64,000 nt of DNA from Halobacterium jilantaiense. Its GTDB lineage: Archaea > Halobacteriota > Halobacteria > Halobacteriales > Halobacteriaceae. Numbering within the stretch: position 1 is the first letter of the stretch; each line of letters opens with the position of its first letter. Location of the stretch: positions 558,001 to 622,000 of the forward strand of contig NZ_FOJA01000001.1 in NCBI RefSeq assembly GCF_900110535.1. Direction: 5' to 3'. This document shows positions 1-64,000 of this stretch, one piece after another. The position numbers were made by a program, and so were the translations under genes. The notes below the pieces were generated by a model, which saw nothing but the letters and a program-made list of their open reading frames with translations, did not search any database and had not been told where the DNA came from.

Positions 1-468
1 GCCCTCCATGAACTCCGGGAGCGCGAGCAAGCGCAGCGTCGACCCGGTCGGTGCCGTGTCGAAGACGACGCGGTCGTAGGGGTCGCTGTGCCGCATCACG
101 TCGACGAACCGGTCGAACAGCGCCGACTCGTAGGCACCCGGCGTCTGGTGGGCCATCTCCAGTTGCTGGTTGATCTCGTTGACCATCGCCGCCGACACCT
201 GGTCGGAGAGCCGGCGACGGATGTCGTCGAGGTGAGCGGTCACCTCCTCCTCGGGGTCGATTTCGAGGGCGTCCAGATTGTCGATGCCCGCGACGGGCTC
301 CGGTTCGTCGCCGAACTGCTGGTCGAAAACGTCGGAGACGGAGTGTGCGGGGTCGGTGGAGACGACGAGCGTGTCCACATCCTCGTTCGCGCACTTCACG
401 CCGTACGCGCAGGAGACGGTCGTCTTGCCGACGCCGCCCTTCCCGCCGACGAACACGAACGGCTCCAT
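1..468 (-). CDS. ArsA/Get3-family ATPase, truncated by window edge
   Basis: Partial gene: the first 156 residues are visible, and the 3' end lies left of the window. The protein begins MEPFVFVGGKGGVGKTT, a deviant Walker A (GKGGVGKT) typical of the ArsA/Get3/MinD group. It is followed by the STDPAHS switch I motif and FDTAPTG (switch II), both diagnostic of the ArsA/Get3 branch. Such ATPases act in arsenite export or in targeting tail-anchored proteins. No arsB or arsR is visible here, so the arsenic role is unproven. The ATG at 468 places the P-loop right at the N-terminus, as in the family. Confidence 0.88.
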   Translation of the reverse strand, partial: MEPFVFVGGKGGVGKTTVSCAYGVKCANEDVDTLVVSTDPAHSVSDVFDQQFGDEPEPVAGIDNLDALEIDPEEEVTAHLDDIRRRLSDQVSAAMVNEINQQLEMAHQTPGAYESALFDRFVDVMRHSDPYDRVVFDTAPTGSTLRLLALPEFMEG

Positions 469-533
469 CTATCGCGTCACCCGGCTGTCCGCGCAGTGCT
501 CGGTCTCGGCGTGGCTGTCGTGTGGTCCCTGCA

Positions 534-830
534 TCAGAAGTGGTACTGCTGGCCTTTCCGCTCCATGTAGCTGTCGCGGTCCCAGAGCCGTCGCTCCCAG
601 GCCTCGAACTCGTCCTCGATGTACGGGAGCAGCTCGGCGGTGTAGTAGGAGACGGGCGACGGGATGCCGAAGGCGTCCGGGAAGCACGCCAGCAGGAACG
701 CGTCCTCGGCGTCCTCGGCCTCCTTCTCGATTTTCTCGTAGGCCGGGTGGGTAATCATGCCGTGGTAGAGCCCCCGGAGCCACTCTTCGAGGGTCGCCCG
801 GTAGGATTCGATGCGGTCGGCCAGCGTCAT
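534..830 (-). CDS. conserved haloarchaeal small protein, unknown function
   Basis: A 98-residue acidic protein starting MTLADRIESYR and ending in GQQYHF, with no signal peptide or membrane segment. It is rich in charged and aromatic residues (repeated E/Y/W) and is probably largely helical. It lies just upstream of, and on the same strand as, the ArsA-like ATPase with a gap of about 65 nt, so the two may be co-transcribed. The frame can be extended upstream without a stop, but that region overlaps the CobW-type gene on the other strand, so the ATG at 830 is chosen. I do not recognise a named domain. Confidence 0.65.
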   Translation of the reverse strand: MTLADRIESYRATLEEWLRGLYHGMITHPAYEKIEKEAEDAEDAFLLACFPDAFGIPSPVSYYTAELLPYIEDEFEAWERRLWDRDSYMERKGQQYHF

Positions 831-926
831 GGGCGAGGATACGAACCCGTGCGGTAAAAGCTGTCGTCCCACGCAGTGGGGTGCTGGGAGCGGGAGCCTG
901 AAGGAGGGCGGCCCGAATCGGGGGGT

Positions 927-2153
927 ATGAACGAACGCATTCCCGTGACGGTGCTGTCCGGCAGCCTCGGCGCGGGGAAGACGACGCTGCTGAACCACGT
1001 TCTGCGGAACGCGGGCGACCGCGACGTCGCCGTCCTCGTCAACGACATGGGCGACGTGAACGTGGACGCCGAGCTCGTCGCCGAGGGCTCGGAGACGGAC
1101 GTCGCCGGCGGCGTCACGGAGCTGTCGAACGGCTGCATCTGCTGTGAGCTCCAGGACGATCTGGAGTCGGCGGTGGTGCGGCTGGCGACCGAGCGCGAGT
1201 TCGACCACCTCGTCGTCGAGTCCTCGGGCATCTCGGAGCCCGCGCCGGTCGCGCGGCTGTTCACCGCCGAGTCGCGGGCGGCGGCCCGGTACCGAGTGAA
1301 CGCGCTCGTGACGGTCGTGGACGCCCGCCTGCTCGTGGACACCTTCGGCGGCGACGGTACTCCGGAGCGACGCGGCACCGGCGAGGAGGACCGCCCGCTC
1401 TCGGACCTGCTCGTGGAGCAGATCGAAGTCTCGAACGCCGTCCTCCTGAACAAGGCCGACCTCTGCAGCGAGGCGGAGCTCGACCGCGCCGAGGAGCTCG
1501 TCGCCGCGCTCCAGCCGGACGCCGAGACGCGCCGAACGGAGTTCTCGGCGGTCGACCCGGACTGGCTGTTCGACCTCGACAGCTTCGAGGAGACCGGAGT
1601 CGAGGACCTCCCCGGCTGGAAGCGCGCGCTGGCGGAAGGTGACCACGACCACGACGAGGGAGAAGACCACCACGGCCACCGCCACCCGGACGAGGTGTAC
1701 GGCGTGTCGTCGTTCACGTTCCGTCGGCGGCGGCCGTTCCACCCGGAGCGGTTCGCGGCCGTGCTGCGGGACCTCCCGGACGGCGTCGTGCGCTCGAAGG
1801 GGACGACGTGGGTCGCCGGCTCGGAGTTTCGGCAGACGGTCGCGCAGGCCGGCCCGTCGGTGCGCGTGACCGCCCGCGGCCCCTGGATTGCGTCGCTGCC
1901 CGAGGTCCAGCGCGACCTCTACAGGTCGAACCGGCCGAGCCTGAAGTGGGACGACGAGCACGGTGACCGCCGCACGGAGTACGTCGTCATCGGCACGGAC
2001 TTCAACGAGGCCGCGCTCCGGGAGCGACTGGAGGGCGCGCTCGTCACCGACGACGAGTGGGAGAAGGCCGAGGCGCTCCCTACGGAGCCGTTTCCGACGG
2101 AGAACGGCGAGGAAGCGGTCGTCTGCGAGCCGACGCCGGTCGACGCCGAGTGA
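927..2153 (+). CDS. CobW/COG0523-type metal-chaperone GTPase
   Basis: A 408-residue G3E-family P-loop GTPase. It has Walker A GSLGAGKTT near residues 12-20, the family-defining GCICC metal-binding motif near residues 69-73 and an NKAD guanine-specificity motif near 175. A histidine/aspartate-rich linker lies near residues 238-256 (HDHDEGEDHHGHRH), followed by the CobW C-terminal domain. COG0523 proteins insert or buffer Zn, Co or Ni into client enzymes. The His-rich linker fits metal storage or sensing. The client metal cannot be told from sequence, and no cobalamin genes are adjacent. The start ATG 927 follows a gene-free gap and opens directly into the beta-strand before the P-loop. Confidence 0.9.
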   Translation: MNERIPVTVLSGSLGAGKTTLLNHVLRNAGDRDVAVLVNDMGDVNVDAELVAEGSETDVAGGVTELSNGCICCELQDDLESAVVRLATEREFDHLVVESSGISEPAPVARLFTAESRAAARYRVNALVTVVDARLLVDTFGGDGTPERRGTGEEDRPLSDLLVEQIEVSNAVLLNKADLCSEAELDRAEELVAALQPDAETRRTEFSAVDPDWLFDLDSFEETGVEDLPGWKRALAEGDHDHDEGEDHHGHRHPDEVYGVSSFTFRRRRPFHPERFAAVLRDLPDGVVRSKGTTWVAGSEFRQTVAQAGPSVRVTARGPWIASLPEVQRDLYRSNRPSLKWDDEHGDRRTEYVVIGTDFNEAALRERLEGALVTDDEWEKAEALPTEPFPTENGEEAVVCEPTPVDAE

Positions 2154-2164
2154 GCGGCCGTCGG

Positions 2165-2392
2165 TCAGCAGGCGCAGTCGTCGGCGTGGGACCGCTCGAA
2201 GCGCATCGCGTCGCCGCAGTCCGGACACGTCGGCGTGCCGCCGTCGGCGAGCGTCAGTCCCTCGTCGTCGACATCGACGTCGCGGACGCGAACGTCGCAG
2301 TCGTCACACCAGTACGCGCCGTCGGACTGCTCGGCGGCCGCAGCGTCGTCGGTGTCGGGGCCGAGCGACGACACCACGTCAATAATGCCCAT
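2165..2392 (-). CDS. small zinc-ribbon protein
   Basis: A 75-residue protein with two CxxC knuckles, CDDC and CPDC, about 35 residues apart, plus a terminal CAC. This is a typical haloarchaeal zinc-ribbon layout. It is convergent with the CobW-type GTPase, leaving an 11-nt gap. A TATA-like ACTAAGG element lies about 25-30 nt before the ATG at 2392. The function is unknown. Such small zinc-finger proteins are abundant in haloarchaea and often regulatory, but nothing here shows DNA binding. Confidence 0.75.
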   Translation of the reverse strand: MGIIDVVSSLGPDTDDAAAAEQSDGAYWCDDCDVRVRDVDVDDEGLTLADGGTPTCPDCGDAMRFERSHADDCAC

Positions 2393-2431
2393 ACACGTAG
2401 TTGAGTGTCGGGGTCCTTAGTTCTCGCCCCG

Positions 2432-2836
2432 TCAGGTTTCGGCGTCGATGCGGTCGAGCAGCCGGTCGAGTTCGCCGCCGCGCTTCCAAGCCGCCACGCG
2501 GTCCGCGAACGGCACCGGCGACCCGAACGCCACCGAGGAGGCTGCCGTCACGCGCGCCCCCTCGTCCTCGGCCGTCACGCGCAGTCGCGTCGTCATCTCT
2601 TCGAACGGCCCGCCACCGCCGACCTGCTCGTAGCGGTAGCCGTCGTCGAGTTCGACGAACCGCAGGCGGAGTTTCACGCCCGTCCCACCGGCGGTCACGA
2701 CGGTATCGTCGCCGTCCGCGTCCACGTCGAAGACGTCGAAGCTCCCCTCCCAGTCGACGACCGTCGTCGGCGACAGCAGCCGCAGGACTTCGGCGGGCGT
2801 CCCCCGAACCCGTCGCGTCCGTTCCACGTCGCGCAT
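2432..2836 (-). CDS. SRPBCC/START-like domain protein
   Basis: A 134-residue soluble protein with the helix-grip layout: an N-terminal RTRRVRGTPAEV segment, then alternating strands with D-G-Y-R-Y, and a long C-terminal helix ending LDRLLDRIDAET. It resembles the CoxG/polyketide-cyclase-like SRPBCC families, which bind hydrophobic ligands. ATG 2836 gives the usual short N-terminus. A GTG at 2851 would add five residues. The ligand is unknown. Confidence 0.72.
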   Translation of the reverse strand: MRDVERTRRVRGTPAEVLRLLSPTTVVDWEGSFDVFDVDADGDDTVVTAGGTGVKLRLRFVELDDGYRYEQVGGGGPFEEMTTRLRVTAEDEGARVTAASSVAFGSPVPFADRVAAWKRGGELDRLLDRIDAET

Positions 2837-2918
2837 ACCGGACGATGCCACCCTGGGGCCTTAGCGTCTGGCACCGGGACCGCCAAGAGCTAAGTGCCGG
2901 TCCCACTCGCTTGCCCAC

Positions 2919-3134
2919 ATGGACGACACCGACCCGGACGGCTTCGGGGCCGGCGCGGAACAGTCGAAGGGCGACCCGCGCGTCGTGCTCGCGCTGAACG
3001 TCGTGCTCTCGACCCTGTTCGCGGTCACCATCGCGTGGGGGATGGGGTTCGTCGGCTTCCTGGAGTTCAACCTCGTGAACACGGCGACCATCGCCATCCT
3101 CCTGTTCGCCGTCGCGTACGCCGTCAGCAAGTAG
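2919..3134 (+). CDS. small two-helix membrane protein
   Basis: A 71-residue protein. After an acidic, soluble N-terminus of about 20 residues come two hydrophobic segments, roughly residues 24-44 and 49-68, ending in SK. The reading frame is short but has clear haloarchaeal codon bias, and a GCTAAG TATA-like element lies about 27 nt upstream of ATG 2919, consistent with a leaderless transcript. It is divergent from the SRPBCC gene. No known function. Confidence 0.7.
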   Translation: MDDTDPDGFGAGAEQSKGDPRVVLALNVVLSTLFAVTIAWGMGFVGFLEFNLVNTATIAILLFAVAYAVSK

Positions 3135-3194
3135 TGGGCTCGGAGTGCCGGAGCCGGTACACTGTAGGGAGTCGCTGCGGAATCCAGACCCGAC

Positions 3195-4124
3195 ATGACA
3201 CGCACCCTCGGCATCCACGACTCCGTCGGGGCGGTGTTCCCGCCCGCGGTACTCGCCGCCGAACTCGACGGCCCCGACGCGGTCGACGTCTCGATTGTCG
3301 GCACCGGCGACCTCGATGGTCTCGACGCGCTCGTGACGTTCGCCCACGACGACGCCTTCCTCGAAGCGGACCTCCGGTGGGTTCACTCCGTACAGGCGGG
3401 CGTGGACAAGTTCCCGCTCGGCGAGTACGAGGCCCGCGGCATCACCGTCACCAACAGCACGGGACTGCACGGCGCGTCGGTCGGCGAGACCGTCGCGGGC
3501 TACATGCTCTCGTTCGCGCGCCGCCTCCACGAGTACCGGTCGAACCAGGAGCGCTCCGAGTGGGCGTGGGCGGACCGCGAGGACTCGTTCACCGTCGACG
3601 GCTCCTCGGTGTCGGTCGTCGGCCTCGGCACGCTCGGCAAGGGCATCGCCGCGCGCGCCGACGCCCTCGGCATGGACGTCACAGGGGTCAAGCGCACGCC
3701 CACGCCGGTCGACCACGTCGACCGCGTCCACCCGACCGGCGAACTCCACGAGGCCATCGCGGACGCGAAGTTTGTCGCGCTCGCCGTCCCGCTCACCGAC
3801 GACACGGAGAGCATGGTCGGGGACGCGGAGTTCGCCGCGATGCGCGACGACGCGGTCCTCCTGAACGTCGCCCGCGGGCCGGTCGTCGACCAGAGCGCGC
3901 TCGTCGACGCGCTCCGGAACGACGAACTCGCCGGCGCTGCCCTCGACGTCTTCGAGACGGAGCCGCTGCCCGAGGACTCGCCGCTGTGGGACTTCGACGA
4001 CGTGATTGTCACGCCGCACGCGGCCGCAGCGACCCGTGACTACCCCGAGAACATCGCCGCGCTCGTCACCGAGAACGCCCGTCGGCTGGCGGCCGGCGAG
4101 CGCCTCGGAAACACCGTGGTGTAG
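3195..4124 (+). CDS. D-2-hydroxyacid dehydrogenase (NAD(P)-dependent)
   Basis: A 309-residue dehydrogenase that reduces a 2-keto acid to the D-2-hydroxy acid. It shows the family's order of elements: an N-terminal substrate domain with VHSVQAGVD; a Rossmann fold with VVGLGTLGKG near residues 139-148; NVARGP with the substrate-binding Arg near 235; FETEPLP with the catalytic Glu; and TPHAA with the catalytic His near 276. Its length is normal for the family. A basic VKRTP follows the Rossmann motif where NADP-preferring enzymes often carry positive charge, so NADPH use is possible. The physiological substrate is unknown. Confidence 0.9.
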   Translation: MTRTLGIHDSVGAVFPPAVLAAELDGPDAVDVSIVGTGDLDGLDALVTFAHDDAFLEADLRWVHSVQAGVDKFPLGEYEARGITVTNSTGLHGASVGETVAGYMLSFARRLHEYRSNQERSEWAWADREDSFTVDGSSVSVVGLGTLGKGIAARADALGMDVTGVKRTPTPVDHVDRVHPTGELHEAIADAKFVALAVPLTDDTESMVGDAEFAAMRDDAVLLNVARGPVVDQSALVDALRNDELAGAALDVFETEPLPEDSPLWDFDDVIVTPHAAAATRDYPENIAALVTENARRLAAGERLGNTVV

Positions 4125-4160
4125 GAGCGTCCCCGCCGGCCCCGACGCCGTGGCCGGGCA

Positions 4161-4170
4161 GTTTTTAAGT
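4161..4170 (+). promoter_or_regulatory. TATA box for pilB-pilC-trm9-like operon
   Basis: GTTTTTAAGT, centred about 34 nt before the ATG at 4200, in an otherwise GC-rich gap. The spacing fits an archaeal TATA element with a leaderless or nearly leaderless transcript. Confidence 0.55.
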
Positions 4171-4199
4171 TCACGCGAGCGAAGAAGTCAGTAGAACCG

Positions 4200-5849
4200 A
4201 TGGCCGAGGACTTCCTCGCGGGACTCGACGACGGCCTCGACGGACTCCGACAGCGCGCCCGCCGCGTCGTCGAAGTGCTCCAGGGCTCCGCAGTGGACGT
4301 CCCCGAGTACGACCCGCAGGCCCACGGCTCGCTCGTCTCCTTCGACGGGCTCGACGGCTTCGAGGAGGTCGACCGCTACTGGGTGAACGCGCCCTACGCC
4401 TTCGTCTTCATCGGCTTCGACGACGAGAACGACGAACACCGATACCAGGTCGTCGAACCGCACCTCGACGATTTCGAGCAGGACCTCCTGGACACGCTCT
4501 ACGACGACATCCGGGACACCCTCATCTACGACGCCACGTACGACCCGGACGACCGGGAGGCCGTCCTCAAGGCCCAGATGCAGCGGCTGCTCTCCGAGTA
4601 CGCCGTCGACATCGACCCGAACGCGTTCTACCGGCTGTTCTACTACCTCCACCGCGCCTTCGAGGGGTTCGAGAAGCTCGACCCCCTGATGCAGGACCCC
4701 CACATCGAGGACATCTCCTGCGACGGCTACGAACTCCCGCTGTTCGTCTACCACACCGAGTACACGGACATCGAGACGAACGTCAGCTACGGCAAACAGG
4801 AACTCGACAGCTTCGTCGTGCGCCTCGCACAGCAGTCCGGCCGCCACATCTCCATCGGCGACCCCGTCACGGAGACGACGCTGCCGGACGGCTCGCGGGC
4901 CGAACTCGCACTCGGCGACGAAGTCACTCCCCGCGGGTCGGCGTTCACCATCCGGAAGTACAGCGAGGAGCCGTTCACGCCCGCGACGCTCGTCGACTAC
5001 AACACGTTCGACCTCGACCAGATGGCGTACCTCTGGCTCGCCATCGAGTCCAACAAGAGCCTCATCTTCGCGGGCGGCACCGCCTCCGGGAAGACCACGT
5101 CGATGAACGCCGTCTCCATGTTCGTGCCGCCGCGCTCGAAGGTCCTCACCATCGAGGACACCCGCGAGCTCGCGCTCTACCACGACAACTGGCTGTCCTC
5201 GGTCACCCGCGAATCGGGGGGTGGCGGCGACGACATCACGATGTACGACCTGCTGCGGTCCGCGCTCCGCCACCGCCCCGAGTACATCGTCGTCGGCGAG
5301 GTGCGCGGCGAGGAAGCGATGACGCTGTTCCAGGCGATGAACACCGGCCACACGACGTACTCCACGATGCACGCCGACAGCGTGCAGACGGTCATCAACC
5401 GCCTCGAGAACGACCCCATCAACGTCCCCCGGGCGATGATTCAGAGCCTCGACATCCTCTGCGTGCAGACGCTCACGCACGTCGGCGACGAGCGCGTCCG
5501 CCGGAACCGCGTCATCGCCGAAATCGAGGGCATCGACCAGCGCACCGGCGACCTCGACTACTCCACGGCCTTCGAGTGGAACGCCACGAGCGACAGTTTC
5601 GACCAGCGCGACTCGAACGTCCTGGACGAGATTCAGGAGGAACGCGGCTGGTCCCGCAGCGAACTCCTCCGCGAACTCCAGAACCGCAAGGCGGTCCTCC
5701 AGTACCTCGTCGAACAGGACGTCACCGACTACCGGCGGTTCACCGCGCTCGTCAACGAGTACTACGCCCAGCCCGAGCGCGTCGTCGACCGCGTCACGGA
5801 GGCGCTCGACGCCGAGGTCACCGTCGACGCGCCGGGCGTCACTGACTGA
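4200..5849 (+). CDS. pilB: type IV pilus/archaellum-type secretion ATPase (PilB-like)
   Basis: A 549-residue GspE/VirB11-superfamily ATPase. It has an N-terminal domain with a WVNAPYAF motif seen in haloarchaeal PilB/FlaI relatives, Walker A GGTASGKTT near residues 292-300, a conserved IEDTRE Asp box, Walker B-region VVGEVRGEEA near 363-372, and the HADS His box. It powers assembly of pilin-like filaments from the cytoplasmic face, working with the polytopic membrane protein encoded 1 nt downstream. No pilin gene lies next to it, so this machine probably uses subunits encoded elsewhere, perhaps the cluster at 17-23 kb. Confidence 0.92.
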   Translation: MAEDFLAGLDDGLDGLRQRARRVVEVLQGSAVDVPEYDPQAHGSLVSFDGLDGFEEVDRYWVNAPYAFVFIGFDDENDEHRYQVVEPHLDDFEQDLLDTLYDDIRDTLIYDATYDPDDREAVLKAQMQRLLSEYAVDIDPNAFYRLFYYLHRAFEGFEKLDPLMQDPHIEDISCDGYELPLFVYHTEYTDIETNVSYGKQELDSFVVRLAQQSGRHISIGDPVTETTLPDGSRAELALGDEVTPRGSAFTIRKYSEEPFTPATLVDYNTFDLDQMAYLWLAIESNKSLIFAGGTASGKTTSMNAVSMFVPPRSKVLTIEDTRELALYHDNWLSSVTRESGGGGDDITMYDLLRSALRHRPEYIVVGEVRGEEAMTLFQAMNTGHTTYSTMHADSVQTVINRLENDPINVPRAMIQSLDILCVQTLTHVGDERVRRNRVIAEIEGIDQRTGDLDYSTAFEWNATSDSFDQRDSNVLDEIQEERGWSRSELLRELQNRKAVLQYLVEQDVTDYRRFTALVNEYYAQPERVVDRVTEALDAEVTVDAPGVTD

Positions 5850-5850
5850 G

Positions 5851-7947
5851 ATGGTGCTGGTCTACCTGCCGCTGGCGGCCGTCTTCGCGGTCCTCCTCGT
5901 CGTGACGCTCGCGACCGTCGTCGCACCCATCGACCGGGCGCTCTCGCGGGCCGCCATCGCTATCTTCGGGCGGTTCGCGCGCGAGCGCCAGACCGCGAAC
6001 CCCGACCAGCTCGCGGCGCTCCGCGGTGCCCACGTGCCACAGACGTACCAGCTGTACGCCGCCCGCACCTACCTCTTCTCCTCGGTCGCCGCGCTCACCG
6101 CGAGCCTGCTCGGCGTCTACCTCGTCGCCGGCATCCTGGTCTTCCTCGGGAACGCCGGCGAGAGCCTCCGCAGCCAGTTCCCGGCCGCCGTTCAGGGCCT
6201 GTTCGTCGAGAGCGTCGCGGCCTTCTCCGTCGGCGAGCTGTTCGTCGTCTTCCTCGCGTCGGGGGCCACGCTCGGCGTCGTCGCGGCCTACGCCGCCTAC
6301 AAGGTCCGGTGGCTGCTCCCCAGCTACGAGGCCGGCGAGCGCGCGCGCCGCATCGACGCCTCCATGGAGCGCACGGTCGCGTTCATGTACGCGCTCTCCC
6401 GGAGCGGCATGACGCTCTCGGACGTCCTCCGCATCCTCGCACGCAACCAGGCGGTGTACGGCGACGCCGCCCGGGAGATGGCCGTCGCCGTCAAAGACGT
6501 CGACCTCTACGGCGCGGACGTCATCGAGTCGCTCCAGCGGCTCTCCGAACGCACCCCGAGCGACGACCTCTCGGAGTTCACAGAGAACCTCGGCAGCGTC
6601 CTGCAGTCCGGCCGCGACCTCCCGAGCTTCCTCAAACAGGAGTACGACTACTACTCGGAGGAGGCCGAAGCGAACCAGGAGCAGTTCCTCGAACTGCTCG
6701 CGACGCTCGCGGAAGCCTACGTCACCGTGCTCGTCGCCGGCCCCCTGTTCCTCATCACCATCCTCGTCGTCATCGGGCTCACCATCGGCGGCACCCTCGA
6801 CTTCCTCCAGCTCACGGCGTTCTTCCTCATCCCAGCGGCGACCGTCGCGTTCGTCGTCTACCTGGACTCCATCACCGACGCCGCGACCGGCGGCACCAGC
6901 GAAGAGGACGGAAACACTGACGAGGGGCTGCGGTTCCAGTCTATCCCCTCGCCCGTCGCGGCCACCGACGGCGGCGTCGGTTCGACCGACACGCGGACCG
7001 CGAACCGCGAACGGTTCGCCGTCCACGAGCGCCTCCGACCGATCCTCTACCGACTCCGGAACCCCACGACTGTGGTTCTCGAGAACCCGACGGTGCTGTT
7101 CTGGGCGACAGTTCCGATAGCCGTGCTCTACCTCGGCGTCCAGTGGTGGGGGCCGCTGACCGCGGGCGTCCTCGAGGCGACCGCGTACGACGACGCGCTC
7201 GTCCACGCCACCCTGTTCGTCCTCGGGTCGTTCTCGCTCGCGTACGAGATATCGCGACGCCGCCGGAAAGCCGTCGAAGCCGGCGTCCCGGACTTCCTCG
7301 ACCGGTTCGCGTCGACGAACGAGGCGGGCATGGCGGCCGTCGAGAGCTTCGGCCGCACCGTCGAGGGCGAACTCGGCGCGCTCACCCAGGAACTCGAACG
7401 CACCTGGGCCGACGTCCAGTGGGGTGCCCGCATGGAGAACGCCTTCGAGCGGTTCCGCGACCGCGTCGACACGCCGGCAATCTCCCGCGTCGTGACGCTG
7501 ACGACGAACGCGATGTCGGCGAGCGGCGACCTCGGGCCGGTGCTCCGCATCGCCGCGGACGAAGCGAAGGCGACCCGCCGGCTGGAGCGCGACCGCCGGA
7601 ACGAACTGCTGACGTACCTCGTCGTCATCTACATCGCGTTCTTCGTGTTCATCGCCATCGTCGGCGCGCTGGACGTCATCTTCATCCCGAACATCCCGAC
7701 GCAGTCGGCTGCGCCGGCCGTCGACGCCGGCAACGCGGTCGACACCGGACCGTTCTCGCAGGCCGGCCAGCTCACCGAGGCGAAGAAGGAGGCCTACAGC
7801 ACGGTGTTCTTCCACACCGGGCTCGTGCAGGCGGTCTGCTCGGGGCTGGTCGCCGGGCAGATGGGTGAAGGGACGGTGAAGTCGGGCGCGAAGCACGCGA
7901 CCGTAATGCTGGCAATCGCGTACGGCGTCTTCCTGCTCATCGGATGA
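5851..7947 (+). CDS. pilC: type IV pilus membrane platform protein (PilC/TadC-like)
   Basis: A 698-residue integral membrane protein starting one nucleotide after the pilB stop. It has two tandem T2SSF-type cytoplasmic modules (near residues 175-285, with FMYALSRSGMTL, and near 480-590, with NEAGMAAVESFG), each flanked by hydrophobic helices, plus N-terminal and C-terminal helical pairs. The doubled architecture is normal for archaeal PilC/FlaJ-like proteins. It anchors the ATPase and extracts pilins from the membrane. The last 4 nt overlap the start of the methyltransferase gene. Confidence 0.9.
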   Translation: MVLVYLPLAAVFAVLLVVTLATVVAPIDRALSRAAIAIFGRFARERQTANPDQLAALRGAHVPQTYQLYAARTYLFSSVAALTASLLGVYLVAGILVFLGNAGESLRSQFPAAVQGLFVESVAAFSVGELFVVFLASGATLGVVAAYAAYKVRWLLPSYEAGERARRIDASMERTVAFMYALSRSGMTLSDVLRILARNQAVYGDAAREMAVAVKDVDLYGADVIESLQRLSERTPSDDLSEFTENLGSVLQSGRDLPSFLKQEYDYYSEEAEANQEQFLELLATLAEAYVTVLVAGPLFLITILVVIGLTIGGTLDFLQLTAFFLIPAATVAFVVYLDSITDAATGGTSEEDGNTDEGLRFQSIPSPVAATDGGVGSTDTRTANRERFAVHERLRPILYRLRNPTTVVLENPTVLFWATVPIAVLYLGVQWWGPLTAGVLEATAYDDALVHATLFVLGSFSLAYEISRRRRKAVEAGVPDFLDRFASTNEAGMAAVESFGRTVEGELGALTQELERTWADVQWGARMENAFERFRDRVDTPAISRVVTLTTNAMSASGDLGPVLRIAADEAKATRRLERDRRNELLTYLVVIYIAFFVFIAIVGALDVIFIPNIPTQSAAPAVDAGNAVDTGPFSQAGQLTEAKKEAYSTVFFHTGLVQAVCSGLVAGQMGEGTVKSGAKHATVMLAIAYGVFLLIG

Positions 7948-8567
7948 CTGACGTTCACCACACGTACGACCGCATCGCCGGCCACTTCGCGCAGACTCGC
8001 GAGTACCCGTGGCCCGAGGTGGAGTCGTTCCTCGACGGCAGGACGGCCGAGGTCGCCCTGGATTTGGGCTGCGGGAACGGCCGGCACGCCGAACTGCTCG
8101 CGGAGCGCGCCGACCGCGTGCTCGGCGTCGACGCCAGCACGGGCCTCCTGCAGGAGGCAAGCGAGCGCGCCAGCGACCGCGAGTTCGCGGTCGACCTGGT
8201 CGCCGGCGACGCCGCCCGGGTGCCGCTGCGGGCCGACTCCGTCGGGCTCGCCGTCTACGTCGCGACGCTGCACCACCTCCCGGACCGACGGGCGCGCGTC
8301 GCGAGCCTCGACGAACTGGCTCGCGTCCTGCGCGCTGACGGGGCCGCCGTCGTCTCCGTCTGGAGCACGGAACACGACCGGTTCGACCAGAACGAGGGAT
8401 TCGACACGACTGTGGACTGGACGCTACCGGGCGGCGAGACGGTCCCCCGGTTCTACCACGTCTACGACCCCGCCGAGTTCGACGCCGACCTCGCGGCCAG
8501 CGGACTCTCGGTGGTGGCGTCGTTCGTCTCCAGCGGCAACTGTTACGCCGTCGTCACGCCGGAGTAG
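7944..8567 (+). CDS. Trm9/ALKBH8-like tRNA wobble-uridine methyltransferase
   Basis: A 207-residue class I SAM methyltransferase. The N-terminal YDRIAGHFAQTR..PWP signature closely matches eukaryotic Trm9/ALKBH8. SAM-binding motif I is DLGCGNGRH near residues 40-48. Further similarity includes LHHLPDRRAR, VSVWS and the C-terminal FYHVYDPAEFDADL with the family's FYH-Y element. Known Trm9 proteins finish the 5-carboxymethyl ester on U34 of tRNA-Arg and tRNA-Gly. The start ATG overlaps the pilC stop (ATGA), so translation is probably coupled. A tRNA-Gly(UCC) gene follows 166 nt downstream. Substrate assignment is an inference from similarity. Confidence 0.8.
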   Translation: MTDVHHTYDRIAGHFAQTREYPWPEVESFLDGRTAEVALDLGCGNGRHAELLAERADRVLGVDASTGLLQEASERASDREFAVDLVAGDAARVPLRADSVGLAVYVATLHHLPDRRARVASLDELARVLRADGAAVVSVWSTEHDRFDQNEGFDTTVDWTLPGGETVPRFYHVYDPAEFDADLAASGLSVVASFVSSGNCYAVVTPE

Positions 8568-8733
8568 GGCGAACAGGCGGACGCACTCGCTGTCGTCGCG
8601 CGGCGCGTCCGCCGGGTTCGCTCGGCCGCGCGACGGCGACAGTCAGACCACGCCGGGCGCGGTCCCGGCATCGGGTTTGAATCCTCGCCCGAAGGGAAAC
8701 GCCCATAAACGACGGCGGGGAACGTGGAAGTGA

Positions 8734-8804
<71 letters not shown>

Positions 8805-8858
8805 CTAATTCTACACTTAGATTCCCTCTAGTGGCAATTTTAGGATTCGTATGTAGGA

Positions 8859-8867
8859 TATTTATAC
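8859..8867 (+). promoter_or_regulatory. TATA box upstream of transducer gene
   Basis: TATTTATAC in AT-rich DNA. It is the best promoter-like element in the gap, but it lies about 265 nt from the chosen transducer start, implying a long leader. Confidence 0.45.
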
Positions 8868-9040
8868 ACGAAAATAAGCGTGGTTCCACTGAGAACGACT
8901 CTCGTTGTTAGAATTACCAATTTTATTATGTTCTTGGGGATGGTGTACGCGAACGATGCTCGAGGACGAGGCGGAGGCCGACTAGTCGGGCGTCTGAGTG
9001 GCGGGGCTCTTGGTTCGGTGAGCCGGAACGAACCGCGGGT

Positions 9041-9071
9041 GAATAGCCCCATCCGTGATGGGGTGCTATTC
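9041..9071 (+). other. hairpin in transducer leader
   Basis: An inverted repeat with 13 perfect base pairs in two blocks: GAATAG/CTATTC and CCCCATC/GATGGGG, with a 2-nt bulge and a CGT loop. It lies 58 nt before the ATG at 9129. It could be an RNA structure controlling translation or transcription, or a relic of a mobile-element terminus. No T-run follows, so a simple terminator is less likely. Confidence 0.6.
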
Positions 9072-9128
9072 TCAGCACTGAAACTGGAATGCGTACGCTT
9101 TTCCGTCGAAGTACTGCAGCCACTGGCA

Positions 9129-11543
9129 ATGTCAGTTCGGTCGTCGCTGGGTGCAGTGGGACGCCGCCTCCTGCCGGGGTTCGTGCGGCGGAGCTATCTC
9201 GCGAAGTTCGGTGCGGCGCTCCTCGTGGTGGTGGTCTGTATCGGCGCGGTCGGCGCTGTGACGTACACTGACACGTCGAGCCAGCTCCGGGCGTCGTCCG
9301 AAGCGGAGTTCACGACGGCGGCCGAGTTGAGCGCGTCGTCGGTGAGCGAGTGGCGCGACGAACGCAGGAACAACGCGCGGATGCTGGCACAGTACGGCGT
9401 CCTCGAGAACGGCCAGAACGCCGAAATCCGGGAGTTCCTGGAGGGCGAACTGGACGCCCTGCCGGCCGACGTCGGGAACATCCACTACGTGGACTTCGCG
9501 AATCAGGAGGTGGTCGCGAGCACGGCTGAGGGTCTTCAGGGCGAGCGGCTGAACAGGGACGACACGCCGTGGAGCGAGCAGGGCGTGACCTACGGACCCA
9601 ACGGCGTCTTCGTCTCCGACCCGTACGTGAACGACGGCGGGACACGGGTGGCGTACGTGGCGCGAATCGACGCCGACCTCGGGCGGCGCGCGGCGGTGGT
9701 GATGACGACGAGTCTGGCCGAGGTGACCGGGAGCTTCCGGAAGCCGACCGGGGACAGCTTCACGCAGCTCGTCGGCGGTTCGGGTTCGGTGGTCGCCGAC
9801 GACAGCGAGGCCGCGACGATGCAGCCCTACGTCGACAACGGGAGTTCGGCCGTCGAAGGCGCGACCGAGGCCGGCTTCGTGAGCGCAGGGTCGGTGACGA
9901 AGACGCTGGCGTCCGACCACGTGGTGGCGTATGCGCCGGTGGAGGGCACGCCGTGGGTGGTCGCGCTGCACGTGCCGACAAACGAGGCGTACGCGCTCCA
10001 GTCGACGGTCAGCGAGAATCTGCTGTTGATGCTCGGGGTGGCGCTGGCCGGCCTCGGGTTCATCGGGCTGACGCTCGGCCGGGGGACGGTGACGGCGCTG
10101 AACGTTCTGGAGCGGAAGGCGGAGGCGCTGGAGCGCGGCGAGTACGACACCGACCTGAGCGTGCGTCGGGTTGACGAAATCGGCGGGCTGTTCGCGTCGT
10201 TCGCGAGTCTGCGGGACACCGTCCAGGAGCGCATCGGGGAGGCCGAAGCACAGCAGGAGGCCGCGGAGGCGGCGCGCGCGGAGGCCGAGACGGCGCAGGC
10301 CGAGGCCGAGGACGCCCGGGAGCGCGCCGAGGACGCGCGACAGGCGTCCGAACAGCAGGCCCGGGAACTGGAGGAGACGGCCAGCGAGTTCTCGGCGTCG
10401 ATGGCGGCGTACGCCGCGGGCGACCTGACGGTGCGGCTCGACGAGACCGTCGACCAGACGGCGATGGCGGACGTGGCGGCGTCGTTCAACGAGATGGCGG
10501 CGGACATGGAGTCGACGGTCGCGGACGTCGTGGCGTTCGCCGACGAGGTGGCGGCCGCGAGCGACGAGGCGTCGGCGCACGCGGAGCGCGTCGAGCAGAC
10601 GGGGCGCGAGGTCTCCGACGCCGTCGGCCGCATCAGCGAGCGCACGGACGAGCAGCGCGACGAACTAGAGGGCGTGGCGGGCGAGACCGACGAGATGTCC
10701 GCGACCATCGAGGAGGTCGCTGCGAGCGCCGACGAGGTCGCCGAGACGTCACAGAGCGCGGCCGCGCTGGGCGACGACGGGCGCGAGGCCGCCAGCGACG
10801 CCGTCGCCGAACTCCGGGACATCGAGACGGAGACCGAACGGACGGCCGCGGCGGTCCGCGAACTGGAGTCCCGGATGGCCGAAATCGAGGACATCGTGGA
10901 CGTCATCACGGACATCGCGGAGCAGACGAACATGCTCGCACTGAACGCGAACATCGAGGCGGCCCGCGCCGACAAGGACGGCGAGGGCTTCGCCGTCGTC
11001 GCCGACGAGGTGAAAGACCTCGCCGACGAGACCAAGGAGTCCGCCGCCGAAATCGAGGCGCTCGTCACGGAAGTTCGCGAGCAGACCGACGAGAGCGTGG
11101 CGGCGATGGACGGCATTCAGGACCGCGTCGCCGACGGCGTCGAGACCGTGGAGGCGACGGAGGACGCCCTCTCGGACATTGTGGCGCGCATCGAGGAGGC
11201 CGACACCGGCGTCCAGGAGATTTCGCGGGCGATGGACGACCAGGCGTCGTCTGTGACAGACGTAGCGGCGGCCGTCGACGACGTGGTCGGCCTCGGCGAG
11301 GAAACCGCCGAGGAGGCCGACCAGGCGGCGGACGCCGCGGGCGAGCAGGCCGCGACACTCGGGGAGGTCACCGAACAGACTCGGACCCTCTCCGACCGCG
11401 CGGCGGCGCTCCGCGAGCAGGTCGCTCAGTTCGAAGTCGACGCCGCTGGGGCCGGTGACGAGTCACCGGACGACAGCCCGGAAGCGAGTGTCGACGCGGC
11501 GGTCGAAGAAGTCAGGACCGACGGCTTCGACTGGCGGGACTGA
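9129..11543 (+). CDS. methyl-accepting chemotaxis transducer (Htr type)
   Basis: An 804-residue halobacterial transducer. TM1 is near residues 28-48, followed by an extracellular Cache-like sensing region to about 290, TM2 near 297-316, HAMP near 317-370, a long Glu/Ala-rich coiled coil, and the methyl-accepting signalling domain. The hairpin tip [20 protein letters not shown] near residues 597-616 is the CheA/CheW-contact motif. It ends in DGFDWRD. The extracellular Cache-type domain suggests direct sensing of a small molecule, which is unknown. ATG 9129 gives the basic RRSYLAK segment just before TM1, as in related transducers. Confidence 0.92.
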
Positions 11544-11560
11544 CGCCGGCTCTGCTCCGG

Positions 11561-12850
11561 TCAGTCCCCGGGCTGGGGTCTGGCCTCGGGCATCGAGGTC
11601 CGAGCGCGGACGACCAGGAAGACGCCCGCGGACGCGGCGATGAACGCGGCGGCCGTGAGGAACGCCGTCGTTGGGCCGAAGACGTCCTTGATGAGTCCGA
11701 CCGAGAGCGGGCCGGTGACCTGGCCGACCTTCCAGGAGATGGAGCGCAGGCTCATCGCCGACGCCGGCGAGTCGAGGCGTTCGCCCTCGGTGACGAACAG
11801 CGCCATGCTCGCGGGCAGCCGGATGGAGTCCGCGACGCCGAGCACGAGGTAGGCCGTGAACAGCGTGGCGACGGCGGGCGTGACGGTGTACGCGTAGCCG
11901 AGGCCGGCCACGGTCACCGCCTCGAAGGCGCGCTGGGCGTGGGGCGCGAGCGGCACCATCGCGATGCCAGCGCCGTAGAGCAGCGCGCCGACGAGCACGA
12001 AGTAGTGTTTCTTCCCGACGCGGTCGGTCAGGTCGCCCACGTACCCCTGGAGGACCGCCTTCGCGAGCTTACCGCCGCCGTGGATGGCACCGATGGCGAA
12101 CGCGCCGACGCCGAACTGGGTGCGGGCGTAGATGGGGAGGAAGATGATGATGGACATCTTCCCGACGCTGAACGCGGTGCGGAACGCGACGAGCGCACGC
12201 ACCATCGGCACGTCGAGCAGCCCGACCAGCGTCTCCAGCCCGGTGCGTTCCTCTTCGTCGGCCTGTCCGCCGGGGTTGTCCCGGAGCGCGACGAGGACGA
12301 GCACGGTCGCAGCGACAGTGACGAGCGCGAGGAACGCGTACGTGTGGGGGAAGCCGTACGCGTACAGGAGGTAGCCGCCGACGAGGTCGCCGAGGAACGA
12401 CGACGTGGCACCGACCTGGTTGTAGACGCCGAGCCACCGCCCGCGAGCGCCAGTGGTGGCGATTTCGCCGACGACCGTCGACCCCGTAATCCAGAGGATG
12501 CTCGCGCCGAGGCCCTGGACGACGCGGACGAGCAACACCTCGACGGGGTTGGAGACGAACGCGAACGCGACGAACACGGCGACGTTGATGAGCAGGCCGG
12601 CGAGCAGCCAGCGCTTCGCGTTCCCGGTGTCGACAGCGCGGCCGAGCGGCAGGACGATGAACGCCTGCACGACGGCGAACCCCGTCACCCAGAGCCCCTC
12701 GACGACGCCCGTGGTGCCGAAGGCGTCGGCGTACAGCGCGAGCGCGATGAGAATCGTGGAGTACGCCTGTGCTCGCGCGAACGCCGTGCCTGCGAGGGCA
12801 GCGAACTCGGTGTTCCGGAGCAACGAGACCGGGTTGCCAGACTCGGCCAC
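11561..12850 (-). CDS. MFS transporter
   Basis: A 429-residue protein with about 12 hydrophobic helices in two halves, separated by a charged loop near residues 200-215 (ADEEERTG). GRAVDTGNAKRW and the second-half GYVGDLTDRVGKK match the loop 2-3 signature of the major facilitator superfamily, which supports a secondary transporter, possibly an efflux pump. The substrate cannot be read from sequence. The start is GTG at 12850, placing a short soluble N-terminus before helix 1. It is convergent with the transducer, with a 17-nt gap. Confidence 0.88.
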   Translation of the reverse strand: MAESGNPVSLLRNTEFAALAGTAFARAQAYSTILIALALYADAFGTTGVVEGLWVTGFAVVQAFIVLPLGRAVDTGNAKRWLLAGLLINVAVFVAFAFVSNPVEVLLVRVVQGLGASILWITGSTVVGEIATTGARGRWLGVYNQVGATSSFLGDLVGGYLLYAYGFPHTYAFLALVTVAATVLVLVALRDNPGGQADEEERTGLETLVGLLDVPMVRALVAFRTAFSVGKMSIIIFLPIYARTQFGVGAFAIGAIHGGGKLAKAVLQGYVGDLTDRVGKKHYFVLVGALLYGAGIAMVPLAPHAQRAFEAVTVAGLGYAYTVTPAVATLFTAYLVLGVADSIRLPASMALFVTEGERLDSPASAMSLRSISWKVGQVTGPLSVGLIKDVFGPTTAFLTAAAFIAASAGVFLVVRARTSMPEARPQPGD

Positions 12851-12961
12851 GGTTACGAACCGAAATACTGTGCGGGGGTGTTTGAATGGACCGAAGCGGT
12901 CCGCGGATTGCCGGATGACCGCTACCCACAGGCCTTAGTCCGCACGCCGTCGGGTGGTCGT

Positions 12962-14086
12962 ATGGACGAACGGATTCGCCGTCACGCGGAGATTCTCGTC
13001 GAGGACTGCGTCGAAGCCGAACCGGGCGACATGGTCGAGGTCAACGCCCCTGCCGTGGCCGAGGACCTCGTCGTCGCGATCTACGAGAAGCTCGGCGAAA
13101 TCGGTGCTCGGCCGTCGCTCTCGTGGCGGCACCCGCGTTCGAGTCGAGCCTACGACCGAGCGATGGACGAAGACGACTACACGCTGCTCGACCACCGGCT
13201 GGCGGCGCTGGAGGAGACCGACGCCTACATCGGCATCCGCGGCTCCGAGAACGTCGCGGAGACCAGCGACGTCCCACCGGAGAACCAGACGGCGGCGCGC
13301 CGCGCGAACACGGAAATCCAGGAGCAGCTCGCCGACACGCGCTGGGTCGGCACCCAGTACCCCGCGCCCGGGAACGCCCAGAAGGCCGAGATGAGCACCG
13401 CGGCCTACGAGGACTTCGTCTACCGGGCCGTCGACCGTGACTGGGACGAGCAGCGCGAGTTTCAGGCCCAGATGGTGGAGCTTCTCGACGGTGCCAGCGA
13501 GGTCCGCATCGTCTCGGGCGACGAGACGGACCTCACGATGTCCGTCGACGGCATGATTCCCGAGAACGACGCCGACGACGCGAACATGCCGGGCGGCGAG
13601 GTGTTCACGGCTCCCGTCCCGGACAGCGTCGAGGGCACCGTCCACTTCGACCTGCCGCGGATGTGGCGCGGCGAGGAGATTCTGGACGCCCGACTCACGT
13701 TCGAAGACGGGGAAGTCGTCGAGTACTCCGCGAGCCAGAACGAGGACGCCCTCGACGAGATTCTGGAGACCGACGAGGGCGCGCGCCGCCTCGGCGAACT
13801 CGGCATCGGGATGAACCGCGGCATCGACCAGTTCACGTACAACATGCTGTTCGACGAGAAGATGGGCGACACCGTCCACCTCGCGCTCGGCCGCGCCTAC
13901 GAGGAGAACGTCGGCGAGGACCGCGAGCGCAACGACTCCAGCATCCACGTCGACATGATTACGGACATGAGCGAGGACTCGTACATCGAGGTCGACGGGG
14001 AAATTGTCCAGCGGAACGGGACGTTCACATTCGAGGACGGATTCGAAGCCGAGGACGACGGGACAGAGCCCGAAGCGACAGCGTAA
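12962..14086 (+). CDS. M29-family metalloaminopeptidase
   Basis: A 374-residue protein of the thermophilic aminopeptidase (AmpS/M29) family. The N-terminal domain contains VEVNAPAVAEDLV and the dinuclear metal site lies in the C-terminal half. Visible metal-site candidates are the Glu/His cluster around GELGIGMNRGI, DEKMGDTVHLALGRAYEENVG and SSIHVDMI, matching the family's E-H-H-D pattern. It would release N-terminal residues from peptides in the cytoplasm. Length is close to the usual 370-410. ATG 12962 is preferred over upstream in-frame sequence that overlaps the divergent MFS gene. Confidence 0.86.
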   Translation: MDERIRRHAEILVEDCVEAEPGDMVEVNAPAVAEDLVVAIYEKLGEIGARPSLSWRHPRSSRAYDRAMDEDDYTLLDHRLAALEETDAYIGIRGSENVAETSDVPPENQTAARRANTEIQEQLADTRWVGTQYPAPGNAQKAEMSTAAYEDFVYRAVDRDWDEQREFQAQMVELLDGASEVRIVSGDETDLTMSVDGMIPENDADDANMPGGEVFTAPVPDSVEGTVHFDLPRMWRGEEILDARLTFEDGEVVEYSASQNEDALDEILETDEGARRLGELGIGMNRGIDQFTYNMLFDEKMGDTVHLALGRAYEENVGEDRERNDSSIHVDMITDMSEDSYIEVDGEIVQRNGTFTFEDGFEAEDDGTEPEATA

Positions 14087-14110
14087 TCACACGCTGCGAG
14101 GTGACGCCGT

Positions 14111-14119
14111 ATTTATACC
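14111..14119 (+). promoter_or_regulatory. TATA box
   Basis: ATTTATACC, centred about 27 nt before ATG 14142, fits a leaderless archaeal transcript and supports that start over upstream in-frame codons. Confidence 0.6.
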
Positions 14120-14141
14120 GATCCGGCGAAGACGTGAGACC

Positions 14142-14549
14142 ATGGCGACAGAGTCCGCCCAGCCCTCCCTCCGCGACATCGGCCACCGACGACTGATACT
14201 GCTGGCTGGCGCGCTCTGGGGTGCCGTACCAGCGCTCACGTTCGGCGTCGGCGCGCTCGGAGACGCGAATCCCGACCAAGCGATGCTCGCGGCCGGTGCC
14301 GCGATGACGGTGACGCTCGCCGCGCTGTTCGAACTGGACAGCCGGGCGCTCGCCGAACACGGCACGGGCGTCGAACTGGCGTGGTCGTACGCGCTACTCG
14401 CCCCCATCTCCGTCGTCGCGTTCCAATTCATCGGTCCAGCATTGCTCCTGATTCCCGGGCTCGGCGTGCTCGGTGTCCTCGTCGGGCCGCCCGCTGCGGC
14501 GCTCGTGTACGTCTGGCAGCGCGGTCGCGAGGCGTCCGTCCCCCGCTGA
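14142..14549 (+). CDS. small polytopic membrane protein, unknown
   Basis: A 135-residue protein with four hydrophobic segments (about residues 19-38, 46-65, 76-95 and 98-118) and short charged ends. There is no recognisable transporter signature. It has its own TATA box and stands between the aminopeptidase and the convergent HD-domain gene, leaving 12 nt to the latter. The function is unknown. Confidence 0.7.
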   Translation: MATESAQPSLRDIGHRRLILLAGALWGAVPALTFGVGALGDANPDQAMLAAGAAMTVTLAALFELDSRALAEHGTGVELAWSYALLAPISVVAFQFIGPALLLIPGLGVLGVLVGPPAAALVYVWQRGREASVPR

Positions 14550-14561
14550 CGGTCGCTCCGA

Positions 14562-15374
14562 CTACAGCTCGATGCGTTCGACGAGCGCGTCGCCGTCGCC
14601 CGTGGAGTTCAGCGCGACGATGCGCACGTCGTCCTCGATGCCCGACCGGTGGAGCTTCTCCTTCAGGAGGTTGTCGACCTGATAGACGCCGGCGGCGTTC
14701 CGCATCTCGATTTCGACGAGTACCGGCGTCTCGTCGCCCTCCTGCAGAGAGACGCGCTGGATGGCCTGACTGGAGAGGGTGTTGATGCCGCGGCCGCCGC
14801 GCTCGTACGGCAGGCGGGAGCGCCCGTGCTCCATGTCGAGCCCGTCCGAGACGCGGATGACGCCCGCCTCGGTCGTCAGCGGGTCCTCCTCGGTGTGGTG
14901 ACAGAGGATGGCGTGCAGCACCTCGCCTTTGACGCGGACGGCGTCGGCAGTATCGTAGAACTCGGGGAGGATGCGGTCGAGGATGTCCGCCGCCAGCGGA
15001 ATCGAGTAGTAGGCGTGGTCGTCGCGGTGGACGACGTGCCCGATGTCGTGGAGGGTCGCCGCGAGCGCGACGATGACCGGCTCGTCGGCCTCGTCGAGAC
15101 CCTGGTCGGTCGCGCCGTTGAACGGGACGCCGCCGCGCTTCAGGAGTTCGTACAGTCGCAGCGCGCGGTTCCGCACGATTTCGATGTGCTTCGCACCGTG
15201 GTCGTTGTACCCCTTCCTGTTCACCGGGTTGATGTTCTGCGCTTCCAGATAGGCCGTCACCTCCTCGTGGTTCAGCACGAACTCCAGAACCTCGTTCAGT
15301 CGCTCGTCGGGGTACGAGTGGTTCTCGCTCGGGTCGTACTCGACCGTGGAGTTCGACTTCGTGGTATCGCTCAT
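14562..15374 (-). CDS. HD-domain metal-dependent phosphohydrolase
   Basis: A 270-residue soluble protein with the HD superfamily pattern: HGAKH near residue 60, the LHDIGH motif near residue 110, followed by AILCHHTEED and a distal D (VSDGLD). These supply the metal ligands of a phosphohydrolase acting on nucleotides or phosphoesters. The C-terminal third, with VEIEMRNAAGVYQVD, is extra to the core HD fold and may be a small-ligand or oligomerisation region. ATG 15374 precedes an acidic N-terminus. The substrate is unknown. Confidence 0.86.
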   Translation of the reverse strand: MSDTTKSNSTVEYDPSENHSYPDERLNEVLEFVLNHEEVTAYLEAQNINPVNRKGYNDHGAKHIEIVRNRALRLYELLKRGGVPFNGATDQGLDEADEPVIVALAATLHDIGHVVHRDDHAYYSIPLAADILDRILPEFYDTADAVRVKGEVLHAILCHHTEEDPLTTEAGVIRVSDGLDMEHGRSRLPYERGGRGINTLSSQAIQRVSLQEGDETPVLVEIEMRNAAGVYQVDNLLKEKLHRSGIEDDVRIVALNSTGDGDALVERIEL

Positions 15375-15838
15375 ACTCTCAGTCTTTTCACCGCCCTCGG
15401 GAAAAACTCCGCGGGCGTCGGCTCGGGATACCACACCGGTCGCCCGCGATTAACCAAGACCGGAAAACATCTGCGCCGTCTGCGCGGCCCAGTCTGTCGT
15501 TTGGACGTACCTTGCCGATAATGTCGGTTTCAGTGAGAGCACGCCCCGGACCGGCAAGTTCGTCATCGACGCCTACCTGAAAGAGGGCGTCACAACTGGA
15601 ATACACGACCACTACCGCAGGTCCGTGTCTGTGAGGGCTGTATCAAAGGCAACATTTTGCGCGCTGGCGTCCGGAATTGCAGCCACGGTGGCGCAGTGCG
15701 ACAACAGCATGCTGGTCAATAGTTTCGACAGATGGGTATCATACGATCAGAAGCGTGAACGCCACATCGCCGCTACTACAGAGCGCGGATGCATTCGGCA
15801 AAGAACTCTGGCTAGAGGAGAGCAGTGCGGAAGGCTGC
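15375..15838. other. gene-poor interval holding a decayed coding remnant
   Basis: This 464-nt gap between the HD-domain gene and the small secreted protein contains no intact gene. Its plus strand keeps an open frame from about 15454 that looks protein-like in its first half (see the remnant entry), and composition becomes AT-richer toward the right. No transposase, terminal repeat or tRNA was seen. Confidence 0.4.
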
Positions 15839-15849
15839 TTAGCAGGTAG
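15454..15849 (+). pseudogene. possible fragment of a decayed gene
   Basis: An open frame of about 131 codons after a TAA at 15451 lacks a plausible start at its left end. Its first part reads as natural protein (VVWTYLADNVGFSES...FVIDAYLKEG), while the second half is low-complexity and atypical. This suggests a truncated or frameshifted relic of a gene, perhaps from a mobile element. The family is not identified. It overlaps the end of the opposite-strand secreted-protein gene by 11 nt. Confidence 0.3.
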
Positions 15850-16156
15850 GCACGAAAGGCGGCTGGTCACAGGGCCCTTCTCCGGGATACGGAAAGCCGG
15901 GGTCTATCGACGGCCCGTGAATTCCAATCTCAGGTGTGGCGTATCCGGTCGGAATCGTGGGCAGGTCTATGCCCGGCGGGCGCGGGGCGGCTGAACCGCC
16001 ACCGGAGGTGTGGTCGGCAACACCGAGGTCTGTGTCGAGCGCCTGAGTTGCTGAGGAGTCTGTAACTGAACTGCTCTGGGCGGCCATGGCACCGCCGGAA
16101 AGGGCTGTGATAGCCACGAGAGCGGCCACGGCAATCGTAGATGTTCTCTGGAACAT
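15839..16156 (-). CDS. small secreted proline-rich protein
   Basis: A 105-residue protein: N-terminal FQRTST then a hydrophobic stretch AVAALVAITALSGGAMAAQ, a classic Sec signal peptide with AMA-A cleavage. The mature part is Ser/Thr/Gly-rich then Pro/Gly-rich (repeated P-G-I-D, P-G-F-P-Y-P-G-E-G-P) and ends PTC. It has no lipobox and no recognised domain. ATG 16156 sits about 28 nt after a TATA box, so it is preferred over GTG 16174. The role is unknown; a secreted peptide or surface component is possible. Confidence 0.6.
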   Translation of the reverse strand: MFQRTSTIAVAALVAITALSGGAMAAQSSSVTDSSATQALDTDLGVADHTSGGGSAAPRPPGIDLPTIPTGYATPEIGIHGPSIDPGFPYPGEGPCDQPPFVPTC

Positions 16157-16179
16157 CAACCCGTGGTATTTCACACCAA

Positions 16180-16188
16180 GGTATAAAG
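16180..16188 (-). promoter_or_regulatory. TATA box for the small secreted protein
   Basis: CTTTATACC on the minus strand, centred 28 nt before ATG 16156, fits a leaderless transcript and fixes the start. Confidence 0.6.
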
Positions 16189-16523
16189 ATTTTGTATGCG
16201 ACAGTAACTACAATAATATCATATGAAGTCGTGTATGGCCCTATCCGTTCTTGTGCCACGGACACTACATCTCCAGAGGCCACAAATTGCCAATCAGAAA
16301 ACCGAACCGTCTGCCCGGAACGCGCTCACGCAGACAGTCACAACGAGAACAGTCTACAAGCCGGCGTCAAGTGTAGCAGACCGGGCGAACGTGACAAAGA
16401 GCGCTCTGTCGTCAAGAGTAACCTAGCGGTAGCCGCCGACCGGCGAGTGAGGGTGAATTCGGGTAGTCATACTGGGCCACTCCAGAATTCAATGGAATTA
16501 CCTGACAGCGACACACCCATTAA

Positions 16524-16542
16524 GCGAATTCGTCTAATTCGC
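16524..16542 (+). promoter_or_regulatory. palindrome, possible operator upstream of tatA
   Basis: GCGAATT-CGTCT-AATTCGC is a perfect 7-bp inverted repeat with a 5-nt spacer, 63-81 nt upstream of the tatA TATA box. The layout resembles a dimeric-regulator site, but no regulator is adjacent and it may be fortuitous. Confidence 0.3.
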
Positions 16543-16604
16543 AAGCATTCAGGCGTCTCCAGCGGAGAACCCAGGTCACTACGAACCTGAGGCGAGCATA
16601 AAGC

Positions 16605-16612
16605 CTATAATT
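16605..16612 (+). promoter_or_regulatory. TATA box for tatA
   Basis: CTATAATT, centred about 29 nt before ATG 16638, the expected distance for a leaderless haloarchaeal transcript. Confidence 0.5.
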
Positions 16613-16637
16613 GCGAGAGGGCTACCCCCAGATAGCG

Positions 16638-16919
16638 ATGCTCACCAGTACCCCACTGTTCATCGGCGGGCTACCGGGCGGCATGGAGTGGGCCGTCATC
16701 CTGCTCATTGCCGTCCTCCTGTTCGGTGCCAACAAGATCCCGAAACTCGCCCGTTCCAGCGGCGAAGCAATCGGCGAATTCCAGAAGGGCCGCGAAGAAG
16801 TCGAACAGGAACTCCAGGAGATTCGAGATGGCGATGCGGCGGAGGACGCCACCGACGTCGACGCCACTGACGTCGACACCGACACCACCGCGGACCGCGA
16901 CGACACCGCGGCCAACTAA
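16638..16919 (+). CDS. tatA: TatA/TatE twin-arginine translocase subunit
   Basis: A 93-residue protein with the TatA layout: a short exterior N-terminus, one hydrophobic helix (about residues 15-32, with GMEWAVILLIAVLLFGANKIP), the conserved FG hinge followed by KIPKLARSSGEAIGEF amphipathic helix, then a highly acidic tail. TatA oligomers form the size-variable pore of the twin-arginine pathway, the main export route in haloarchaea and the one used by the many Tat lipoproteins in this window. It stands alone, without tatC. The second ATG at 16683 is too close to the helix, so 16638 is used. Confidence 0.93.
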   Translation: MLTSTPLFIGGLPGGMEWAVILLIAVLLFGANKIPKLARSSGEAIGEFQKGREEVEQELQEIRDGDAAEDATDVDATDVDTDTTADRDDTAAN

Positions 16920-16985
16920 CGACCCCGTCTCTCGCCGCCCCCTAGCGTAACCGTTTTTCTCCGGCGCTCCCACCCCTCTCACGAG

Positions 16986-17058
16986 GGGCGTGTGGCCAAG
17001 CGGACACGGCGAGAGGTTCCTAACCTCTAGATCGCGGGTTCGAGTCCCGTCACGCCCG
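16986..17058 (+). tRNA. tRNA-Arg (anticodon CCU)
   Basis: A 73-nt cloverleaf. The acceptor GGGCGTG pairs with CACGCCC, the D-arm is GGCCAAGCGGACACGGC, the anticodon stem is AGAGG/CCTCT with loop TTCCTAA (anticodon CCU), and the T-arm is GCGGG-TTCGAGT-CCCGT. The discriminator is G and CCA is not encoded. Two further copies of its 3' end follow downstream. Confidence 0.95.
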
Positions 17059-17118
17059 TGCAGCGAGGAGCGAGCGCAGCGAGCAACGAACGAACCGGCG
17101 TGGCGGACTCGAAGTACG

Positions 17119-17141
17119 CGAGACGAGCGGAGCGAGTCTCG
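17119..17141 (+). repeat. palindromic hairpin element
   Basis: CGAGAC and GTCTCG flank an 11-nt GAGCGGAGCGA core. This GAGCG-type palindrome is a kind often seen between haloarchaeal genes. It lies between the first and second copies of the tRNA-Arg 3' end. Confidence 0.5.
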
Positions 17142-17146
17142 CCTCT

Positions 17147-17169
17147 GGTTCGACTCCCGTCACGCCCGT
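17147..17169 (+). repeat. second copy of tRNA-Arg 3' end (att-like)
   Basis: These 23 bp match the T-arm to acceptor end of tRNA-Arg (17037-17059) with a single difference (GAC for GAG). Integrases of archaeal elements commonly recombine at tRNA 3' ends and leave such direct repeats. No integrase gene is left here. Confidence 0.7.
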
Positions 17170-17201
17170 TCACTCGCGCACCTGTTCACGGCCGTGACGT
17201 T

Positions 17202-17226
17202 GTCTCGTTCGCTACGCTCACGAGAC
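17202..17226 (+). repeat. palindromic hairpin element
   Basis: GTCTCGT and ACGAGAC form a perfect 7-bp stem around TCGCTACGCTC. It is similar in style to the palindrome at 17119 and overlaps the left edge of the third tRNA-end copy. Confidence 0.5.
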
Positions 17227-17256
17227 TCCCGTCACGCCCGTGCAGTGAGGAGCGAC
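17224..17256 (+). repeat. third copy of tRNA-Arg 3' end (att-like)
   Basis: These 33 bp match tRNA-Arg and its immediate downstream flank (17042-17074) at 30 positions. The match runs past the tRNA end into the TGCAG-GAGGAGCGA flank, so it is a true duplication and not merely shared tRNA sequence. Confidence 0.72.
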
Positions 17257-17351
17257 CCCACGTGTGACGTTTCGGAAGTCTCGGCTCCACTCGATCCCTT
17301 ACGCCCGCACGGCGACGAGGAGACGGAAGCGGTGGTTCCGGCCGGGCGCAG

Positions 17352-19148
17352 TCAGGATGCGGTGACGTTGAGGCTGACCGTCCGGACGTGGGCGAAGTCG
17401 ATCGGAGCGCTGTGCTTGTTCAGGGGGACGCCGCCGTCCCCGCCGTAGTCGTCGACCGGGACGGGCCTGACCGAAGCGAGCGCGTGGTCGTAGTGGACCG
17501 GGACGCCGTCGCCGGCAAACTCGATGTCGCCGACGAGCGCGCCGTATATCGGGACGCTCGGGTCGATGTACGCGCCCGCGTCGTCGCCGCCCGGTCCGTA
17601 GATGACGCCGACGAACTCGCCGCCGCCTTCGAGGTACGCGCTGCTGTGTTTCGGAAGGTAGAGCCAGAGCCGGGTCGCGTCGTCGTCGGTGTTCGTGACG
17701 GTCGCACCACCCTGCTGGTCGTAGTCGCCAGTCGCGACCACGTTCACGCGGCCGTCCCCGACGACGCGCACTGTCGTACTGCCGCCGAGCGAGATGTCGC
17801 CGTCCACGACGAGCGTGATTTCGCCGCCGGACGGCTGGAACTCGATGTTGTCGTTGGTCAGCGACAGCGAGTCGAGGTAGTACGTGCCCGCCGTCAGCGT
17901 ACACGTCTCGCCGACGCCGTCCGAACAGGCGAGCTGGTCGCCGGTGATGGCGGTCGTCTCGCTGTTGTCGTTGCCGCCGGCCGCGAGCGAGACCGTGTCG
18001 TCCACGTAGTCTTCGATGTGGCCAGGTGTCTGAGCGTCGACTGCGACCGGCTCCTGGGTCGCGTTCTCGACGTTGCCGCCGGGGTCAGTGAGGCTCCCCT
18101 GGTAGCGGAGCGGGCCGTCGAACGACGACCCCCAGTCGACGGTCGCGTCACCGCCGACCCAGCCGCCGTCCGGACCCGCCTCGACACTGCCGCCGCCGTC
18201 GACGACGAGGTCGCCGCTCACGTGCACCGACCCGTCGAGGGACCCGCCGCTGGTCACGGTGAGGTCGCCACCCGTCCGGAGGTCACCCTGGACGCTCGCG
18301 CCGCCGTTCACCACGACGCCACCGGCCGAAACGACGCGGCCGGCGCTCCCGGAGCCGCTGTACGGCGCGACAGTCGAGTCGTAGCTGTCCGCGGAGAACC
18401 CCTGGGTGAGTTCTAGGCTGCGACTGGGGACGCCCGCGACGATGCCAGCGGTCACGTTGTCGACGACGCGACCCCGACCGAAGGTAGCAGTGACGGTCTC
18501 GTTCCCGGGGTAGAACGGTGTCGCGGGCGTCTCCCGGGCGATGTACTCGCCCCACGCCCGGTAGTACTCGCTGTGAATCGTGACCGTGAGCGCGGTGTCC
18601 TCGACGGGGTTCGACCACGACTCGTTCACGCTCGCTCCCGAGCCGGGAGTCGTGTCGAGCGCGAGCCGGCCGTTCGTCGAGGCGTCGCCGGCGAGGTCGA
18701 CCAGCCGCAGCGTCAGCGTCTCGTCCCAGTACGCCAGCGAGGGTTCGTGGATTCGCGTCATCCGTCCGTTGTCGGCCCGGAAGACCGCACCCGCCTGGTA
18801 CACGACGTGGTCGGTCGCGCCGTCCCCGAAGACGACCGAGCCGAGGCTCTGGTTGACGACCTCGTGGCTGCCGTTTCTGGTGACTCGTATCCAACCGCTG
18901 TCGCTGTCTGTCCGCGCCTGAACGCCGCCGAGGTCGACGGTGGCAGTGCCGTCGCCACCGTCCGTCGCGTCGACGACCGCGTCGTGGAAACTGTCCGCGA
19001 CTAGCTCCGACCGCTCTCGGGATACCTGCTGCTGGGCCTGGTCGAGTGACTGCCCACCCACCACGATAATCGTGGTCACCGCCAGCACCGTCATGCCGAG
19101 GAGGAGCACGACACCGAGCACCTCGGACACCCCCCGGTCGTCGGTCAT
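17352..19148 (-). CDS. pilin-like surface protein with polymer-forming-type domain
   Basis: A 598-residue protein. The N-terminus RGVSEVLGVVLLLGM followed by a hydrophobic helix matches class III (type IV pilin) signal peptides of archaeal pilins, with cleavage expected before the helix. A globular part follows (residues about 40-230, containing YYRAWGEYI). Then comes a Gly/Asp/Val-rich, beta-helix-like segment (about 270-340) with repeated GGDLTV, SGDLVVDGG, GGDATVD units, and a C-terminal domain with WLYLP and GVIYGPGG. The latter two resemble bactofilin- or adhesin-like polymer-forming modules. It is probably a large minor pilin or adhesin of the neighbouring pilus. Confidence 0.8.
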   Translation of the reverse strand: MTDDRGVSEVLGVVLLLGMTVLAVTTIIVVGGQSLDQAQQQVSRERSELVADSFHDAVVDATDGGDGTATVDLGGVQARTDSDSGWIRVTRNGSHEVVNQSLGSVVFGDGATDHVVYQAGAVFRADNGRMTRIHEPSLAYWDETLTLRLVDLAGDASTNGRLALDTTPGSGASVNESWSNPVEDTALTVTIHSEYYRAWGEYIARETPATPFYPGNETVTATFGRGRVVDNVTAGIVAGVPSRSLELTQGFSADSYDSTVAPYSGSGSAGRVVSAGGVVVNGGASVQGDLRTGGDLTVTSGGSLDGSVHVSGDLVVDGGGSVEAGPDGGWVGGDATVDWGSSFDGPLRYQGSLTDPGGNVENATQEPVAVDAQTPGHIEDYVDDTVSLAAGGNDNSETTAITGDQLACSDGVGETCTLTAGTYYLDSLSLTNDNIEFQPSGGEITLVVDGDISLGGSTTVRVVGDGRVNVVATGDYDQQGGATVTNTDDDATRLWLYLPKHSSAYLEGGGEFVGVIYGPGGDDAGAYIDPSVPIYGALVGDIEFAGDGVPVHYDHALASVRPVPVDDYGGDGGVPLNKHSAPIDFAHVRTVSLNVTAS

Positions 19149-19371
19149 GATACGCCCCTAGTTATCAGTGAATAAAAGTACTGCTGTCAGCGGGGGGATA
19201 GCCCTGTGCAGCGTCAGGACGGAGAACGAACCGCAGACAACGAAGCCCGCTGGCGGTTCGGCGCGTGGACCGTGGCGGCTCGCACTGATTCGGACTGGTC
19301 AGTCGGCGTTCCGTCGAGGTGGCGGCTCGTTGCCCATCAGGTTGATGCACCGTGGTCCGCTACGGACGAGC

Positions 19372-20721
19372 ATGACGGGTCGGGGGCGGGGGCAGTCGGA
19401 GACCATCGGACTGGTGTTGCTGCTGGCCATCACCGTTCTGGGGGTCACGTCGGTGGTGGCGTTCGCAGCGCCCGCGCTGGACGGCGCAGAGGAGGCGACG
19501 AACGCGCAGCGCGTCGAGCAGTCGCTCAGCCAGCTGGACAGTCGGACGGCCGTGGTGGCGCTCGGTCGGACCGACAGCCAGTCGGTCTCGCTGTCGGAGT
19601 CCCGCAGCGGGGCGTACGCGGTGAAGCCCGACGCCGGCCGCATCTCGGTACTGCGTCTGGACGAGAACGGCAGCCAGGTCGGCACGGTTCTGAACACGAC
19701 GATGGGCGAGGTGGTGTACGAGCGCGGCGACACCCGGGTGGCGTTCCAGGGCGGCGGCGTCTGGCGCACCTCGGGCCGCGGAGCCGAGATGCTGTCACCG
19801 CCCGAGTTCAACTATCAGGACGCGACGCTGACGCTGCCCGTGATTCGCGTCGGCGGCGAGTCGTCGACGTTCGCGGGCGCGCCGCTGGCTCGCGTGTCGG
19901 GGTCGCCGGTGACGTCGGTGTTCCCCGTGGCGAGTGACTCGAACCGGTCGAATCCGCTGTCCGGCGGCACCGTCGTCGTTCGGGTCGACAGCGACTACTA
20001 CCGGGGCTGGGAGCAGTTCTTCCGGGAGCGTTCGACTGGCAACGTCACCGTGAACGAGACGGCTGGCCGGGTGGAACTCGAACTGATTGCGCGGGGGTCG
20101 GGCGGGACCTACACGCTCGAGGAGACGCCGATCGAACTCCGGGGGCTCGGGGACGACCAACCCATCGAGAACCTCCAGTTCTCACTGTACCCGAACAAGG
20201 CATCGTCGTTCAACGACCTGCACTGGGCGATGGTCGCGGACGACGGCGGCACCGACCGCTTCGAGGTGGAACTCGACGGCGGGAATCCGTGCAAGGGGGA
20301 CAGTCCGACGGTGGCTGCGACCTACGAGAACGGCGGCACCGTCCACGAGTGGGTCAACGACACGGCGTGGACCGAGGGCCGGGACTCCGGGTCGTCGTTC
20401 ACGTACGAGTGCAGCGGAAAGAACGACAAGACGCCCGAACTGCACTTCGACCTGACCGGCGCGACGAATCTCGCCTACCAGGACGGGTCGTCGCCGCTGA
20501 CTAACGACTCCGTGGGGAACATCGTGAACACGTACCTCGCGGAGATGGGGCCGAACGTCGATCTCGAAGTGACGTCGAAGGGGAAAAACGACCCGCCGGG
20601 GAACTCCGCCAGCACGGACCTGGCCGCGTCGACTGTGGACGTCGACTACAACTCCTCGTCGGGCCGCGTGCTGACGTTCCTGCACGTCACCGAGAACTCC
20701 GTGAACGTCACGCTCACCTAG
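19372..20721 (+). CDS. pilin-like surface protein
   Basis: A 449-residue protein with the class III signal RGQSETIGLVLLLAIT and a helix to about residue 30, closely related in its first half to the protein encoded divergently at 17352-19148 (shared GxVVYERGD, WRTSGR/VFRADNGR, YYRGWEQF/YYRAWGEY). The second half, with a Cys pair (NPCKGDS, YECSG), has no match to the beta-helix part of that paralogue. ATG 19372 places the pilin motif near the N-terminus; upstream in-frame codons are unlikely. It ends 4 nt inside the convergent pilin-like gene. Confidence 0.8.
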   Translation: MTGRGRGQSETIGLVLLLAITVLGVTSVVAFAAPALDGAEEATNAQRVEQSLSQLDSRTAVVALGRTDSQSVSLSESRSGAYAVKPDAGRISVLRLDENGSQVGTVLNTTMGEVVYERGDTRVAFQGGGVWRTSGRGAEMLSPPEFNYQDATLTLPVIRVGGESSTFAGAPLARVSGSPVTSVFPVASDSNRSNPLSGGTVVVRVDSDYYRGWEQFFRERSTGNVTVNETAGRVELELIARGSGGTYTLEETPIELRGLGDDQPIENLQFSLYPNKASSFNDLHWAMVADDGGTDRFEVELDGGNPCKGDSPTVAATYENGGTVHEWVNDTAWTEGRDSGSSFTYECSGKNDKTPELHFDLTGATNLAYQDGSSPLTNDSVGNIVNTYLAEMGPNVDLEVTSKGKNDPPGNSASTDLAASTVDVDYNSSSGRVLTFLHVTENSVNVTLT

Positions 20722-21467
20722 ACCGAGACGCCGACGCCGATGGCCTGCACGTACACTTCGTCGCCGGGGAGCGGACAGGACACTCGCCCAGTGAAACCGT
20801 CGTCGGGGCCGTCGCAGTCGACGGCGAGTTCGGCTTCGAGGTAGCGCTCCCAGGCCGCTGCCCTCGGTGTCGTGACGTTCAGGCGCGTGTCCGGGTCGTC
20901 GAACGTCCGGACATCGCGACCGTTGACGACGGTTCGCACGAGGATGCGACGAGCGTTCGTCGCCGACGCGCCGTTGCTGCGCGCGCTCGTGACGACGAAC
21001 GGAACGAACGTGCGGTCGCCGGCCGACACCCGGGGTTCGTTCGCGAGGTAGGCGTCGTCGCCGTGCTGTCGGAGGACAGCGCCGTTCACGTAGACGAGTT
21101 CGGCACCGCCGTCGGTCCGGTAGACCAGCGGCGTGACGTTCGCCGCGTAGTAGTTCGTGCCGCCCGCGGTGACGTTGAACGTCACCGGGTCGCCGAAGTC
21201 GAGTTCCGCCTCCGACAGCAGAATCTCCGTACTGCGTCGCGGCGCGCCCCGGACCGCGAGGTCCTCGACGTTGCCGTCCAGCACGTCGAGGGCCTGCTCG
21301 GCGTTCGTCACCTGCTGGCTGTCGCGGGCGTCTTCGAGCACCTGGAAGCCGCCGACGGAGACGACGGCGACGGCGGAGACGATGAGTCCGAACACGAGCA
21401 CGAACCCGATGACGTCGCTGAGGCCGCGCGCGGTCTCGCCGCGACTGGCAGCCGGCGGGCTACGCAT
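20718..21467 (-). CDS. pilin-like protein of the pilus operon
   Basis: A 249-residue protein with a short basic leader, then RGLSDVIGFVLVFGLIVSAVAVV, a pilin-type N-terminal helix, and an extracytoplasmic domain with two Cys near the end (VDCDGP, VSCPLP) that may form a disulfide. It is the last gene of the operon running down from the ATPase at 27952. Its ATG lies 8 nt inside the preceding gene. It probably makes a minor pilin or pseudopilin of this machine. Confidence 0.78.
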   Translation of the reverse strand: MRSPPAASRGETARGLSDVIGFVLVFGLIVSAVAVVSVGGFQVLEDARDSQQVTNAEQALDVLDGNVEDLAVRGAPRRSTEILLSEAELDFGDPVTFNVTAGGTNYYAANVTPLVYRTDGGAELVYVNGAVLRQHGDDAYLANEPRVSAGDRTFVPFVVTSARSNGASATNARRILVRTVVNGRDVRTFDDPDTRLNVTTPRAAAWERYLEAELAVDCDGPDDGFTGRVSCPLPGDEVYVQAIGVGVSV

Positions 21468-21906
21468 CGGTCACCACCAGCGTGTCGTTACCGGGGTCGT
21501 AGACGACCGCGAGGTCGCCGCCGTCCACGGTCGACGCCTGTACGGGGGTCGTCGTCTCGAACGGCACGACGACCTCGACGTCCGGCTGGTCGGCGCGGAG
21601 GACGATGTTGCCGTTCCCGTTCTCGTTCACGCTGGCCGTGTAGTAGCTGCCGGCGACGCGTGCCGGCACGTCGACCTCGACTCGCACCGCAGTCGGGTCG
21701 TTGGTGCGCGCGAGGCGGTCGGCGGCCGCGAGGTCCGCGGCGAGGCGTTCGCCGACGACGTCCAGTTCCGTGTCGGCGGCGCGGTCGCGCTGGTCCTCGA
21801 CGAGCGTGCCCGCGGACAGCAGCAGGATGGTCACGAGCAGCGTCGCCACCCCGAGGTTGAGGACGTACCCGAGCGCGGTGGAGACGCCGCGGCTCACGTC
21901 CGCCAC
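21460..21906 (-). CDS. pilin-like protein of the pilus operon
   Basis: A 148-residue protein: RGVSTALGYVLNLGVATLLVTILLL gives the pilin-type motif and helix, then EDQRDRAADTELDVVGERLAADL and a beta-rich domain with Asn-rich NENGNGNIV. It resembles uncharacterised haloarchaeal families found only beside PilB/PilC pairs. The start is GTG 21906, overlapping the previous gene by 13 nt; no ATG is better placed. Confidence 0.76.
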   Translation of the reverse strand: MADVSRGVSTALGYVLNLGVATLLVTILLLSAGTLVEDQRDRAADTELDVVGERLAADLAAADRLARTNDPTAVRVEVDVPARVAGSYYTASVNENGNGNIVLRADQPDVEVVVPFETTTPVQASTVDGGDLAVVYDPGNDTLVVTDA

Positions 21907-22475
21907 GCGACCACCTCCACCGTGTAGACGCCGTACACCGCTCCGGGCGTGTCGGGACCGAGGTACGAGGCGTTCTCGACGCTCGGCCCGACCGCCGTGC
22001 CGCGCTCGTTCACGACCTGCTGGTCGTCGTAGACCGTGACGGTCCGGGTCGAGCCGACGGAGTCCGCGCTCGGCGCGCCCGTGTAGACGACGCGGCGCTG
22101 TCGGCGGTCGCCGTCGTCCGTGACGTAGTAGACGTTGACGTTGTACGCGATTGCGCGGTCCCCGCCGAACGTCGCAGCGAGCGCCCGCCCGAACGTCGTG
22201 TTCGGCGGGTCGCCGACGTAGTAGCCGTCCTCGCTGGTGTTCGCGAACTCCCCGCCGGAGGCGTTCCAGTACCGGAGCGTCTCGGAGAGCGAGCCGTCGC
22301 CACGCGAGGTTTCGAGGACGCTCGCCGCGGCGCGCTCGTGCTGGGTCTCGATGTGCTGGCTGGCGGTGCTGGCGGTCAGCGGCGTCACAGCCGTCCCCTG
22401 GAGCGTGAACGCGACGGCCGCGACGACGATGAGGGCCGCGGCGACGCCTTCGAGAGTGTGGGCCTGTGCGCGCAC
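21894..22475 (-). CDS. pilin-like protein of the pilus operon
   Basis: A 193-residue protein starting MRAQAHTLEGVAAALIVVAAVAF. The helix begins within 10 residues, shorter than in the sister proteins, and TLEGV replaces the SExIG motif. The exterior domain has YYVGDPPNTTFGRAL and YNVNVYYVTDDGDR. It belongs to a haloarchaeal family typical of pilus operons (the family I know as DUF7288, number not verified). It lies 1 nt from the end of the next upstream gene. Confidence 0.76.
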   Translation of the reverse strand: MRAQAHTLEGVAAALIVVAAVAFTLQGTAVTPLTASTASQHIETQHERAAASVLETSRGDGSLSETLRYWNASGGEFANTSEDGYYVGDPPNTTFGRALAATFGGDRAIAYNVNVYYVTDDGDRRQRRVVYTGAPSADSVGSTRTVTVYDDQQVVNERGTAVGPSVENASYLGPDTPGAVYGVYTVEVVAWRT

Positions 22476-22476
22476 G

Positions 22477-22932
22477 CTACCACACCCGCACGGTCAGTTC
22501 GAGCCGCCGGTCGTCGGTTGTCACGGTTCGCCACGCGGTCGTCACGTCGGCGTTCGACGGCGTCTCGGGGCCGGCGGCGGCGCGCTCGCCGCCGACGTCG
22601 ACGACTCCGGTCGCGTTCTCGATGGTGACGTTCACGGTCCGGTACTCGGGGACCGCGAGGCGGTCGATTGCGTCCGGGTCGCCGAAGAAGTCGGCGGCGC
22701 GCTCGTCGTCGAGGACGTACTCCTCGCCGGCAACTGAGAGCCGGTCCGTCGCCAGGCCGTCGGCAATGCGGTTCGCCGTCGCCGGGTCGGCCGTCCCCGC
22801 GTCCGCGAACGGCGCGATGATGCCGGGGACGAACGCGAACGCGAACGCCACCGTCACCAGGAAGACGCTGATGCCCACGGTGAAGTCGATCGTGGTCTGC
22901 GCGCGCCGTCCCGGGAGTGTGCTGGCGGTCAT
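22477..22932 (-). CDS. pilin-like protein of the pilus operon
   Basis: About 151 residues: PGRRAQTTIDFTVGISVFLVTVAF is a pilin-type leader and helix (TTIDFTVGI corresponds to the SExIG region). The exterior domain contains GEEYVLDDERAADFFGD and ends with LTVRVW. The start may be ATG 22932 or GTG 22938; the latter overlaps the TadC-like gene by 4 nt, and both give the same mature protein. It resembles a haloarchaeal pilus-operon family (DUF7287 by memory, not verified). Confidence 0.76.
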   Translation of the reverse strand: MTASTLPGRRAQTTIDFTVGISVFLVTVAFAFAFVPGIIAPFADAGTADPATANRIADGLATDRLSVAGEEYVLDDERAADFFGDPDAIDRLAVPEYRTVNVTIENATGVVDVGGERAAAGPETPSNADVTTAWRTVTTDDRRLELTVRVW

Positions 22933-22934
22933 GG

Positions 22935-24956
22935 TCACGCGAACGAGAACACGAGCAGGGCAATGGTCGGCAGCACGACCGCGAACTTCACCCCCGCGAG
23001 CACGCTGGCGTCCCGGATGTAGCCCGCGATGAACCCGGAGACGAGCCCCTGGATGGTGACGGCGTGGAAGAACATCGCGCCGAGCGCGTCCGTGTCGATG
23101 CCGCCGCCGAAGTCCAGTTGGTTCGCGCCGGCCTCCGCGGCCTGACCGCCAGCGCCCGCCGACGTCGAGAGCCCCTCCATCGTGCCGAGGAACTTCACGT
23201 CGAGGATGACCATCACCGCCAGCAGCGTGAGGTATGTCATGACGATGATGACGACCTGCATGCGCGCTCGGGAGCGCCGCTCGCGGTCGATGTCGTCCTG
23301 ATTCTCGCTGGCCTGCGCTGCGGTCGTGAGGACCGCCGTAATCTGGCTGGAGGCCTCCTGAGCTTTCGCGACGAGCTTCACCGTGCGGGCGAGTCGCGGG
23401 ATGTGGTACTTGTTGTTGAACTCGACGAGCGCCTGCCGCAGGCTCGTGCCGTAGTTCACCTTCGCGTACATCACCTCGAACTCCTCACCGAGTTTCCCGG
23501 TGGTGGTGTCGGCGACGGTCTGGACGGACTCCAGCAGCGTCATCCCGGTGTCGTTCGCCGAGGAGAGCTTCCGGAGGTTGTCCGAGAGCTTGTTCGTGAT
23601 GCGGTGCCGGGAGCGCACATTCCACTCGCGGAACACCGCCAGCGGCACGCCGATGGCGTACAGCGGGACGTACGCGTAGAGGAACGTCCCCCAGACGGGC
23701 TGGTCCACCATCCCCTGCCAGCTGGTGGGTGCGACGCCGCCGAAGACGGCCGCCCCCATCACGACGAGCGTGACGGGAACGGTGAACGCGAGCGTGAACA
23801 GCGGCCGGTCGCGGAAGAAGCCGCCCGGGTGCTTGAGCAGCCGCACGGTCTCGTGGGTGCCCTCGCGGCTCCGCACGCGGTCGAAGATGCCGTACTCGCC
23901 GACGAAGCGCTCGACGAGCCCGAGGTCCCGCAGGCCGGGTTCCCGGCTCGTCTCGCCGTCGCCGAGTTCCAGATAGCCGTCGCCCGGCTCGTCCTCCTTG
24001 ACTGTCGCCACCAGCACGAGGAAGCCGACGCCGACCATCGGCGTGAGCACGTAGACGGTGGCGTACAGCAGGAACATCTGGGCCTGCCCGAGCATGCTCA
24101 TGATGACGAGGATGATGATGAGGAGGAGTGGGAACAGCGAGAGCGTCATGTACATCTCGCCGAACAGCTCCAGCGTCTCCAGGGTGAGTTCCTGTTGCTG
24201 TTTCGCGGTTCGCATGTGCTTGTCCTTCTTGTCCGCGAGGAACTCCGTCATGTTCCCGCCGGAGTTGATGATGGAGAGCATGTCCGTCAGGAACTGGCTG
24301 AGTTCGTCGCTCGGCGTCTCCATCGCGCGGTTCCGCACCGCCGTCCGGTAGTCGGTGTCGAAGTACTCGGTCTCCTGGACGATGGCCCGGAACTCCATCG
24401 CGACCTCGCCGTAGGTGTCGTCGGCCTTCGCCATCGCTTCGAGGATTTCGAGCTGGTTCATGCCGCCGATGGAGAGCGCGTACATGAACGAGACGGAGTC
24501 CGCGAGCAGCATGTTGATCTCGCGCTCCCGGCTGTTCGACCGCATGTAGGGGACCGCGACGAGGCCGCCGAACCCGAGCGTGAACCCCAGAAGTCCGAAG
24601 ACGAGGCCGGTGGCGACGACGAGGGCGGGAATCTTCAGCGCCGAGACGACCGCCAGCAGCGTCTCGTTCGGGACGGGGACGCCGATGAGCGTCTCCGTCG
24701 GAACGAATCCGAGGTAGAACAGGACGTAGCCGAGGCCCAGGCCGAGCAGCCAGAGCACGCCACCGAGCAGCACGCCGACGCCGAGTGCCCGGGAGACGAA
24801 CAGCTCCACGGGGTCGTCCATCCGGGCTTCGGCGAGCTTCGTCTCGATGTCGCCGACGAAGTCGCTGCGGTCGCTGAACGCCCACTGGTACAGCGGGTAG
24901 AAGGCGTCGGCGAGCGCGTCCGCGCCCTGCCCGAAGCTGCGGGACCCGGTGCTCAT
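22935..24956 (-). CDS. pilC: type IV pilus membrane platform protein (TadC/PilC-like)
   Basis: A 673-residue integral membrane protein with two T2SSF modules (around residues 155-255, with FMYALSIGGMNQLEILEAMA, and around 465-570, with LSSANDTGMTLLESV), each followed by hydrophobic helices, and a membrane-rich C-terminus. It is the partner of the ATPase encoded immediately upstream, whose stop it overlaps by 4 nt (ATGA), so the two are coupled. It anchors the motor and pulls the pilin-like proteins from the membrane. Confidence 0.9.
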   Translation of the reverse strand: MSTGSRSFGQGADALADAFYPLYQWAFSDRSDFVGDIETKLAEARMDDPVELFVSRALGVGVLLGGVLWLLGLGLGYVLFYLGFVPTETLIGVPVPNETLLAVVSALKIPALVVATGLVFGLLGFTLGFGGLVAVPYMRSNSREREINMLLADSVSFMYALSIGGMNQLEILEAMAKADDTYGEVAMEFRAIVQETEYFDTDYRTAVRNRAMETPSDELSQFLTDMLSIINSGGNMTEFLADKKDKHMRTAKQQQELTLETLELFGEMYMTLSLFPLLLIIILVIMSMLGQAQMFLLYATVYVLTPMVGVGFLVLVATVKEDEPGDGYLELGDGETSREPGLRDLGLVERFVGEYGIFDRVRSREGTHETVRLLKHPGGFFRDRPLFTLAFTVPVTLVVMGAAVFGGVAPTSWQGMVDQPVWGTFLYAYVPLYAIGVPLAVFREWNVRSRHRITNKLSDNLRKLSSANDTGMTLLESVQTVADTTTGKLGEEFEVMYAKVNYGTSLRQALVEFNNKYHIPRLARTVKLVAKAQEASSQITAVLTTAAQASENQDDIDRERRSRARMQVVIIVMTYLTLLAVMVILDVKFLGTMEGLSTSAGAGGQAAEAGANQLDFGGGIDTDALGAMFFHAVTIQGLVSGFIAGYIRDASVLAGVKFAVVLPTIALLVFSFA

Positions 24957-27952
24957 CCGTCCTCAGCCTCCTCCGGCCCGTCCGCGGGTTCCTCGCTGCC
25001 TCCGAGCCCCAGGTCCGTCGACTCCCGTGGCTGTCCGCCGTCCGCAGCCTCGCTCGCTCCCTCGTCGAGGCCGTCGTCTTCGGCGTCGTCGGCGCTCATC
25101 GGCTCGAAGTCACCGAAGTCCTCGTCGCCGAGGTCGCTGTCGGTGACGCGCTCGATGGCTGACTCCAGGTCCTCGGGCCCGAGACCGCGCGTGTCGGCGA
25201 CCACGTCGTCCGTCACGGCGTTCTCGGGGGCGAGCGCCTCCGCGAGAGAGTCTGGCGTCTCGTCTTCGTACTCGACGAGGATGCCGTCCTCGGCGCGGGC
25301 CTCGGCGACGACCGCCTCGGCTTCCGCGAGCACCGGCTCGCTCGGGTCGGGGCGAGGCACCATCTCCTCCTTGTCCGGGTCGACGTTGATGAACACGCTC
25401 TCCATCTGCCGGAGGTCCGCTAGCGCGTCGGCGAGCTGGTCGTTCGCGACGAGCGCGAGGATGGTCTCCGGGTCGTTGATGTAGGCCTGGGCGGTCGCCG
25501 CGACCTGCGCGTACTCGTTGAGGCCTTCCGTGATGAGGTAGGCGAGCAGCACGCGGCGCTCCTGGAGTTCGCGGTCGAGCTCCAGCTGGGTCCAGCCGCG
25601 GTCGAAGCGAATCTCCTCCAGCGTGGAGGAGTCCGCCGTCTGACGGTACTCGTCGTCCTCGGGCTCCCACTGGAACACGTCGTTGACGTTTATCTCGTCG
25701 TTCTCGGGGTCGTAGCGGTTGATTTCGGTGATGGACCGGTTCCGGCGGACCTTCTTGCCCGCGACCCGCGTCTGGGACTGGATCGACACGAGGTCCAGCG
25801 CTGTGAACAGCGTCTTCGAGACGTTGATGGGTTCGGTGGTGAACCGCTTGAGGACCTCGCCGACGTTGTCCGCGTGGAAGGTCGTGTACGTCGTGTGGCC
25901 GGTCGACATGACCTGGAACAGCGTGCGACCCTCCTCGCCGCGCACCTCGCCCATCACGATGTAGTCGGGGCGCTGGCGGAGCGCGGCTTCCAGCAGGTCG
26001 AACTCGTCGATGTCACCGGTCTCGTCCTCCCCGAAGCTCGGCCGGGTGACGGAAGCGATCCAGTTGCGCTGTGGGAGTTCGACCTCCCGCGTGTCCTCGA
26101 TGGAGACGATTTTGGTGTTGCTCGGGATGAACAGCGAGACGGCGTTCAGGCTCGTCGTCTTCCCCGAGGCGGTGCCGCCCGCGAACACGATGGACTTGTC
26201 GTTCTCGATGCAGAGCCAGAGGAACGCCATCTCGTCCAGCGAGAACGTCTGCCAGTTCACGAGGTCGATTGGCGTGAACGGCACGTCCTTGAACTGCCGG
26301 ATGGTGTAGTTCGTGCCGTGGTCGCTGACCTCCTTGCCGAGCGTGAGTTGGGCGCGGGAGCCGTCCGGCAGCGTCGCGTCGACCTGCGGCTGGCGCTTCG
26401 AGATGCCCTTCCCGGAGCGCTGGGCCAGCTTCACGACGAAGTCGTCGAGGCTCTCCTGTCCGTGGTGGACGTTCGTGATGAGGTTCTCGTAGTCCGTGTG
26501 ATAGACGAACACCGGCGAGTTCCAGCCGTCGACGGAGATGTCCTCGACGTTGATGTCGTGCTTGATGGGGTCGATGCGCTCGTAGCCGACGAAGTCCCGC
26601 TGGAGCGTGTACAGCAGCGTCTCCACCTGGTACTCCGTGAGTTCGTCGGGGTCGTCTGCGAGCACTGCGGGCTCGGGGCGCGCCTGGATACCATCGAGGT
26701 GCGGCCCCCCGTCGTCCGTGTCACCCGGGCGGTCACGGAGCCCGAGCGACCCGAGCAGCCGGTCGACGAGCGACTCGCCCGCGTCGGGGTCGTCGAAGAG
26801 GTCGTACCGCGCCAGCAGCTTCCGGGTCTCGCGCTCGATGACGGTCTTCCGCTGGTCGGCGTCCGCGGCCGCCGCCACGTCGTCGCTCGCGTACTTGATG
26901 GCGGTCCGGAGCTTCCCCGTCAGGAAGTCCTGGAGGTCTTCCTCGATCTCGTTGCGGTACGGCTCGACGACGTAGTACTTCTCCTCGTTCTCGCGGTCGC
27001 TGTGGAAGATGACGACGAACGCCGCGGGCTTGTTCACCCAGTAGCGCTCCACCTCGGTGAAGTGGCGTTTCTTCGCCATCGGCACCGCCTTCTCGAGGTC
27101 GTAGCGGTTCGCGAGCGTCGTGTGGCCGTCCAGCGTCGAGAAGAACGCGTCCTCATCGACGTCCTCCCGGACGTTCACGGTGCGCTCGTCTTCGAGGTCG
27201 AGCATCTCGTCGGCGGCCGTCTCCTTGACCGAGAGCCACGTCTCGATGGTCTCCGGGTCGAAACCCAGCGCGTCAGTCGGGTCGAACCGGACGATGTTCC
27301 CGTCGTCGCGGGGCCGCGTCCAGTCGTTCTCCCCGACGTAGTAGTACTCGCGCTTGTAGTGCTCCCAGAGCCAGTCGTCCTTGACGACGGGCGTCGTCTC
27401 GGGATTCGTGTACTCGTCGAAGAACGCGTGGAAGCGCTTCGCGCGCCGCGCGGCCTCGTCGACGACGGCGTCCCGGGCCTTCGGCTCGAACCCGAGGTCG
27501 GGCGTCGGGTCGGCGTCCAGCGCGTCCCAGTCCGGCGTCGGCGGGTCGGCGTCGAGGTCCGCCCAGCGCGGATACGGCGGTCTGACCTCCACCTCCGCGG
27601 GGTCCTCGGCCTCGGCTTCGGCCTCCCTCTGGGCCTGCTCGCGGCGCTCGCGCTCGCGCTCCGAGCGCACCTGGTCCGCCGCCCCGTCGGGCCCGTACTC
27701 GTCGAGGTAGTCGACCCAGGTGTACTCCCCGACGACCGCACCCGGGTCCGTCTCGACGCGCTCGACGGCGGACTCCAGCGCGTCGCCGTCGAACGCCGGT
27801 CCGGTTCGGTCGGTGCCGCCGCTGTCGTCGGGGCCGCCGGCGACCCGCCGCACCGCCGGTTCGAGCCCCGCGTCGCCCGACCAGACCCCTGTCCGGTCCT
27901 GCCTGCCGCCGCCGGCGGGCCCCCCGGCCGCCTCGGCGTCGTCCCCTGCCAT
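24953..27952 (-). CDS. pilB: large type IV pilus ATPase (PilB-like) with acidic extensions
   Basis: A 999-residue protein, far longer than the 549-residue ATPase at 4200. An N-terminal region of about 200 residues is Asp/Pro/Arg-rich and probably disordered. Then comes a domain with YWVNKPAAFV, a second linker (about residues 390-425), and the motor core: GGTASGKTT near 590, IEDTRE, VMGEVRGEEG near 665 and FHADN. A C-terminal acidic tail of about 140 residues ends EEPADGPEEAEDG. It heads the operon of pilC and four pilin-like genes. The extensions may bind partners or regulators. Confidence 0.9.
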   Translation of the reverse strand: MAGDDAEAAGGPAGGGRQDRTGVWSGDAGLEPAVRRVAGGPDDSGGTDRTGPAFDGDALESAVERVETDPGAVVGEYTWVDYLDEYGPDGAADQVRSERERERREQAQREAEAEAEDPAEVEVRPPYPRWADLDADPPTPDWDALDADPTPDLGFEPKARDAVVDEAARRAKRFHAFFDEYTNPETTPVVKDDWLWEHYKREYYYVGENDWTRPRDDGNIVRFDPTDALGFDPETIETWLSVKETAADEMLDLEDERTVNVREDVDEDAFFSTLDGHTTLANRYDLEKAVPMAKKRHFTEVERYWVNKPAAFVVIFHSDRENEEKYYVVEPYRNEIEEDLQDFLTGKLRTAIKYASDDVAAAADADQRKTVIERETRKLLARYDLFDDPDAGESLVDRLLGSLGLRDRPGDTDDGGPHLDGIQARPEPAVLADDPDELTEYQVETLLYTLQRDFVGYERIDPIKHDINVEDISVDGWNSPVFVYHTDYENLITNVHHGQESLDDFVVKLAQRSGKGISKRQPQVDATLPDGSRAQLTLGKEVSDHGTNYTIRQFKDVPFTPIDLVNWQTFSLDEMAFLWLCIENDKSIVFAGGTASGKTTSLNAVSLFIPSNTKIVSIEDTREVELPQRNWIASVTRPSFGEDETGDIDEFDLLEAALRQRPDYIVMGEVRGEEGRTLFQVMSTGHTTYTTFHADNVGEVLKRFTTEPINVSKTLFTALDLVSIQSQTRVAGKKVRRNRSITEINRYDPENDEINVNDVFQWEPEDDEYRQTADSSTLEEIRFDRGWTQLELDRELQERRVLLAYLITEGLNEYAQVAATAQAYINDPETILALVANDQLADALADLRQMESVFINVDPDKEEMVPRPDPSEPVLAEAEAVVAEARAEDGILVEYEDETPDSLAEALAPENAVTDDVVADTRGLGPEDLESAIERVTDSDLGDEDFGDFEPMSADDAEDDGLDEGASEAADGGQPRESTDLGLGGSEEPADGPEEAEDG

Positions 27953-28060
27953 TGGCGGGTTCTGGCGGCCGAGTCGGAAAAACCCTTGCGCCCGATTATC
28001 AGAACGTAGAGGACCGAAAACGAGCCCCGGCTGACCGGGACGCTACCCCGACGCGGGCGG

Positions 28061-29302
28061 TCACTCGTACCGCAGGGCCTCGATGGGGTCGGTCCGCGCC
28101 GCGCTCCAGGCCGGGTAGAGACCGGCCCCGACGCCGACGAGGATGCCGACGACGACCGCGATACCCGCCCACTCGACGGGGAACGTCATCGCGAGGTCGA
28201 CGTACTCCGTGGCAGCGTACGCCCCCAGCACTCCGAGGACGATGCCCGCGAGGGAGCCGACGACGCCGAGGACGACGGCCTCGACGATGAACAACTGGAG
28301 GACGTCGCTGTTCTGCGCGCCGACGGCTTTCATGATGCCGATTTCGCGGGTGCGTTCGGTGACGGAGACGAGCATGATGTTCGCGATGCCGATGGACCCG
28401 ACCACGAGCGAGATGACCGCGACCCCGGTCACGAACGCGGTGAAGGTGTCCAGCAGCTCCCGAATCTGGTCGACGAGGTCCTCGACGGTCTGCACCCGGA
28501 ACTCGTAGCTCCCGGGTTTGAGGGTTCGGGCGTCGGAGTCCTCGTCGAGGTACGTCTGGACGTCGCTCTGGACGGCGTCGACGGCGGAGAACTCGCTGGC
28601 GACGACGGTCACCGTCGGGTAGACGCGCTGGGGGGAGTCGCTGCTCGGCGCGTCCAGCCGCGTCTCGTAGAACGGGTCCGTCGGGACGTACACCTGCGGG
28701 AGGGGTTCGTTCCCGAACGGCCCCTCGCCGGCCGCCAGCACGCCAGCGACCGTCGCGTTCACGCGGCTGCCGTTCTGTCGGACGACCGCCACGGTGTCGC
28801 CGACGGAGACGTTCCCGGGGAACAGCCGCGCCGCGGGCTCGTTCACGACGACCTCGCGGGTGCCCTGCTCGAACGTCGTCCCGTCGCTGAATCCGCTGGT
28901 CGCGACGTACTCGAAGCTCTCCGGAGTCGTCGCAGTCAGGCGATTGTAGCCGAGCGTCCGGCCGCCCGCGGCCAGCCCCGATATCGGAACGGTCCCCTGC
29001 GGGACGACCGCCGCGGTGTCCTCGATGGCCCGGAGCTGTTCGATGTCGTGTTCGGTGAACACTGCCTGACTCTCCCCGGGCGGACCGGGCTGGTCGTCGG
29101 CGGGCCCGGTCGACACCGTCATCAGGGGCGGCTGGTCGCCCGACACCTCGCCGATGACGTCGGCCTGCAGGCTCGCGCCGAGCGTGACGAACGTGATGAC
29201 GGCGGCGACACCGATGGCGACCCCGAGCGTCGTCAGCACCGACCGCAGCCGGTGGCCGCGGATGGCGCGCACGCTCATCCGGAAGCTCTCGACGGGGTTC
29301 AC
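28061..29302 (-). CDS. MacB-like ABC transporter permease
   Basis: A 413-residue permease with the MacB/LolC-like architecture: TM1 near residues 20-42 ([20 protein letters not shown]), a large exterior MacB-PCD domain (about 45-270), then three C-terminal helices (FtsX-type) with [27 protein letters not shown], the coupling motif. It overlaps the ATPase gene by 4 nt. MacB-type systems do not import across the membrane like classical permeases but act on exterior substrates or partner proteins. Context ties it to the P19-like and DyP-like proteins. Confidence 0.9.
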
Positions 29303-30033
29303 TGCTCACCACCCCCGGTCGCGGTCGGTCGCCGGGGCTCCGCGACGCGCTCCTCGCGCTCGACCTCGCCGTCGAGCAGGTGGACGATGCGGTCGGCGTG
29401 CTCGGCGATGTGGCGTTCGTGCGTGACGACGAGGACGGTGTTGCCGGCGGCGTGGAGGTCCGCAAACAGCGCCATGATGTCCCGGCCGGTCTCCGAGTCG
29501 AGGTTCCCCGTGGGCTCGTCGGCGAGCAACAGCGCCGGGTCGTTGGCGAGCGCGCGAGCGATGGCGACCCGCTGGCGCTGGCCGCCCGACAGTTCGTTCG
29601 GTCGGTGGCCGGTGCGCTCGCCGAGCCCGACCCTGTCGAGGAGGTCGGCGGCGCGCTGGTCGCGCTGGCGGCTCGGCACGCCCTGAAACAGCATCGGCAG
29701 CGCGACGTTCTCGGCGGCGGTGAGCCGCGGCATGAGGTTGAACGTCTGGAAGACGAACCCGACTGCCGTCCCCCGAATCGTGGTTCGGGCCTCCTCGGAG
29801 AGGTCGCCGACGTTCTCGCCGTCGACGACCACCCGGCCCTCGGTGGCCGTGTCGAGGCAGCCGACGAGATTCATCAGCGTCGACTTCCCGGAGCCGCTGG
29901 GCCCCATCACGGCCGTGTACGACCCCCTGGGGAGCCGCAGGGAGACGCCCCGGAGCGCGTGGACGGGCTGACCGCCGAGCTCGTAGGTCTTCCGCACGCC
30001 GTCGAGCACGACCGCGGGTGCCACGTCGCTCAT
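29299..30033 (-). CDS. ABC transporter ATP-binding protein (MacB/LolD type)
   Basis: A 244-residue ATPase with Walker [10 protein letters not shown] near residues 45-53, the Q-loop FQTFNLMP, signature LSGGQRQR near 142-149, Walker [13 protein letters not shown] and the H-loop VTHE. The NLDSETG stretch and length are typical of the LolD/MacB subfamily. It is coupled to the permease through a 4-nt overlap and sits 112 nt downstream of the P19-like gene on the same strand. Confidence 0.93.
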
Positions 30034-30145
30034 CGGTTCCCTCCGGTCACGGCGTCCGTCGCGAACATGTCACCGAGTAGGGCGTCCAGTGACGTAACGG
30101 TGCGGGAGCCCCGGAGGGCTCGCCGGCTCGCCGGCCGACCGGTCG

Positions 30146-31189
30146 TCAGAACTCCATCGGGTCGACGCCGAAGAACGCCGTCTCGTAGCCCTCGTGGCGG
30201 GCGAGCTGCGAGGCGGCGTCCTGTCGGACCGTCAGCGCGTCGCCGTCACCAAGCCCGGGGACGGCCGCGGCGTAGTGGTAGCCGAGCTCCGGGTCGAGCG
30301 TCGGTACGAGCTGGTGGGTGTCGCCGGCGGCGTCGAGCGAGAGCGTGGCGGCCGCCAGCGGGAAGCGGCTGTGCGCCGAGCGCACGGAGACCGCGACGTA
30401 CGTCTCGTCGCTCCCGGTCGCCAGCGTCCCGCGCTCGTCGGCGGTCGCAGCGACGAACTCGGCTCCCGCGGCGGTCTGGGTGCCTCGGACCTCCAGCGGG
30501 AACGACTCGGCGGCCGGCGTCTGGCCGGCCGAGACGGCGTCCATCCCCATCGGGTCGACAGCGCCCGGCGTCCCCTCGCGGTCGCCCGCGATGTCGGTGA
30601 ATTCGAGGTCGTTCAGGCGGCCCTGCGAGAACGGGAACGAGAACGAGAACGTCAGCGGGCCGTCCGGCACCTGCACGTCGTCGGTTCGGCGGGTGCCGCC
30701 GGGCGACACCTGCACGGTCGCCTCGTAGTCGCCGTCAGGCCCGAGTTCGACGTTGTCGCCGTAGTGGACGCCCATCCGCTGAGAGAGCATCTGCCAGGGG
30801 TTCACGCGCCCGGTCTCGCCGTCGGGGTTCGTGTACTCGATGCGAGGGCTCGTGGCGGGCAGCGCGACGCCCGCCTCGTCGTCCCACACGGAGACCATCA
30901 GGTGGGCGTCCTCGCTGGACTCGAAGTCCACGCGCTCGGTCTCCTCGCCCGTGACCGTCCAGAAGCGGTGCGGGAACGTGTACGAGAGCATCGCCCGGTA
31001 CCGACCGTTCGCGCTCGTCCCCGCCATCTCCATGCCCTCGTAGTGCGTCGGGTAGTAGGGCTCGTCGGGGCGGTTCTCGGGCAGCGGCGGCTCCCGGTTC
31101 GCGGGCTCCGTCTCCAGGAACCCCAGACACCCCGCGCTCGCCGCCAGCCCACTCGCGCCGAGGCCGGCGAGGAAGCGACGCCTACGCAT
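30146..31189 (-). CDS. P19/Tpd-like periplasmic iron(II)-transport Tat lipoprotein
   Basis: A 347-residue protein. The Tat signal RRRRFLAGLG and lipobox ending at Cys21 (ASAGC) indicate a membrane-anchored exterior lipoprotein. The domain at about 50-190 matches the P19/Tp34 iron-transport family (PF10634): EGMEMAG, HLMVSV, WQMLSQRMGVHYGDNVEL and YEATVQVSP line up with the bacterial GMEI, HLEADI, HYGANI and YKVTYHIEP elements, including the metal-site His and Met. The C-terminal half (about 200-347) is extra to bacterial P19. Bacterial P19 binds Cu/Fe and works with MacB-type ABC proteins, as found next door. Confidence 0.82.
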   Translation of the reverse strand: MRRRRFLAGLGASGLAASAGCLGFLETEPANREPPLPENRPDEPYYPTHYEGMEMAGTSANGRYRAMLSYTFPHRFWTVTGEETERVDFESSEDAHLMVSVWDDEAGVALPATSPRIEYTNPDGETGRVNPWQMLSQRMGVHYGDNVELGPDGDYEATVQVSPGGTRRTDDVQVPDGPLTFSFSFPFSQGRLNDLEFTDIAGDREGTPGAVDPMGMDAVSAGQTPAAESFPLEVRGTQTAAGAEFVAATADERGTLATGSDETYVAVSVRSAHSRFPLAAATLSLDAAGDTHQLVPTLDPELGYHYAAAVPGLGDGDALTVRQDAASQLARHEGYETAFFGVDPMEF

Positions 31190-32447
31190 CGCCGCCCTCC
31201 GGCGTCGGGAGCGCCCGAAGGTCGCGCGGCGGCAGCAGGTAGTTCCCCCGGTTGGTGACCGAGAGGTACTGGCGGATGCCGTTGTTCGTGCGCCGTCCGA
31301 CTGCGGTCTCGCTGGAGATGTCCTCGGCGTTCATGGCGTCTCTGGTGGTGACGAAGTCGCTGATGTCGCGCTGGAGCGCGAGGAAGTGGACGCCCGCGCG
31401 GCCGCCGTCCGTCGAGTCGAAGTCACGGCGGAGGATGATGGGGCGGCCGTCCTCCCGCACCGACTTGAGCTTCTGGCCGTGGCCGACGATGCCGTCCTCG
31501 CGGGCCGTCTGTTCGGCGGGCGGCGAGTCGTCGAGCTGGGGGTCGTCCCCGAGGTTCTCGCCGGTGCCCTCGATGCGGTCCTCGTCGGCGTGGACGGGAC
31601 AGAACATCTTCGCCTCGCGCTGCTCGCGGCTGTCCTGCTCGTACCACTGCCGCAGGTCGAGGTCGATATGAGAGACGTGCTGGGTGGTGCCGCCCGCGAA
31701 CGGCCCGGACTGGATGGTGACGCGGTCCTCGGTCGCCTGACTCCCCTCGAAGTCAGACTTGAACCCCATGTACAGCGGGGAGTCCTCGTCGACGGGCTCC
31801 GAATCGGGGACGCCGTCGACGTCCTGATTGTCGGCCGGCAGCCCCGTCCCGACGAAGCCGGTTCGGCGCTCGACGAACGAGAACGCGTCGGTGAGCGCCG
31901 CGTCTACGGACTCGTCGTTGGCGGTGTCGCGCTCCCCCTTCATCGCCTCGCCGGCTTCCAGAACCACCTGGGCGTGGTCGCTTGCGAGGTGGAGAATCGC
32001 AGCCGGTTCGTCGAGCGTCGGGTCCTCCAAGTCCGAGAGCGCCTCGGGGCGTGGGAGGTCGACGCCCGCAGGCGGACCGCCGAGCGCGTCGAAGTACGCC
32101 GGCGTGTAGCCGAGTGTGAACAGGAGGCCGTCGTTCGACCACTCGTAGGCGCGTTCGAGGCTCCGGAGAGCGGATTCGACCGTTGCTCTGTCCGCCTCCG
32201 GGTCGCCGTCGTAGTCGAAGTGGAGGAGGACGTGGTGGCGGGGCGGCAGGACGTTCCCGGCGTCGTCGCGGGCTGCGTGGGCGTTCCAGGCGTGCTGGCG
32301 TGCCGGCAGCGAGGACGGGTCGTCGGTCCCCGTGGGGACGGACACTTCCTCGCGGTCCAGGCACGCAGACAGCGCGCTCGCGCCGCCGATGGCGACGGCG
32401 GCTTTCAGGAACTCGCGCCGCGGGACGCCGCGCTGGTCGCGGTCCAT
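31182..32447 (-). CDS. DyP-type peroxidase-like Tat lipoprotein
   Basis: A 421-residue protein. The Tat motif RREFLK and lipobox LSAC (Cys29) place it outside the membrane. The C-terminal half resembles DyP/EfeB heme peroxidases: FAGGTTQHVSHIDLDL, the EQREAKMF segment, GHGQKLKS with the probable proximal His, ILRRDF and GVHFLALQRDISDFV. The distal GxxDG motif is not seen; GFVGTGLP appears in that region. It overlaps the P19-like gene by 8 nt. In EfeUOB systems EfeB handles heme or oxidises Fe(II), so an iron-related role is likely. ATG 32447 sits right before the Tat signal. Confidence 0.75.
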   Translation of the reverse strand: MDRDQRGVPRREFLKAAVAIGGASALSACLDREEVSVPTGTDDPSSLPARQHAWNAHAARDDAGNVLPPRHHVLLHFDYDGDPEADRATVESALRSLERAYEWSNDGLLFTLGYTPAYFDALGGPPAGVDLPRPEALSDLEDPTLDEPAAILHLASDHAQVVLEAGEAMKGERDTANDESVDAALTDAFSFVERRTGFVGTGLPADNQDVDGVPDSEPVDEDSPLYMGFKSDFEGSQATEDRVTIQSGPFAGGTTQHVSHIDLDLRQWYEQDSREQREAKMFCPVHADEDRIEGTGENLGDDPQLDDSPPAEQTAREDGIVGHGQKLKSVREDGRPIILRRDFDSTDGGRAGVHFLALQRDISDFVTTRDAMNAEDISSETAVGRRTNNGIRQYLSVTNRGNYLLPPRDLRALPTPEGGDA

Positions 32448-32542
32448 ACCGGCCGTTGGGACGCACGGAGTTAATGGATTCTGGTGTGCGCGCCGGACCG
32501 AGAACCAGAACGCGAAAGAGGGCGGCGGCGGAACATCCAGCA

Positions 32543-33661
32543 ATGATTCGACGCGTGGACGCTGCAAGGGCCACCGGTGCGCTCGGCGCGACAGCCGCGC
32601 TCGCGGGCACTGCGGCGGCCCACTCGGGGACGACGCACGCGGGGACACCGCACTGGCTGCTCGTCGCGCTGGTCGCGCTCGGCGGCGTCGCAGCCGCCGG
32701 CGTCGTCGCTGCGTACCGCCGACGGCTCCTCTCGGGGACGCAGGCCGCCGTCGGCGCGCTCGCCGCGAGCGTCGTCGGCGGGTTCGGACTCATCGGCGTC
32801 GTGGAACTCCAGGTGGTCGCGGAGACGACGCCCGGACTGACGGACATCTACCCGCCGCTGAGCCTCGCCGTGGCCTCTCTGATGGCGCTCGGGAGCGTCG
32901 TCGTCGGGCGAACGCGCTACCCGGAGCGACCCCGGTACACCGCGCTCGGCGTGCTGCTGGCTGCGTGGGTCGTCTACCCCGTCGCGATGCCGAACGGCGG
33001 CGTCTACCACCCGCTCGGCCACACGCTGGTCGTCGCCGTCGTCCTCGCCGTCGCGTACGTCCTCCGGCGGGACGCCTGGGCGGTCGTCCAGAGCCTGCGG
33101 GCGGACCGCGGCCCGCGGCTCGCCGGGCTCGGCGCGGGCGTCGTCTTCGTCGCCGTGTTCTCCATCTCGGCGGGTACGCTGACGTTCAACCCGGACACCG
33201 GCGTGGGCGCACCGACCGAGGCGCTGGTGATGGTGCTGCCGGTCGCCGACCCGCTGGTGGCGTGGCCGGCCGTCGAGTTCGTCTTCCCCTCGGTGCCGAT
33301 GGGCGGGTTCGTCTCCGTCGGCACCGTGTTGCTGTTCGGGCTGCTCGGGAGCCTCGTCGCGCTGAACGTCGGCGTCGTCGCCCAACAGTACCGGGCCGGC
33401 CGGAACGCCGACTCCTCGACGTCCGCGCTCGGGATGGCGGCCACGACGGGCGCGACGGCGTGCTGTTGCTGCGCGCCGGCGTTCTACGGGCTGCTGTCGG
33501 TGTTCGTCGGCGGGGCCGCCACGCCCGCCTACTGGGCGTTCATGAACCCGTCCTCGCCGCTGGGCGGGTCCTTCTTCGCGGCGAGCGTGCTGCTGATGGT
33601 GAGTGGGCTGCTGCGGGCGACCGGCGGGAGTGCGGACGGCGCTGCCGCGGTCAGTTCGTGA
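32543..33661 (+). CDS. polytopic membrane protein with CCCC motif, iron-island associated
   Basis: A 372-residue protein. After an N-terminal signal-like segment the exterior stretch AHSGTTHAGTPH carries three His, followed by about eight hydrophobic helices. A TACCCCAP motif lies near residues 311-318 in or beside a helix, a striking thiol cluster that could bind metal. No FTR1 RExxE motif was found, so it is not a classical iron permease. It is transcribed divergently from the DyP-like gene with a 95-nt gap, suggesting shared control. It could be the membrane conductor of this locus, but that is an inference. Confidence 0.72.
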   Translation: MIRRVDAARATGALGATAALAGTAAAHSGTTHAGTPHWLLVALVALGGVAAAGVVAAYRRRLLSGTQAAVGALAASVVGGFGLIGVVELQVVAETTPGLTDIYPPLSLAVASLMALGSVVVGRTRYPERPRYTALGVLLAAWVVYPVAMPNGGVYHPLGHTLVVAVVLAVAYVLRRDAWAVVQSLRADRGPRLAGLGAGVVFVAVFSISAGTLTFNPDTGVGAPTEALVMVLPVADPLVAWPAVEFVFPSVPMGGFVSVGTVLLFGLLGSLVALNVGVVAQQYRAGRNADSSTSALGMAATTGATACCCCAPAFYGLLSVFVGGAATPAYWAFMNPSSPLGGSFFAASVLLMVSGLLRATGGSADGAAAVSS

Positions 33662-34868
33662 CCGTCTCGCGGGTCATCGCGTCGAACCCGCGGTCGAGGT
33701 CGGCGACGAGGTCTTCGACGGCCTCGATGCCGATGGACAGCCGGACGAGCGTGTCGGTGATGCCCATCTCCTCGCGTTCCGCTCTCGGAATCGGCTCGTG
33801 GGTCATCGCGGCCGGGAGCTCCACGAGCGACTCGACGCCGCCGACGCTGACGGCGAGCGCGAACTCGTCGAGGGCGTCGACGAAGCGCTTGGCGTCCTCG
33901 ATAGTGCCCTCCAGTTCCACCGAGAGGATGCCGCCGTAGCCCGACTGCTGGGCGTCCGCGAGGTCGTGCTGCGGGTGGCTGTCGAGGCCGGGGTAGTGGA
34001 CGGCGGCGACCTGGTCGTGGTCGTCGAGGTACTCGGCGATGGCGAGCGCGTTGGCTTCGTGGTCGCGCATCCGAGGCGAGAGCGTCTTGGTCCCCCGGAG
34101 CGTGAGGTAGGCGTCGAAGGGCGCGAGCACGTTTCCTAACCCCACTTGCTGGAGGAAGCCGACCTGTTCGGCGATGGCGTCGTCGCTGGTGACGAGCGCC
34201 CCGCCGAGCGAGTCGCTGTGGCCGTTGAGGTACTTCGTGGTGGAGTGAGCGACGATGTCCGCGCCGAGGTCCAGAGGCTGCTGGAAGTAGGAGCTGAGGA
34301 AGGTGTTGTCGACGCCGAAGCGGACGCCGGCGTCGTCGGCGATGTCGGCGATTGCTTCGACGTCGCAGAGCTTCATGAGGGGGTTCGTCGGCGTCTCCAT
34401 CCAGACGAACGTCGTCTCGGGACGGATGGCGTCGGCGACGTTGTCGGGGTCGGTGGCGTCCACGAACGAGACGTCGACGCCCAGCGAATCCCGGAAGAGG
34501 GCTTCGAGCATGCGGCGGGTGCCGGCGTAGAGGTCGTCGAAGGCGACGACGTGGTCGCCGGGTTCGACGGCGGCGAAGATGGCTGTGGCGATGGCGGAGG
34601 TGCCGGACGCGAACGCGAAGCCGTGGTCGCCGCCTTCGAGCGCGGCGAGGCGACGCTCCAGCGCGTGACGTGTCGGGTTGTTGAGGCGGGAGTAGACGAA
34701 CTCGCCGGCGTCGGGGTCGACGTCGTCGAGGCTCATCTCCGTGTCGAGTTCGGGGGCGGCGAACGTGGACGCGAGGTGAATAGGGGAGACCACGTCGCCG
34801 CGCTGCGTTTCGGCGGGGTCTTCGCCGTGGCCGACGGCGAGCGTCTCGAACTGCCGGTGGCGGTCCAT
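33651..34868 (-). CDS. cystathionine gamma-synthase/lyase family PLP enzyme
   Basis: A 405-residue Cys/Met-metabolism PLP enzyme. It has the family's ETLAVG start, the YSRLNNPT active-site Tyr region, FASGTSAI for cofactor phosphate binding, VWMETPTNPL, and the PLP lysine in HSTTKYLNGHSD near residue 195. The C-terminal SVGGVESLVELPA and VRLSIGIE motifs are standard. It may act as synthase, gamma-lyase or methionine gamma-lyase; sequence alone does not decide. ATG 34868 gives the normal N-terminus. Its 3' end overlaps the convergent membrane-protein gene by 11 nt. Confidence 0.9.
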   Translation of the reverse strand: MDRHRQFETLAVGHGEDPAETQRGDVVSPIHLASTFAAPELDTEMSLDDVDPDAGEFVYSRLNNPTRHALERRLAALEGGDHGFAFASGTSAIATAIFAAVEPGDHVVAFDDLYAGTRRMLEALFRDSLGVDVSFVDATDPDNVADAIRPETTFVWMETPTNPLMKLCDVEAIADIADDAGVRFGVDNTFLSSYFQQPLDLGADIVAHSTTKYLNGHSDSLGGALVTSDDAIAEQVGFLQQVGLGNVLAPFDAYLTLRGTKTLSPRMRDHEANALAIAEYLDDHDQVAAVHYPGLDSHPQHDLADAQQSGYGGILSVELEGTIEDAKRFVDALDEFALAVSVGGVESLVELPAAMTHEPIPRAEREEMGITDTLVRLSIGIEAVEDLVADLDRGFDAMTRETVTN

Positions 34869-34970
34869 ACCGGAGTGTCGACGCACCCCACCAAGTATGT
34901 TTCGAGAATCTGATAATTATTCGCGGCGGTTCCATTATTGCGGCGAATACTGCCGCGGCCGGGGCTGGCA

Positions 34971-34980
34971 ACGTTTAAGG
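34971..34980 (+). promoter_or_regulatory. TATA box for CBS-domain gene
   Basis: ACGTTTAAGG, centred about 28 nt before ATG 35004, fits a leaderless transcript. Confidence 0.55.
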
Positions 34981-35003
34981 AACTACCGCAGAGAACTCCT
35001 ACC

Positions 35004-35408
35004 ATGGACGATATTTTCGTGGGACAGCTGATGTCCGACGACCTCTACACGGCCACGAAGGACACGCTCGTCGAAGACGCCGCGGACACCATGCTCTCGA
35101 ACGGCATCGGGTCGCTCGTCGTCGTCGACGACGACGGCCACCTCGAAGGAATCCTCACGACCACCGACTTCGTCGACATCGTCGCTCGCAGCAAGCCGAA
35201 GGCCGAGACGACGGTCGAACGCTACATGACGGCCGACGTCGAGACCGCGCGCGTCGGCGACTCCATTCAGGACATCGCGGACGCGATGGTCGAACACGGC
35301 TTCCACCACATGCCCGTCGTCGACGAGGACGGCACCGTCGTCGGCCTCATCTCCACGACGGACCTGACGGCGTACATCTCCACGGTCCAGACGCCCAGCC
35401 CGGCCTAG
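35004..35408 (+). CDS. tandem CBS-domain protein
   Basis: A 134-residue protein made of two CBS modules (about residues 9-60 and 73-125). Each has the typical G-x-x-x-L/M-V-V-D-D-D-G-x-x-x-G-I/L pattern and a terminal STTDL or TTTDF adenosine-contact motif. Stand-alone CBS pairs bind AMP, ATP or SAM and regulate partner proteins. The partner is not visible here. It is a small monocistronic gene. Confidence 0.88.
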   Translation: MDDIFVGQLMSDDLYTATKDTLVEDAADTMLSNGIGSLVVVDDDGHLEGILTTTDFVDIVARSKPKAETTVERYMTADVETARVGDSIQDIADAMVEHGFHHMPVVDEDGTVVGLISTTDLTAYISTVQTPSPA

Positions 35409-35462
35409 TCGGTCGACGGCGGAAAAACGAACTGCTGTTTCTGGCGGGAGTCGCGGTGACGC

Positions 35463-35963
35463 TTACTCTTCGACGACGATGGTGCCGACCATACCCGACG
35501 CCGCGTGCGGCGTGCAGACGTACGTGTACTCGCCGGCAGTCTCGAAGGTGTGTTCGAACGTGGTGCCCTCGTCGACGGTAGCGAAGGCTTCGCCGCCTTT
35601 CTCCATCGTCCCGAAGCCCTCAGCGCCGTCCGGAATCGAAATCTTGTCCTGCATGTCCGGCCACGCGGAGACGTTGTGTGACGGTGCCTGGAAGTCCCAG
35701 GTGACGGTGTCGCCGACGGAGACCGTGAGTTCCTCGGGCTTGAAGTTCAGGTCGCCGTCCGGAGAGACTGCGACGGTGTTCTCGCCGGAACTGCCACTGT
35801 CGTCACCGCCGTCGTCGCCGGCCGTCGTCTCCTCACTCTCGGAGTCGCCACCGTCGTCACCATCCCCGCCACTGGAACAGCCGGCGAGCATCGTGGCTGC
35901 GACGGCCGCGCCCGTAGATTTCAGCATTGTCCGACGGTCGAGTCGAGTGTCTCGAGTCATCAT
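35463..35963 (-). CDS. halocyanin-like blue copper lipoprotein
   Basis: A 166-residue protein. The Tat signal DRRTMLKS and lipobox LAGC (Cys29) give a lipid-anchored exterior protein. A Ser/Gly/Asp-rich linker (about 30-65) leads to a plastocyanin-like domain with copper ligands His in APSHNVSAW, Cys and His in VCTPHAASGM, and the terminal Met. It carries electrons between membrane complexes outside the cell. A TATA-like GTTTAACC lies about 25 nt upstream on its strand. Confidence 0.92.
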   Translation of the reverse strand: MMTRDTRLDRRTMLKSTGAAVAATMLAGCSSGGDGDDGGDSESEETTAGDDGGDDSGSSGENTVAVSPDGDLNFKPEELTVSVGDTVTWDFQAPSHNVSAWPDMQDKISIPDGAEGFGTMEKGGEAFATVDEGTTFEHTFETAGEYTYVCTPHAASGMVGTIVVEE

Positions 35964-36318
35964 CAGAGACTCAGGACTGCGGACGGTTAAACGACTCCAC
36001 CGATGCGGAATCCTGGGACAACGCCCTACTATTCAAGTGGCCTTTATAACCGTCGTCCGCCGTGTTTCGGCGCGTGGCTCCCGTATCGAGTCACAGTCGT
36101 CGTCGGTGGACGGACCAATGACCGGAACCACCCCCGAATATCCGACACGAACCGAGTTGCACAAGTAGTCCCGTCGCTGACTCGCCCTAATATTTGTACT
36201 CCGAGACTGGTCAAATACTCTAAGATACCGCGTGAGAGCGGCTGTACGGTTATCACAGGCGAGAAACAGAGGCTTGAGCTTATACCGTCCGCCCCAGTCC
36301 GTTGGAGCGAGAGCGACC
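35964..36318. other. intergenic region between halocyanin and BMP lipoprotein
   Basis: This 355-nt gap between divergent genes holds the halocyanin promoter (GTTTAACC near 35984-35991, minus strand), an orphan plus-strand TATA-like CTTTATAACC at 36042-36050, and the promoter of the BMP-type gene at 36279. No convincing small gene or RNA was seen. The orphan TATA could drive an unannotated short RNA. Confidence 0.45.
36279..36286 (+). promoter_or_regulatory. TATA box for BMP lipoprotein-transducer operon
   Basis: CTTATACC, centred about 36 nt before the GTG start at 36319, the only strong promoter-like element near the gene. It supports a short leader. Confidence 0.55.
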
Positions 36319-37455
36319 GTGAACGACGCTACGACGAGACGACAACTGCTCGCAGGCGCGGGCGCTGCCGCCGCAGGGGCGCTCGCCGGCTGCACGGGGG
36401 GTATCGGAGGAAACAACGGGGACAGCGGCGGAGGGGAGAGCGACACACCCACCGCGGCCGCGGCCGTCGACGAGGACGCGGCCGCCGCTATCGGGATGGT
36501 GTACGCGCTCGGCGGGCTCGACGACCGGTCGTTCAACGACGCGGCGAACCGCGGCGTCCAGCGCGCCCGCCTCGACCACGGCATCGAGTACACCAACCAC
36601 GAACCCGGCAGTGTTCCCGCGTTCGCGGACGTCCAGGCGGAGCTCGCCGCTTCGACGAACCCGAACTACGACCTCGTCTGCTGCATCGGCTTCCTCCAGG
36701 CCGAGGGGCTGTCCGCGACAGCGCCGGAGTACGGCGACCAGCAGTTCATGATCGTGGACTCGGTCGTCGACGCCGACAACGTCGCCAGCTACGTCTTCGA
36801 GGAGCACAAGGGCTCGTTCCAGGCCGGCCACCTCGCGGGCCTGCTGACCTCCCGTGACGTGAGCCTCGGCGGCGGCGCGACCAACCCCGAGGAGGCCACC
36901 GTCGGCTTCGTCGGCGGCGTCGACCAGCCGCTCATCCACAAGTTCCAGGCGGGGTTCGAAGCGGGGGTCGCGTACGCGGACGAGGACATCGACGTGCTCA
37001 CCGAGTACCTCGGGAACTTCAACGACGCCCAGGGCGCTCGGGACATCGCCGCGGACATGTACGAGTCCGGTGCCGACATCGTCTACCACGCCGCCGGCGG
37101 TGCCGGCCTCGGGGTCTTCCAGGCAGCGCAGGCCCACGGCCGGTACGCCCTCGGCGTCGACTCCGACCAGTCCCGCAGCAACCCGCGGTACGCCGACGTC
37201 GTACTCGCGAGCATGGTGAAACGCGTGAACATCGCGGTGTACGACGCCGTCGCCGCGACCGTCGAGGACGCTCTGCCGGTGGGTGAGGTCGTCTCCCTCG
37301 GCCTCGACCGCGACGGCGTCGGTATCGTCTACGGCACGTCACTGGAGCCGGCGATTCCCGACGACGTCCGCGACGCGCTCGCCGAGTCACGGCAGGCAGT
37401 CGTCGCCGGCGACATCGACGTGCCATCGGAACTTCCACCGACGGGTGGTGCCTGA
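36319..37455 (+). CDS. BMP/PnrA-family nucleoside-binding Tat lipoprotein
   Basis: A 378-residue protein. The Tat motif RRQLL and lipobox LAGC (Cys25) are followed by an Asp/Gly/Ser linker and a basic-membrane-protein fold starting [17 protein letters not shown], the classic BMP/PnrA/Med opening. Later come [43 protein letters not shown] and ALGVDSDQS, all BMP signatures. Bacterial members bind purine nucleosides. No ABC permease is nearby; instead the stop codon overlaps a chemotaxis transducer start (TGATG). GTG 36319 puts the Tat signal at the right place. It probably presents its ligand to that transducer. Confidence 0.87.
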
Positions 37456-39827
37456 TGGCGGGCAGCATCCTCGCGCGGGTCGCCGGTGCGCTCGACCGGC
37501 TCGCGCCCGGGTTCGTCCGCCGACGGTACGCGGCGAAGTTCGCCATCGCGTTCCTCGCGGTGCTCGTCGTCATCGGCGGTGCCGGCGCGTTCACCTTCCA
37601 GGAGACGTCCGCCGCGGTTGAGCGCCAGACCACGCAACAGCTCGCGGAGACCAGCCAGATCGAGGGCGACGGCATCGGGTCGTGGGTGGAACAGCAGCGC
37701 ACGCACACGCGGTCAATCTCGCAGGGCGACCCCCTGCGGAGTGACCGGCAGGCGGCGGCGTACATCCTCTTACAGGACGAGTTACTCCCTGACGACGTGG
37801 TGAGCATGCACCTCGTGAACGCCAGCCGCGACGAGGTCGTGGCGAGTACGGAGCTCCCGCTGGAGGGGCGCGCCCTCTCGGAACTCCAGGCTCCGTGGAC
37901 GACGGCGTCCGTGCCGGAAGGCCCCGGCAACAACAGCGAGGTCTGGTCGAGCAGGCGGTCGTACCGGTCGCCCGTGCTCAACGACGAGCCCGTGATGGCG
38001 TTCGCCAGCTCGGTGCCGAAACGAGACGGCTCGTACCTCGTCGTCGTCACGCGCATCCAGAGCCAGGTCGACCGGCTCACGGACCCGAACTCCACGAAAC
38101 AGACGACCATCCTGAACACCGACGACGAGACGGTCCTGAACATCGACCGCGAGTTCGACACCGACACCCACAGTGACAGCCTCGCGGCCATTCGGGACGC
38201 GAACGGCACCGCAGCCCCGGTCACGTCGGTCTCCGGAGGTCGCGTGTACGCGTTCGCGCCCGTGCCGCACACCGACTGGGTGACGGTCACGAGTGTCGAC
38301 ACGGCCCAGGCGTTCAGTGTCCGTGACACGGTCGGCGAGACCGTCGGGCTGCTCGTGTTGCTCGCAGTCGTCTCGCTGTCCGTCGTCGGTTTCGTCCTCG
38401 GGAAGCGCACGGTCGACCCGCTGAAGCGCCTGCGGGACCGCGCCGAACGCATCGAGGCCGGCGAGTTCGACGTCGACCTCTCGACGAGCCGCATCGACGA
38501 GATCGGCCGGCTGTACGGGAGCTTCGACGACATGCGGGTCTCGCTCCAGCAGCGCATCCAGGAAGCAGAAGAGGCGGTCGAGAACGCCGAAGCCGCGCGG
38601 GCGGAAGCCGAGGAGCTCCGCACGGACGCGGAAGACGCACAGGCCGAGGCCGAACGCGCGAAAGAGGACGCCGAGGAAGCCAGCCAGCGCCTCCAGAAGC
38701 GCGCCGCCGAGTACAGCGGGGTGATGCAGGAGGTCGCCGCCGGTGACCTCACGAAGCGCCTCGACGAGGACGCCGAGGAGGCCGCGATGCGGGAGGTCGC
38801 CGTGGAGTTCAACGCGATGCTCGACGGCCTCGAAGCCACCGTCGGCGAGGTCGCGGTGTTCGCCGACCAGGTCGCCGACGCCACCCTCGAAGTGGCGACC
38901 GGTGCCGAGGAGATCGAGACGACCAGCCAGACGGTCAGCGAACGCATCCAGGAGATCGCCGACGGCGCAATCAGGCAACACGACGACCTCGAGACCGCCG
39001 CGGGCGAGATGGACCAGCTGTCCGCGAGCATCGAGGAGGTCGCGGCGTCCTCCACGACAGTCGCGCAGACCGCCGAAGAGGCCGTCGACCGCGGGGAGAC
39101 GGGCCGCGAGGCCGCCGAGTCCGCCCTCGAAGACATGGCGGAGATCGAGTCGCTGTCGGCGGACGCCGTCGACCAGATTCTCGAACTCCAGAGCCGCATG
39201 GCAGACATCGGCGAGATTGTCGACTTCATCACGGACATCGCGGAGCAGACGAACATGCTCGCGCTGAACGCGAACATCGAGGCGGCCCGCGCCGACAAGG
39301 ACGGCGAGGGCTTCGCCGTCGTCGCCGACGAGGTGAAGAGTCTGGCAGAGGAGACGAAGCAGGCCGCGGCCGACATCGAGTCCGAAATCGAAGCGGTCCA
39401 GACGGAGACCGACGACACCGTCTCGGACATCCGCGCGACGAGCGACCACATCGACACCGGCGTCGAGACTGTCCGCGAGGCCGCCGACGCTATCGAGGAC
39501 ACCGTCGACGCTATCGAGGACGCCAACCACGGCATCCAGGAGATTGCGGACGCGACCGACGACCAGGCCGACGCCACCCAGAGCGTCGTCCGCCGCGTCG
39601 ACGAGGTCGCAGACATCAGTCAGAACGTCACGCAGGACGCCGAACAGGTGTCCGCGGCCGCCGAAGAGCAGTCCGCGTCCGTCGCCGAAATCGCGCGCAG
39701 CGCGGACGAACTGCGGGAGCGCGCCGACTCGCTGGCCACGACCGTCGGTCAGTTCGAGGCTCGCGACCGCGACGACGCGACCACTGGGTCGGAGTCGTCG
39801 AACGACACCGCGTCGGTCGACGACTGA
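37455..39827 (+). CDS. methyl-accepting transducer paired with BMP lipoprotein
   Basis: A 790-residue transducer: TM1 near residues 28-48, an exterior region to about 295 (with [14 protein letters not shown], Cache-like), TM2 near 297-316, HAMP near 317-370, coiled coil, and the methyl-accepting domain with the tip [20 protein letters not shown] near residues 596-615. Its ATG shares a nucleotide with the BMP gene stop. In Halobacterium the BasB-BasT and CosB-CosT pairs work this way, with lipoprotein-bound ligand sensed by a transducer. By analogy this pair should sense nucleosides, which is an inference. Confidence 0.92.
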
Positions 39828-39907
39828 GTCGACTCGCGGTCCGTTCGGTCGCCGTCAGACGGGGCGACCGAACACCGAGGGCCTGTCCCCGACCGAGCGG
39901 GCGACGG

Positions 39908-41011
39908 TCACTCGTGGAGCGATTCCGCGACTGCGACGAGCGTCGACCGCGAGAACGGCCCGCTCACCGAGTACGTGAACCGGTCAGTCCGCCACTGTAG
40001 AATCCCCCGTTCGCCGAACTCCACGTACGACCCGTCGTACCCGGCCACGGACACGTTCTCGCCCTGCGTCGCCGACCCGGTGGCCGTGGACTGGCTGACC
40101 CGCAGCGTCGACGACTCGTTCGCGTATGTCAGCGACACGGCCGTCGTCGCACCCGACTGCGTGGTTGTGACGTTCTGCAGAGCGAAGCCGTCCGGGAGCG
40201 TGGTCGGCTCGCGGACCGAGAAGTTCACTGATGCGGCCGCCGCATCGACCGACTCGAACGTCCTCGTTTCCGGGAGCGTCACATTCTCTACGGTCGCGTT
40301 CGTCGGCGGCTCGAACGTGAATCGGTCGGCCGGAATCGTCGCGTTGTAGGTGAGATTCGAGTACGTGATCGTCGACGTCGACGTCTGGTTGCCGACCGTC
40401 GTCGTCACCTGCGTCCGCACGGGGAACCAGTTCTCCTGGTCGAGCCAGACCGTCTGGTTGCTCGCGACGCTGCCGAGTGTCCCGTTCGGCGGCTGGACGG
40501 ACACCACGTACGTCTCCCGGCCGGAGACCGTCTCCTCGCGCTGGTACTCGGCGGTGAACTCCGACGAGAGGTTCTGGAACGCTCGCGTCAGGTTCTCCGC
40601 GAGCCCGGTGTCGTACTGGAACCGGCGGGCGGTGTTCGTGGTCTCGTTGTACATCCAGAACGTCGACTCGTTCGACACGAGCAGCGTCCCCTCGCTCGGG
40701 CCGGACACGTACTCGTAGCGCACGTCGTTCGGCGGGACCTGCCAGACGTTCGCCTCCATCGTCTGTGTCCCGTTGCCGGTCCCGGTCGTGATTGTGACCG
40801 TCCCGGTGACGCTCTCGACGGACGTGTTGTTGCTGAGTGCGTGCTGTTCGATGACGTCCGCCGACGGCGACTCGCCTGCGGTCGTCTGCGGCGCTGCCGT
40901 GGTGGTCTCCTGGGCCGTCGACGAGTCCTCGAGACCGACACATCCGGCCAAGGACGCGACGAGGAGGACGACAACCACACCGAGAACCACCGGGAACCGT
41001 TTCAGAGCCAT
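39908..41011 (-). CDS. LolA/RseB-like lipoprotein
   Basis: A 367-residue protein. The Sec-type signal with lipobox LAGC (Cys24) lacks a twin arginine, unlike most lipoproteins here. After a Thr-rich linker (TTTAAPQTTAG) comes a beta-rich domain with the outer-membrane-lipoprotein-carrier or RseB-like pattern (VWQVPPNDVRYEY, VSNESTFWMYNE, TVWLDQENWFPVR) at about 55-240. A C-terminal module (about 260-367, with LPDGFALQNV) resembles DUF4367. Many Asn-x-Thr/Ser sequons suggest N-glycosylation. The function is unknown; a surface lipid- or signal-related role is possible. Confidence 0.82.
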   Translation of the reverse strand: MALKRFPVVLGVVVVLLVASLAGCVGLEDSSTAQETTTAAPQTTAGESPSADVIEQHALSNNTSVESVTGTVTITTGTGNGTQTMEANVWQVPPNDVRYEYVSGPSEGTLLVSNESTFWMYNETTNTARRFQYDTGLAENLTRAFQNLSSEFTAEYQREETVSGRETYVVSVQPPNGTLGSVASNQTVWLDQENWFPVRTQVTTTVGNQTSTSTITYSNLTYNATIPADRFTFEPPTNATVENVTLPETRTFESVDAAAASVNFSVREPTTLPDGFALQNVTTTQSGATTAVSLTYANESSTLRVSQSTATGSATQGENVSVAGYDGSYVEFGERGILQWRTDRFTYSVSGPFSRSTLVAVAESLHE

Positions 41012-41169
41012 CGTACTCGAACTTCGAGTATCCGGGTGCTTCAACGCAACGCCCGTTCTCAGCCGCTGCATCCCGCTATCTGGCCGACAGTTGGACCACA
41101 GACGGTCGCACTCGACCGCACCTCGACACTGTCTGACAGCCGTCGTGAGCGTCCGCTCTCCGATGGCGG

Positions 41170-41553
41170 GTGACGGGTAGTGGAGTGGACGCCGACGGGT
41201 CGGGTGGCGAGGAACGCGAGATCGAGTCCGCGATGCACGAGCACGCCGACGGCCAGCCCGGGACGTTCAAGCTGTATCGAGACTACCACGAGCAGCTACA
41301 GCTCGAGGGCGGCTACTACGTGTTCGCGGCGTATCGGATTCGGGGACGCGGCGTCGAAGCCCTCGCCCACGAGCGGCGGCCGGCATCGAGGCTGCCGACG
41401 CTTCGGTGGCACGGCGGCGGCGAGCATCGCGGAACGGAACAAGCTACAATCGGGATTGTCTGCGTCCGTAATATCGGGCTTCGTCTCTTGAGCCACCCAC
41501 AGTCCAGCGCTGTCTCCACTCACAGGAAAAGTCAGACGCGTCTGCTCTCATAG
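41170..41553 (+). pseudogene. probable fragment of a mobile-element-associated gene
   Basis: The 127-codon frame contains a protein-like core, ADGQPGTFKLYRDYHEQL, GGYYVFAAYRIRGRGVE and ASRLPTLRWHGGG. It strongly recalls a family of uncharacterised haloarchaeal proteins I associate with plasmids, proviruses and defence islands. The normal family has about 30-40 more residues before this core, and the end after ATIGI changes to atypical sequence. The gene therefore looks cut at both ends. The starting GTG at 41170 is probably not a true start. This is recognised by eye only. Confidence 0.4.
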
Positions 41554-41615
41554 GAAGCGCGCGCTCCGCCTCTCATCGGACAATTAAACGGGGAGGTGGT
41601 GGATATCTGAATCAG

Positions 41616-42347
41616 CTAGTACACCGAACGCTCGTTGCTCTCGTTGGCGTCGTCGTGTGCCCAGAGACCCACGTTGTTCTCCCGAGCAGTCGTCTCCGCA
41701 GCCTGTAGTGCATCTGCGTACGGGGAGTCGGAGTTCGTCAGTGTAGCCATGCCCTGCTGGAGGAGGTACTCGTTGAACATCACCTTCTCACCGTTGTCGT
41801 TCTCGAAGTAGACGTACACGAGAGGCGTCCCGTTCTCGGTCGTCCGGTCAGTATGAACGATAGTCGGGGCACCACCTATCCGGTTCAGGTCATTCTCTAC
41901 AGCCGAGGCTGCATCGTACCCGTACCCCACAATCGCCTTCTTGTGTGCCTGTGTTTCGCTCTCGTTGGCCGCTTCGTGATAGCCGTAGTCGGCAGGCGTA
42001 ACTTCGGACTCGTTCAACGGCGGAGTGCTCACGTCAGCGAGCTTCACCAGCGCGTGCTCGTCCGCTTCATCATAGTAGAACAAGAACGTATCACCAGAGA
42101 CGGTGCGGCTGGCGATACCCGTCTTGTTCCCGGTCTGGAACGACTTCGCCCCAGTCGGTTCCGTGGACGGCGCTTTCTCGACAGTCTCAACAGGTGCCGC
42201 AGTGGTCGTGGCGCTCGTCGGTGCGGCTGTCGGTGTTGATGCGTCAGTCGTCATCGCAGTTGTCGTATCCGTAGACGTTCCTCCACCCATGCAACCCGCA
42301 GTGGCGAGCAACATGGCGAGACCGATAGTTGCGATAATCTGTTTCAC
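41616..42347 (-). CDS. staphylococcal-nuclease-like lipoprotein
   Basis: A 243-residue protein. The short signal KQIIATIGLAMLLATAGC has a lipobox Cys19 and no twin arginine. A Thr/Ala-rich linker (about 22-62) is followed by an SNase/thermonuclease-like domain: DTFLFYYDEADEHALVKLADVSTP, NESETQAHKKA, VYVYFENDNGEKVMFNEYLLQQGMATL and AETTARENNVGLWA. Catalytic Arg/Glu of true nucleases are not clearly seen. Base composition is less GC-rich than the neighbours, suggesting acquisition. GTG 42347 lies about 28 nt after a TATA box. Confidence 0.72.
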   Translation of the reverse strand: MKQIIATIGLAMLLATAGCMGGGTSTDTTTAMTTDASTPTAAPTSATTTAAPVETVEKAPSTEPTGAKSFQTGNKTGIASRTVSGDTFLFYYDEADEHALVKLADVSTPPLNESEVTPADYGYHEAANESETQAHKKAIVGYGYDAASAVENDLNRIGGAPTIVHTDRTTENGTPLVYVYFENDNGEKVMFNEYLLQQGMATLTNSDSPYADALQAAETTARENNVGLWAHDDANESNERSVY

Positions 42348-42370
42348 TCCACGCTGCCTAATCTGACGTT

Positions 42371-42379
42371 GTATAATAA
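42371..42379 (-). promoter_or_regulatory. TATA box for nuclease-like lipoprotein
   Basis: TTATTATAC on the minus strand, centred about 28 nt before GTG 42347, supports that GTG as a leaderless start. Confidence 0.55.
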
Positions 42380-42480
42380 TACATCTGAAAAGGGCCGACA
42401 ACAACCCTCTCACGAAGACAGTTCTGAGACGGAACTCCCGCAGTTCGGCGGCCGTGACGAACTCGACGGCCGGCACTTCC

Positions 42481-42699
42481 TCACTCGCCACCGCGACCAC
42501 CCCCGAAGAGGGGTGCGTCGTGGTCCGGACGCGTCTCACCGAGTGGGCTCAGGCCGAAGTCCTCCGGATCGTGGTCGCCAAGGTGGTGGTAGCGGTCCTC
42601 GTTCTTCGAGAATTCGTAGCCGCAGGCCGGGCAGACAGTGAGCGAGTGGACTCGCCGACCTCGCGAATACCGGACCGTCGCGAGGCTCACGCCGACCAC
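42481..42699 (-). CDS. small C2H2-type zinc-finger protein
   Basis: A 72-residue protein with CPACGYEF, then HHLGDHDPEDFGL: a CxxC...HxxxH arrangement typical of short haloarchaeal zinc fingers, many of which are borne on mobile elements or act as regulators. Start choice is uncertain: GTG 42699 gives 72 residues, and GTG 42690 removes three. It lies on the same strand as, and upstream of, the nuclease-like lipoprotein, but the promoter of the latter is separate. Confidence 0.6.
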   Translation of the reverse strand: MVGVSLATVRYSRGRRVHSLTVCPACGYEFSKNEDRYHHLGDHDPEDFGLSPLGETRPDHDAPLFGGGRGGE

Positions 42700-42876
42700 C
42701 CGGAAAAGCCGGCATTTCCCTCAACCCAACCGCCGGATAGCGTGAGGGTCAGTTCTCCCGGCTGTTCCTCTCCGATCCCTGCGCGAGTTGGTTGCGGCGA
42801 CTCTAAACAGGAATTTGGAGCGACAGGGCTGGAAACAGCCGTCGCTTGGGGACCAGCTACGGCGAAGAAGTGGGAG

Positions 42877-42948
42877 TGGACTCGTCGGGATTTGAACCCG
42901 AGGCCTTCCCCGTGCCAGGGGGATGATCTACCACTGATCTACGAGCCC
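42877..42948 (-). tRNA. tRNA-Ala (anticodon GGC)
   Basis: A 72-nt cloverleaf on the minus strand. The acceptor GGGCTCG pairs with CGAGTCC, the D-arm is GATC-AGTGGTA-GATC, the anticodon stem is TCCCC/GGGGA with loop CTGGCAC (anticodon GGC), and the T-arm is TCGGG-TTCAAAT-CCCGA. The discriminator is A, with no encoded CCA. It borders the 41-42.7 kb patch of probable acquired genes. Confidence 0.94.
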
Positions 42949-43167
42949 TCGAACGCATCAATTCGTTGCCGGGGGTCGTTGATAAACCCCGCGATTCGGG
43001 AGCGGGCTGGACGGATGGAAACGTTTTACCTGCCGGCCCATCTGGGCAGTGGTAGGGAACGCACGGCCGTAGATCCGACGTGCCCGCCGCTTGGCGGGCT
43101 TGGGACTGCGGTAGTGTCGCGGCACCACCCGGTGCCGGCAGCGTCTCGTGTTGTTCCAATCCGAACA

Positions 43168-43632
43168 ATGGCACGAATGCATACGCGCCGTCGCGGTTCG
43201 AGTGGTTCGGACCGCCCGACGGCAGACGAACCGCCGGAGTGGAGCGACGTAGACGAGGACGCCATCGAGGAGCGCGTCGTGGAGCTGGCCGAGCAGGGGC
43301 ACGACCCCTCGCAGATCGGCCTGAAGCTGCGCGACGAGGGCGTGCAGGGCACGCCGATTCCCGACGTCAAGCTGGCGACCGGGAAGAAGGTCACCGAGAT
43401 TCTCGAGGAGCACGACGCGGAGCCGGAGCTCCCCGAGGACTTCCGGAACCTCCTGGAGAAGGCCGTGCGCCTGTACGAGCACGTGGAGGAGAACGGTCAG
43501 GACCACCAGAACAAGCGTGCGCTCCAGAACACGCAGTCGAAGATCCGTCGCCTCGCGGACTACTACCGCGGCGACGAGCTCGACGAGGACTTCACGTACT
43601 CGCACGAGCGAGCGAAGGAACTCCTCGAATAG
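43168..43632 (+). CDS. rps15: 30S ribosomal protein S15 (uS15)
   Basis: A 154-residue archaeal/eukaryotic-type S15 with the extended N-terminal part MARMHTRRRGSSGS, the PEWSDVDED element, and the bacterial-like core with DHQNKRALQNTQSKIRRLADYYR binding 16S rRNA helix junctions. Its length is normal for archaea. It leads a four-gene run with the RecJ-like protein, Pcc1 and S3Ae, each touching or overlapping the next, and was probably co-transcribed. Confidence 0.95.
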   Translation: MARMHTRRRGSSGSDRPTADEPPEWSDVDEDAIEERVVELAEQGHDPSQIGLKLRDEGVQGTPIPDVKLATGKKVTEILEEHDAEPELPEDFRNLLEKAVRLYEHVEENGQDHQNKRALQNTQSKIRRLADYYRGDELDEDFTYSHERAKELLE

Positions 43633-44700
43633 ATGGCGACGACGGGACGCAGCGCTGTCGCGAGCGAGCCCGACGCGGCGTCGGTGCTGTCTGACGCGGA
43701 GTTCGTCCGCGTGACGGCGGCACCGACCGGCGGGAGCGTCGCGGCTGCCGCGATGCTCGCCGACGCGTGCGACGAGCGCGCCGTACCGTTTCAGGTGCGG
43801 GTGGCTCGGAGCGCGCCGGGCTCGTTCGACGACAGCACTGCGTCTCACGTGACCGTGGGCATCGAGAGCGGGGACGCGGCTGCGTCCGTGACCGACGACG
43901 TGGCGAACGACGCGTTTGCGCTGGTCCGCGAGGCCGGCGGCGACCCGGACCCCGTGCTGGCGTTCGCCGGCGCGGTCGCCGACGGTGTGGAGCCGTCCAG
44001 CGACGTTCGGGAGGCCGCTGGTCTCGACCGACGGCCGGGCGTCGGCGTGCCGACTGCCGACCTGGCCGCGGGGCTGGCGCACTCGACGCTGTTCCACGCG
44101 TCGTTCTCGGGCGACGAGCAGGCCGCAGGGGCGACCCTCGCGGAACTCGGGCTCCCACCGGGGCTCGACGAGAGCGCGCGCCGCCGGCTGGCGTCCGTGG
44201 TCGCACTCGACGCGACCGAGGACGCGAGCGAGCGGGCGGCCGACGCCGTGGCCGCTGGGCTGCGGCCGCACGCGACCCCGGACTCGGTCTTCGAGACCGT
44301 CGAAGGGTACGCGGACGTGCTCGCGGCGCTTGCCTGGGACTCGCCCGGGCTCGGCGTCGCGTTCGCGCTCGGGGCCGCCGACCGCACGGACGTCGTTGAG
44401 GCGTGGCGGGCACACGCCCGCGACGCACACGAGACGGTTCGCGTCGCCGAATTGGCCCGCCACCGGGGCGTGGTCGTCGTCGACGCGGCCGACTCGCAGC
44501 CGACGGTCGCCCGCCTCGTCCGGGACTACCGGGCCGAGGAGGACGCCGTGCTCGCGGTCGGCGACGGGGCCGCCGCGCTCGCGACGACCGACGCGGACGC
44601 CCGCGCGGTCCTCCCCGACGCAGTGGGGACGAGCCGGCTCGCCGCGACCGAGACCGACGACGAGGACGCCCTCGTCGAGACCGTGCGGGGTGCGCTGTGA
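43633..44700 (+). CDS. RecJ/DHH-superfamily-like protein lacking the DHH motif
   Basis: A 355-residue protein starting directly after the S15 stop (TAG-ATG). Its position and overall pattern (a first strand with TGGSVAAAAMLADA, then VTVGIESGD, a central helical part, and a final DHHA1-like VVVVDAADSQPTVARLVRDYR) match the haloarchaeal RecJ-like gene found between rps15 and pcc1. However, the DHH triad and the acidic metal ligands of active RecJ are not seen. It may be a non-catalytic Cdc45-like partner or a fast-diverging exonuclease. Confidence in the family rests mainly on context. Confidence 0.7.
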   Translation: MATTGRSAVASEPDAASVLSDAEFVRVTAAPTGGSVAAAAMLADACDERAVPFQVRVARSAPGSFDDSTASHVTVGIESGDAAASVTDDVANDAFALVREAGGDPDPVLAFAGAVADGVEPSSDVREAAGLDRRPGVGVPTADLAAGLAHSTLFHASFSGDEQAAGATLAELGLPPGLDESARRRLASVVALDATEDASERAADAVAAGLRPHATPDSVFETVEGYADVLAALAWDSPGLGVAFALGAADRTDVVEAWRAHARDAHETVRVAELARHRGVVVVDAADSQPTVARLVRDYRAEEDAVLAVGDGAAALATTDADARAVLPDAVGTSRLAATETDDEDALVETVRGAL

Positions 44701-44936
44701 CCCGGACGGCGACGGTCCGCACCGATGTCGCGGACCCCGACCTCGTCGCGGCCAGCGTCCGCCCGGACAACACCGCAGAGATGAGCACAGAAGTCGAGGA
44801 CGGCAGCGTCGTGACGCGCGTCGAGCGCGGCGACACCGCTGGCCTCCAGTCCACGGTCGACGACTACGTCGTGAACCTCACCGTCGCAGCCGAAGTCGCA
44901 GAGACAGCAGACCGACACACCACACACCAATCATGA
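44697..44936 (+). CDS. pcc1: KEOPS complex subunit Pcc1
   Basis: A 79-residue protein starting at GTG 44697, overlapping the RecJ-like stop by 4 nt (GTGA). It has the Pcc1 fold pattern: an N-terminal strand, then VAASVRPDNTAEMSTEVEDG with the family's SxxPDN element, VVTRVERG, and a helix with STVDDYVVNL. Pcc1 dimerises within KEOPS, which makes the t6A37 modification of ANN-decoding tRNAs. Location before rps3ae is conserved in haloarchaea. Confidence 0.88.
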   Translation: MTRTATVRTDVADPDLVAASVRPDNTAEMSTEVEDGSVVTRVERGDTAGLQSTVDDYVVNLTVAAEVAETADRHTTHQS

Positions 44937-45562
44937 GCGAACGATCCGTCTCAAAGCAGAACCAGGAGAAGCGGTGGTACACCGTGCTTGCGCCCGAGGA
45001 GTTCGACCGGGCGGAACTCGGTGAGACACTCGCGGAAGAACCCGAACAGGTATACGACCGAACGATTCAGACGACGCTCTCGGACATCCGAGACGGCGGC
45101 GAGAACAACGTCAAGCTGACGTTCCAGATTTCGGACGTCGGCAGCGACACCGCGTCGACCGAGTTCGTCAAGCACGAGCTCACGCGGGACTACCAGCGCA
45201 GTCTGGTGCGCCGCGGCTCGTCGAAGGTCGCCGTCACCATCACGGTGCTGACGACCGACGACTACCGCGTCAAGATTCAGCCCGTCGCGTACACGACGAA
45301 GCAGGCGGACCAGAGCCAGCAGAAGGCCATCCGCCGCACGATGATCGACCTCGTGGAGGAAGCGGGCGAGGAGCGCACGTTCGAGGCGCTCATCGACTCC
45401 GTCATCGAGGGCCGGCTGTCGTCGGCCATCTACGACGAGGCCAACACCATCTACCCGCTGCGCCGCGTCGAAGTCGAGAAGGCGACCCTCGAAGCCCACC
45501 CCGAGGAGGTCTACGAGGAGGAGGAGACTGCCGTCGACGTCGACGAAGACGACGAGGAGTAG
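44933..45562 (+). CDS. rps3ae: 30S ribosomal protein S3Ae (eS1)
   Basis: A 209-residue archaeal eS1 protein: KRWYTVLAPEEFDRAELGET, then the conserved VKLTFQISDV, TEFVKHELTRDYQRSLVRRGSSK, and IYPLRRVEVEKATLEA. It has a very acidic haloarchaeal C-terminus. The ATG at 44933 overlaps the pcc1 stop by 4 nt (ATGA), so the two are translationally coupled. It binds the small subunit near the mRNA exit. Confidence 0.95.
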   Translation: MSERSVSKQNQEKRWYTVLAPEEFDRAELGETLAEEPEQVYDRTIQTTLSDIRDGGENNVKLTFQISDVGSDTASTEFVKHELTRDYQRSLVRRGSSKVAVTITVLTTDDYRVKIQPVAYTTKQADQSQQKAIRRTMIDLVEEAGEERTFEALIDSVIEGRLSSAIYDEANTIYPLRRVEVEKATLEAHPEEVYEEEETAVDVDEDDEE

Positions 45563-45636
45563 CGACTCCCGACGTTCTCACATTTCAGCAGTTCGCTAAC
45601 GGCAGTGCCGACCGACAAGCGTTCACTCTCCAGAGA

Positions 45637-46086
45637 CTACTCCTCGACGAGAATCTTCCCGCGCATCCCGCCACCCTCGTGGGGGATGCAGAAGTAGTAG
45701 TACTCGCCGGGGACGTCGAAGGTGACCTCGTAGGTCTCGCCCGGGGCGATGTTCCCGCCGCCGTTGAGGCTCTTCTCCCACGCCTCCCGGGCTTCTGACT
45801 CGGAGTCGAAGCCGCCTGAGGCGAAGAAGTCCGCGCCGTCTGGGACGCCGCTCTCGTAGGCTGTGACGGTGTGCTTGCGGGAGCCGCTGTTCGCCCAGAC
45901 GACGGTGTCGCCGACAGACGCCGCGTGGGTCGGCTGTCCCTCGCCCTCCACTGGATCCTGAGGGATGAAGGCGTTCGACGCCATCCCGATGTCGTAGTCG
46001 GAGTCCGCCAGCGACGGCCCGATGCAGCCGGCGAGTGCGGTGGCGGCGAGTCCGCCGCCGGAAGCGATGAACGCCCGACGTTGCAT
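45637..46086 (-). CDS. halocyanin-like blue copper lipoprotein
   Basis: A 149-residue protein. The Tat motif RRAFIASG and lipobox LAGC (Cys21) anchor it outside the cell. The cupredoxin domain follows with almost no linker, unlike the halocyanin at 35463. Copper ligands: His in SRKHTVTAYE, Cys and His in FCIPHEGGGM, and Met. The YYYFCIPHEGGGMRG ending is typical of plastocyanin-like electron carriers. Its partner oxidase or reductase is not nearby. Confidence 0.88.
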   Translation of the reverse strand: MQRRAFIASGGGLAATALAGCIGPSLADSDYDIGMASNAFIPQDPVEGEGQPTHAASVGDTVVWANSGSRKHTVTAYESGVPDGADFFASGGFDSESEAREAWEKSLNGGGNIAPGETYEVTFDVPGEYYYFCIPHEGGGMRGKILVEE

Positions 46087-46192
46087 GCGTCACAGTCAGT
46101 GTGTCGCGCATTTAATCGGCGCGGTCCGTTCCCGGCCGCCGAGAACGGCGGATGTAAACACGTAAGAACGCCCCTCGTCTTGGCCGAAGCGT

Positions 46193-46870
46193 ATGGGTCC
46201 CCGTTTCGTCGGTCGGTTGGGACTAGCAGACGCCGTGACGGCGGCGAACGCGGCGCTGGGGTTCGTCGCCATCGTCGCGGTGACCGTCGACGTGTCCCTG
46301 GCCGCTCGCGTCGTCCTGCTGGCGGCCATCGCCGACGGCTTGGATGGCCTGGTGGCTCGCGAGTTCGGGTCGACGCCGGTCGGCGAACACCTCGACTCGC
46401 TGGCGGACGTCGCGTCGTTCAGCGTCGCGCCGGCGTTCATCGCGGTGGTGGTCGCACACGACGCCTGGGGCGCGGAGACGGCCACGGGGCTCGCTGCCGT
46501 CGCGGTCGGCGCGCTGTTCGTCGCGGCCGGGGTCGTCCGGCTCGGTCTCTACACCGCTTACGACACGGGCAACGACCACACCGAGGGCGTGCAGACGACG
46601 CTCGCCGCGACGCTGCTCGCCGCGGGCGTGCTCGCCGGACTGGACGCGCCCGGACTCGTCGTCGCCGGACTCGGTGTTCTCACAGTGCTGATGGTGTCGA
46701 CCGTCGAGTACCCGGACCTCCTCGCCCGCGACGCGCTCGCGATGGGTGCCGTGCAGGCAGGCGCGGTGCTCGCGCCGACGCAGTTCTCGCGGGTGTTCCC
46801 GAAGGCGCTGCTCGCGTGGGCCGCCGCGTACCTCCTGTTCTCCCCGCGGTTCTACTGGCGGTCGACGTAG
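46193..46870 (+). CDS. pssA: archaetidylserine synthase-like CDP-alcohol phosphotransferase
   Basis: A 225-residue integral membrane enzyme with the CDP-alcohol phosphatidyltransferase signature D-G-x2-A-R-x8-G-x3-D-x3-D, seen as DGLDGLVAREFGST..GEHLDSLAD near residues 48-71. About six hydrophobic helices and the family length match archaeal PssA, which joins CDP-archaeol and serine. In Haloferax PssA is needed for archaeosortase-dependent surface anchoring. Other CDP-alcohol substrates cannot be excluded. ATG 46193 is directly before the first helix. Confidence 0.82.
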   Translation: MGPRFVGRLGLADAVTAANAALGFVAIVAVTVDVSLAARVVLLAAIADGLDGLVAREFGSTPVGEHLDSLADVASFSVAPAFIAVVVAHDAWGAETATGLAAVAVGALFVAAGVVRLGLYTAYDTGNDHTEGVQTTLAATLLAAGVLAGLDAPGLVVAGLGVLTVLMVSTVEYPDLLARDALAMGAVQAGAVLAPTQFSRVFPKALLAWAAAYLLFSPRFYWRST

Positions 46871-46928
46871 CGGACTCGCGGCGGTCCGAAGGGAAACGCT
46901 CATAGGCGCGCTGGCGGAATTTGATTGC

Positions 46929-48224
46929 ATGAGCGACGGGGACGAGGAACCCGAGGAGACGACCGAAGAGGCCGGCGAGACGGAGAGCGCCGTCGACCCG
47001 GACACGCTCGAGTCCCGGCTGGACGACGCCGAGGCCGACCTCGACGCGGCGGAGACCGAGGCCGACCTCGACGAGGTCGAAGCCGAACTCGACGCCGTCG
47101 AAGCCGATGTCGAGGCGGCTGACCTCCCGGAGCCAGACGAGGACGAAGAGAGCCGCGAGGAGCAACTGCAGGACCGGCTCTCGGAGCTCCGTGACGGCCT
47201 CGAAGAACAGCGCGGTCCGTACGCCAGCGACGTCGTGGAGACCGTCGAGGAGGCGCAGTCGACCATCGAGTCCACGCGCTGGACCGAGCAGGGCGAAACC
47301 GACCTCGCCGAGGCGGTCGCGGCCTTCCTCGACGACGCGGCCGACGCGCTCGACGAGAGCTTCGCGGCGACCAGCGACCCGGACGCCGCTGCGCTCCGCG
47401 CGGACCTCGACCAGGTCGTCGACGCCGTCGAAGCGGCTGCACTCGACGCCGACGAGGACGCGGAGACCGTCGCCGAACTCGTCGAGGCTGCCGACGGCCT
47501 CGACACCGGCGTCGAGGACGCCCAAGAGTGGGACGACCTCTCCGTCCGCCAGAAGCTCCGCGCGGAGGGCTACTACGACGTCATCGGGCAGAAGCACAAG
47601 GACTTCCCGCCGGAGTGGACCGCACTGAAGGAGTGGGAGAAACGCGGGAACGTCGAGATGGTCCTGCTCTGTCTGGAGCACCTCGGCGACTCCGACTTCA
47701 TGGAGCGCCACTGCCTCGAGTCGCTGGTCCGCATGGGCAACGAGGCGGCCCTCGACGAGGTCGGCCAGCGGGCGGCCCGCCGCGACACGACGGCCATCGA
47801 GATTGTCGGGAAGATCGGCAGCGAGGACGGCCTCGAACACGTCGAGGACTACGTCGAGGAGGAGGGCAGCCCGAACCTCCGGACGACCGCGCTGAAGGCC
47901 GTCGGCGAAATCGGCAGCGAGGACAGCACGCAGCTGGTCGCCGACCAGCTCGTCGCCGACAATTCCGACGTGCGCAGTCAGGCCGCGCGTTCGCTCGGCC
48001 TCATCGGTGACACGCGGGCCGTCGCGCCGCTCTCGGACGTGCTCGCGGACGACGGCTCCGACACGGTGCGGGCGTCGGCCGCGTGGGCGCTCGTCCAGAT
48101 TGGCACCGAGGACGCCCTGTCGGCGGCCGCGGAGTACGCCGACGACCGGTCGTTCCTCGTGGAGCAGGAGGCCTCGACCGCGGCCGAGGCGCTCGACGAC
48201 GATCCCGCGGAAGCGACCGCGTAG
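46929..48224 (+). CDS. acidic coiled-coil and HEAT-repeat protein
   Basis: A 431-residue soluble protein. Residues 1-75 are extremely Asp/Glu-rich with heptad-like repeats (LDDAEADLDAAETEADLDEVEAE, split here as repeating LD-A/E units), probably coiled coil. Residues about 75-200 are mixed acidic helices. The C-terminal part (about 235-420) consists of HEAT/PBS-lyase-like repeats such as NLRTTALKAVGEIGSEDS, DVRSQAARSLGLIGDTRAV and TVRASAAWALVQIGTEDAL. HEAT repeats mediate protein-protein contacts. There is no catalytic motif. The partner is unknown. Confidence 0.85.
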   Translation: MSDGDEEPEETTEEAGETESAVDPDTLESRLDDAEADLDAAETEADLDEVEAELDAVEADVEAADLPEPDEDEESREEQLQDRLSELRDGLEEQRGPYASDVVETVEEAQSTIESTRWTEQGETDLAEAVAAFLDDAADALDESFAATSDPDAAALRADLDQVVDAVEAAALDADEDAETVAELVEAADGLDTGVEDAQEWDDLSVRQKLRAEGYYDVIGQKHKDFPPEWTALKEWEKRGNVEMVLLCLEHLGDSDFMERHCLESLVRMGNEAALDEVGQRAARRDTTAIEIVGKIGSEDGLEHVEDYVEEEGSPNLRTTALKAVGEIGSEDSTQLVADQLVADNSDVRSQAARSLGLIGDTRAVAPLSDVLADDGSDTVRASAAWALVQIGTEDALSAAAEYADDRSFLVEQEASTAAEALDDDPAEATA

Positions 48225-48299
48225 CCGCTCGTTCTCCCCGTCCGTCCCGGCCGACAGCGACGCGTAGGTTCAAGTGCGAGCGCGGGACCACCCCGTGTC

Positions 48300-49835
48300 G
48301 TGCTCGTGCGTCTCGCGGTCGCGGCGCTGCTCGCGTCGGCGGCAATCACTGGCGTCGCTCCGAATCCCGCCAGCGACGGCGACGCGGGCGAGTTCGTCGT
48401 CGTGGAGTTCGCCGAGCCGACGAACACTACTGGCTGGACGGTCGCCGACGAGGACTCGTCGGCGGCCCTGCCGAATCGAACGCTCTCGGGGACGGTCGCG
48501 CTGTCGACGGACCCGGCGGACGCCCGCAACCGCACCACACACCCCGTGGTCGGATTGTCTGGCACGCTCTCGCTGTCGAACGCCGGCGAGCGGGTCGAAC
48601 TCCGAGCCCCGAACCGGACCGTCGACGCCCTCGCCTACGAGGACGCGCCGACGGCGGAACAGTGGGACGGCGACGAGTGGACGCCGCTGGGCGCGACGGA
48701 CTTCGCGCCGACGACCGCGAGGAACGTCTCGGTGTCCGCATTCGCGCTCCCGGACGACGCTGGCCCGCCGCTTGACGTCGTCGATTCCGCGGAGAGCCGG
48801 CTCTACCTCGCCGGCTACACGTTCACGTCGACGCGCGTCGCGGGCGCACTGGCCGACGCCGCACGCGATGGCGTGGACGTGCGCGTGCTCGTGGAAGGAG
48901 GCGTGGCGGGTGGCGCACCCAGTCCAGAGGGCGAGCGACTGAGCGCGCTCCGAGCAGCGGGCGTCGACGTGCGCGTCCTCGACGGCGAGCGGGCGCGGTA
49001 CAGCTTCCACCACGCGAAGTACGCCGTCGCCGACGACCGCGCCGTCGTCCTCTCGGAGAACTGGAAGCCGTCCGGAACCGGCGGCCACGGCAACCGCGGC
49101 TGGGGGGTCGCCGTCGACGACGCGACGGTCGCAGCCCACCTCGCCGACGTGTTCCGAGCGGACACCGGCTGGCCGGACGCGAAGCCGTGGCAGGCCGTCC
49201 GCGAGAACTTCACGACCGTCGACGGAACACCGGCGAACGACTCCTACCCGACGCGGTTCCCGCCGGTCGAGACGCGAGCCGAACGCGTCGAGGTGCTGCT
49301 CGCGCCCGAGAACGCACGGACGGGCGTCCGAGAGCTCGTCGAGTCCGCAGACGAATCGCTGCTGGTCGAACAGCCCCGGCTCAACCCCGGGGGCGCGTTC
49401 ACGAACTGGACTATCGACGCCGCCCGGCGCGGCGTCCGGGTTCGCGTGCTGCTCTCCGGGCGGTGGTACAACGAGGCGGAGAACCGGAACACGACGGAGC
49501 GCCTGAACCGAATCGCCACCGCGGAAGGCTTGGACCTGGAGGCGAAGCTCGTCGACCCCCGGTCGCGCTTCGAGAAGGTCCACGTGAAGGGTGCCGTCGT
49601 GGACGGCGAGCAGGCCGTCGTCGGCAGCCTGAACTGGAACGACCACGCCGCCACGGAGAACCGCGAAGTGATACTGGTCGTCGAGGACCCCGCAGTCGGT
49701 GACTACTACCGGCGCGCGTTCCGCGCGGACTGGCGGGGCGGCGCGTGGCGGCTCCAAGTAGGACTGGGTGCAGTGGTCGGAGCAGCGGCGCTGGCTGGCG
49801 TCGCGGCAGCGTCGAGAATCGACTTCGAAGCCTGA
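48300..49835 (+). CDS. exported phospholipase-D-fold protein with lamin-tail domain
   Basis: A 511-residue protein. A signal-like N-terminus (LAVAALLASAAITGV) is followed by a lamin-tail-like domain (about 25-135: NTTGWTVAD, LSLSNAGERVEL, VDALAYED). Then come two PLD half-sites: HHAKYAVADDRAVVLSENW near residue 236 and HVKGAVVDGEQAVVGSLNW near 425. Each has the HxK part, and Asp follows as in HKD enzymes. A C-terminal hydrophobic helix (about 485-505) suggests membrane anchoring with the catalytic part outside. It may be a nuclease or phospholipase. The start is GTG 48300, with GTG 48306 also possible. Confidence 0.82.
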   Translation: MLVRLAVAALLASAAITGVAPNPASDGDAGEFVVVEFAEPTNTTGWTVADEDSSAALPNRTLSGTVALSTDPADARNRTTHPVVGLSGTLSLSNAGERVELRAPNRTVDALAYEDAPTAEQWDGDEWTPLGATDFAPTTARNVSVSAFALPDDAGPPLDVVDSAESRLYLAGYTFTSTRVAGALADAARDGVDVRVLVEGGVAGGAPSPEGERLSALRAAGVDVRVLDGERARYSFHHAKYAVADDRAVVLSENWKPSGTGGHGNRGWGVAVDDATVAAHLADVFRADTGWPDAKPWQAVRENFTTVDGTPANDSYPTRFPPVETRAERVEVLLAPENARTGVRELVESADESLLVEQPRLNPGGAFTNWTIDAARRGVRVRVLLSGRWYNEAENRNTTERLNRIATAEGLDLEAKLVDPRSRFEKVHVKGAVVDGEQAVVGSLNWNDHAATENREVILVVEDPAVGDYYRRAFRADWRGGAWRLQVGLGAVVGAAALAGVAAASRIDFEA

Positions 49836-49855
49836 TTCGGAGTGCTACGACTGCG

Positions 49856-51748
49856 CTACCGCTGCGGGGCGCTGCGGAGGTCGTCGTCCAGTTCGGCCTC
49901 GGCCATCTTCTCGATGAGCGCGTCGAGGACGCGCTCGCGCATCCCGGGCACGAACCGGATGGAGCCGACGACGAGGTGGCCGCCACCGGAGACGCCCGCA
50001 CCGGGCAGTTCGTCGTTGAGGTCCTCGACCATCGTCGGGATGTCGAGGCGCACGCCGTCCGACCGGAGGACCGCGAAGTCCGGGCCGTAGCCGATGGTGA
50101 TGACCGGCTCACCGGTCTCCTCGACCTTGCGGTCGTGGATTTCGCCCGTCGTCTTGCCGGGCGCGGGGTACGTGAAGCGGTGAGCATGGTTCTCCACGTC
50201 GATGCGGTAGAGGTTCGCGCCACTGGCGACGCGCTCGTGTTCGACGTGGCTCTCGGTGGCGTCGAGCTGGTCCTCGACGGCGTCGTCTGCGAGTCGGTCG
50301 AGGAACGGCACGAGTTCGCGGTGGCGCTGTTCGTCGCCGTCGACGTTCAGGATGTCCGCGATGACTTGGGTGCCGTGGTCGTAGCGCAGCATGTACGCCT
50401 CGTAGTCGAGGGCTTCACTCATCTGCTGGAGGAAGTCCTCGTCGTAGCCGGCCTCGCGGGCGAGGTCGAGGTAGTCCGTCATCGCGTCGGCCTTCGAGCG
50501 GTCCGAGAGCCCGGCGACCGCGGGGACGTGTTCGAGGTCATCGGTGAGCCCGGGGTAGATCATGCGCGCGAGTTCGACGCAGAGCATCCCGGTGGTGATG
50601 CGGTAGTCTTCGCCGTGCAGGTAGGGGTTGACGTGCTCGTCGACCAGGGGGTCGACCGCTTCGGGGTCAGGGTGGTGGTGGTCGACGACAACGATGGGGA
50701 TGTCGTAGTTGTCGAGCGTCTTGTACGCCGGCGTGTCCTCTTCGGTGCTGCCGTTGTCCAGCATGAGCAGCAGCGGGAGCTTCTGGCCGTGGCGGGCGCG
50801 GTCCTCCAGCGCGAAGTTGAGGTCGCGGGTGGCGTCTTCCATCTCGTAGTAGGGAGCCTTGCTCGGCAGGCGCTTGAGGAGGTGGCGGGCGGCGTCGTCG
50901 TCCTGGTGGGTGTCCTCGATGAACTGTCGGAGCGCGTACTGCACCGGGAGGCTCGCGCACATGCCGTCGCCGTCGGCGTGGTGGCGCATCCGGATAGGAC
51001 GGCCTTCGAGGACGGCGCGGCGGAGCGTGCGCGCGACCGACTGGAGGTCCGGCACGAGCTGTTCGAGCGCGGGCCAGTCGACGAGCGTCTCCGTCTCGAC
51101 CGGGTCGGCCTGCTCGGCGAACGCGGCGTCGAGCCGACGCGCCACGTCGGCCGCCTCGCCGCCTTCGAGGACGTCTAGTGTCGCGACCTCGACCTGGAAG
51201 GTCCCCTCGCGCTCCTCGGCTTCGCCTTTCACGTGGACGATGTCGCCGACCTCGACGTCGGGGTGGGCGCGCACGCCGGCCGCCTCGAAGGCGGTACAGG
51301 GCACGGCGCTGGTCTCGTCGCGCACGCGGAAGACGGTCGGGCCGCCGGTCTGCTTGATCTGGACGATTTCGCCCTCGACGTGGACGGTGTCGCCGACGCG
51401 GTCGCCGACGGTGGCGGCGGCGGTGCGGTCGTAGGCGTGGCTGCGTTCGACGGTCTCGAAGTCGTCGAGGTCGGCGAGCTCGAAGCTGAGGTCGCCGTTG
51501 TCCCGAACTTCCGTGAGATGGACGACCACGTCGTCGCCGACCGAGAGGTCGGGGTCGCCAGTGAACGTGGACTCGTGGACGAGGCCGGAGACGTGCTCGG
51601 AGAGGTCGACGAACGCGCCGTACTCCACCACGCCGTTCACGGTGGCGTGGTAGTGTTCGCCGGCGTCGACCTCCTGTGTGGTACAGGAGGGGCGGAGGCG
51701 GACGACGGTCGGCCCTTCGGCCTCGCCGTCCACGGTGGCGTCAGTCAT
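49856..51748 (-). CDS. DHH-family nuclease/phosphoesterase with S1 and OB domains
   Basis: A 630-residue protein: an N-terminal S1-like RNA-binding domain (about 30-95, [13 protein letters not shown]), an OB-fold (about 115-190, [14 protein letters not shown]), then an archaeal RecJ-like catalytic core with [11 protein letters not shown] (motif I), [18 protein letters not shown] (DHH) near residue 357, AVAGLSDRS, and DHHA1 with SGGGHLVVG near the end. Metal ligands look intact, in contrast to the protein at 43633. It is probably a single-strand DNA or RNA exonuclease. The start is ATG 51748. Confidence 0.88.
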
Positions 51749-51886
51749 CTTGCCTAGGGATTGGTGCCGCCGGGTTTAACTCCTGCGAGGTTCGTTCTCG
51801 CGTCGGCTGGCGGGTGGGGCGTCGGGTCGCCGCGCCGTCACACCGGAGTCGGAACGCTCAACTTTCGCGGGCGTGGACTTCGAGGT

Positions 51887-52378
51887 ATGTTGTTCGGTGG
51901 GCGGCCGTCCGTGCTCGGTATCGCGACGGACGCACTCGAGTTCGCGCGAGAGGCCGCCGAGGACTCCCACCCCGACGAGTACCTCGGCCTGTTGCGCGCC
52001 ACGCCGGCGAAAGACCTCGACCTCCGCGAGGACGAGGGCTACGTCGTCACGGACGTGCTCGTCGTGCCAGGCACAGAGACCAACCCCGTGAGCGCGACGT
52101 TCGGCTCCTCACAGGTCCCCAACGACCTGCGGAACGTCGGGAGCATCCACTCGCACCCGAACGGCGTGCTCGCGCCCTCGGACGCCGACCGGGCGATGTT
52201 CGGGAAGGGGCAGGTCCACGTCATCCTCGGCCACCCCTACGGACGGGACTGCTGGCGGGCGTTCGACAGCGAGGGCGAACCCACGACGCTGGACGTGCTG
52301 GACGTCGACCTCCCCGACGACGAGGAGTTCTTCGACTTCACGCAGACGGACATCGACAAGGAGTTGAGACGGGAATGA
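51887..52378 (+). CDS. JAMM/MPN+ metalloprotease (probable desampylase)
   Basis: A 163-residue protein with the JAMM zinc signature [14 protein letters not shown] near residues 90-103 (H-x-H-x7-S-x2-D) and the upstream catalytic Glu in HPDEYLGLL. Haloferax HvJAMM1 of this type removes SAMP ubiquitin-like tags from proteins. Its length matches. The stop overlaps the next start by 4 nt. ATG 51887 gives the compact MPN fold; earlier in-frame codons lack protein character. Confidence 0.87.
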
Positions 52379-52803
52379 CACGGGTCGTCGCACAGGGCAC
52401 GTTCGACCTGGTTCACCCCGGCCACGTACACTATCTGGAGGACGCCGCCGGCATGGGCGACGAACTCCACGTCATCGTCGCCCGGCGCGCGAACGTCACC
52501 CACAAGGAACCGCCGGTGCTGCCGGACCGCCAGCGCCGCGACGTCGTCGCCGCTCTCGACCCCGTCGACGAGGCCCGCATCGGCCACCCGGAGGACATCT
52601 TCGCGCCAATCGAGGACATCGACCCCGACGTCATCGCGCTCGGCTTCGACCAGCACCACGACGAAGCAGCAATCGAAGCCGAGCTCGCCGAGCGCGGCGT
52701 CGACTGCACCGTCGAGCGCGCCTCGTCCCGCGAGAAACGCTACGACGACGAGGTGCTGTCGTCGGGCGACATCGTCGACATGATTCTCGACCAGCGCGGG
52801 TAG
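52375..52803 (+). CDS. ribL: FAD synthetase (RibL-type nucleotidyltransferase)
   Basis: A 142-residue cytidylyltransferase-fold protein. The [14 protein letters not shown] start contains the HxGH ATP-binding motif, [21 protein letters not shown] follows, and the [19 protein letters not shown] end corresponds to the family's ISSTxI-like region. Archaeal RibL makes FAD from FMN and ATP. A glycerol-3-phosphate cytidylyltransferase relative is the alternative. The ATG overlaps the JAMM stop (ATGA), so expression is coupled. Confidence 0.86.
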
Positions 52804-52868
52804 GCAGAGCATTCGCGGACGCCACAGAGTGCTTCCCGGACCACTCTCAGGTGCTGTCGTCGCCCGGG

Positions 52869-53642
52869 TCAGTAGTGTCCGAGGACGCCTCGTTCGCGTG
52901 CTTTCGCCGTTCCCGCCCGGAATACGAGCAGTCCAATCGCGAGATAGACGCCCGACTGCCCGACCAGCAACACGAGGTCGAACGCCGGTAGTTCCCACAG
53001 GCGGAGTCCGTCTGTCAGCACGCGCTGCACTGTGTGACTCCCCAGCGACATCGGGAGGAGTTTCAACAGCGCGTGCTCCTCGACTGGCAGCGCGATCAGG
53101 CCAGCGAACGAGAGTTGCACCAGCGGAAACACCTTCTCGATCTGCTTGTAGACGAGCGCCATCCCTCCGAAGGCGAATCCGAGCCCGACGACCGGGAGCA
53201 GCGTCAGCAGCCCGAGCACGACGAGTGAGAGCGGTGCGACAGATAGCCGCGTCCCCGTCGTCAGCATCATCAACACGAGGAGGGCGATGCCGGTCGCGAA
53301 CGTTCCCAGGAGGTTGACCGCGGTCTTCACCGCCACGACCTCTGTGAAGCCGAACGGAGACATCGACAACTGTTCCAGCGTCCCCCACTGCGCCTCGTCG
53401 GTCAGGTCGTGTGTCAGGTCGGCGTACGCCGAGACTGCCATCGTGAAGAGGAAGTAGCCGACGACGAGCGGCCCGACTGACCGCGAAATCAGGTCTGCGG
53501 CCACGAACTGCCCGCCGAAGAAGACGAGTGCGAAGAACACGTACAGCGTCACGAACCCCATCAGGGTGTTCACGAAGTACCGACGCGAGAGTGCCACCGA
53601 TTTACCCGCAATCACGCGGAACAGGACGAGATGCCGGTTCAT
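52869..53642 (-). CDS. ABC-2 type transporter permease
   Basis: A 257-residue protein with about six hydrophobic helices and the ABC-2 loop EAQWGTLEQLSMSPFGFTEV between helices 2 and 3, a hallmark of ABC-2 exporters. It overlaps its ATPase gene by 4 nt. The substrate is unknown; ABC-2 systems export drugs, lipids, polysaccharides or peptides. Confidence 0.88.
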   Translation of the reverse strand: MNRHLVLFRVIAGKSVALSRRYFVNTLMGFVTLYVFFALVFFGGQFVAADLISRSVGPLVVGYFLFTMAVSAYADLTHDLTDEAQWGTLEQLSMSPFGFTEVVAVKTAVNLLGTFATGIALLVLMMLTTGTRLSVAPLSLVVLGLLTLLPVVGLGFAFGGMALVYKQIEKVFPLVQLSFAGLIALPVEEHALLKLLPMSLGSHTVQRVLTDGLRLWELPAFDLVLLVGQSGVYLAIGLLVFRAGTAKARERGVLGHY

Positions 53643-54646
53643 GGCTCCGCCTCCTCTGGTGGCAGTGAGGTGGCCGTAGTCAGGTCGACGAAGACGTCTT
53701 CGAGGTCGGGCTCGATTTCAGTGAACGACCGGACGGTCGCGTCTGCCGCCCGCAGCACGTCGACGCACTCGTAGAACTCTGCACTCCCCGCGAGCGCAAC
53801 GTCGAACGCCGCGTCGCCGGTGTCGGTCCGCCAGTCGAGCACGCGGAAGCGGGCGTCGAGCGCTTCTCGGAGGTGCGCCGGCGGAGTGCCAGTCAGCTGG
53901 ACGCGGTACGACTGGGACTGGAAGACGTCGAGTAAGTTGTCGACGGAATCGTCGGCGACGACGGTGCCGTCACTGAGGACGATAACGCGGTCGCAGACGG
54001 CTTCGACGACGTCCATGTCGTGGCTCGTGAGTACGATTGTCTTGTCTTCGTCGCGGGCGAGGCGTCGGAGTTCGGTCTGGAGGTCGCGGGTCGTCTCCAC
54101 GTCGAGGCCGAGCATCGGCTCGTCGAGGAAGAGGACGGGCGTTTCACGAGCGAGCGTGCAGCCGAGGGCGACTTTCTGCTTCATGCCGCGGGAGAGGTTC
54201 TGTGCCGGTTCGTCCGCTTTCCCGGTGAGTCCGAGCGTGTCGATAATCGCTTCGTGCCTGTCGGTGCGTTCCCGTGGGTCGATGCCGTGGAGGCCGGCGA
54301 AGAACGCGAGGTTCTCACGGACGCTCAGCCGCCAGTAGACGTTGCGCGCGCCTTCGAGAACGGAACTCACGTAGTCGTACGCGCGTGACCGGGCTTCGTG
54401 TACGGGCACGCCGTGAATGGAGACCGAGCCGCTCGTGGGTGTGACGAGTCCGAGGACAGTTTTGACCGTCGTCGTCTTCCCAGCGCCGTTCGGGCCGAGC
54501 AGTCCGACAATCTGCCCGGACTCGATGTCGAACGACACACCGTCGACGGCGGTGACGCGCCCTGATTCGCCCGCGTAGGTTTTCGTGAGTGCCGAGACCG
54601 AAACTGCAGGGTCGTCTCGTGGAGGGGGAGTCGGTCGGGGACACAT
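53639..54646 (-). CDS. ABC-2 transporter ATP-binding protein
   Basis: A 335-residue ATPase: Walker A GPNGAGKTT near residues 51-59, NLSRGMKQK as a variant signature (LSxGMKQK), VLFLDEP Walker B, LTSHDMD H-loop. The C-terminal 100 residues form the accessory domain seen in drug-export ABC-2 ATPases. The start is ATG 54646, with a TATA-like element about 35 nt upstream. It is coupled to the ABC-2 permease. Confidence 0.92.
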   Translation of the reverse strand: MCPRPTPPPRDDPAVSVSALTKTYAGESGRVTAVDGVSFDIESGQIVGLLGPNGAGKTTTVKTVLGLVTPTSGSVSIHGVPVHEARSRAYDYVSSVLEGARNVYWRLSVRENLAFFAGLHGIDPRERTDRHEAIIDTLGLTGKADEPAQNLSRGMKQKVALGCTLARETPVLFLDEPMLGLDVETTRDLQTELRRLARDEDKTIVLTSHDMDVVEAVCDRVIVLSDGTVVADDSVDNLLDVFQSQSYRVQLTGTPPAHLREALDARFRVLDWRTDTGDAAFDVALAGSAEFYECVDVLRAADATVRSFTEIEPDLEDVFVDLTTATSLPPEEAEP

Positions 54647-54678
54647 CCTTGATCGTCGGTCTGCTACTCGGGGAACGT

Positions 54679-54686
54679 AGTTAAGC
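54679..54686 (-). promoter_or_regulatory. TATA box for ABC-2 operon
   Basis: GCTTAACT on the minus strand, about 35 nt before ATG 54646, is plausible for a short-leader archaeal promoter. Confidence 0.45.
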
Positions 54687-54812
54687 GTACGTGGCAGCCG
54701 AAAACGGACGCAGATAGTTCGACGATTCGAGGCCGCCGGACGGCGCGTCGACACCGCTCCGGCAGCGTCATCGAAGTCGGACGCGCAGACGGCGGGGTCA
54801 GCGTCCGGCCAC

Positions 54813-55127
54813 TCACAACATGAACAGCCGGACGGTGACCGTCGAGAGGACAGCACTCGCAGCGAGGACAGCGACGCCTGCGAGGAGAGCGGTCTTCAGT
54901 GTGTAGTAGTACCGAACAGCGACCGCAGGGACGAGTGCGACCGTGAGTGCGGGGAGGACGTGCATGAACAGCGGGTACGGTGCGTACGCGTCCAGCCCCG
55001 AGGCGTCGAAGGCAATCATCCACGCGACCTGTGCAACGACGGTGAGCGCGACCGAGACGAGGCTCAGGAGACCGAGTCCGGCGTCTCGCGCGCCGATTGT
55101 GCGACTGGAGCGGCTGTGGGCGGCCAC
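54813..55127 (-). CDS. small membrane protein, unknown
   Basis: A 104-residue protein with a soluble N-terminus of about 15 residues (MAAHSRSSRTIGARD) and three hydrophobic helices (about 17-38, 52-70 and 78-100), ending RLFML. The start is GTG 55127. It is on the same strand as the ABC-2 genes, 166 nt upstream of their start, so it may or may not be co-transcribed. It has no recognised family. Confidence 0.6.
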   Translation of the reverse strand: MAAHSRSSRTIGARDAGLGLLSLVSVALTVVAQVAWMIAFDASGLDAYAPYPLFMHVLPALTVALVPAVAVRYYYTLKTALLAGVAVLAASAVLSTVTVRLFML

Positions 55128-55304
55128 GTGGGTGAGTCGTCGAACAGTTTGATAACTCCTCGGTAGTGTTGGGTTATCTACGAGTGGCGCAGGCCCCGTG
55201 CCACCGAGAACGTACTACTGGGTGGAGCTCCACGAGGTCTCGGAGCAGACTCGACACGGAATCAGAAGCGGCCAGAGCGGCGGCCCGCAGCGACCGGACG
55301 CAGT

Positions 55305-56447
55305 CTACAGTCCGATTTCGCGGCCGATGACGAGGTGCTGGATTTCGGACGTTCCCTCGCCGATTTCCATCAGTTTCGCATCGCGGAAGAACCGCTGGGG
55401 CGCGAAATCAGTGGTGTAGCCGTAGCCGCCGAGCGTCTGGACGGCGTCCTCGGCGACCTCGCGGGCGGCCTCGCTGGCGTCGAGTTTCGCGAGTGCGGAC
55501 TCGCGGGTGACTGACTCGCCGTTGTCGTACTTCGAGGCGGCTCGGTGGGTGAGCAGGCGGGCGCGCTCGGTCTTCCGGTGCATGTCCACGAGCTTGTTCC
55601 GGATGGCGTCGAACCGCGAGATGGGCTGACCGAACTGCTCGCGTTCGGTCGCGTAGGACTTCGCGGACTCGTAGGCACCCTGCGCGAGCCCCGTCGAGAG
55701 CGCGGCGATGGAGATGCGGCCGCCGTCGAGGGTCTTCTTCGTCTGCTCCCAGCCGTCGCCCTCCTCGCCGAGCAGCCGGTCCTCGGGAATTCGGCAGTCG
55801 GTGAGCTTGATTTCGCAGGTCGGGGAGGCGTTCAGCCCCATCTTGTCCCACTCGGTCGTGACCTCGAAGCCGTCGTCCGCCTCGGGGTCGACGATGAACG
55901 TCGAGATGCCGTCGTAGCCGGCTTCGGGGTCGGTGACGGCCTTCACGAGCACGCTGCCGGCGACCGTGGCGTTCGTGATGAACTGCTTGGTGCCGTTCAG
56001 CACCCACTCGTCGCCGTCTCTCTCCGCCATCGTGTCCATGTCGCTTGCGTCGCTCCCGCTCTCGGGCTCCGTGAGCGCCCACGACCCGAGGTACTCGCCC
56101 TCCGCGAGCGGGCGCAGCCACTCCTCTTTCTGTGCTTCGGTGCCGAACAGCTCGATGGGCTTGGAGGCCAGCGAGACGTGCGCGGCGTACGAGAGGCCGA
56201 TGGAGCCCGAGACGCGACCGAGCTCTTCGGTGACGGTGGCGTACATGAGCTGGTCGCCGCCGAGGCCGCCGTACTCCTCACTGACCGGGACCCCCATCAT
56301 GTCGAGGTCGGCGAGCTCGTCGAAGATTTCCGCGGGGAAGCGGTGCTCCTCCTCGATGTCCCACGCGATCGGCTCGATCTCTTCCTCGCAGAACTCCCGA
56401 ACGGTGTCCCGAATCATCCGGTGTTCGTCGGGGAGGTCGAAGTCCAT
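55305..56447 (-). CDS. acyl-CoA dehydrogenase
   Basis: A 380-residue flavoprotein with the full acyl-CoA dehydrogenase layout: an N-terminal helical domain, the ALTEPESGSDASDM flavin-contact motif near residues 122-135, the middle beta domain, and the C-terminal QRFFRDAKLMEIGEGTSEIQ with the conserved EIxEGTSE. The catalytic Glu is the E of LMEIGEG. It oxidises acyl-CoA to enoyl-CoA and passes electrons to ETF. A TATA-like GTTTATG lies about 28 nt before ATG 56447. Confidence 0.94.
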   Translation of the reverse strand: MDFDLPDEHRMIRDTVREFCEEEIEPIAWDIEEEHRFPAEIFDELADLDMMGVPVSEEYGGLGGDQLMYATVTEELGRVSGSIGLSYAAHVSLASKPIELFGTEAQKEEWLRPLAEGEYLGSWALTEPESGSDASDMDTMAERDGDEWVLNGTKQFITNATVAGSVLVKAVTDPEAGYDGISTFIVDPEADDGFEVTTEWDKMGLNASPTCEIKLTDCRIPEDRLLGEEGDGWEQTKKTLDGGRISIAALSTGLAQGAYESAKSYATEREQFGQPISRFDAIRNKLVDMHRKTERARLLTHRAASKYDNGESVTRESALAKLDASEAAREVAEDAVQTLGGYGYTTDFAPQRFFRDAKLMEIGEGTSEIQHLVIGREIGL

Positions 56448-56470
56448 GGGACAAAATTTGCCACCGGCTG

Positions 56471-56478
56471 CATAAACA
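56471..56478 (-). promoter_or_regulatory. TATA box for acyl-CoA dehydrogenase
   Basis: TGTTTATG on the minus strand, about 28 nt before ATG 56447, fits a leaderless transcript. Confidence 0.5.
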
Positions 56479-56701
56479 CACCGGAACCCGGTGTGTGACA
56501 CCGTAGCGCTCCGGCCGGCGCACTCGGGGCTACGTCCAGCGAGCCACTCGGGCTTCAGAACGCGTGGGCGGCCGCGGGCACGCCACTCGCGAGAACTGGT
56601 CGGTGGAACGCACCGGGGTTCGGGTCGGTGTCCGCGGTGGCGACCCGTCGCCCTGCAGCGGTGGTCGCCGGACCTATGTCACGGGCCCTCGAAGTAGCGG
56701 T

Positions 56702-57553
56702 GTGAGCATCCGACGGCTGGCCCGCGGCACCGTCCCGTGGGACTCCCTGGAGGCGGTCGCCCGCGAGCTCGGCGAGCGCTACGACCAGGACACCGTCCGC
56801 GTCTCCTTCATGGACGCGGACAACTGGCTGTCGACGCCCTGCGTCGTCAACGACCGCTGGTTCGTCAAAGTCGTCACTGGGCAGAATGCGCTCGTCCACG
56901 CGCTGTTCACGGGTGCCCGGAACCTCGGCGTGTTCTCCAGCGGGACGGAGGGGTTCTTCGAGGCGTTCGACGGCCCCGTCGAGATGGCCGAACACGAACT
57001 CGACGCCACGCGGAAGCTCCGCGACCTCGGCGTGAACGCCCCCGAACCCATCGAGGCCTTCGAGGTTGATGGGCTGGGCGTGCTCGTCCTCGACTACATC
57101 CCGGAGTTCGCGCCGCTCGACGAACTGCCCGCCGAGGAGGTCGCCGAGCACGCGTCCGCGCTGTTCGAGTCGCTGTCCGTGATGCACGCTAACGACGTCA
57201 CACACGGCGACCTGCGCGCGGAGAACGTCCTCGTGTCGGGCGGTGACCTCTACTTCATCGACGCGACGAACGTCGACGGCGACGGCATCGCGGACGCCCG
57301 CGCCTACGACCTGGCGTGTGCGCTCGCAGCCCTGGAGCCACTCGTCGGCGCGCAGACGACGGTTCGGCCCGCACTGGAACACTACAGCGTGGACGACGAC
57401 GCCCACGACGTCGACGGACCGGCGGACGCGCTGCTGCGCGCCCAGGACTTCCTCGGGTTCGTGCAGATGCGGCCGGACCACTCCTTCGACGCCGCGGCGC
57501 TCGCCGGCCAGATCGAGCAGGCAGCCACCGACGCCGAGGACGCGACACGATAG
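56702..57553 (+). CDS. RIO1/Bud32-like protein kinase
   Basis: A 283-residue atypical kinase. RWFVKVVTG carries the ATP-binding Lys, HDLRAENVLV appears as THGDLRAENVLV with the catalytic Asp, and YFIDATN supplies the metal-binding Asp of the DFG-equivalent, as in RIO kinases. No activation segment of the eukaryotic type is seen. The start GTG 56702 is chosen because sequence before it is not protein-like. The substrate is unknown; ribosome-maturation or lipid-related roles are known in relatives. Confidence 0.78.
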   Translation: MSIRRLARGTVPWDSLEAVARELGERYDQDTVRVSFMDADNWLSTPCVVNDRWFVKVVTGQNALVHALFTGARNLGVFSSGTEGFFEAFDGPVEMAEHELDATRKLRDLGVNAPEPIEAFEVDGLGVLVLDYIPEFAPLDELPAEEVAEHASALFESLSVMHANDVTHGDLRAENVLVSGGDLYFIDATNVDGDGIADARAYDLACALAALEPLVGAQTTVRPALEHYSVDDDAHDVDGPADALLRAQDFLGFVQMRPDHSFDAAALAGQIEQAATDAEDATR

Positions 57554-57631
57554 CAGTGACCACGGTGGGGCGTCGCCCTCCCGCCCATGGAAGGCCTATC
57601 TTTTTCACCGTGTGCCACGCAGGTTTTGCCG

Positions 57632-59146
57632 ATGACGTACCAGCACTACATCGACGGCGAGTGGGTGGACGGCCACGGCACCGATACCTTCGAGAGCACC
57701 AACCCGGCCAACGGCGAGACCCTCGGCGAGTTCCGACAGGGCACGCCCGAGGACATCGAGGACGCAATCGCGGCCGCCGACGCCGCCGAGGACGAGTGGC
57801 AGTCCATGTCCCGCATCGCGCGTGCGGAGTACCTCTGGGACATCTACCACGAACTCAAGGACCGCCACCAGGAGCTCGGCGAAGTCGTGACCAAGGAGTG
57901 CGGGAAGGAAATCTCCGAGGGGAAAGCCGACGTGGCCGAGGCGTGGCACATGGTCGAGTGGGCGGCCGGCGACGCCCGCCACCCGAAGGGCGACGTGGTA
58001 CCGTCCGAAATCGCGGACAAGGACGCCTACATGCGCCGGAAGCCCCGGGGTGTCGTCGGCTGCATCACGCCGTGGAACTTCCCGGTCGCCATCCCGTTCT
58101 GGCACATGGCCGTCGCGCTGGTCGAGGGCAACACGGTCGTCTGGAAGCCCGCCGAGCAGACGCCGTGGTGCGGCCAGATCATCGCCGAGATGTTCGAGGA
58201 CGCCGGCATCCCCGAGGGCGTGTTCAACATGGTGCAGGGCTTCGGCGACGCCGGTGCCCGCATCGTCGACCACGACGACGTCGACACCGTGCTGTTCACC
58301 GGCTCGGCGGAGGTCGGCCAGGAGGTCGGTCAGAAGGTCGCCGAGGACCCCGGCAAGCTCGCGGCCTGTGAGATGGGCGGGAAGAACGGCATCGTCGTCA
58401 CGGAGGAGGCGGACCTCGACATCGCCGTCCACTCCGCCGTGATGTCCTCGTTCAAGACGACGGGCCAGCGCTGCGTCTCCAGCGAGCGCCTCATCGTCCA
58501 CGAGGACGTCTACGACGAGTTCAAGGAGCGCTACGTCGAGGTCGCGAAAGACGTCGCCGTCGGCGACCCGCTCGACGAGGGGACGTTCATGGGTCCGGCC
58601 ATCGAGCCGGAGCACGTCGAGAAGATTCAGAAGTACAACGACCTCGCTCGCGAGGAGGCGAAGAACGTCCTCGTCGACCGCACGGAGCTCGGCGACGACG
58701 AGATTCCCGAGGGTCACGAGGACGGCAACTGGGTCGGCCCGTTCGTCTACGAGGTCGACTACGACCCGGACCTGCGCTCCATCAAGGAGGAGGTCTTCGG
58801 GCCGCACGTCGCGCTCATCGAGTACTCCGGTGACATCGAGCGCGCCGTCGAAATCCACAACGACACCCCGTACGGTCTCGCCGGTGCCGTCATCAGCGAG
58901 GACTACCGACAGATCAACTACTACCGCGACAACGCCGAAGTCGGCCTCGCGTACGGCAACCTCCCGTGCATCGGCGCGGAGGTCCAGCTGCCGTTCGGCG
59001 GCGTGAAGAAGTCCGGGAACGGCTACCCGAGCGCCCGCGAGGTCATCGAGGCCGTCACCGAGCGCACCGCCTGGACGCTCAACAACTCGAAGGACATCGA
59101 GATGGCGCAGGGCCTCAGCGCGGACATCAAGACCCAGGACGACTGA
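57632..59146 (+). CDS. aldehyde dehydrogenase
   Basis: A 504-residue NAD(P)-dependent aldehyde dehydrogenase: the CITPWNFP nucleotide-site motif near residue 148, FTGSAEVGQ, EMGGKN with the catalytic Glu near residue 249, and TTGQRC with the catalytic Cys near residue 284. FGPHVALIEY and the C-terminal PFGGVKKSGNGY match the family. It oxidises an aldehyde to an acid; substrate range cannot be read. A TATA-like CTATCTTT lies about 30 nt upstream of ATG 57632. Its last 45 nt recur in degenerate form at 59240. Confidence 0.94.
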   Translation: MTYQHYIDGEWVDGHGTDTFESTNPANGETLGEFRQGTPEDIEDAIAAADAAEDEWQSMSRIARAEYLWDIYHELKDRHQELGEVVTKECGKEISEGKADVAEAWHMVEWAAGDARHPKGDVVPSEIADKDAYMRRKPRGVVGCITPWNFPVAIPFWHMAVALVEGNTVVWKPAEQTPWCGQIIAEMFEDAGIPEGVFNMVQGFGDAGARIVDHDDVDTVLFTGSAEVGQEVGQKVAEDPGKLAACEMGGKNGIVVTEEADLDIAVHSAVMSSFKTTGQRCVSSERLIVHEDVYDEFKERYVEVAKDVAVGDPLDEGTFMGPAIEPEHVEKIQKYNDLAREEAKNVLVDRTELGDDEIPEGHEDGNWVGPFVYEVDYDPDLRSIKEEVFGPHVALIEYSGDIERAVEIHNDTPYGLAGAVISEDYRQINYYRDNAEVGLAYGNLPCIGAEVQLPFGGVKKSGNGYPSAREVIEAVTERTAWTLNNSKDIEMAQGLSADIKTQDD

Positions 59147-59239
59147 AGCCGGCGGGCATCTCCGCGCCTAGCGGAATCTCCAGGGGCGACCGAGGCACGA
59201 GGATACCGAGTGCCGAGGGAGGGTTTGGCGGACACCCAG

Positions 59240-59283
59240 ATGGCCAGGGGCTTAACGCGGACAGCAAGACGCAGGACGACTGA
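59240..59283 (+). repeat. degenerate copy of aldehyde dehydrogenase gene 3' end
   Basis: 44 nt ending in TGA that match the last 45 nt of the aldehyde dehydrogenase gene (59102-59146) with few substitutions and one deletion, both ending AGGACGACTGA. In its matching frame it would encode QGLNADSKTQDD against QGLSADIKTQDD. It looks like the relic of a tandem or paralogous aldehyde dehydrogenase gene lost by deletion. Confidence 0.75.
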
Positions 59284-59365
59284 CGGTAGCGCCCACGGAT
59301 TCGGGCCGGCGGCGCGTCCGTGCCAGGTGACGCTGGCTTCGCTCGGCTCCCGGAGCCGGTTCTCG

Positions 59366-59824
59366 TCACCCCTCGCCCTCGTCGCAGGAACTGTCGGCCT
59401 TGCTGAGCGCGGCGACGCCGCCGCCCTCGACGATGTGGAGGAACAGGACCGCACAGTCGCGGCTGTTCACTTCGGTGAAGGTCTCCCAGGTCTCCGCGTC
59501 GTCGACGCGGGCGCGGACTGCGTACGTCCCTGGCTCCTCGGGCCAGTCGTGGTCAGCCAGCAGGTCGGCTGGCGGGTCGCTGTCGTTGCCCTCCGTCCCG
59601 AGGTCGTAGGACTGCCAGAATATCGGGTCGCCGTCGTAGGAGACCTGCAGGTGGAGCGTGTGAGAGACCGAGTCCTTGTTGGTGGCCAGCAACGTGTCGA
59701 GCGCGAACTCCATCCGGTCGTCGCCGCCGTCGCCACTGCCCCCAAGCGCGGAGCACCCAGCTAAGGCTGCGAGACCGCTCGCGGTGGCAGTGAGGGCGGC
59801 GCGGCGTGTCACTCTGGACGGCAC
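59366..59824 (-). CDS. Tat lipoprotein, unknown function
   Basis: A 152-residue protein. The TRRAALTAT twin-arginine signal and lipobox LAGC (Cys24) indicate export by Tat and lipid anchoring. The mature part is a small beta-rich domain (LHLQVSYDGDPIFWQSYDL, GTYAVRARVDD), with two Cys near the end (SRDCAVL, SSCDEG) that may pair. GTG 59824 and GTG 59812 are both possible starts; the first keeps a basic N-terminus. I do not recognise the domain. Confidence 0.72.
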   Translation of the reverse strand: MPSRVTRRAALTATASGLAALAGCSALGGSGDGGDDRMEFALDTLLATNKDSVSHTLHLQVSYDGDPIFWQSYDLGTEGNDSDPPADLLADHDWPEEPGTYAVRARVDDAETWETFTEVNSRDCAVLFLHIVEGGGVAALSKADSSCDEGEG

Positions 59825-60085
59825 GCCGCGACGGTACCGGCGCTGCCGTGAAACGTCTTTGGGCGGGCCGAGGATGGGAGAGGAGGTGGACGCCGAGTGC
59901 GCGGCCGCGAGTCCCGGAGTCGCGGCCGCGCGGTGGTGGCGGTGGGTGCGGGCGCGGAGCGTTGTTGCCGTCACGACGAGAAAAGCGTCGCTTCCGGCAG
60001 TAACGAGTAGTGCTCGCCCGTACTTAAATTCACGTATCCCGGCGGGTGGAGTGGAGACGACACAGCGACTCAGTGAGGAGCACCG

Positions 60086-60883
60086 TCAGCGCCGGCGGTC
60101 GCGGAGCGCGGGGAACTCCTCGCGGACGCTCGCGGGGCGCTCGGGGTCGAGGTCCGCGTAGACGATGGTGGGGTCTTCGCCGGTGCCGGCGAGCGTCGTC
60201 CCCCAGGGGTCGTAGACGGCCGAGCGACCGACGAGCGCGTCGTCGCCGAAGTCGCTGGCACCGTTCACGGCGGCGACGTACGCGAGGTTCTCCACGGCGC
60301 GAGCCTTCGGGAGCAGCTTCCAGTGCTCGACGCGGGGGTACGGCCACGCGGACGGGACGAGCACGAGGTCGACGCCGTCGTCGGCGAGGTCGCGGTAGAG
60401 CTCGGGGAACCGGAGGTCGTAGCAGGTCGTCGTCGCGACGGTGAACCCGAGCAGGTCCGCGGTCGGCACGGACTCGCCGGGGACGAGCAGTTCGGCTTCC
60501 GCCGACTCGTAGCCGAACAGGTGGTGTTTCCGGTAGACGAGGCGGCGCTCGCCGTCCGCGTCGAACAGCACGCTCGTGTTCGCCAGCCCGTCGTCGGCAG
60601 GCCCGCCCTCGGACTCGGCGAGGTCCTCGACGACGCTGCCGGCCAGCACCGCGACGCCGGCGTCGGCCGCGACCTCCCGCATCCGCGTCAGCTTCTCGCC
60701 GTCGAGACCTTCCGCCTCCCGCTGGTAGGAGTCGAACGCGAAGAACCCGACGTCGAACAGTTCGGGGAGCGCGACGAGGTCCGCGCCCTCGGCGGCGGCC
60801 TCCCGGATGGCGTCCTCGGCGCGGTCGAGGTTCGAGTCCACCGCCGCAGCCTCGACGTCGAGCTGGGCGAGCGCGAGCCGCAT
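60086..60883 (-). CDS. nitrilase-superfamily carbon-nitrogen hydrolase
   Basis: A 265-residue hydrolase with the Glu-Lys-Cys triad: LPELFD near residue 41, YRKHHLFG near 115 and TTCYDLRFPELYR near 150. It cleaves an amide or nitrile C-N bond, as in omega-amidase or N-carbamoyl hydrolases. Its length is typical. It starts 1 nt after the stop of the SRPBCC gene, so the two probably share a transcript. The substrate is unknown; repair of damaged metabolites is common for close relatives. Confidence 0.9.
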   Translation of the reverse strand: MRLALAQLDVEAAAVDSNLDRAEDAIREAAAEGADLVALPELFDVGFFAFDSYQREAEGLDGEKLTRMREVAADAGVAVLAGSVVEDLAESEGGPADDGLANTSVLFDADGERRLVYRKHHLFGYESAEAELLVPGESVPTADLLGFTVATTTCYDLRFPELYRDLADDGVDLVLVPSAWPYPRVEHWKLLPKARAVENLAYVAAVNGASDFGDDALVGRSAVYDPWGTTLAGTGEDPTIVYADLDPERPASVREEFPALRDRRR

Positions 60884-60884
60884 C

Positions 60885-61316
60885 TCAGTCGCCACCGGTC
60901 TTCCCGTCCTCCTCCAGTTTCCGCTGGAGGCGGTCGAGTTCGTCGTCGAGGTTCCGTTTGAAGAACTGCTCGACACCCGGAACCTTGCCGTCGACGACGA
61001 ACCGGTTCGTGAGCGTCGACCCGCCGCCCTCGACTTCGTGGATCTCGTGCTCGCCGGTGACGTTGAAGATGCCGGACTTCCCGACGAACTTCACGAACGT
61101 CGGCGGGTCGACTTCCACGTCGCGGGTCTCCACGTCGATGGTGCTGCGGACGACCGGAATGGGGAGTGCGACGTGCCACGTCGTCGTGTCGCCACCGGTC
61201 GTGTAGCTGTCCACGACACTGATTGCGTCGGCGCGCTTCTCCGGGTCGGAGATGAACGCCCAGACGTCCGCGGGCGACACCGACAACTCGAACGTGCGCT
61301 CGACCCGAACAGTCAT
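60885..61316 (-). CDS. SRPBCC/CoxG-like protein
   Basis: A 143-residue helix-grip protein: VERTFELSVSPADVWAFISDPEKRADAI, then a string of strands and a C-terminal helix LDRLQRKLEEDG. This matches the CoxG/START-like SRPBCC group. It is followed after 1 nt by the nitrilase gene. Ligand binding is likely but undefined. ATG 61316 gives the normal start. Confidence 0.82.
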   Translation of the reverse strand: MTVRVERTFELSVSPADVWAFISDPEKRADAISVVDSYTTGGDTTTWHVALPIPVVRSTIDVETRDVEVDPPTFVKFVGKSGIFNVTGEHEIHEVEGGGSTLTNRFVVDGKVPGVEQFFKRNLDDELDRLQRKLEEDGKTGGD

Positions 61317-61363
61317 ACCGGCACTTCCGGGTCCGCCAGCAAAAAGCCGCCGATTCCGGGGGT

Positions 61364-61588
61364 CTAGGCGGGTTCGACCCGCCAGGTCGTGGACTTCGAC
61401 CGGCTCCACTTCTCGATGTCGACCTCCTCGCTCTTCTCGGCGAGTTCCGGGAGTCGCACACCGACCTGTTTCGAGGAGAGTCCGAGGTGTTCGGCGATGT
61501 TCTTCGAACGGAAGTACCGCTCACCCCGGTCGACGCTCTCCCGGAGGTAGTCGAGGATGCGACGTTCCTCGTCGGTGTAGTCGCTCAT
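61364..61588 (-). CDS. small winged-helix protein
   Basis: A 74-residue protein with a helix-turn-helix pattern: EERRILDYLRESV, RYFRSKNIAEHLGLSSKQVGVRLPELAE and a wing-like WSRSKSTTWRV. It matches a common haloarchaeal family (DUF7123 by memory, not verified). It probably binds DNA as a regulator. ATG 61588 is preferred over the upstream frame. Confidence 0.78.
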   Translation of the reverse strand: MSDYTDEERRILDYLRESVDRGERYFRSKNIAEHLGLSSKQVGVRLPELAEKSEEVDIEKWSRSKSTTWRVEPA

Positions 61589-61628
61589 TGTCGCCACTAG
61601 GTGGTTCGTCGGCTTAACGGTTTTCCGC

Positions 61629-61814
61629 CTACCCCCAGATGTGGATGGCAGCGACAGACGTAGCAGCGAGTGTCACGGCGGCACCGAACCCGACTGCGGT
61701 CTGGAACTGTCCCGGCGATACGAAGGCGTACGCAGCGGCGGCGACCGTGACCAACCCGAGCACGATGCCGATGCCGACACCCATGTCCGTCTCGTCGGCA
61801 GACTGAGTCGTCAT
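61629..61814 (-). CDS. small two-helix membrane protein
   Basis: A 61-residue protein with a short acidic N-terminus (MTTQSADETDMG) and two helices, about residues 13-31 and 38-59. It is conserved in haloarchaea as a stand-alone tiny membrane protein (DUF7525 by memory, not verified). The function is unknown. It follows 40 nt upstream of the winged-helix gene on the same strand. Confidence 0.68.
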   Translation of the reverse strand: MTTQSADETDMGVGIGIVLGLVTVAAAAYAFVSPGQFQTAVGFGAAVTLAATSVAAIHIWG

Positions 61815-61957
61815 GCCGCGAGATTGTCGGTGCCGTGCCTTAATTCGTTCTACTCGCCGCCGGGCACCGAGGACAACAGACTGCTGGGACGCGAACCGTT
61901 GGCAGGGTAGCCAATCACTTTTCACGGTTCGTCGACACGGCTCGGGTATGGAACGGA

Positions 61958-62392
61958 GTGCCAGCGCTCCTGGTCGCGTTCTCGGATAGCGACTCGGTCG
62001 ACGCCGAACCGACCGACGACGGCGTCGAGCTGTCGGTCGACGGCGACCGGCTCGTGCTCTCCCGGGCTGCCGCCGCCGAACTGCGGTCGGCGGTCGGTGA
62101 CGCGCTGACCGAGCGCCAGTCGTTCGGTCGGACGACCGGCGTCTACCGGTCGGACGGCAGCTACGTGGTCGAACGCCGCGCGGCCGAGACCACGGGGAAC
62201 TCGACGGTCTTCGAGTCCTTCGATGACCTGTGGCGCGTCTTCGACGGCCTGCCCGAGCGTTTCGTCGCGGACGACCTGGACTGCGTCACCGGCTCGCGAC
62301 GCCACATGCTCGTCTGGCACTTCGTCGAACACCCGGGGTTCCCCGCGTCACTGGCGGTCCAGCGTCCGCTGACCGCAGAGAAGGGACCGTGA
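61958..62392 (+). CDS. conserved haloarchaeal protein, unknown
   Basis: About 144 residues. The middle part VELSVDGDRLVLSRAAAAELRSAVGDALTERQ and C-terminal half (VTGSRRHMLVWHFVEHPGF) look like a soluble folded protein. A similar haloarchaeal family exists (DUF7528 by memory, not verified). The N-terminal start is uncertain: GTG 61958 is used; the nearby ATG at 61948 is in a different frame and stops quickly. It contains no catalytic motif that I recognise. Confidence 0.62.
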   Translation: MPALLVAFSDSDSVDAEPTDDGVELSVDGDRLVLSRAAAAELRSAVGDALTERQSFGRTTGVYRSDGSYVVERRAAETTGNSTVFESFDDLWRVFDGLPERFVADDLDCVTGSRRHMLVWHFVEHPGFPASLAVQRPLTAEKGP

Positions 62393-62438
62393 GCGAAGGG
62401 GCCCGAACGCTTTTCCGACGCCGCAGCGGTTCTGGGGT

Positions 62439-63131
62439 GTGTCCCTCCACACGACCGGTCGCCCGCTCGACGCGCACGGTGAGCCGACTGCCGGCCCCGC
62501 TCTGGAACTCGACCCGGAGAGCCGCGCTGCCGACCTGCTACGGGAGTCGCCACACGCACTCGCGTCGGCCCCCGGGAGCCGGACGTGGTCCGTGCTGCTC
62601 GACGACCCGGACGCCGACCGCCCCGAGATGGTGCTCTGGCTCGGCCCGGACGCCACTGTCCTGCCGCCCCACGTCCACCGCACTCGCGACGAGACGTTCG
62701 AAGCACTGCGGGGCGAACTGACCGTCACCGTCGACGGCGACCCGCGGACGCTCGGGCCCGGCGAGTCGTACACCGTCGACCCGGGCGTGCCGCACAACTT
62801 CGCGAACGAGACCGACGGCGTCGTCGCGTTCCGCGTCGAGCCGCCGTGGGCGAAGACGGTCCTGACGCAGTACACGGTCTCCGGGCTCGACCACGAGGGC
62901 ACGTTCGGTTCCGACGACAAGTACGGCGAACCGGGACCGCTGTACGCACTCGTGTCGAGTGAAGCCCTCAGTGCAGAGACCAGACTACAGGTCGCGCCGC
63001 ACGTCGTCCAGCGCGTGCTGTGGGCGACAGTGGGCCGAGTCGCGAAGCTGCTCGGACACCGGGCGGTACGGGAGGAGTACGTCTCCGACGCCTACTGGAG
63101 GGAGACCGTCGAGCAGCCCACGTTCAGTTGA
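62439..63131 (+). CDS. cupin-domain protein
   Basis: A 230-residue protein. The central cupin is visible as PPHVHRTRDETFEALRGELTVTVDG with the His-His-Glu metal site, then PGESYTVDPGVPHNFANET with the second-motif His. The N-terminal 65 residues and C-terminal 80 residues (FGSDDKYGEPGPLYAL, LGHRAVREEY) extend the simple cupin. It may be a metal-dependent dioxygenase, isomerase or sensor. The start is GTG 62439. Its 3' end overlaps the convergent PhoU-type gene by 8 nt. Confidence 0.82.
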   Translation: MSLHTTGRPLDAHGEPTAGPALELDPESRAADLLRESPHALASAPGSRTWSVLLDDPDADRPEMVLWLGPDATVLPPHVHRTRDETFEALRGELTVTVDGDPRTLGPGESYTVDPGVPHNFANETDGVVAFRVEPPWAKTVLTQYTVSGLDHEGTFGSDDKYGEPGPLYALVSSEALSAETRLQVAPHVVQRVLWATVGRVAKLLGHRAVREEYVSDAYWRETVEQPTFS

Positions 63132-64000
63132 TGGTGGTGTGGTCGGACTGCTCGTTCAGCGCGAGGTTCGCGGCGATTTCGGCGTTCCGCATCGAGTACT
63201 GAGCGGACTGCTGGAGGCTCACCAGGACCTCGCGGACCTCCAAGAGGTCGTCGTTGCCCATCTCGGGGAGGTCGGCGAGAATCTCGGCCTCTCGGTCCTC
63301 GATTTCGGCGAACTGGTCGCGGACCTCGACGGTCGCGTCGTAGTCGCGGTCGACGGCCGCAGCGACCGCGTTCGCCGTCACGTCGTCGACCTTGTCGGTG
63401 AACTCGCGGATGCGCCGCATCGTCCCCTGGTCGACGTCGAGCGTGTGGCCGTCGGCCTCCATCACGATCTCCGCGATGTCCTCGGCGTTGTCCGCGACCA
63501 GTTCGAGGTTCTTCGCGACGCTCCGGTAGCCGATGAGCGGGAAGCCGTCGTCGAGGCCCACTGCCCGAGCGAGGCTCGGGTCGTCGAACGCGGTGAAGAT
63601 GAGCCGCAGCAGCAGGACGAAAATCTTGTTCGCCTGGCGTTCGCGGTTGAGCGCGCGCTGCGCGAGGTCAGGGTTGCCGTGGGCGAGCGCCTTCACGGCC
63701 TCGCCGCGCATCGTCGAGCCCGTGTTCTCGAGGCGTTCGAGGAGGTTGTCGAGGTCGAAGTCCTCGGGGTCGACCGAGCACCGGATTGTGATGCGGTTCG
63801 GTGTCTCCTCGACGACGCCGAGACCCATGAGCTGGGTTTCGGCCTTGTAGACGGCGTTGATGTGCGCGGAGTCGAGGGCGTCCTCGCTCTCGACGTGGAT
63901 GACGCGTCGGCCGAGCACGTACTGCCCGACGATAGCTCGTTCGACGGCGCTGGCGTCGAAGTTCTCGGCGTGGATGGTCGCCTCGGTGTCCTCGCCGTGT
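63124..64000 (-). CDS. PhoU-family phosphate regulator, truncated by window edge
   Basis: About 291 C-terminal residues are visible; the 5' end lies right of the window. The reading frame stays open to the edge, so the internal GTG at 63918 is unlikely to be the true start. Two helical PhoU-type repeats are seen (LNRERQANKIFVLLLRLI, FPLIGYRSVAKNLELVADNAEDIAE, REFTDKVDDVTANA). Haloarchaeal homologues carry an N-terminal AbrB-like DNA-binding domain, which would lie outside. It is likely to be a regulator of phosphate uptake. Confidence 0.8.
   Translation of the reverse strand, partial: HGEDTEATIHAENFDASAVERAIVGQYVLGRRVIHVESEDALDSAHINAVYKAETQLMGLGVVEETPNRITIRCSVDPEDFDLDNLLERLENTGSTMRGEAVKALAHGNPDLAQRALNRERQANKIFVLLLRLIFTAFDDPSLARAVGLDDGFPLIGYRSVAKNLELVADNAEDIAEIVMEADGHTLDVDQGTMRRIREFTDKVDDVTANAVAAAVDRDYDATVEVRDQFAEIEDREAEILADLPEMGNDDLLEVREVLVSLQQSAQYSMRNAEIAANLALNEQSDHTTIN

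Follow-up and report, generated by a model that had tools for sequence, protein, structure and literature searches.

Copies of the tRNA-Arg(CCU) 3' end in Halobacterium jilantaiense: probable members of a haloarchaeal family of tRNA-anchored palindromic units

Repeats that carry the 3' end of a tRNA are known from Escherichia coli, where the tyrT distal repeats (rtT) form tandem units behind a tRNA gene, each with the tRNA 3' end, at one locus. Another well-known kind of folded repeat is the attC site of integrons, which has paired ends, an unpaired spacer, a variable tip and an R box of the type GTTRRRY. Archaeal integrases target tRNA 3' ends, the 5' limit varying from case to case (PMC8371274), and according to accounts of haloarchaeal att duplications the direct repeat of the tRNA 3' end restores the gene (PMC8371274, PMC3119063, PMC7911831). 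In addition, PATEs, SMRs and MITEs have been reported from Haloquadratum as short, gene-less and presumably mobile repeats, the PATEs being palindromic (PMC3119063).

The window, i.e., the whole 64,000-nt stretch of DNA analysed, corresponds to G000:C1:558001-622000 and is part of the 2.95-Mb chromosome of H. jilantaiense (genome G000). ARAGORN called a tRNA-Arg(CCT) gene, referred to below as tRNA-Arg(CCU), at 16986-17058 on the plus strand, on which all features of the locus are given. An earlier note on this DNA had described three tandem copies of the 3' end of this tRNA, and they are real. The first repeat is the last 22 nt of the gene itself (GGTTCGAGTCCCGTCACGCCCG, 17037-17058); copy 2 (GGTTCGACTCCCGTCACGCCCG, 17147-17168) is a direct copy with 21/22 matches, and copy 3 (GACTCCCGTCACGCCCG, 17224-17240) is a direct acceptor copy of 17 nt with 16/17 matches. 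Between the gene and copy 2 lies the 88-bp body of a class A unit (17059-17146), consisting of a GAGCG-type spacer, an inverted arm and a core hairpin. The inverted arm is a partial inverted copy of the tRNA T-arm/acceptor (17095-17115), which, in folds predicted for both RNA and DNA, pairs with the copy; its T-arm part (GGACTCGAAGT, 17105-17115) matches at 8/11 positions. The inner core hairpin, GAGACGAGCGGAGCGAGTCTC, occupies 17120-17140. The next unit, of class B (17169-17240), ends in copy 3 and contains an inverted acceptor end (CGGCCGTGACG, 17189-17199) and a hairpin (17202-17226). The 15 nt directly after copy 3, TGCAGTGAGGAGCGA (17241-17255), resemble the class A start (17059-17073) and are related to the flank TGCAGCGAGGAGCGA found after tRNA-Arg(CCU); they are a possible remnant of a further class A unit. 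On this reading, a class A unit and a class B unit stand in the window, followed perhaps by the start of a second class A unit.

In a flank control, the last 22 nt of tRNA-Arg(CCU) reached 21/22 in the gene's own downstream flank, 11/22 at best upstream and 16/22 at best in the flanks of the 41 other tRNAs of the genome. With up to three mismatches, the 18-mer searched for occurred three times in the 64 kb, always at this locus (0.61 expected), and 3 of 100 shuffles reached three occurrences. As for the predicted DNA folds, class B (17189-17240) was better than all 200 shuffles (z -4.2), the class A hairpin of the window was moderate (z -1.8) and the whole 110-nt class A unit was not better than shuffles (z 0.39). 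The AT-rich region that had been placed to the left of the repeats exists but is mild, with a GC content of 46% at 16100-16299 and 57% at 16300-16699 against 68% for the window. A gene for a TatA-like protein (PF02416; 16611-16919, plus strand) lies directly upstream of the tRNA gene; downstream, the region 17352-24956 contains several DUF7289 ORFs with weak pilin N-terminal matches and a T2SSF ORF and is type IV pilus-like.

Copies of this kind were counted behind other tRNA genes, an own copy being a match of at least 18/22 to the last 22 nt of the tRNA within 300 bp. In the genome of the window, own copies were found downstream of 11/42 tRNAs and upstream of 0/42. Downstream copies were found for 7/30 tRNAs in G010, 3/30 in G011 and 10/30 in G027, which belongs to another family (30/43, 30/46 and 30/46 tRNAs examined, respectively), one of the ten in G027 being merely a neighbouring tRNA-Asp gene; upstream there were none in G010 and G011 and one in G027, probably the tRNA-Asp pair. 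When tRNAs were paired with flanks of other tRNAs, the same level was reached in 18/1720 pairs in G000, 11/866 in G010, 4/870 in G011 and 9/862 in G027. Among the loci found with a type II core pattern (described below), where the tRNA ends of one isoacceptor differ between species, the copy fitted its own tRNA better than that of the other species in 70/70 ordered pairs (21.4 versus 18.7 of 22), in a test that omits copies below 17/22 and favours the own match, as copies were placed by their best match to it. For tRNA-Arg(CCU), one locus was taken from each of 30 of 40 genomes, and 13/30 loci had a copy of the gene's own last 21 nt with at most two mismatches, the first one 75-149 nt downstream. 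A tandem array was found behind a tRNA-Leu gene (L292), with three further 22/22 copies. Three unit matches with an exact 122-bp period form another tandem array at G125:C1:63211-63521.

Repeated units each carrying the tRNA 3' end, the hallmark of rtT-type repeats, are thus present here, and as in tyrT/rtT they can stand in tandem behind a tRNA gene. Unlike those repeats of a single locus, they occur behind many kinds of tRNA, have a common covarying core and an inverted T-arm, and in a scan of 120 genomes of the phylum are confined to one archaeal order. With the haloarchaeal att duplications, as these are presented in PMC8371274, PMC3119063 and PMC7911831, they share a direct tRNA 3'-end repeat that restores the gene, but the units contain neither integrase nor cargo, their body measures 79-185 bp (units behind tRNAs of G000, G010, G011 and G027) and they lie outside the islands at five tRNAs. 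They are short and gene-less like PATEs, SMRs and MITEs and palindromic like PATEs; however, the available part of PMC3119063 mentions no tRNA targeting and reports PATEs and SMRs to be without target duplication. MITE-type terminal inverted repeats were not seen by eye in the unit ends.

Class A units have a common order of parts: often a first hairpin (H1), then an inverted T-arm (approximately GGATTYGAACC), a conserved core with a covarying stem and, last, a direct copy of the host tRNA that starts at G52/G53 and ends at the discriminator base. The 3' end of the tRNA gene serves as the first repeat, and units can form arrays. Among 36 extracted stretches with a copy of at least 17/22, at least two of which are neighbouring tRNA genes, an inverted T-arm with at least 7/11 matches preceded the copy in 32, and in 24 of those it had at least 9/11. 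The consensus of the aligned units reads roughly GGATTYGAACC-CT-NNNAG-[T/A]-CGC..tip..CGT-CTNNN-TCC-GGTTCRAATCC, with a variable tip, often GAGCGNAGCGAG. Its stem comprises 16 pairs, nine of which show changes on both sides in one sequence or more. Of two adjacent middle-stem pairs, one was seen as CG, GC, UA and AU and the other as CG, GC and AU. In our naming, cores are of type I (GTCGCAGC..GACCGTC), type II (GTCGCGCGCAGCGA..GAGCACGTC) or the short type of the window (GAGACGAGCGGAGCGAGTCTC). In 87 units pre-selected for copies of at least 20/22, the left edge of the copy is sharp at G52/G53, identity being 0.37 at position -23, 0.89 at -22 and 0.99 at -21; the right edge is soft, the shared stretch ending at the discriminator with weak similarity beyond. 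A mobile element with a tRNA-specific inverted acceptor arm was also considered and rejected (own acceptor 5.03 versus 4.61 of 11 for others, n = 32, p = 0.09), since mainly the T-arm half is shared.

A covariance model (R1) rests on 23 units, hand-picked for the standard core among 42 extracted ones and all taken from behind tRNAs; its E-values are rough, and a cut-off of E <= 1e-5 was used. In G000, G010, G011 and G027 together, R1 gave 48 matches, and 39 of them follow a same-strand tRNA at no more than 300 nt (37/177 tRNAs), against 0.27% of positions expected there. The nine others comprise six behind islands at a tRNA and three elsewhere. The class A unit of the window (G000:C1:575103-575160) scores 28.8 bits (E 5.4e-4) and falls outside the cut-off; by its anatomy and by the units at the same tRNA in G010, G001 and G012 (40, 70 and 92 bits, respectively), it is a divergent member of the family. 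In a scan of 120 genomes of the phylum with stricter filters, 18 matched R1 at E <= 1e-5, all within the order of the window, and these are labelled as its own genome or as members of the same genus, family or order. Among the genomes listed, 18/19 members of the order match. The only one without a match, G130, gave few first-pass candidates and is perhaps a low-GC genome. The other genomes listed carry the label of the phylum alone, and a further 82 genomes outside the listing had no match.

The distribution was also followed with a type II core pattern, which includes no tRNA sequence, fixes part of the stem and found at least 120 stretches in named genomes. The 80 listed loci contain 84 such cores; 66 of these follow a same-strand tRNA at a distance of at most 300 bp, and the copies at these sites score 22/22 in 39 cases, 21 in 13, 20 in 4, 19 in 2 and 17 or less in 8. 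For six of the other 18 listed cores the tRNA is 302-1824 bp away; for the remaining 12 the stretch contains no tRNA, and seven of these are at most 450 nt from its edge. No transposase was recognised by eye among the ORFs near seven sites without a nearby tRNA. Among the loci listed, the same core sequence occurs behind unrelated tRNAs in many genera, and the names are those of haloarchaea or 'archaeon' except for one Bacteroidetes metagenome-assembled genome (MAG). The contig with that title (L269) has a tRNA-Val gene and a haloarchaeal-type unit with a 22/22 copy and is probably misbinned. A full unit with a degenerate copy was found at G011:C1:2103466-2103539, where the nearest same-strand upstream tRNA is 327 kb away. 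In G027 (L202-L206), a separate intergenic repeat, GAGGCTGGGGAGGCGTGAGG..GGAAGTCGCAGC..GGAACGTCTTCC by eye, has the unit core without a tRNA copy, and four of its five stretches contain no tRNA. According to PMC7911831, false 90-bp repeats occur in some draft assemblies. An assembly artefact is unlikely for the units, which are orthologous across species and present in genomes assembled into one or two contigs (G010, G000).

Thirteen congeners were compared along an rpoB tree in which 4/10 inner branches are well supported. Judged by R1 and the sequences read, units are present behind tRNA-Gly(ccc) in seven, behind tRNA-Phe in nine and behind tRNA-Arg(CCU) in four and weakly in one more; at Gly(ccc), G001 has a 21/22 copy without an R1 match. 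Precise empty sites were found: in G007 and G005, tRNA-Gly(ccc) directly adjoins the flank that follows the copy in G000. In G011 the sequence behind the window's copy 2 directly adjoins tRNA-Arg(CCU). By eye, several congeners without class A have a class B-like element directly behind the tRNA, and the Phe loci show at least four body types, patchily shared. Orthologous Gly units have swapped cores, of type I in G008, G009 and G002 and of type II in G000, G003, G012 and G011. Judging from the sequences, this pattern would fit a turnover of arrays, filled and empty sites being equally explained by deletion alone; the units behind tRNA-Gly(ccc) and tRNA-Phe appear for the most part to be ancient and vertically inherited.

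Taken together, these characteristics allow us to propose, with a probability of roughly 0.55, that the three copies are part of a family of palindromic, gene-free units in haloarchaea that are anchored on tRNA genes and gained and lost as modules. The 22-bp direct repeats would plausibly allow loss, by recombination or slippage between them and with the help of the intervening palindrome, and such loss would restore an intact tRNA; repeat-mediated deletions in Haloquadratum, mostly between repeats shorter than 20 bp, are a reported precedent (PMC3119063). Gain may occur by site-specific insertion, as suggested by an edge that is sharp at the T-loop, a core that is conserved and folded, and the need for the tRNA to be rebuilt; the exchange point would be G53/T54 in the T-loop, and a recombinase would act in trans and recognise the hairpin. 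If selection lets only those insertions survive that rebuild the same tRNA 3' end, the match of each copy to its own tRNA would be accounted for. In the genomes compared, no recombinase could be tied to the units and neither a circle nor a new insertion was seen. No viral contig matched the type II core pattern, and a blastn search with one Gly unit gave no phage match and two weak plasmid matches, which is odd for a mobile element.

A possible alternative, to which we give a lesser but appreciable weight, is an immobile resident RNA or DNA element, in which selection keeps the hairpin (as a terminator, a processing decoy or a protein-binding site) and gene conversion keeps the copy. It agrees with the covarying stem, with units that persist at Gly(ccc) and Phe through much of the genus and with a hairpin tested in Haloferax volcanii that terminated 59% of transcripts, as reported in PMC7237163. 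The mismatches were counted roughly, as both-strand matches of one palindrome were only loosely filtered: the T-arm columns contain 52 G.T against 19 A.C (21 of the 52 at the pair adjoining the inner loop), an excess that fits this alternative and could reflect an RNA role, but the middle stem, with 9 G.T against 12 A.C, has no G.U excess, and the wobble asymmetry is not decisive between RNA and DNA. A resident element is also at odds with the 31/42 tRNAs of G000 that have no copy of at least 18/22 and with the absence of units from several congeners. Moreover, in six unit-bearing loci only tRNA exceeded the Rfam gathering score, two other families staying below theirs and lying on the tRNAs.

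More doubtful is a specific form of mobility, namely an integron-like system without genes, in which a recombinase would move single-stranded hairpin cassettes on tRNA T-loops and the tRNA 3' end would be the repeat of the array. With attC cassettes, the units share a folded hairpin with conserved ends, an unpaired internal loop and a variable tip, an arrangement in modules and a proposed exchange near G/TT, and paired ends, a conserved internal loop and a variable tip of the attC type were indeed found in the consensus structure. They differ in carrying no gene, in having no demonstrated integron integrase and in being anchored on tRNA genes; in place of the R box GTTRRRY, the end box of the unit is the tRNA T-loop, mostly GTTCRA by eye. 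Phage_integrase matches, all classes taken together, occur in at least 38/40 genomes.

A purely mutational origin is improbable. Template switching or slippage at T-arm palindromes would make the copies in place, and unequal recombination would multiply or remove them, in line with the direct repeats that flank palindromes, the soft right edge of the copy and the tandem arrays of L292 (tRNA-Leu) and G125 (122-bp period). However, the same core is found behind unrelated tRNAs in many genera and, in the scan of 120 genomes of the phylum, in one order only, and copying in place would not carry one core.

The earlier note had read the locus as a scar of integration and excision or a vacant att site. 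Precise empty sites in congeners and the coming and going of repeat-bounded units bear out part of this reading, but the scar of an integrase-bearing island is unsupported and very unlikely. In favour of such a scar, tRNA 3' ends are known att sites, and islands do occur at other tRNAs in the genomes compared. A 22-nt tRNA duplication bounds one Haloquadratum prophage (PMC3119063). As had been noted, no integrase is left at the locus, which holds for the nine neighbouring ORFs in a Pfam scan; in 40 genomes, with loci read to about 1.5 kb, no Phage_integrase match lay within 20 kb of a tRNA-Arg(CCU) match among the matches listed.

Islands between a tRNA and its unit were found at five tRNAs, namely Gly(tcc) in G027, Val(gac), Leu(tag) and Val(tac) in G011 and Val(cac) in G010. 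These inserts of 2-28 kb follow the tRNA, and each ends in its own tRNA copy, which in four reaches further left than G52 (more than 22 nt) and at Val(tac) is shorter (17 nt unbroken). An att core equal to the shared repeat, which the note had expected of islands, was not found in these five, none of which sits at tRNA-Arg(CCU): their own repeats differ in extent, and an R1-positive unit lies behind each. In the displaced units, the last copy is exact at Gly and Leu (22/22), weaker at Val(tac) (19/22) and Val(cac) (17/22) and below 17/22 at Val(gac). To the eye, the Val(tac) and Val(cac) bodies look like those that adjoin these tRNAs directly in G010 and G000. Integrase matches lie inside four of the five inserts (G027 and the three in G011) among the matches listed, and the Val(cac) insert of G010 has a 403-aa integrase-like ORF by eye. 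The 2.4-kb insert at tRNA-Val(gac) (L194, G011:C1:2189600-2193200) contains a 360-aa integrase-like ORF and little else. In the 27.6-kb stretch from tRNA-Val(tac) to the displaced unit, a five-tRNA cluster (L196 7203-7735, G011:C1 about 229.0-229.5 kb) is perhaps island-borne.

Since the unit lies outside the island, behind the island's own repeat, it was probably present before the island and is not its scar, and a scar would also leave the common core and the inverted T-arm unexplained. The earlier note had itself named a widespread intergenic repeat as the case against a scar, and like units do lie behind many kinds of tRNA in many haloarchaea. This, together with the position of units outside islands, makes the copies at this locus look like an array of such units and not like what a departed virus would leave behind.

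Least credible is a PATE-like derivative of IS605-type elements, moved by a Y1 (HUH) transposase via its hairpin, which was rejected as an origin: PATEs have near-terminal palindromes and show repeat-mediated core deletions in Haloquadratum (PMC3119063), core-only hairpins lie away from tRNAs in G011 and G027, and one partial core match is near a Y1 gene (L402, 19.2 bits, E 0.002), but Y1_Tnp matches number 0 in both G000 and G027, which bear units (2 in G010, 6 in G011), full R1 matches in the eight Y1 loci are limited to L407 (a tRNA-Phe unit and the displaced Val(tac) unit), and the absence of target duplication reported for PATEs contrasts with the 22 bp duplicated here.

The preferred reading, a family of tRNA-anchored units gained and lost as modules, concerns a repeat family that 18/19 listed genomes of one archaeal order contain and that occupies a place where viruses and plasmids of archaea commonly land. 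It is apparently undescribed, provisionally so: a search at title and abstract level, with most subscription journals outside its reach, found no published description of such units. The units can mislead searches for att sites and proviruses, because a short tRNA duplication is usually taken for an att site. They also offer a natural, countable system for repeat-mediated deletion, and possibly for hairpin recombination, in genetically tractable archaea.

Follow-up and report, generated by a model that had tools for sequence, protein, structure and literature searches.

A BMP-family lipoprotein paired with a chemotaxis transducer in Halobacterium: a candidate nucleoside taxis system of haloarchaea

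The 64,000-nucleotide stretch of Halobacterium jilantaiense DNA analysed here (C1:558001-622000 of a 2.95 Mb genome; hereafter the window) encodes a substrate-binding lipoprotein of the BMP/PnrA family directly followed by a methyl-accepting chemotaxis transducer. We consider it probable, from comparison of sequences and gene neighbourhoods, that the pair mediates nucleoside taxis through a binding protein, as in BasB-BasT but with a binding protein from a family new to this scheme. The narrower proposal, that haloarchaea dedicate a relative of the binding protein that serves the nucleoside importer, together with a BasT-type transducer, to taxis to nucleosides or deoxynucleosides, seems to us somewhat better than an even chance.

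Organization of the locus

The two genes lie on the same strand and meet in a TGATG, where the TGA of the lipoprotein gene and the ATG of the transducer gene (at 37455) overlap by one base. The features of the locus are given below.

36250..36255, +, TTATCA element, from inspection of upstream sequences, without a statistic
36280..36285, +, putative TATA-like promoter box TTATAC, 34-39 bases before the GTG, read from the sequence
36319..37455, +, BMP/PnrA-family substrate-binding lipoprotein, 378 aa, GTG start, TGA stop (Pfam Bmp; PDB matches)
36319..36393, +, Tat signal and lipobox, TRRQLL...ALAGC, lipid-bearing Cys25 (from sequence)
37453..37457, +, TGATG stop/start overlap, a likely coupling of both genes (from sequence; one shared base, at 37455)
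37455..39827, +, two-TM methyl-accepting chemotaxis transducer, 790 aa, ATG start (Pfam)
37587..38354, +, extracellular sensor domain, divergent dCache_1 (Pfam matches of homologues, weak PDB profile match)
38397..38552, +, HAMP domain (Pfam, E 6e-17)
39108..39617, +, MCP signalling domain with conserved tip (Pfam, E 2e-40; sequence)

The overlap of stop and start had been pointed out in the initial annotation and is as described there, but the accompanying phrase ‘translationally fused’ overstates it, these being two separate genes that overlap. The arrangement suggests translational coupling of lipoprotein and transducer. A single promoter upstream had also been proposed, and inspection agrees with this: the TATA-like TTATAC precedes the GTG, and the gap between the genes is too small for a promoter. 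A T-rich box is seen by inspection at a comparable position upstream in related loci. By inspection, many of the nearer BMP–transducer loci (L055-L080) also have TATCA/TGATA motifs 5' of their T-rich box, with near-perfect palindromes in a few (e.g. AATATCAGTACTGATATT in L068); the pattern was not seen upstream of ABC-linked BMP operons. A fixed palindrome pattern fits only 3 of 36 loci, and we therefore do not claim an operator upstream of the pair.

By Pfam, the neighbours of the pair are a Cys/Met-metabolism PLP enzyme, a CBS protein, a halocyanin-like cupredoxin, a DUF4367 lipoprotein and a nuclease-domain protein, with no ABC permease among the neighbouring genes in the window. The closest ABC gene encodes an ATPase (29299-30033) 6-7 kb upstream; the earlier statement that no ABC transporter is nearby holds for BMP-type ABC genes, none of which stands beside the pair. 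A staphylococcal-nuclease-domain protein with a lipoprotein-like signal is encoded 1.8 kb past the transducer (41616-42539, - strand) and could release nucleotides outside the cell; the closest relative has no such gene called next to its pair. The nearest relative found at the pair's locus is Halobacterium sp. TGN-42-S1, with 80% protein identity. Elsewhere in the window, a second transducer gene (8880-11543, + strand) has a related sensor domain (27% identity), and the gene calls place no binding-protein gene directly before it.

Conservation of the pair and its ABC-linked paralogue

The first 315 residues of the transducer were searched against 392 genomes of the order. An orthologous sensor domain is found in 36 haloarchaeal genomes from nine genera at 41-100% identity, the next matches lying below 40%; a phylum-wide sample (393 genomes) gave no orthologous transducer outside the order. 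At every one of the loci whose sensor domain is at least 41% identical (36/36), a BMP lipoprotein gene stands immediately upstream on the same strand, and the link between BMP protein and transducer is beyond chance. The junction itself is kept as TGATG in the 13 nearest loci; genus g11 mostly has ATGA overlaps and also TGATG, and several other orthologous loci have gaps of +1 to +6 bases between the genes. No match to yufP or yufQ occurs in any BMP–transducer locus taken with its flanks. Conservation of the pair without an ABC transporter, a check proposed at the outset, is borne out, no BMP-type ABC genes accompanying the pairs. The unit has the make-up of a haloarchaeal binding protein–transducer pair: a Tat lipoprotein gene beside a co-oriented two-TM HAMP-MCP transducer, conserved and free of dedicated ABC permease genes.

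Some loci of genus g11 have, upstream of the pair, an unrelated ABC cluster of the NMT1 type; its ATPase was considered as part of a BMP transporter and rejected, as the binding protein of the cluster is NMT1-like. On the other side of the pair in this genus, deoC is convergent with the transducer in all five loci with enough flank (5/5). DeoC aldolase degrades deoxyribose phosphate derived from deoxynucleosides. This neighbour fits a deoxynucleoside ligand, within a single genus and as one lineage event.

All 36 pair-bearing genomes encode one or more additional BMP proteins. YufO-type ATPase and permease genes follow the BMP gene in 20 of the 20 second-BMP loci examined, many of which also hold PGM/PMM, cdd and phosphorylase genes. 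The complete ABC operon of the window genome (C1:541115-550006 in contig coordinates) lies outside the window, about 46 kb upstream of the pair, in the order PGM/PMM, BMP, ATPase, two permeases, cytidine deaminase (cdd) and PNP_UDP phosphorylase. Ten other Halobacterium genomes have the ABC-linked BMP only (with its frame split in one assembly), which argues against Hbt. salinarum OE2170R or OE2196F as BMP proteins. The BMP proteins of plasmid records are below 60% identity, and the best of them belongs to an ABC operon with a nucleoside hydrolase.

In a maximum-likelihood tree a single branch (support 99/98) separates the 36 transducer-linked from the 30 ABC-linked BMPs; the outgroup branches are too long to tell which side is ancestral. 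The Haloarcula copies (L056-L066, genus g25, including Haloarcula amylolytica) are nested within the Halobacterium copies in both this tree and that of the sensor domains, which suggests intergenus transfer; they are nearer to the window's pair than a third Halobacterium species is.

Binding pocket, sensor domain and alternative readings

The lipoprotein matches Pfam Bmp (PF02608) with E 3.7e-59 and 200.6 bits (cut-off 24.1) over profile positions 5-291 of 301, and its PDB matches include PnrA of T. pallidum (2fqw, E 2e-36). A strict pattern of twin arginine and AGC is found in 33 of the 36 orthologous lipoproteins; the remaining three have a Phe difference in the lipobox. According to crystallography and mutagenesis of BmpA, BmpD and PnrA, the pocket has two stacking Phe residues (essential in BmpA), one further Phe and, on the ribose side, Asp/Lys residues (PMC7093131, PMC13325309). 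In the alignment, F72, N73, D147, F234, D281, D283, Q284 and K301 are invariant in all 36 transducer-linked BMPs, while F209 and V280 are kept in 35/36; these positions match ones described for BmpA as conserved or essential (PMC13325309). The two base-sandwiching Phe (F72, F234) and the ribose Asp/Lys (D147, D281, K301) of PnrA-type proteins are thus present in 36/36. The base-contacting Asp27 of T. pallidum PnrA is not; the base-facing loop has Ala63/Leu64 in place of Asp27/Ser28, position 63 being Ala in 34 and Ser in two of the 36. Base recognition therefore differs from that of PnrA, and base preference is not readable from the sequence. The ABC-linked BMPs carry Ala, Ser or another small residue at the Asp27 position. 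Their pocket is more variable than that of the transducer-linked proteins (F/Y/W at 234, D/N at 147) and therefore the ligands of the two groups need not be equal. The two groups also differ at positions 68, 77, 85, 93, 168 and 286.

These results bear on the initial annotation's proposal of nucleoside chemotaxis. A pair of the BasB-BasT kind stands, and nucleosides are retained as the predicted ligand class on account of the invariant PnrA/BmpA pocket, the nucleoside-catabolic operon of the paralogue and deoC in one genus. A preference for purines in particular is not established, given the Ala63 that replaces Asp27 and the cytidine deaminase in the paralogue's operon; the further suggestion that the nucleosides come from extracellular DNA is likewise not established. 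The altered loop would also suit a protein that has kept the BMP fold and retuned its base site for a different ligand of the family (nucleobase, flavin, vitamin B6 or another heterocycle), and BMP members with other ligands include the riboflavin protein TpN38(b), an atrazine-binding protein (both among our PDB matches) and a B6 subfamily. We regard such a ligand as unlikely, because none of the 36 sequences departs from the stacking Phe pair or from D147, D281 and K301 on the ribose side, and because the operon of the paralogue is one of nucleoside catabolism; for vitamin B6, the lipoprotein scores 51 on the B6 model against a cut-off of 400.

The sensor domain of the window's transducer has no match in Pfam. 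Among 38 homologous sensor domains 34 match dCache_1 (best E 7e-11), and a sensor-domain profile matches dCache chemoreceptor chains in the PDB weakly (E 4e-4 to 0.04). In this weak profile alignment the dCache_1AA motif is lacking at R126, Y129 and D173 of PctA, with W148 kept; beside W148, D/E and T/S/A predominate at the Arg and Tyr motif positions, and T/S/A-R-I-Q stands in the D173 region. Further along, the aromatic Tyr170 may have a counterpart in the dCache amino-acid motif, again on a weak alignment. Sister sensor domains (33-38% identity) adjoin Tat lipoproteins of the Peripla_BP_6 type, two identified by Pfam and the others by sequence. Peripla_BP_6 is the binding-protein type that we expect for BasB. 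In a tree of sensor domains the BMP-linked ones lie on one side of a branch (92/98), as do the Peripla_BP_6-linked ones (99/94). The sensor domains group by the family of the adjacent binding protein, as expected if binding protein and transducer touch. Structure predictions for the sensor domain and for the lipoprotein, each from a six-sequence alignment, had mean pLDDT values of 32 and 34, respectively, and were discarded.

This grouping bears on whether the lipoprotein might mainly be an extra binding protein for the distant ABC importer, the operon serving only for co-expression with a transducer that binds its own ligand through the dCache domain. The genome does have a BMP-type ABC transporter, and direct binding of small ligands is common among dCache domains (PMC11245519), but the transducer-linked BMPs form their own group, always with this transducer, and the sensor domains track the binding-protein family. 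Direct binding is further disfavoured by the alignment, in which neither the dCache ligand Asp (position of PctA D173) nor the Arg and second aromatic of the amino-acid motif have a counterpart, and by the reported absence of the purine-binding dCache_1PU from archaea (PMC11245519); we hold the importer-accessory role to be improbable. Nucleosides could instead elicit, through the transducer, a non-tactic output such as biofilm formation or gene regulation. The genome, however, has one CheA gene and eight archaellin-family genes, along with other transducers, and the MCP domain is of the standard kind, which makes such an output very improbable.

Our preferred reading thus remains nucleoside taxis through the lipoprotein; nucleoside binding, docking, the attractant sign and the physiological role are all inferred. 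The BMP protein, Tat-exported and lipid-anchored, would close on a nucleoside between two Phe, the ribose being held by Asp/Lys residues, as in PnrA, BmpA and BmpD. Once closed, it would dock on the transducer produced with it, at the dCache domain, and the transducer may then signal through its HAMP domain and MCP tip to the single CheA of the cell. Uptake of nucleosides would be left to the ABC-linked paralogue encoded elsewhere in the genome.

Relation to known binding protein–transducer systems

BasB-BasT of Halobacterium salinarum, with HVO_0553/0554 among its orthologues, serves chemotaxis to branched-chain and sulphur amino acids by way of its binding protein. The pair described here resembles it in having a lipid-anchored binding-protein gene beside that of a two-TM transducer, and in the relatedness of its dCache domain to those beside Peripla_BP_6 Tat lipoproteins. 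It differs in its binding protein, which is of the BMP/PnrA rather than the Peripla_BP_6 family, in its sensor domain, only 33-38% identical to the Peripla_BP_6-linked group in our set, and in its predicted nucleoside ligand. The two-gene logic is also that of CosB-CosT, the Hbt. salinarum system for compatible osmolytes (PMC3579733), likened here from its published description; the binding-protein family and the ligand are again different. Transducers of Hbt. salinarum copurify with BasB, CosB and two further putative binding proteins (PMC3579733).

On the side of the binding protein, the lipoprotein shares its Pfam family and its stacking and ribose residues with PnrA (TmpC) of T. pallidum, PnrA of S. 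pneumoniae and BmpD and BmpA of Borrelia. Those proteins serve ABC importers, or are presumed to, whereas the window's lipoprotein is transducer-linked and without the Asp27 that contacts the base. A functional parallel is the taxis of E. coli to pyrimidine deoxynucleosides via Tap, shown in 2025 and thought to be indirect through a periplasmic binding protein (PMC12584664). The binding protein of E. coli is unknown (PMC12584664), whereas here a candidate is tied to its transducer in an operon.

The literature searched, which leaves out most subscription journals, contains no published BMP–transducer pair. The arrangement is known; as far as that literature shows, what is new in it is the family of the binding protein and the probable class of ligand. 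If the proposed function is true, this would be the first binding protein identified for indirect nucleoside sensing and the first use of a BMP protein in chemotaxis. The pair offers a testable candidate binding protein and receptor for nucleoside sensing in archaea. The matching groups of BMP proteins and sensor domains open partner recognition to comparative study, which bears on how binding proteins shift between transport and signalling.

Two further arrangements were seen among the orthologous loci. In two genomes (L087, L088; about 8550-10950) a distant second transducer, 24-26% identical in the sensor domain, directly follows the pair. In L095 about 3 kb separates the BMP–transducer pair from a Peripla_BP_6-type lipoprotein–transducer pair on the same strand, which makes this locus a natural place to ask how a binding protein recognizes the right transducer.
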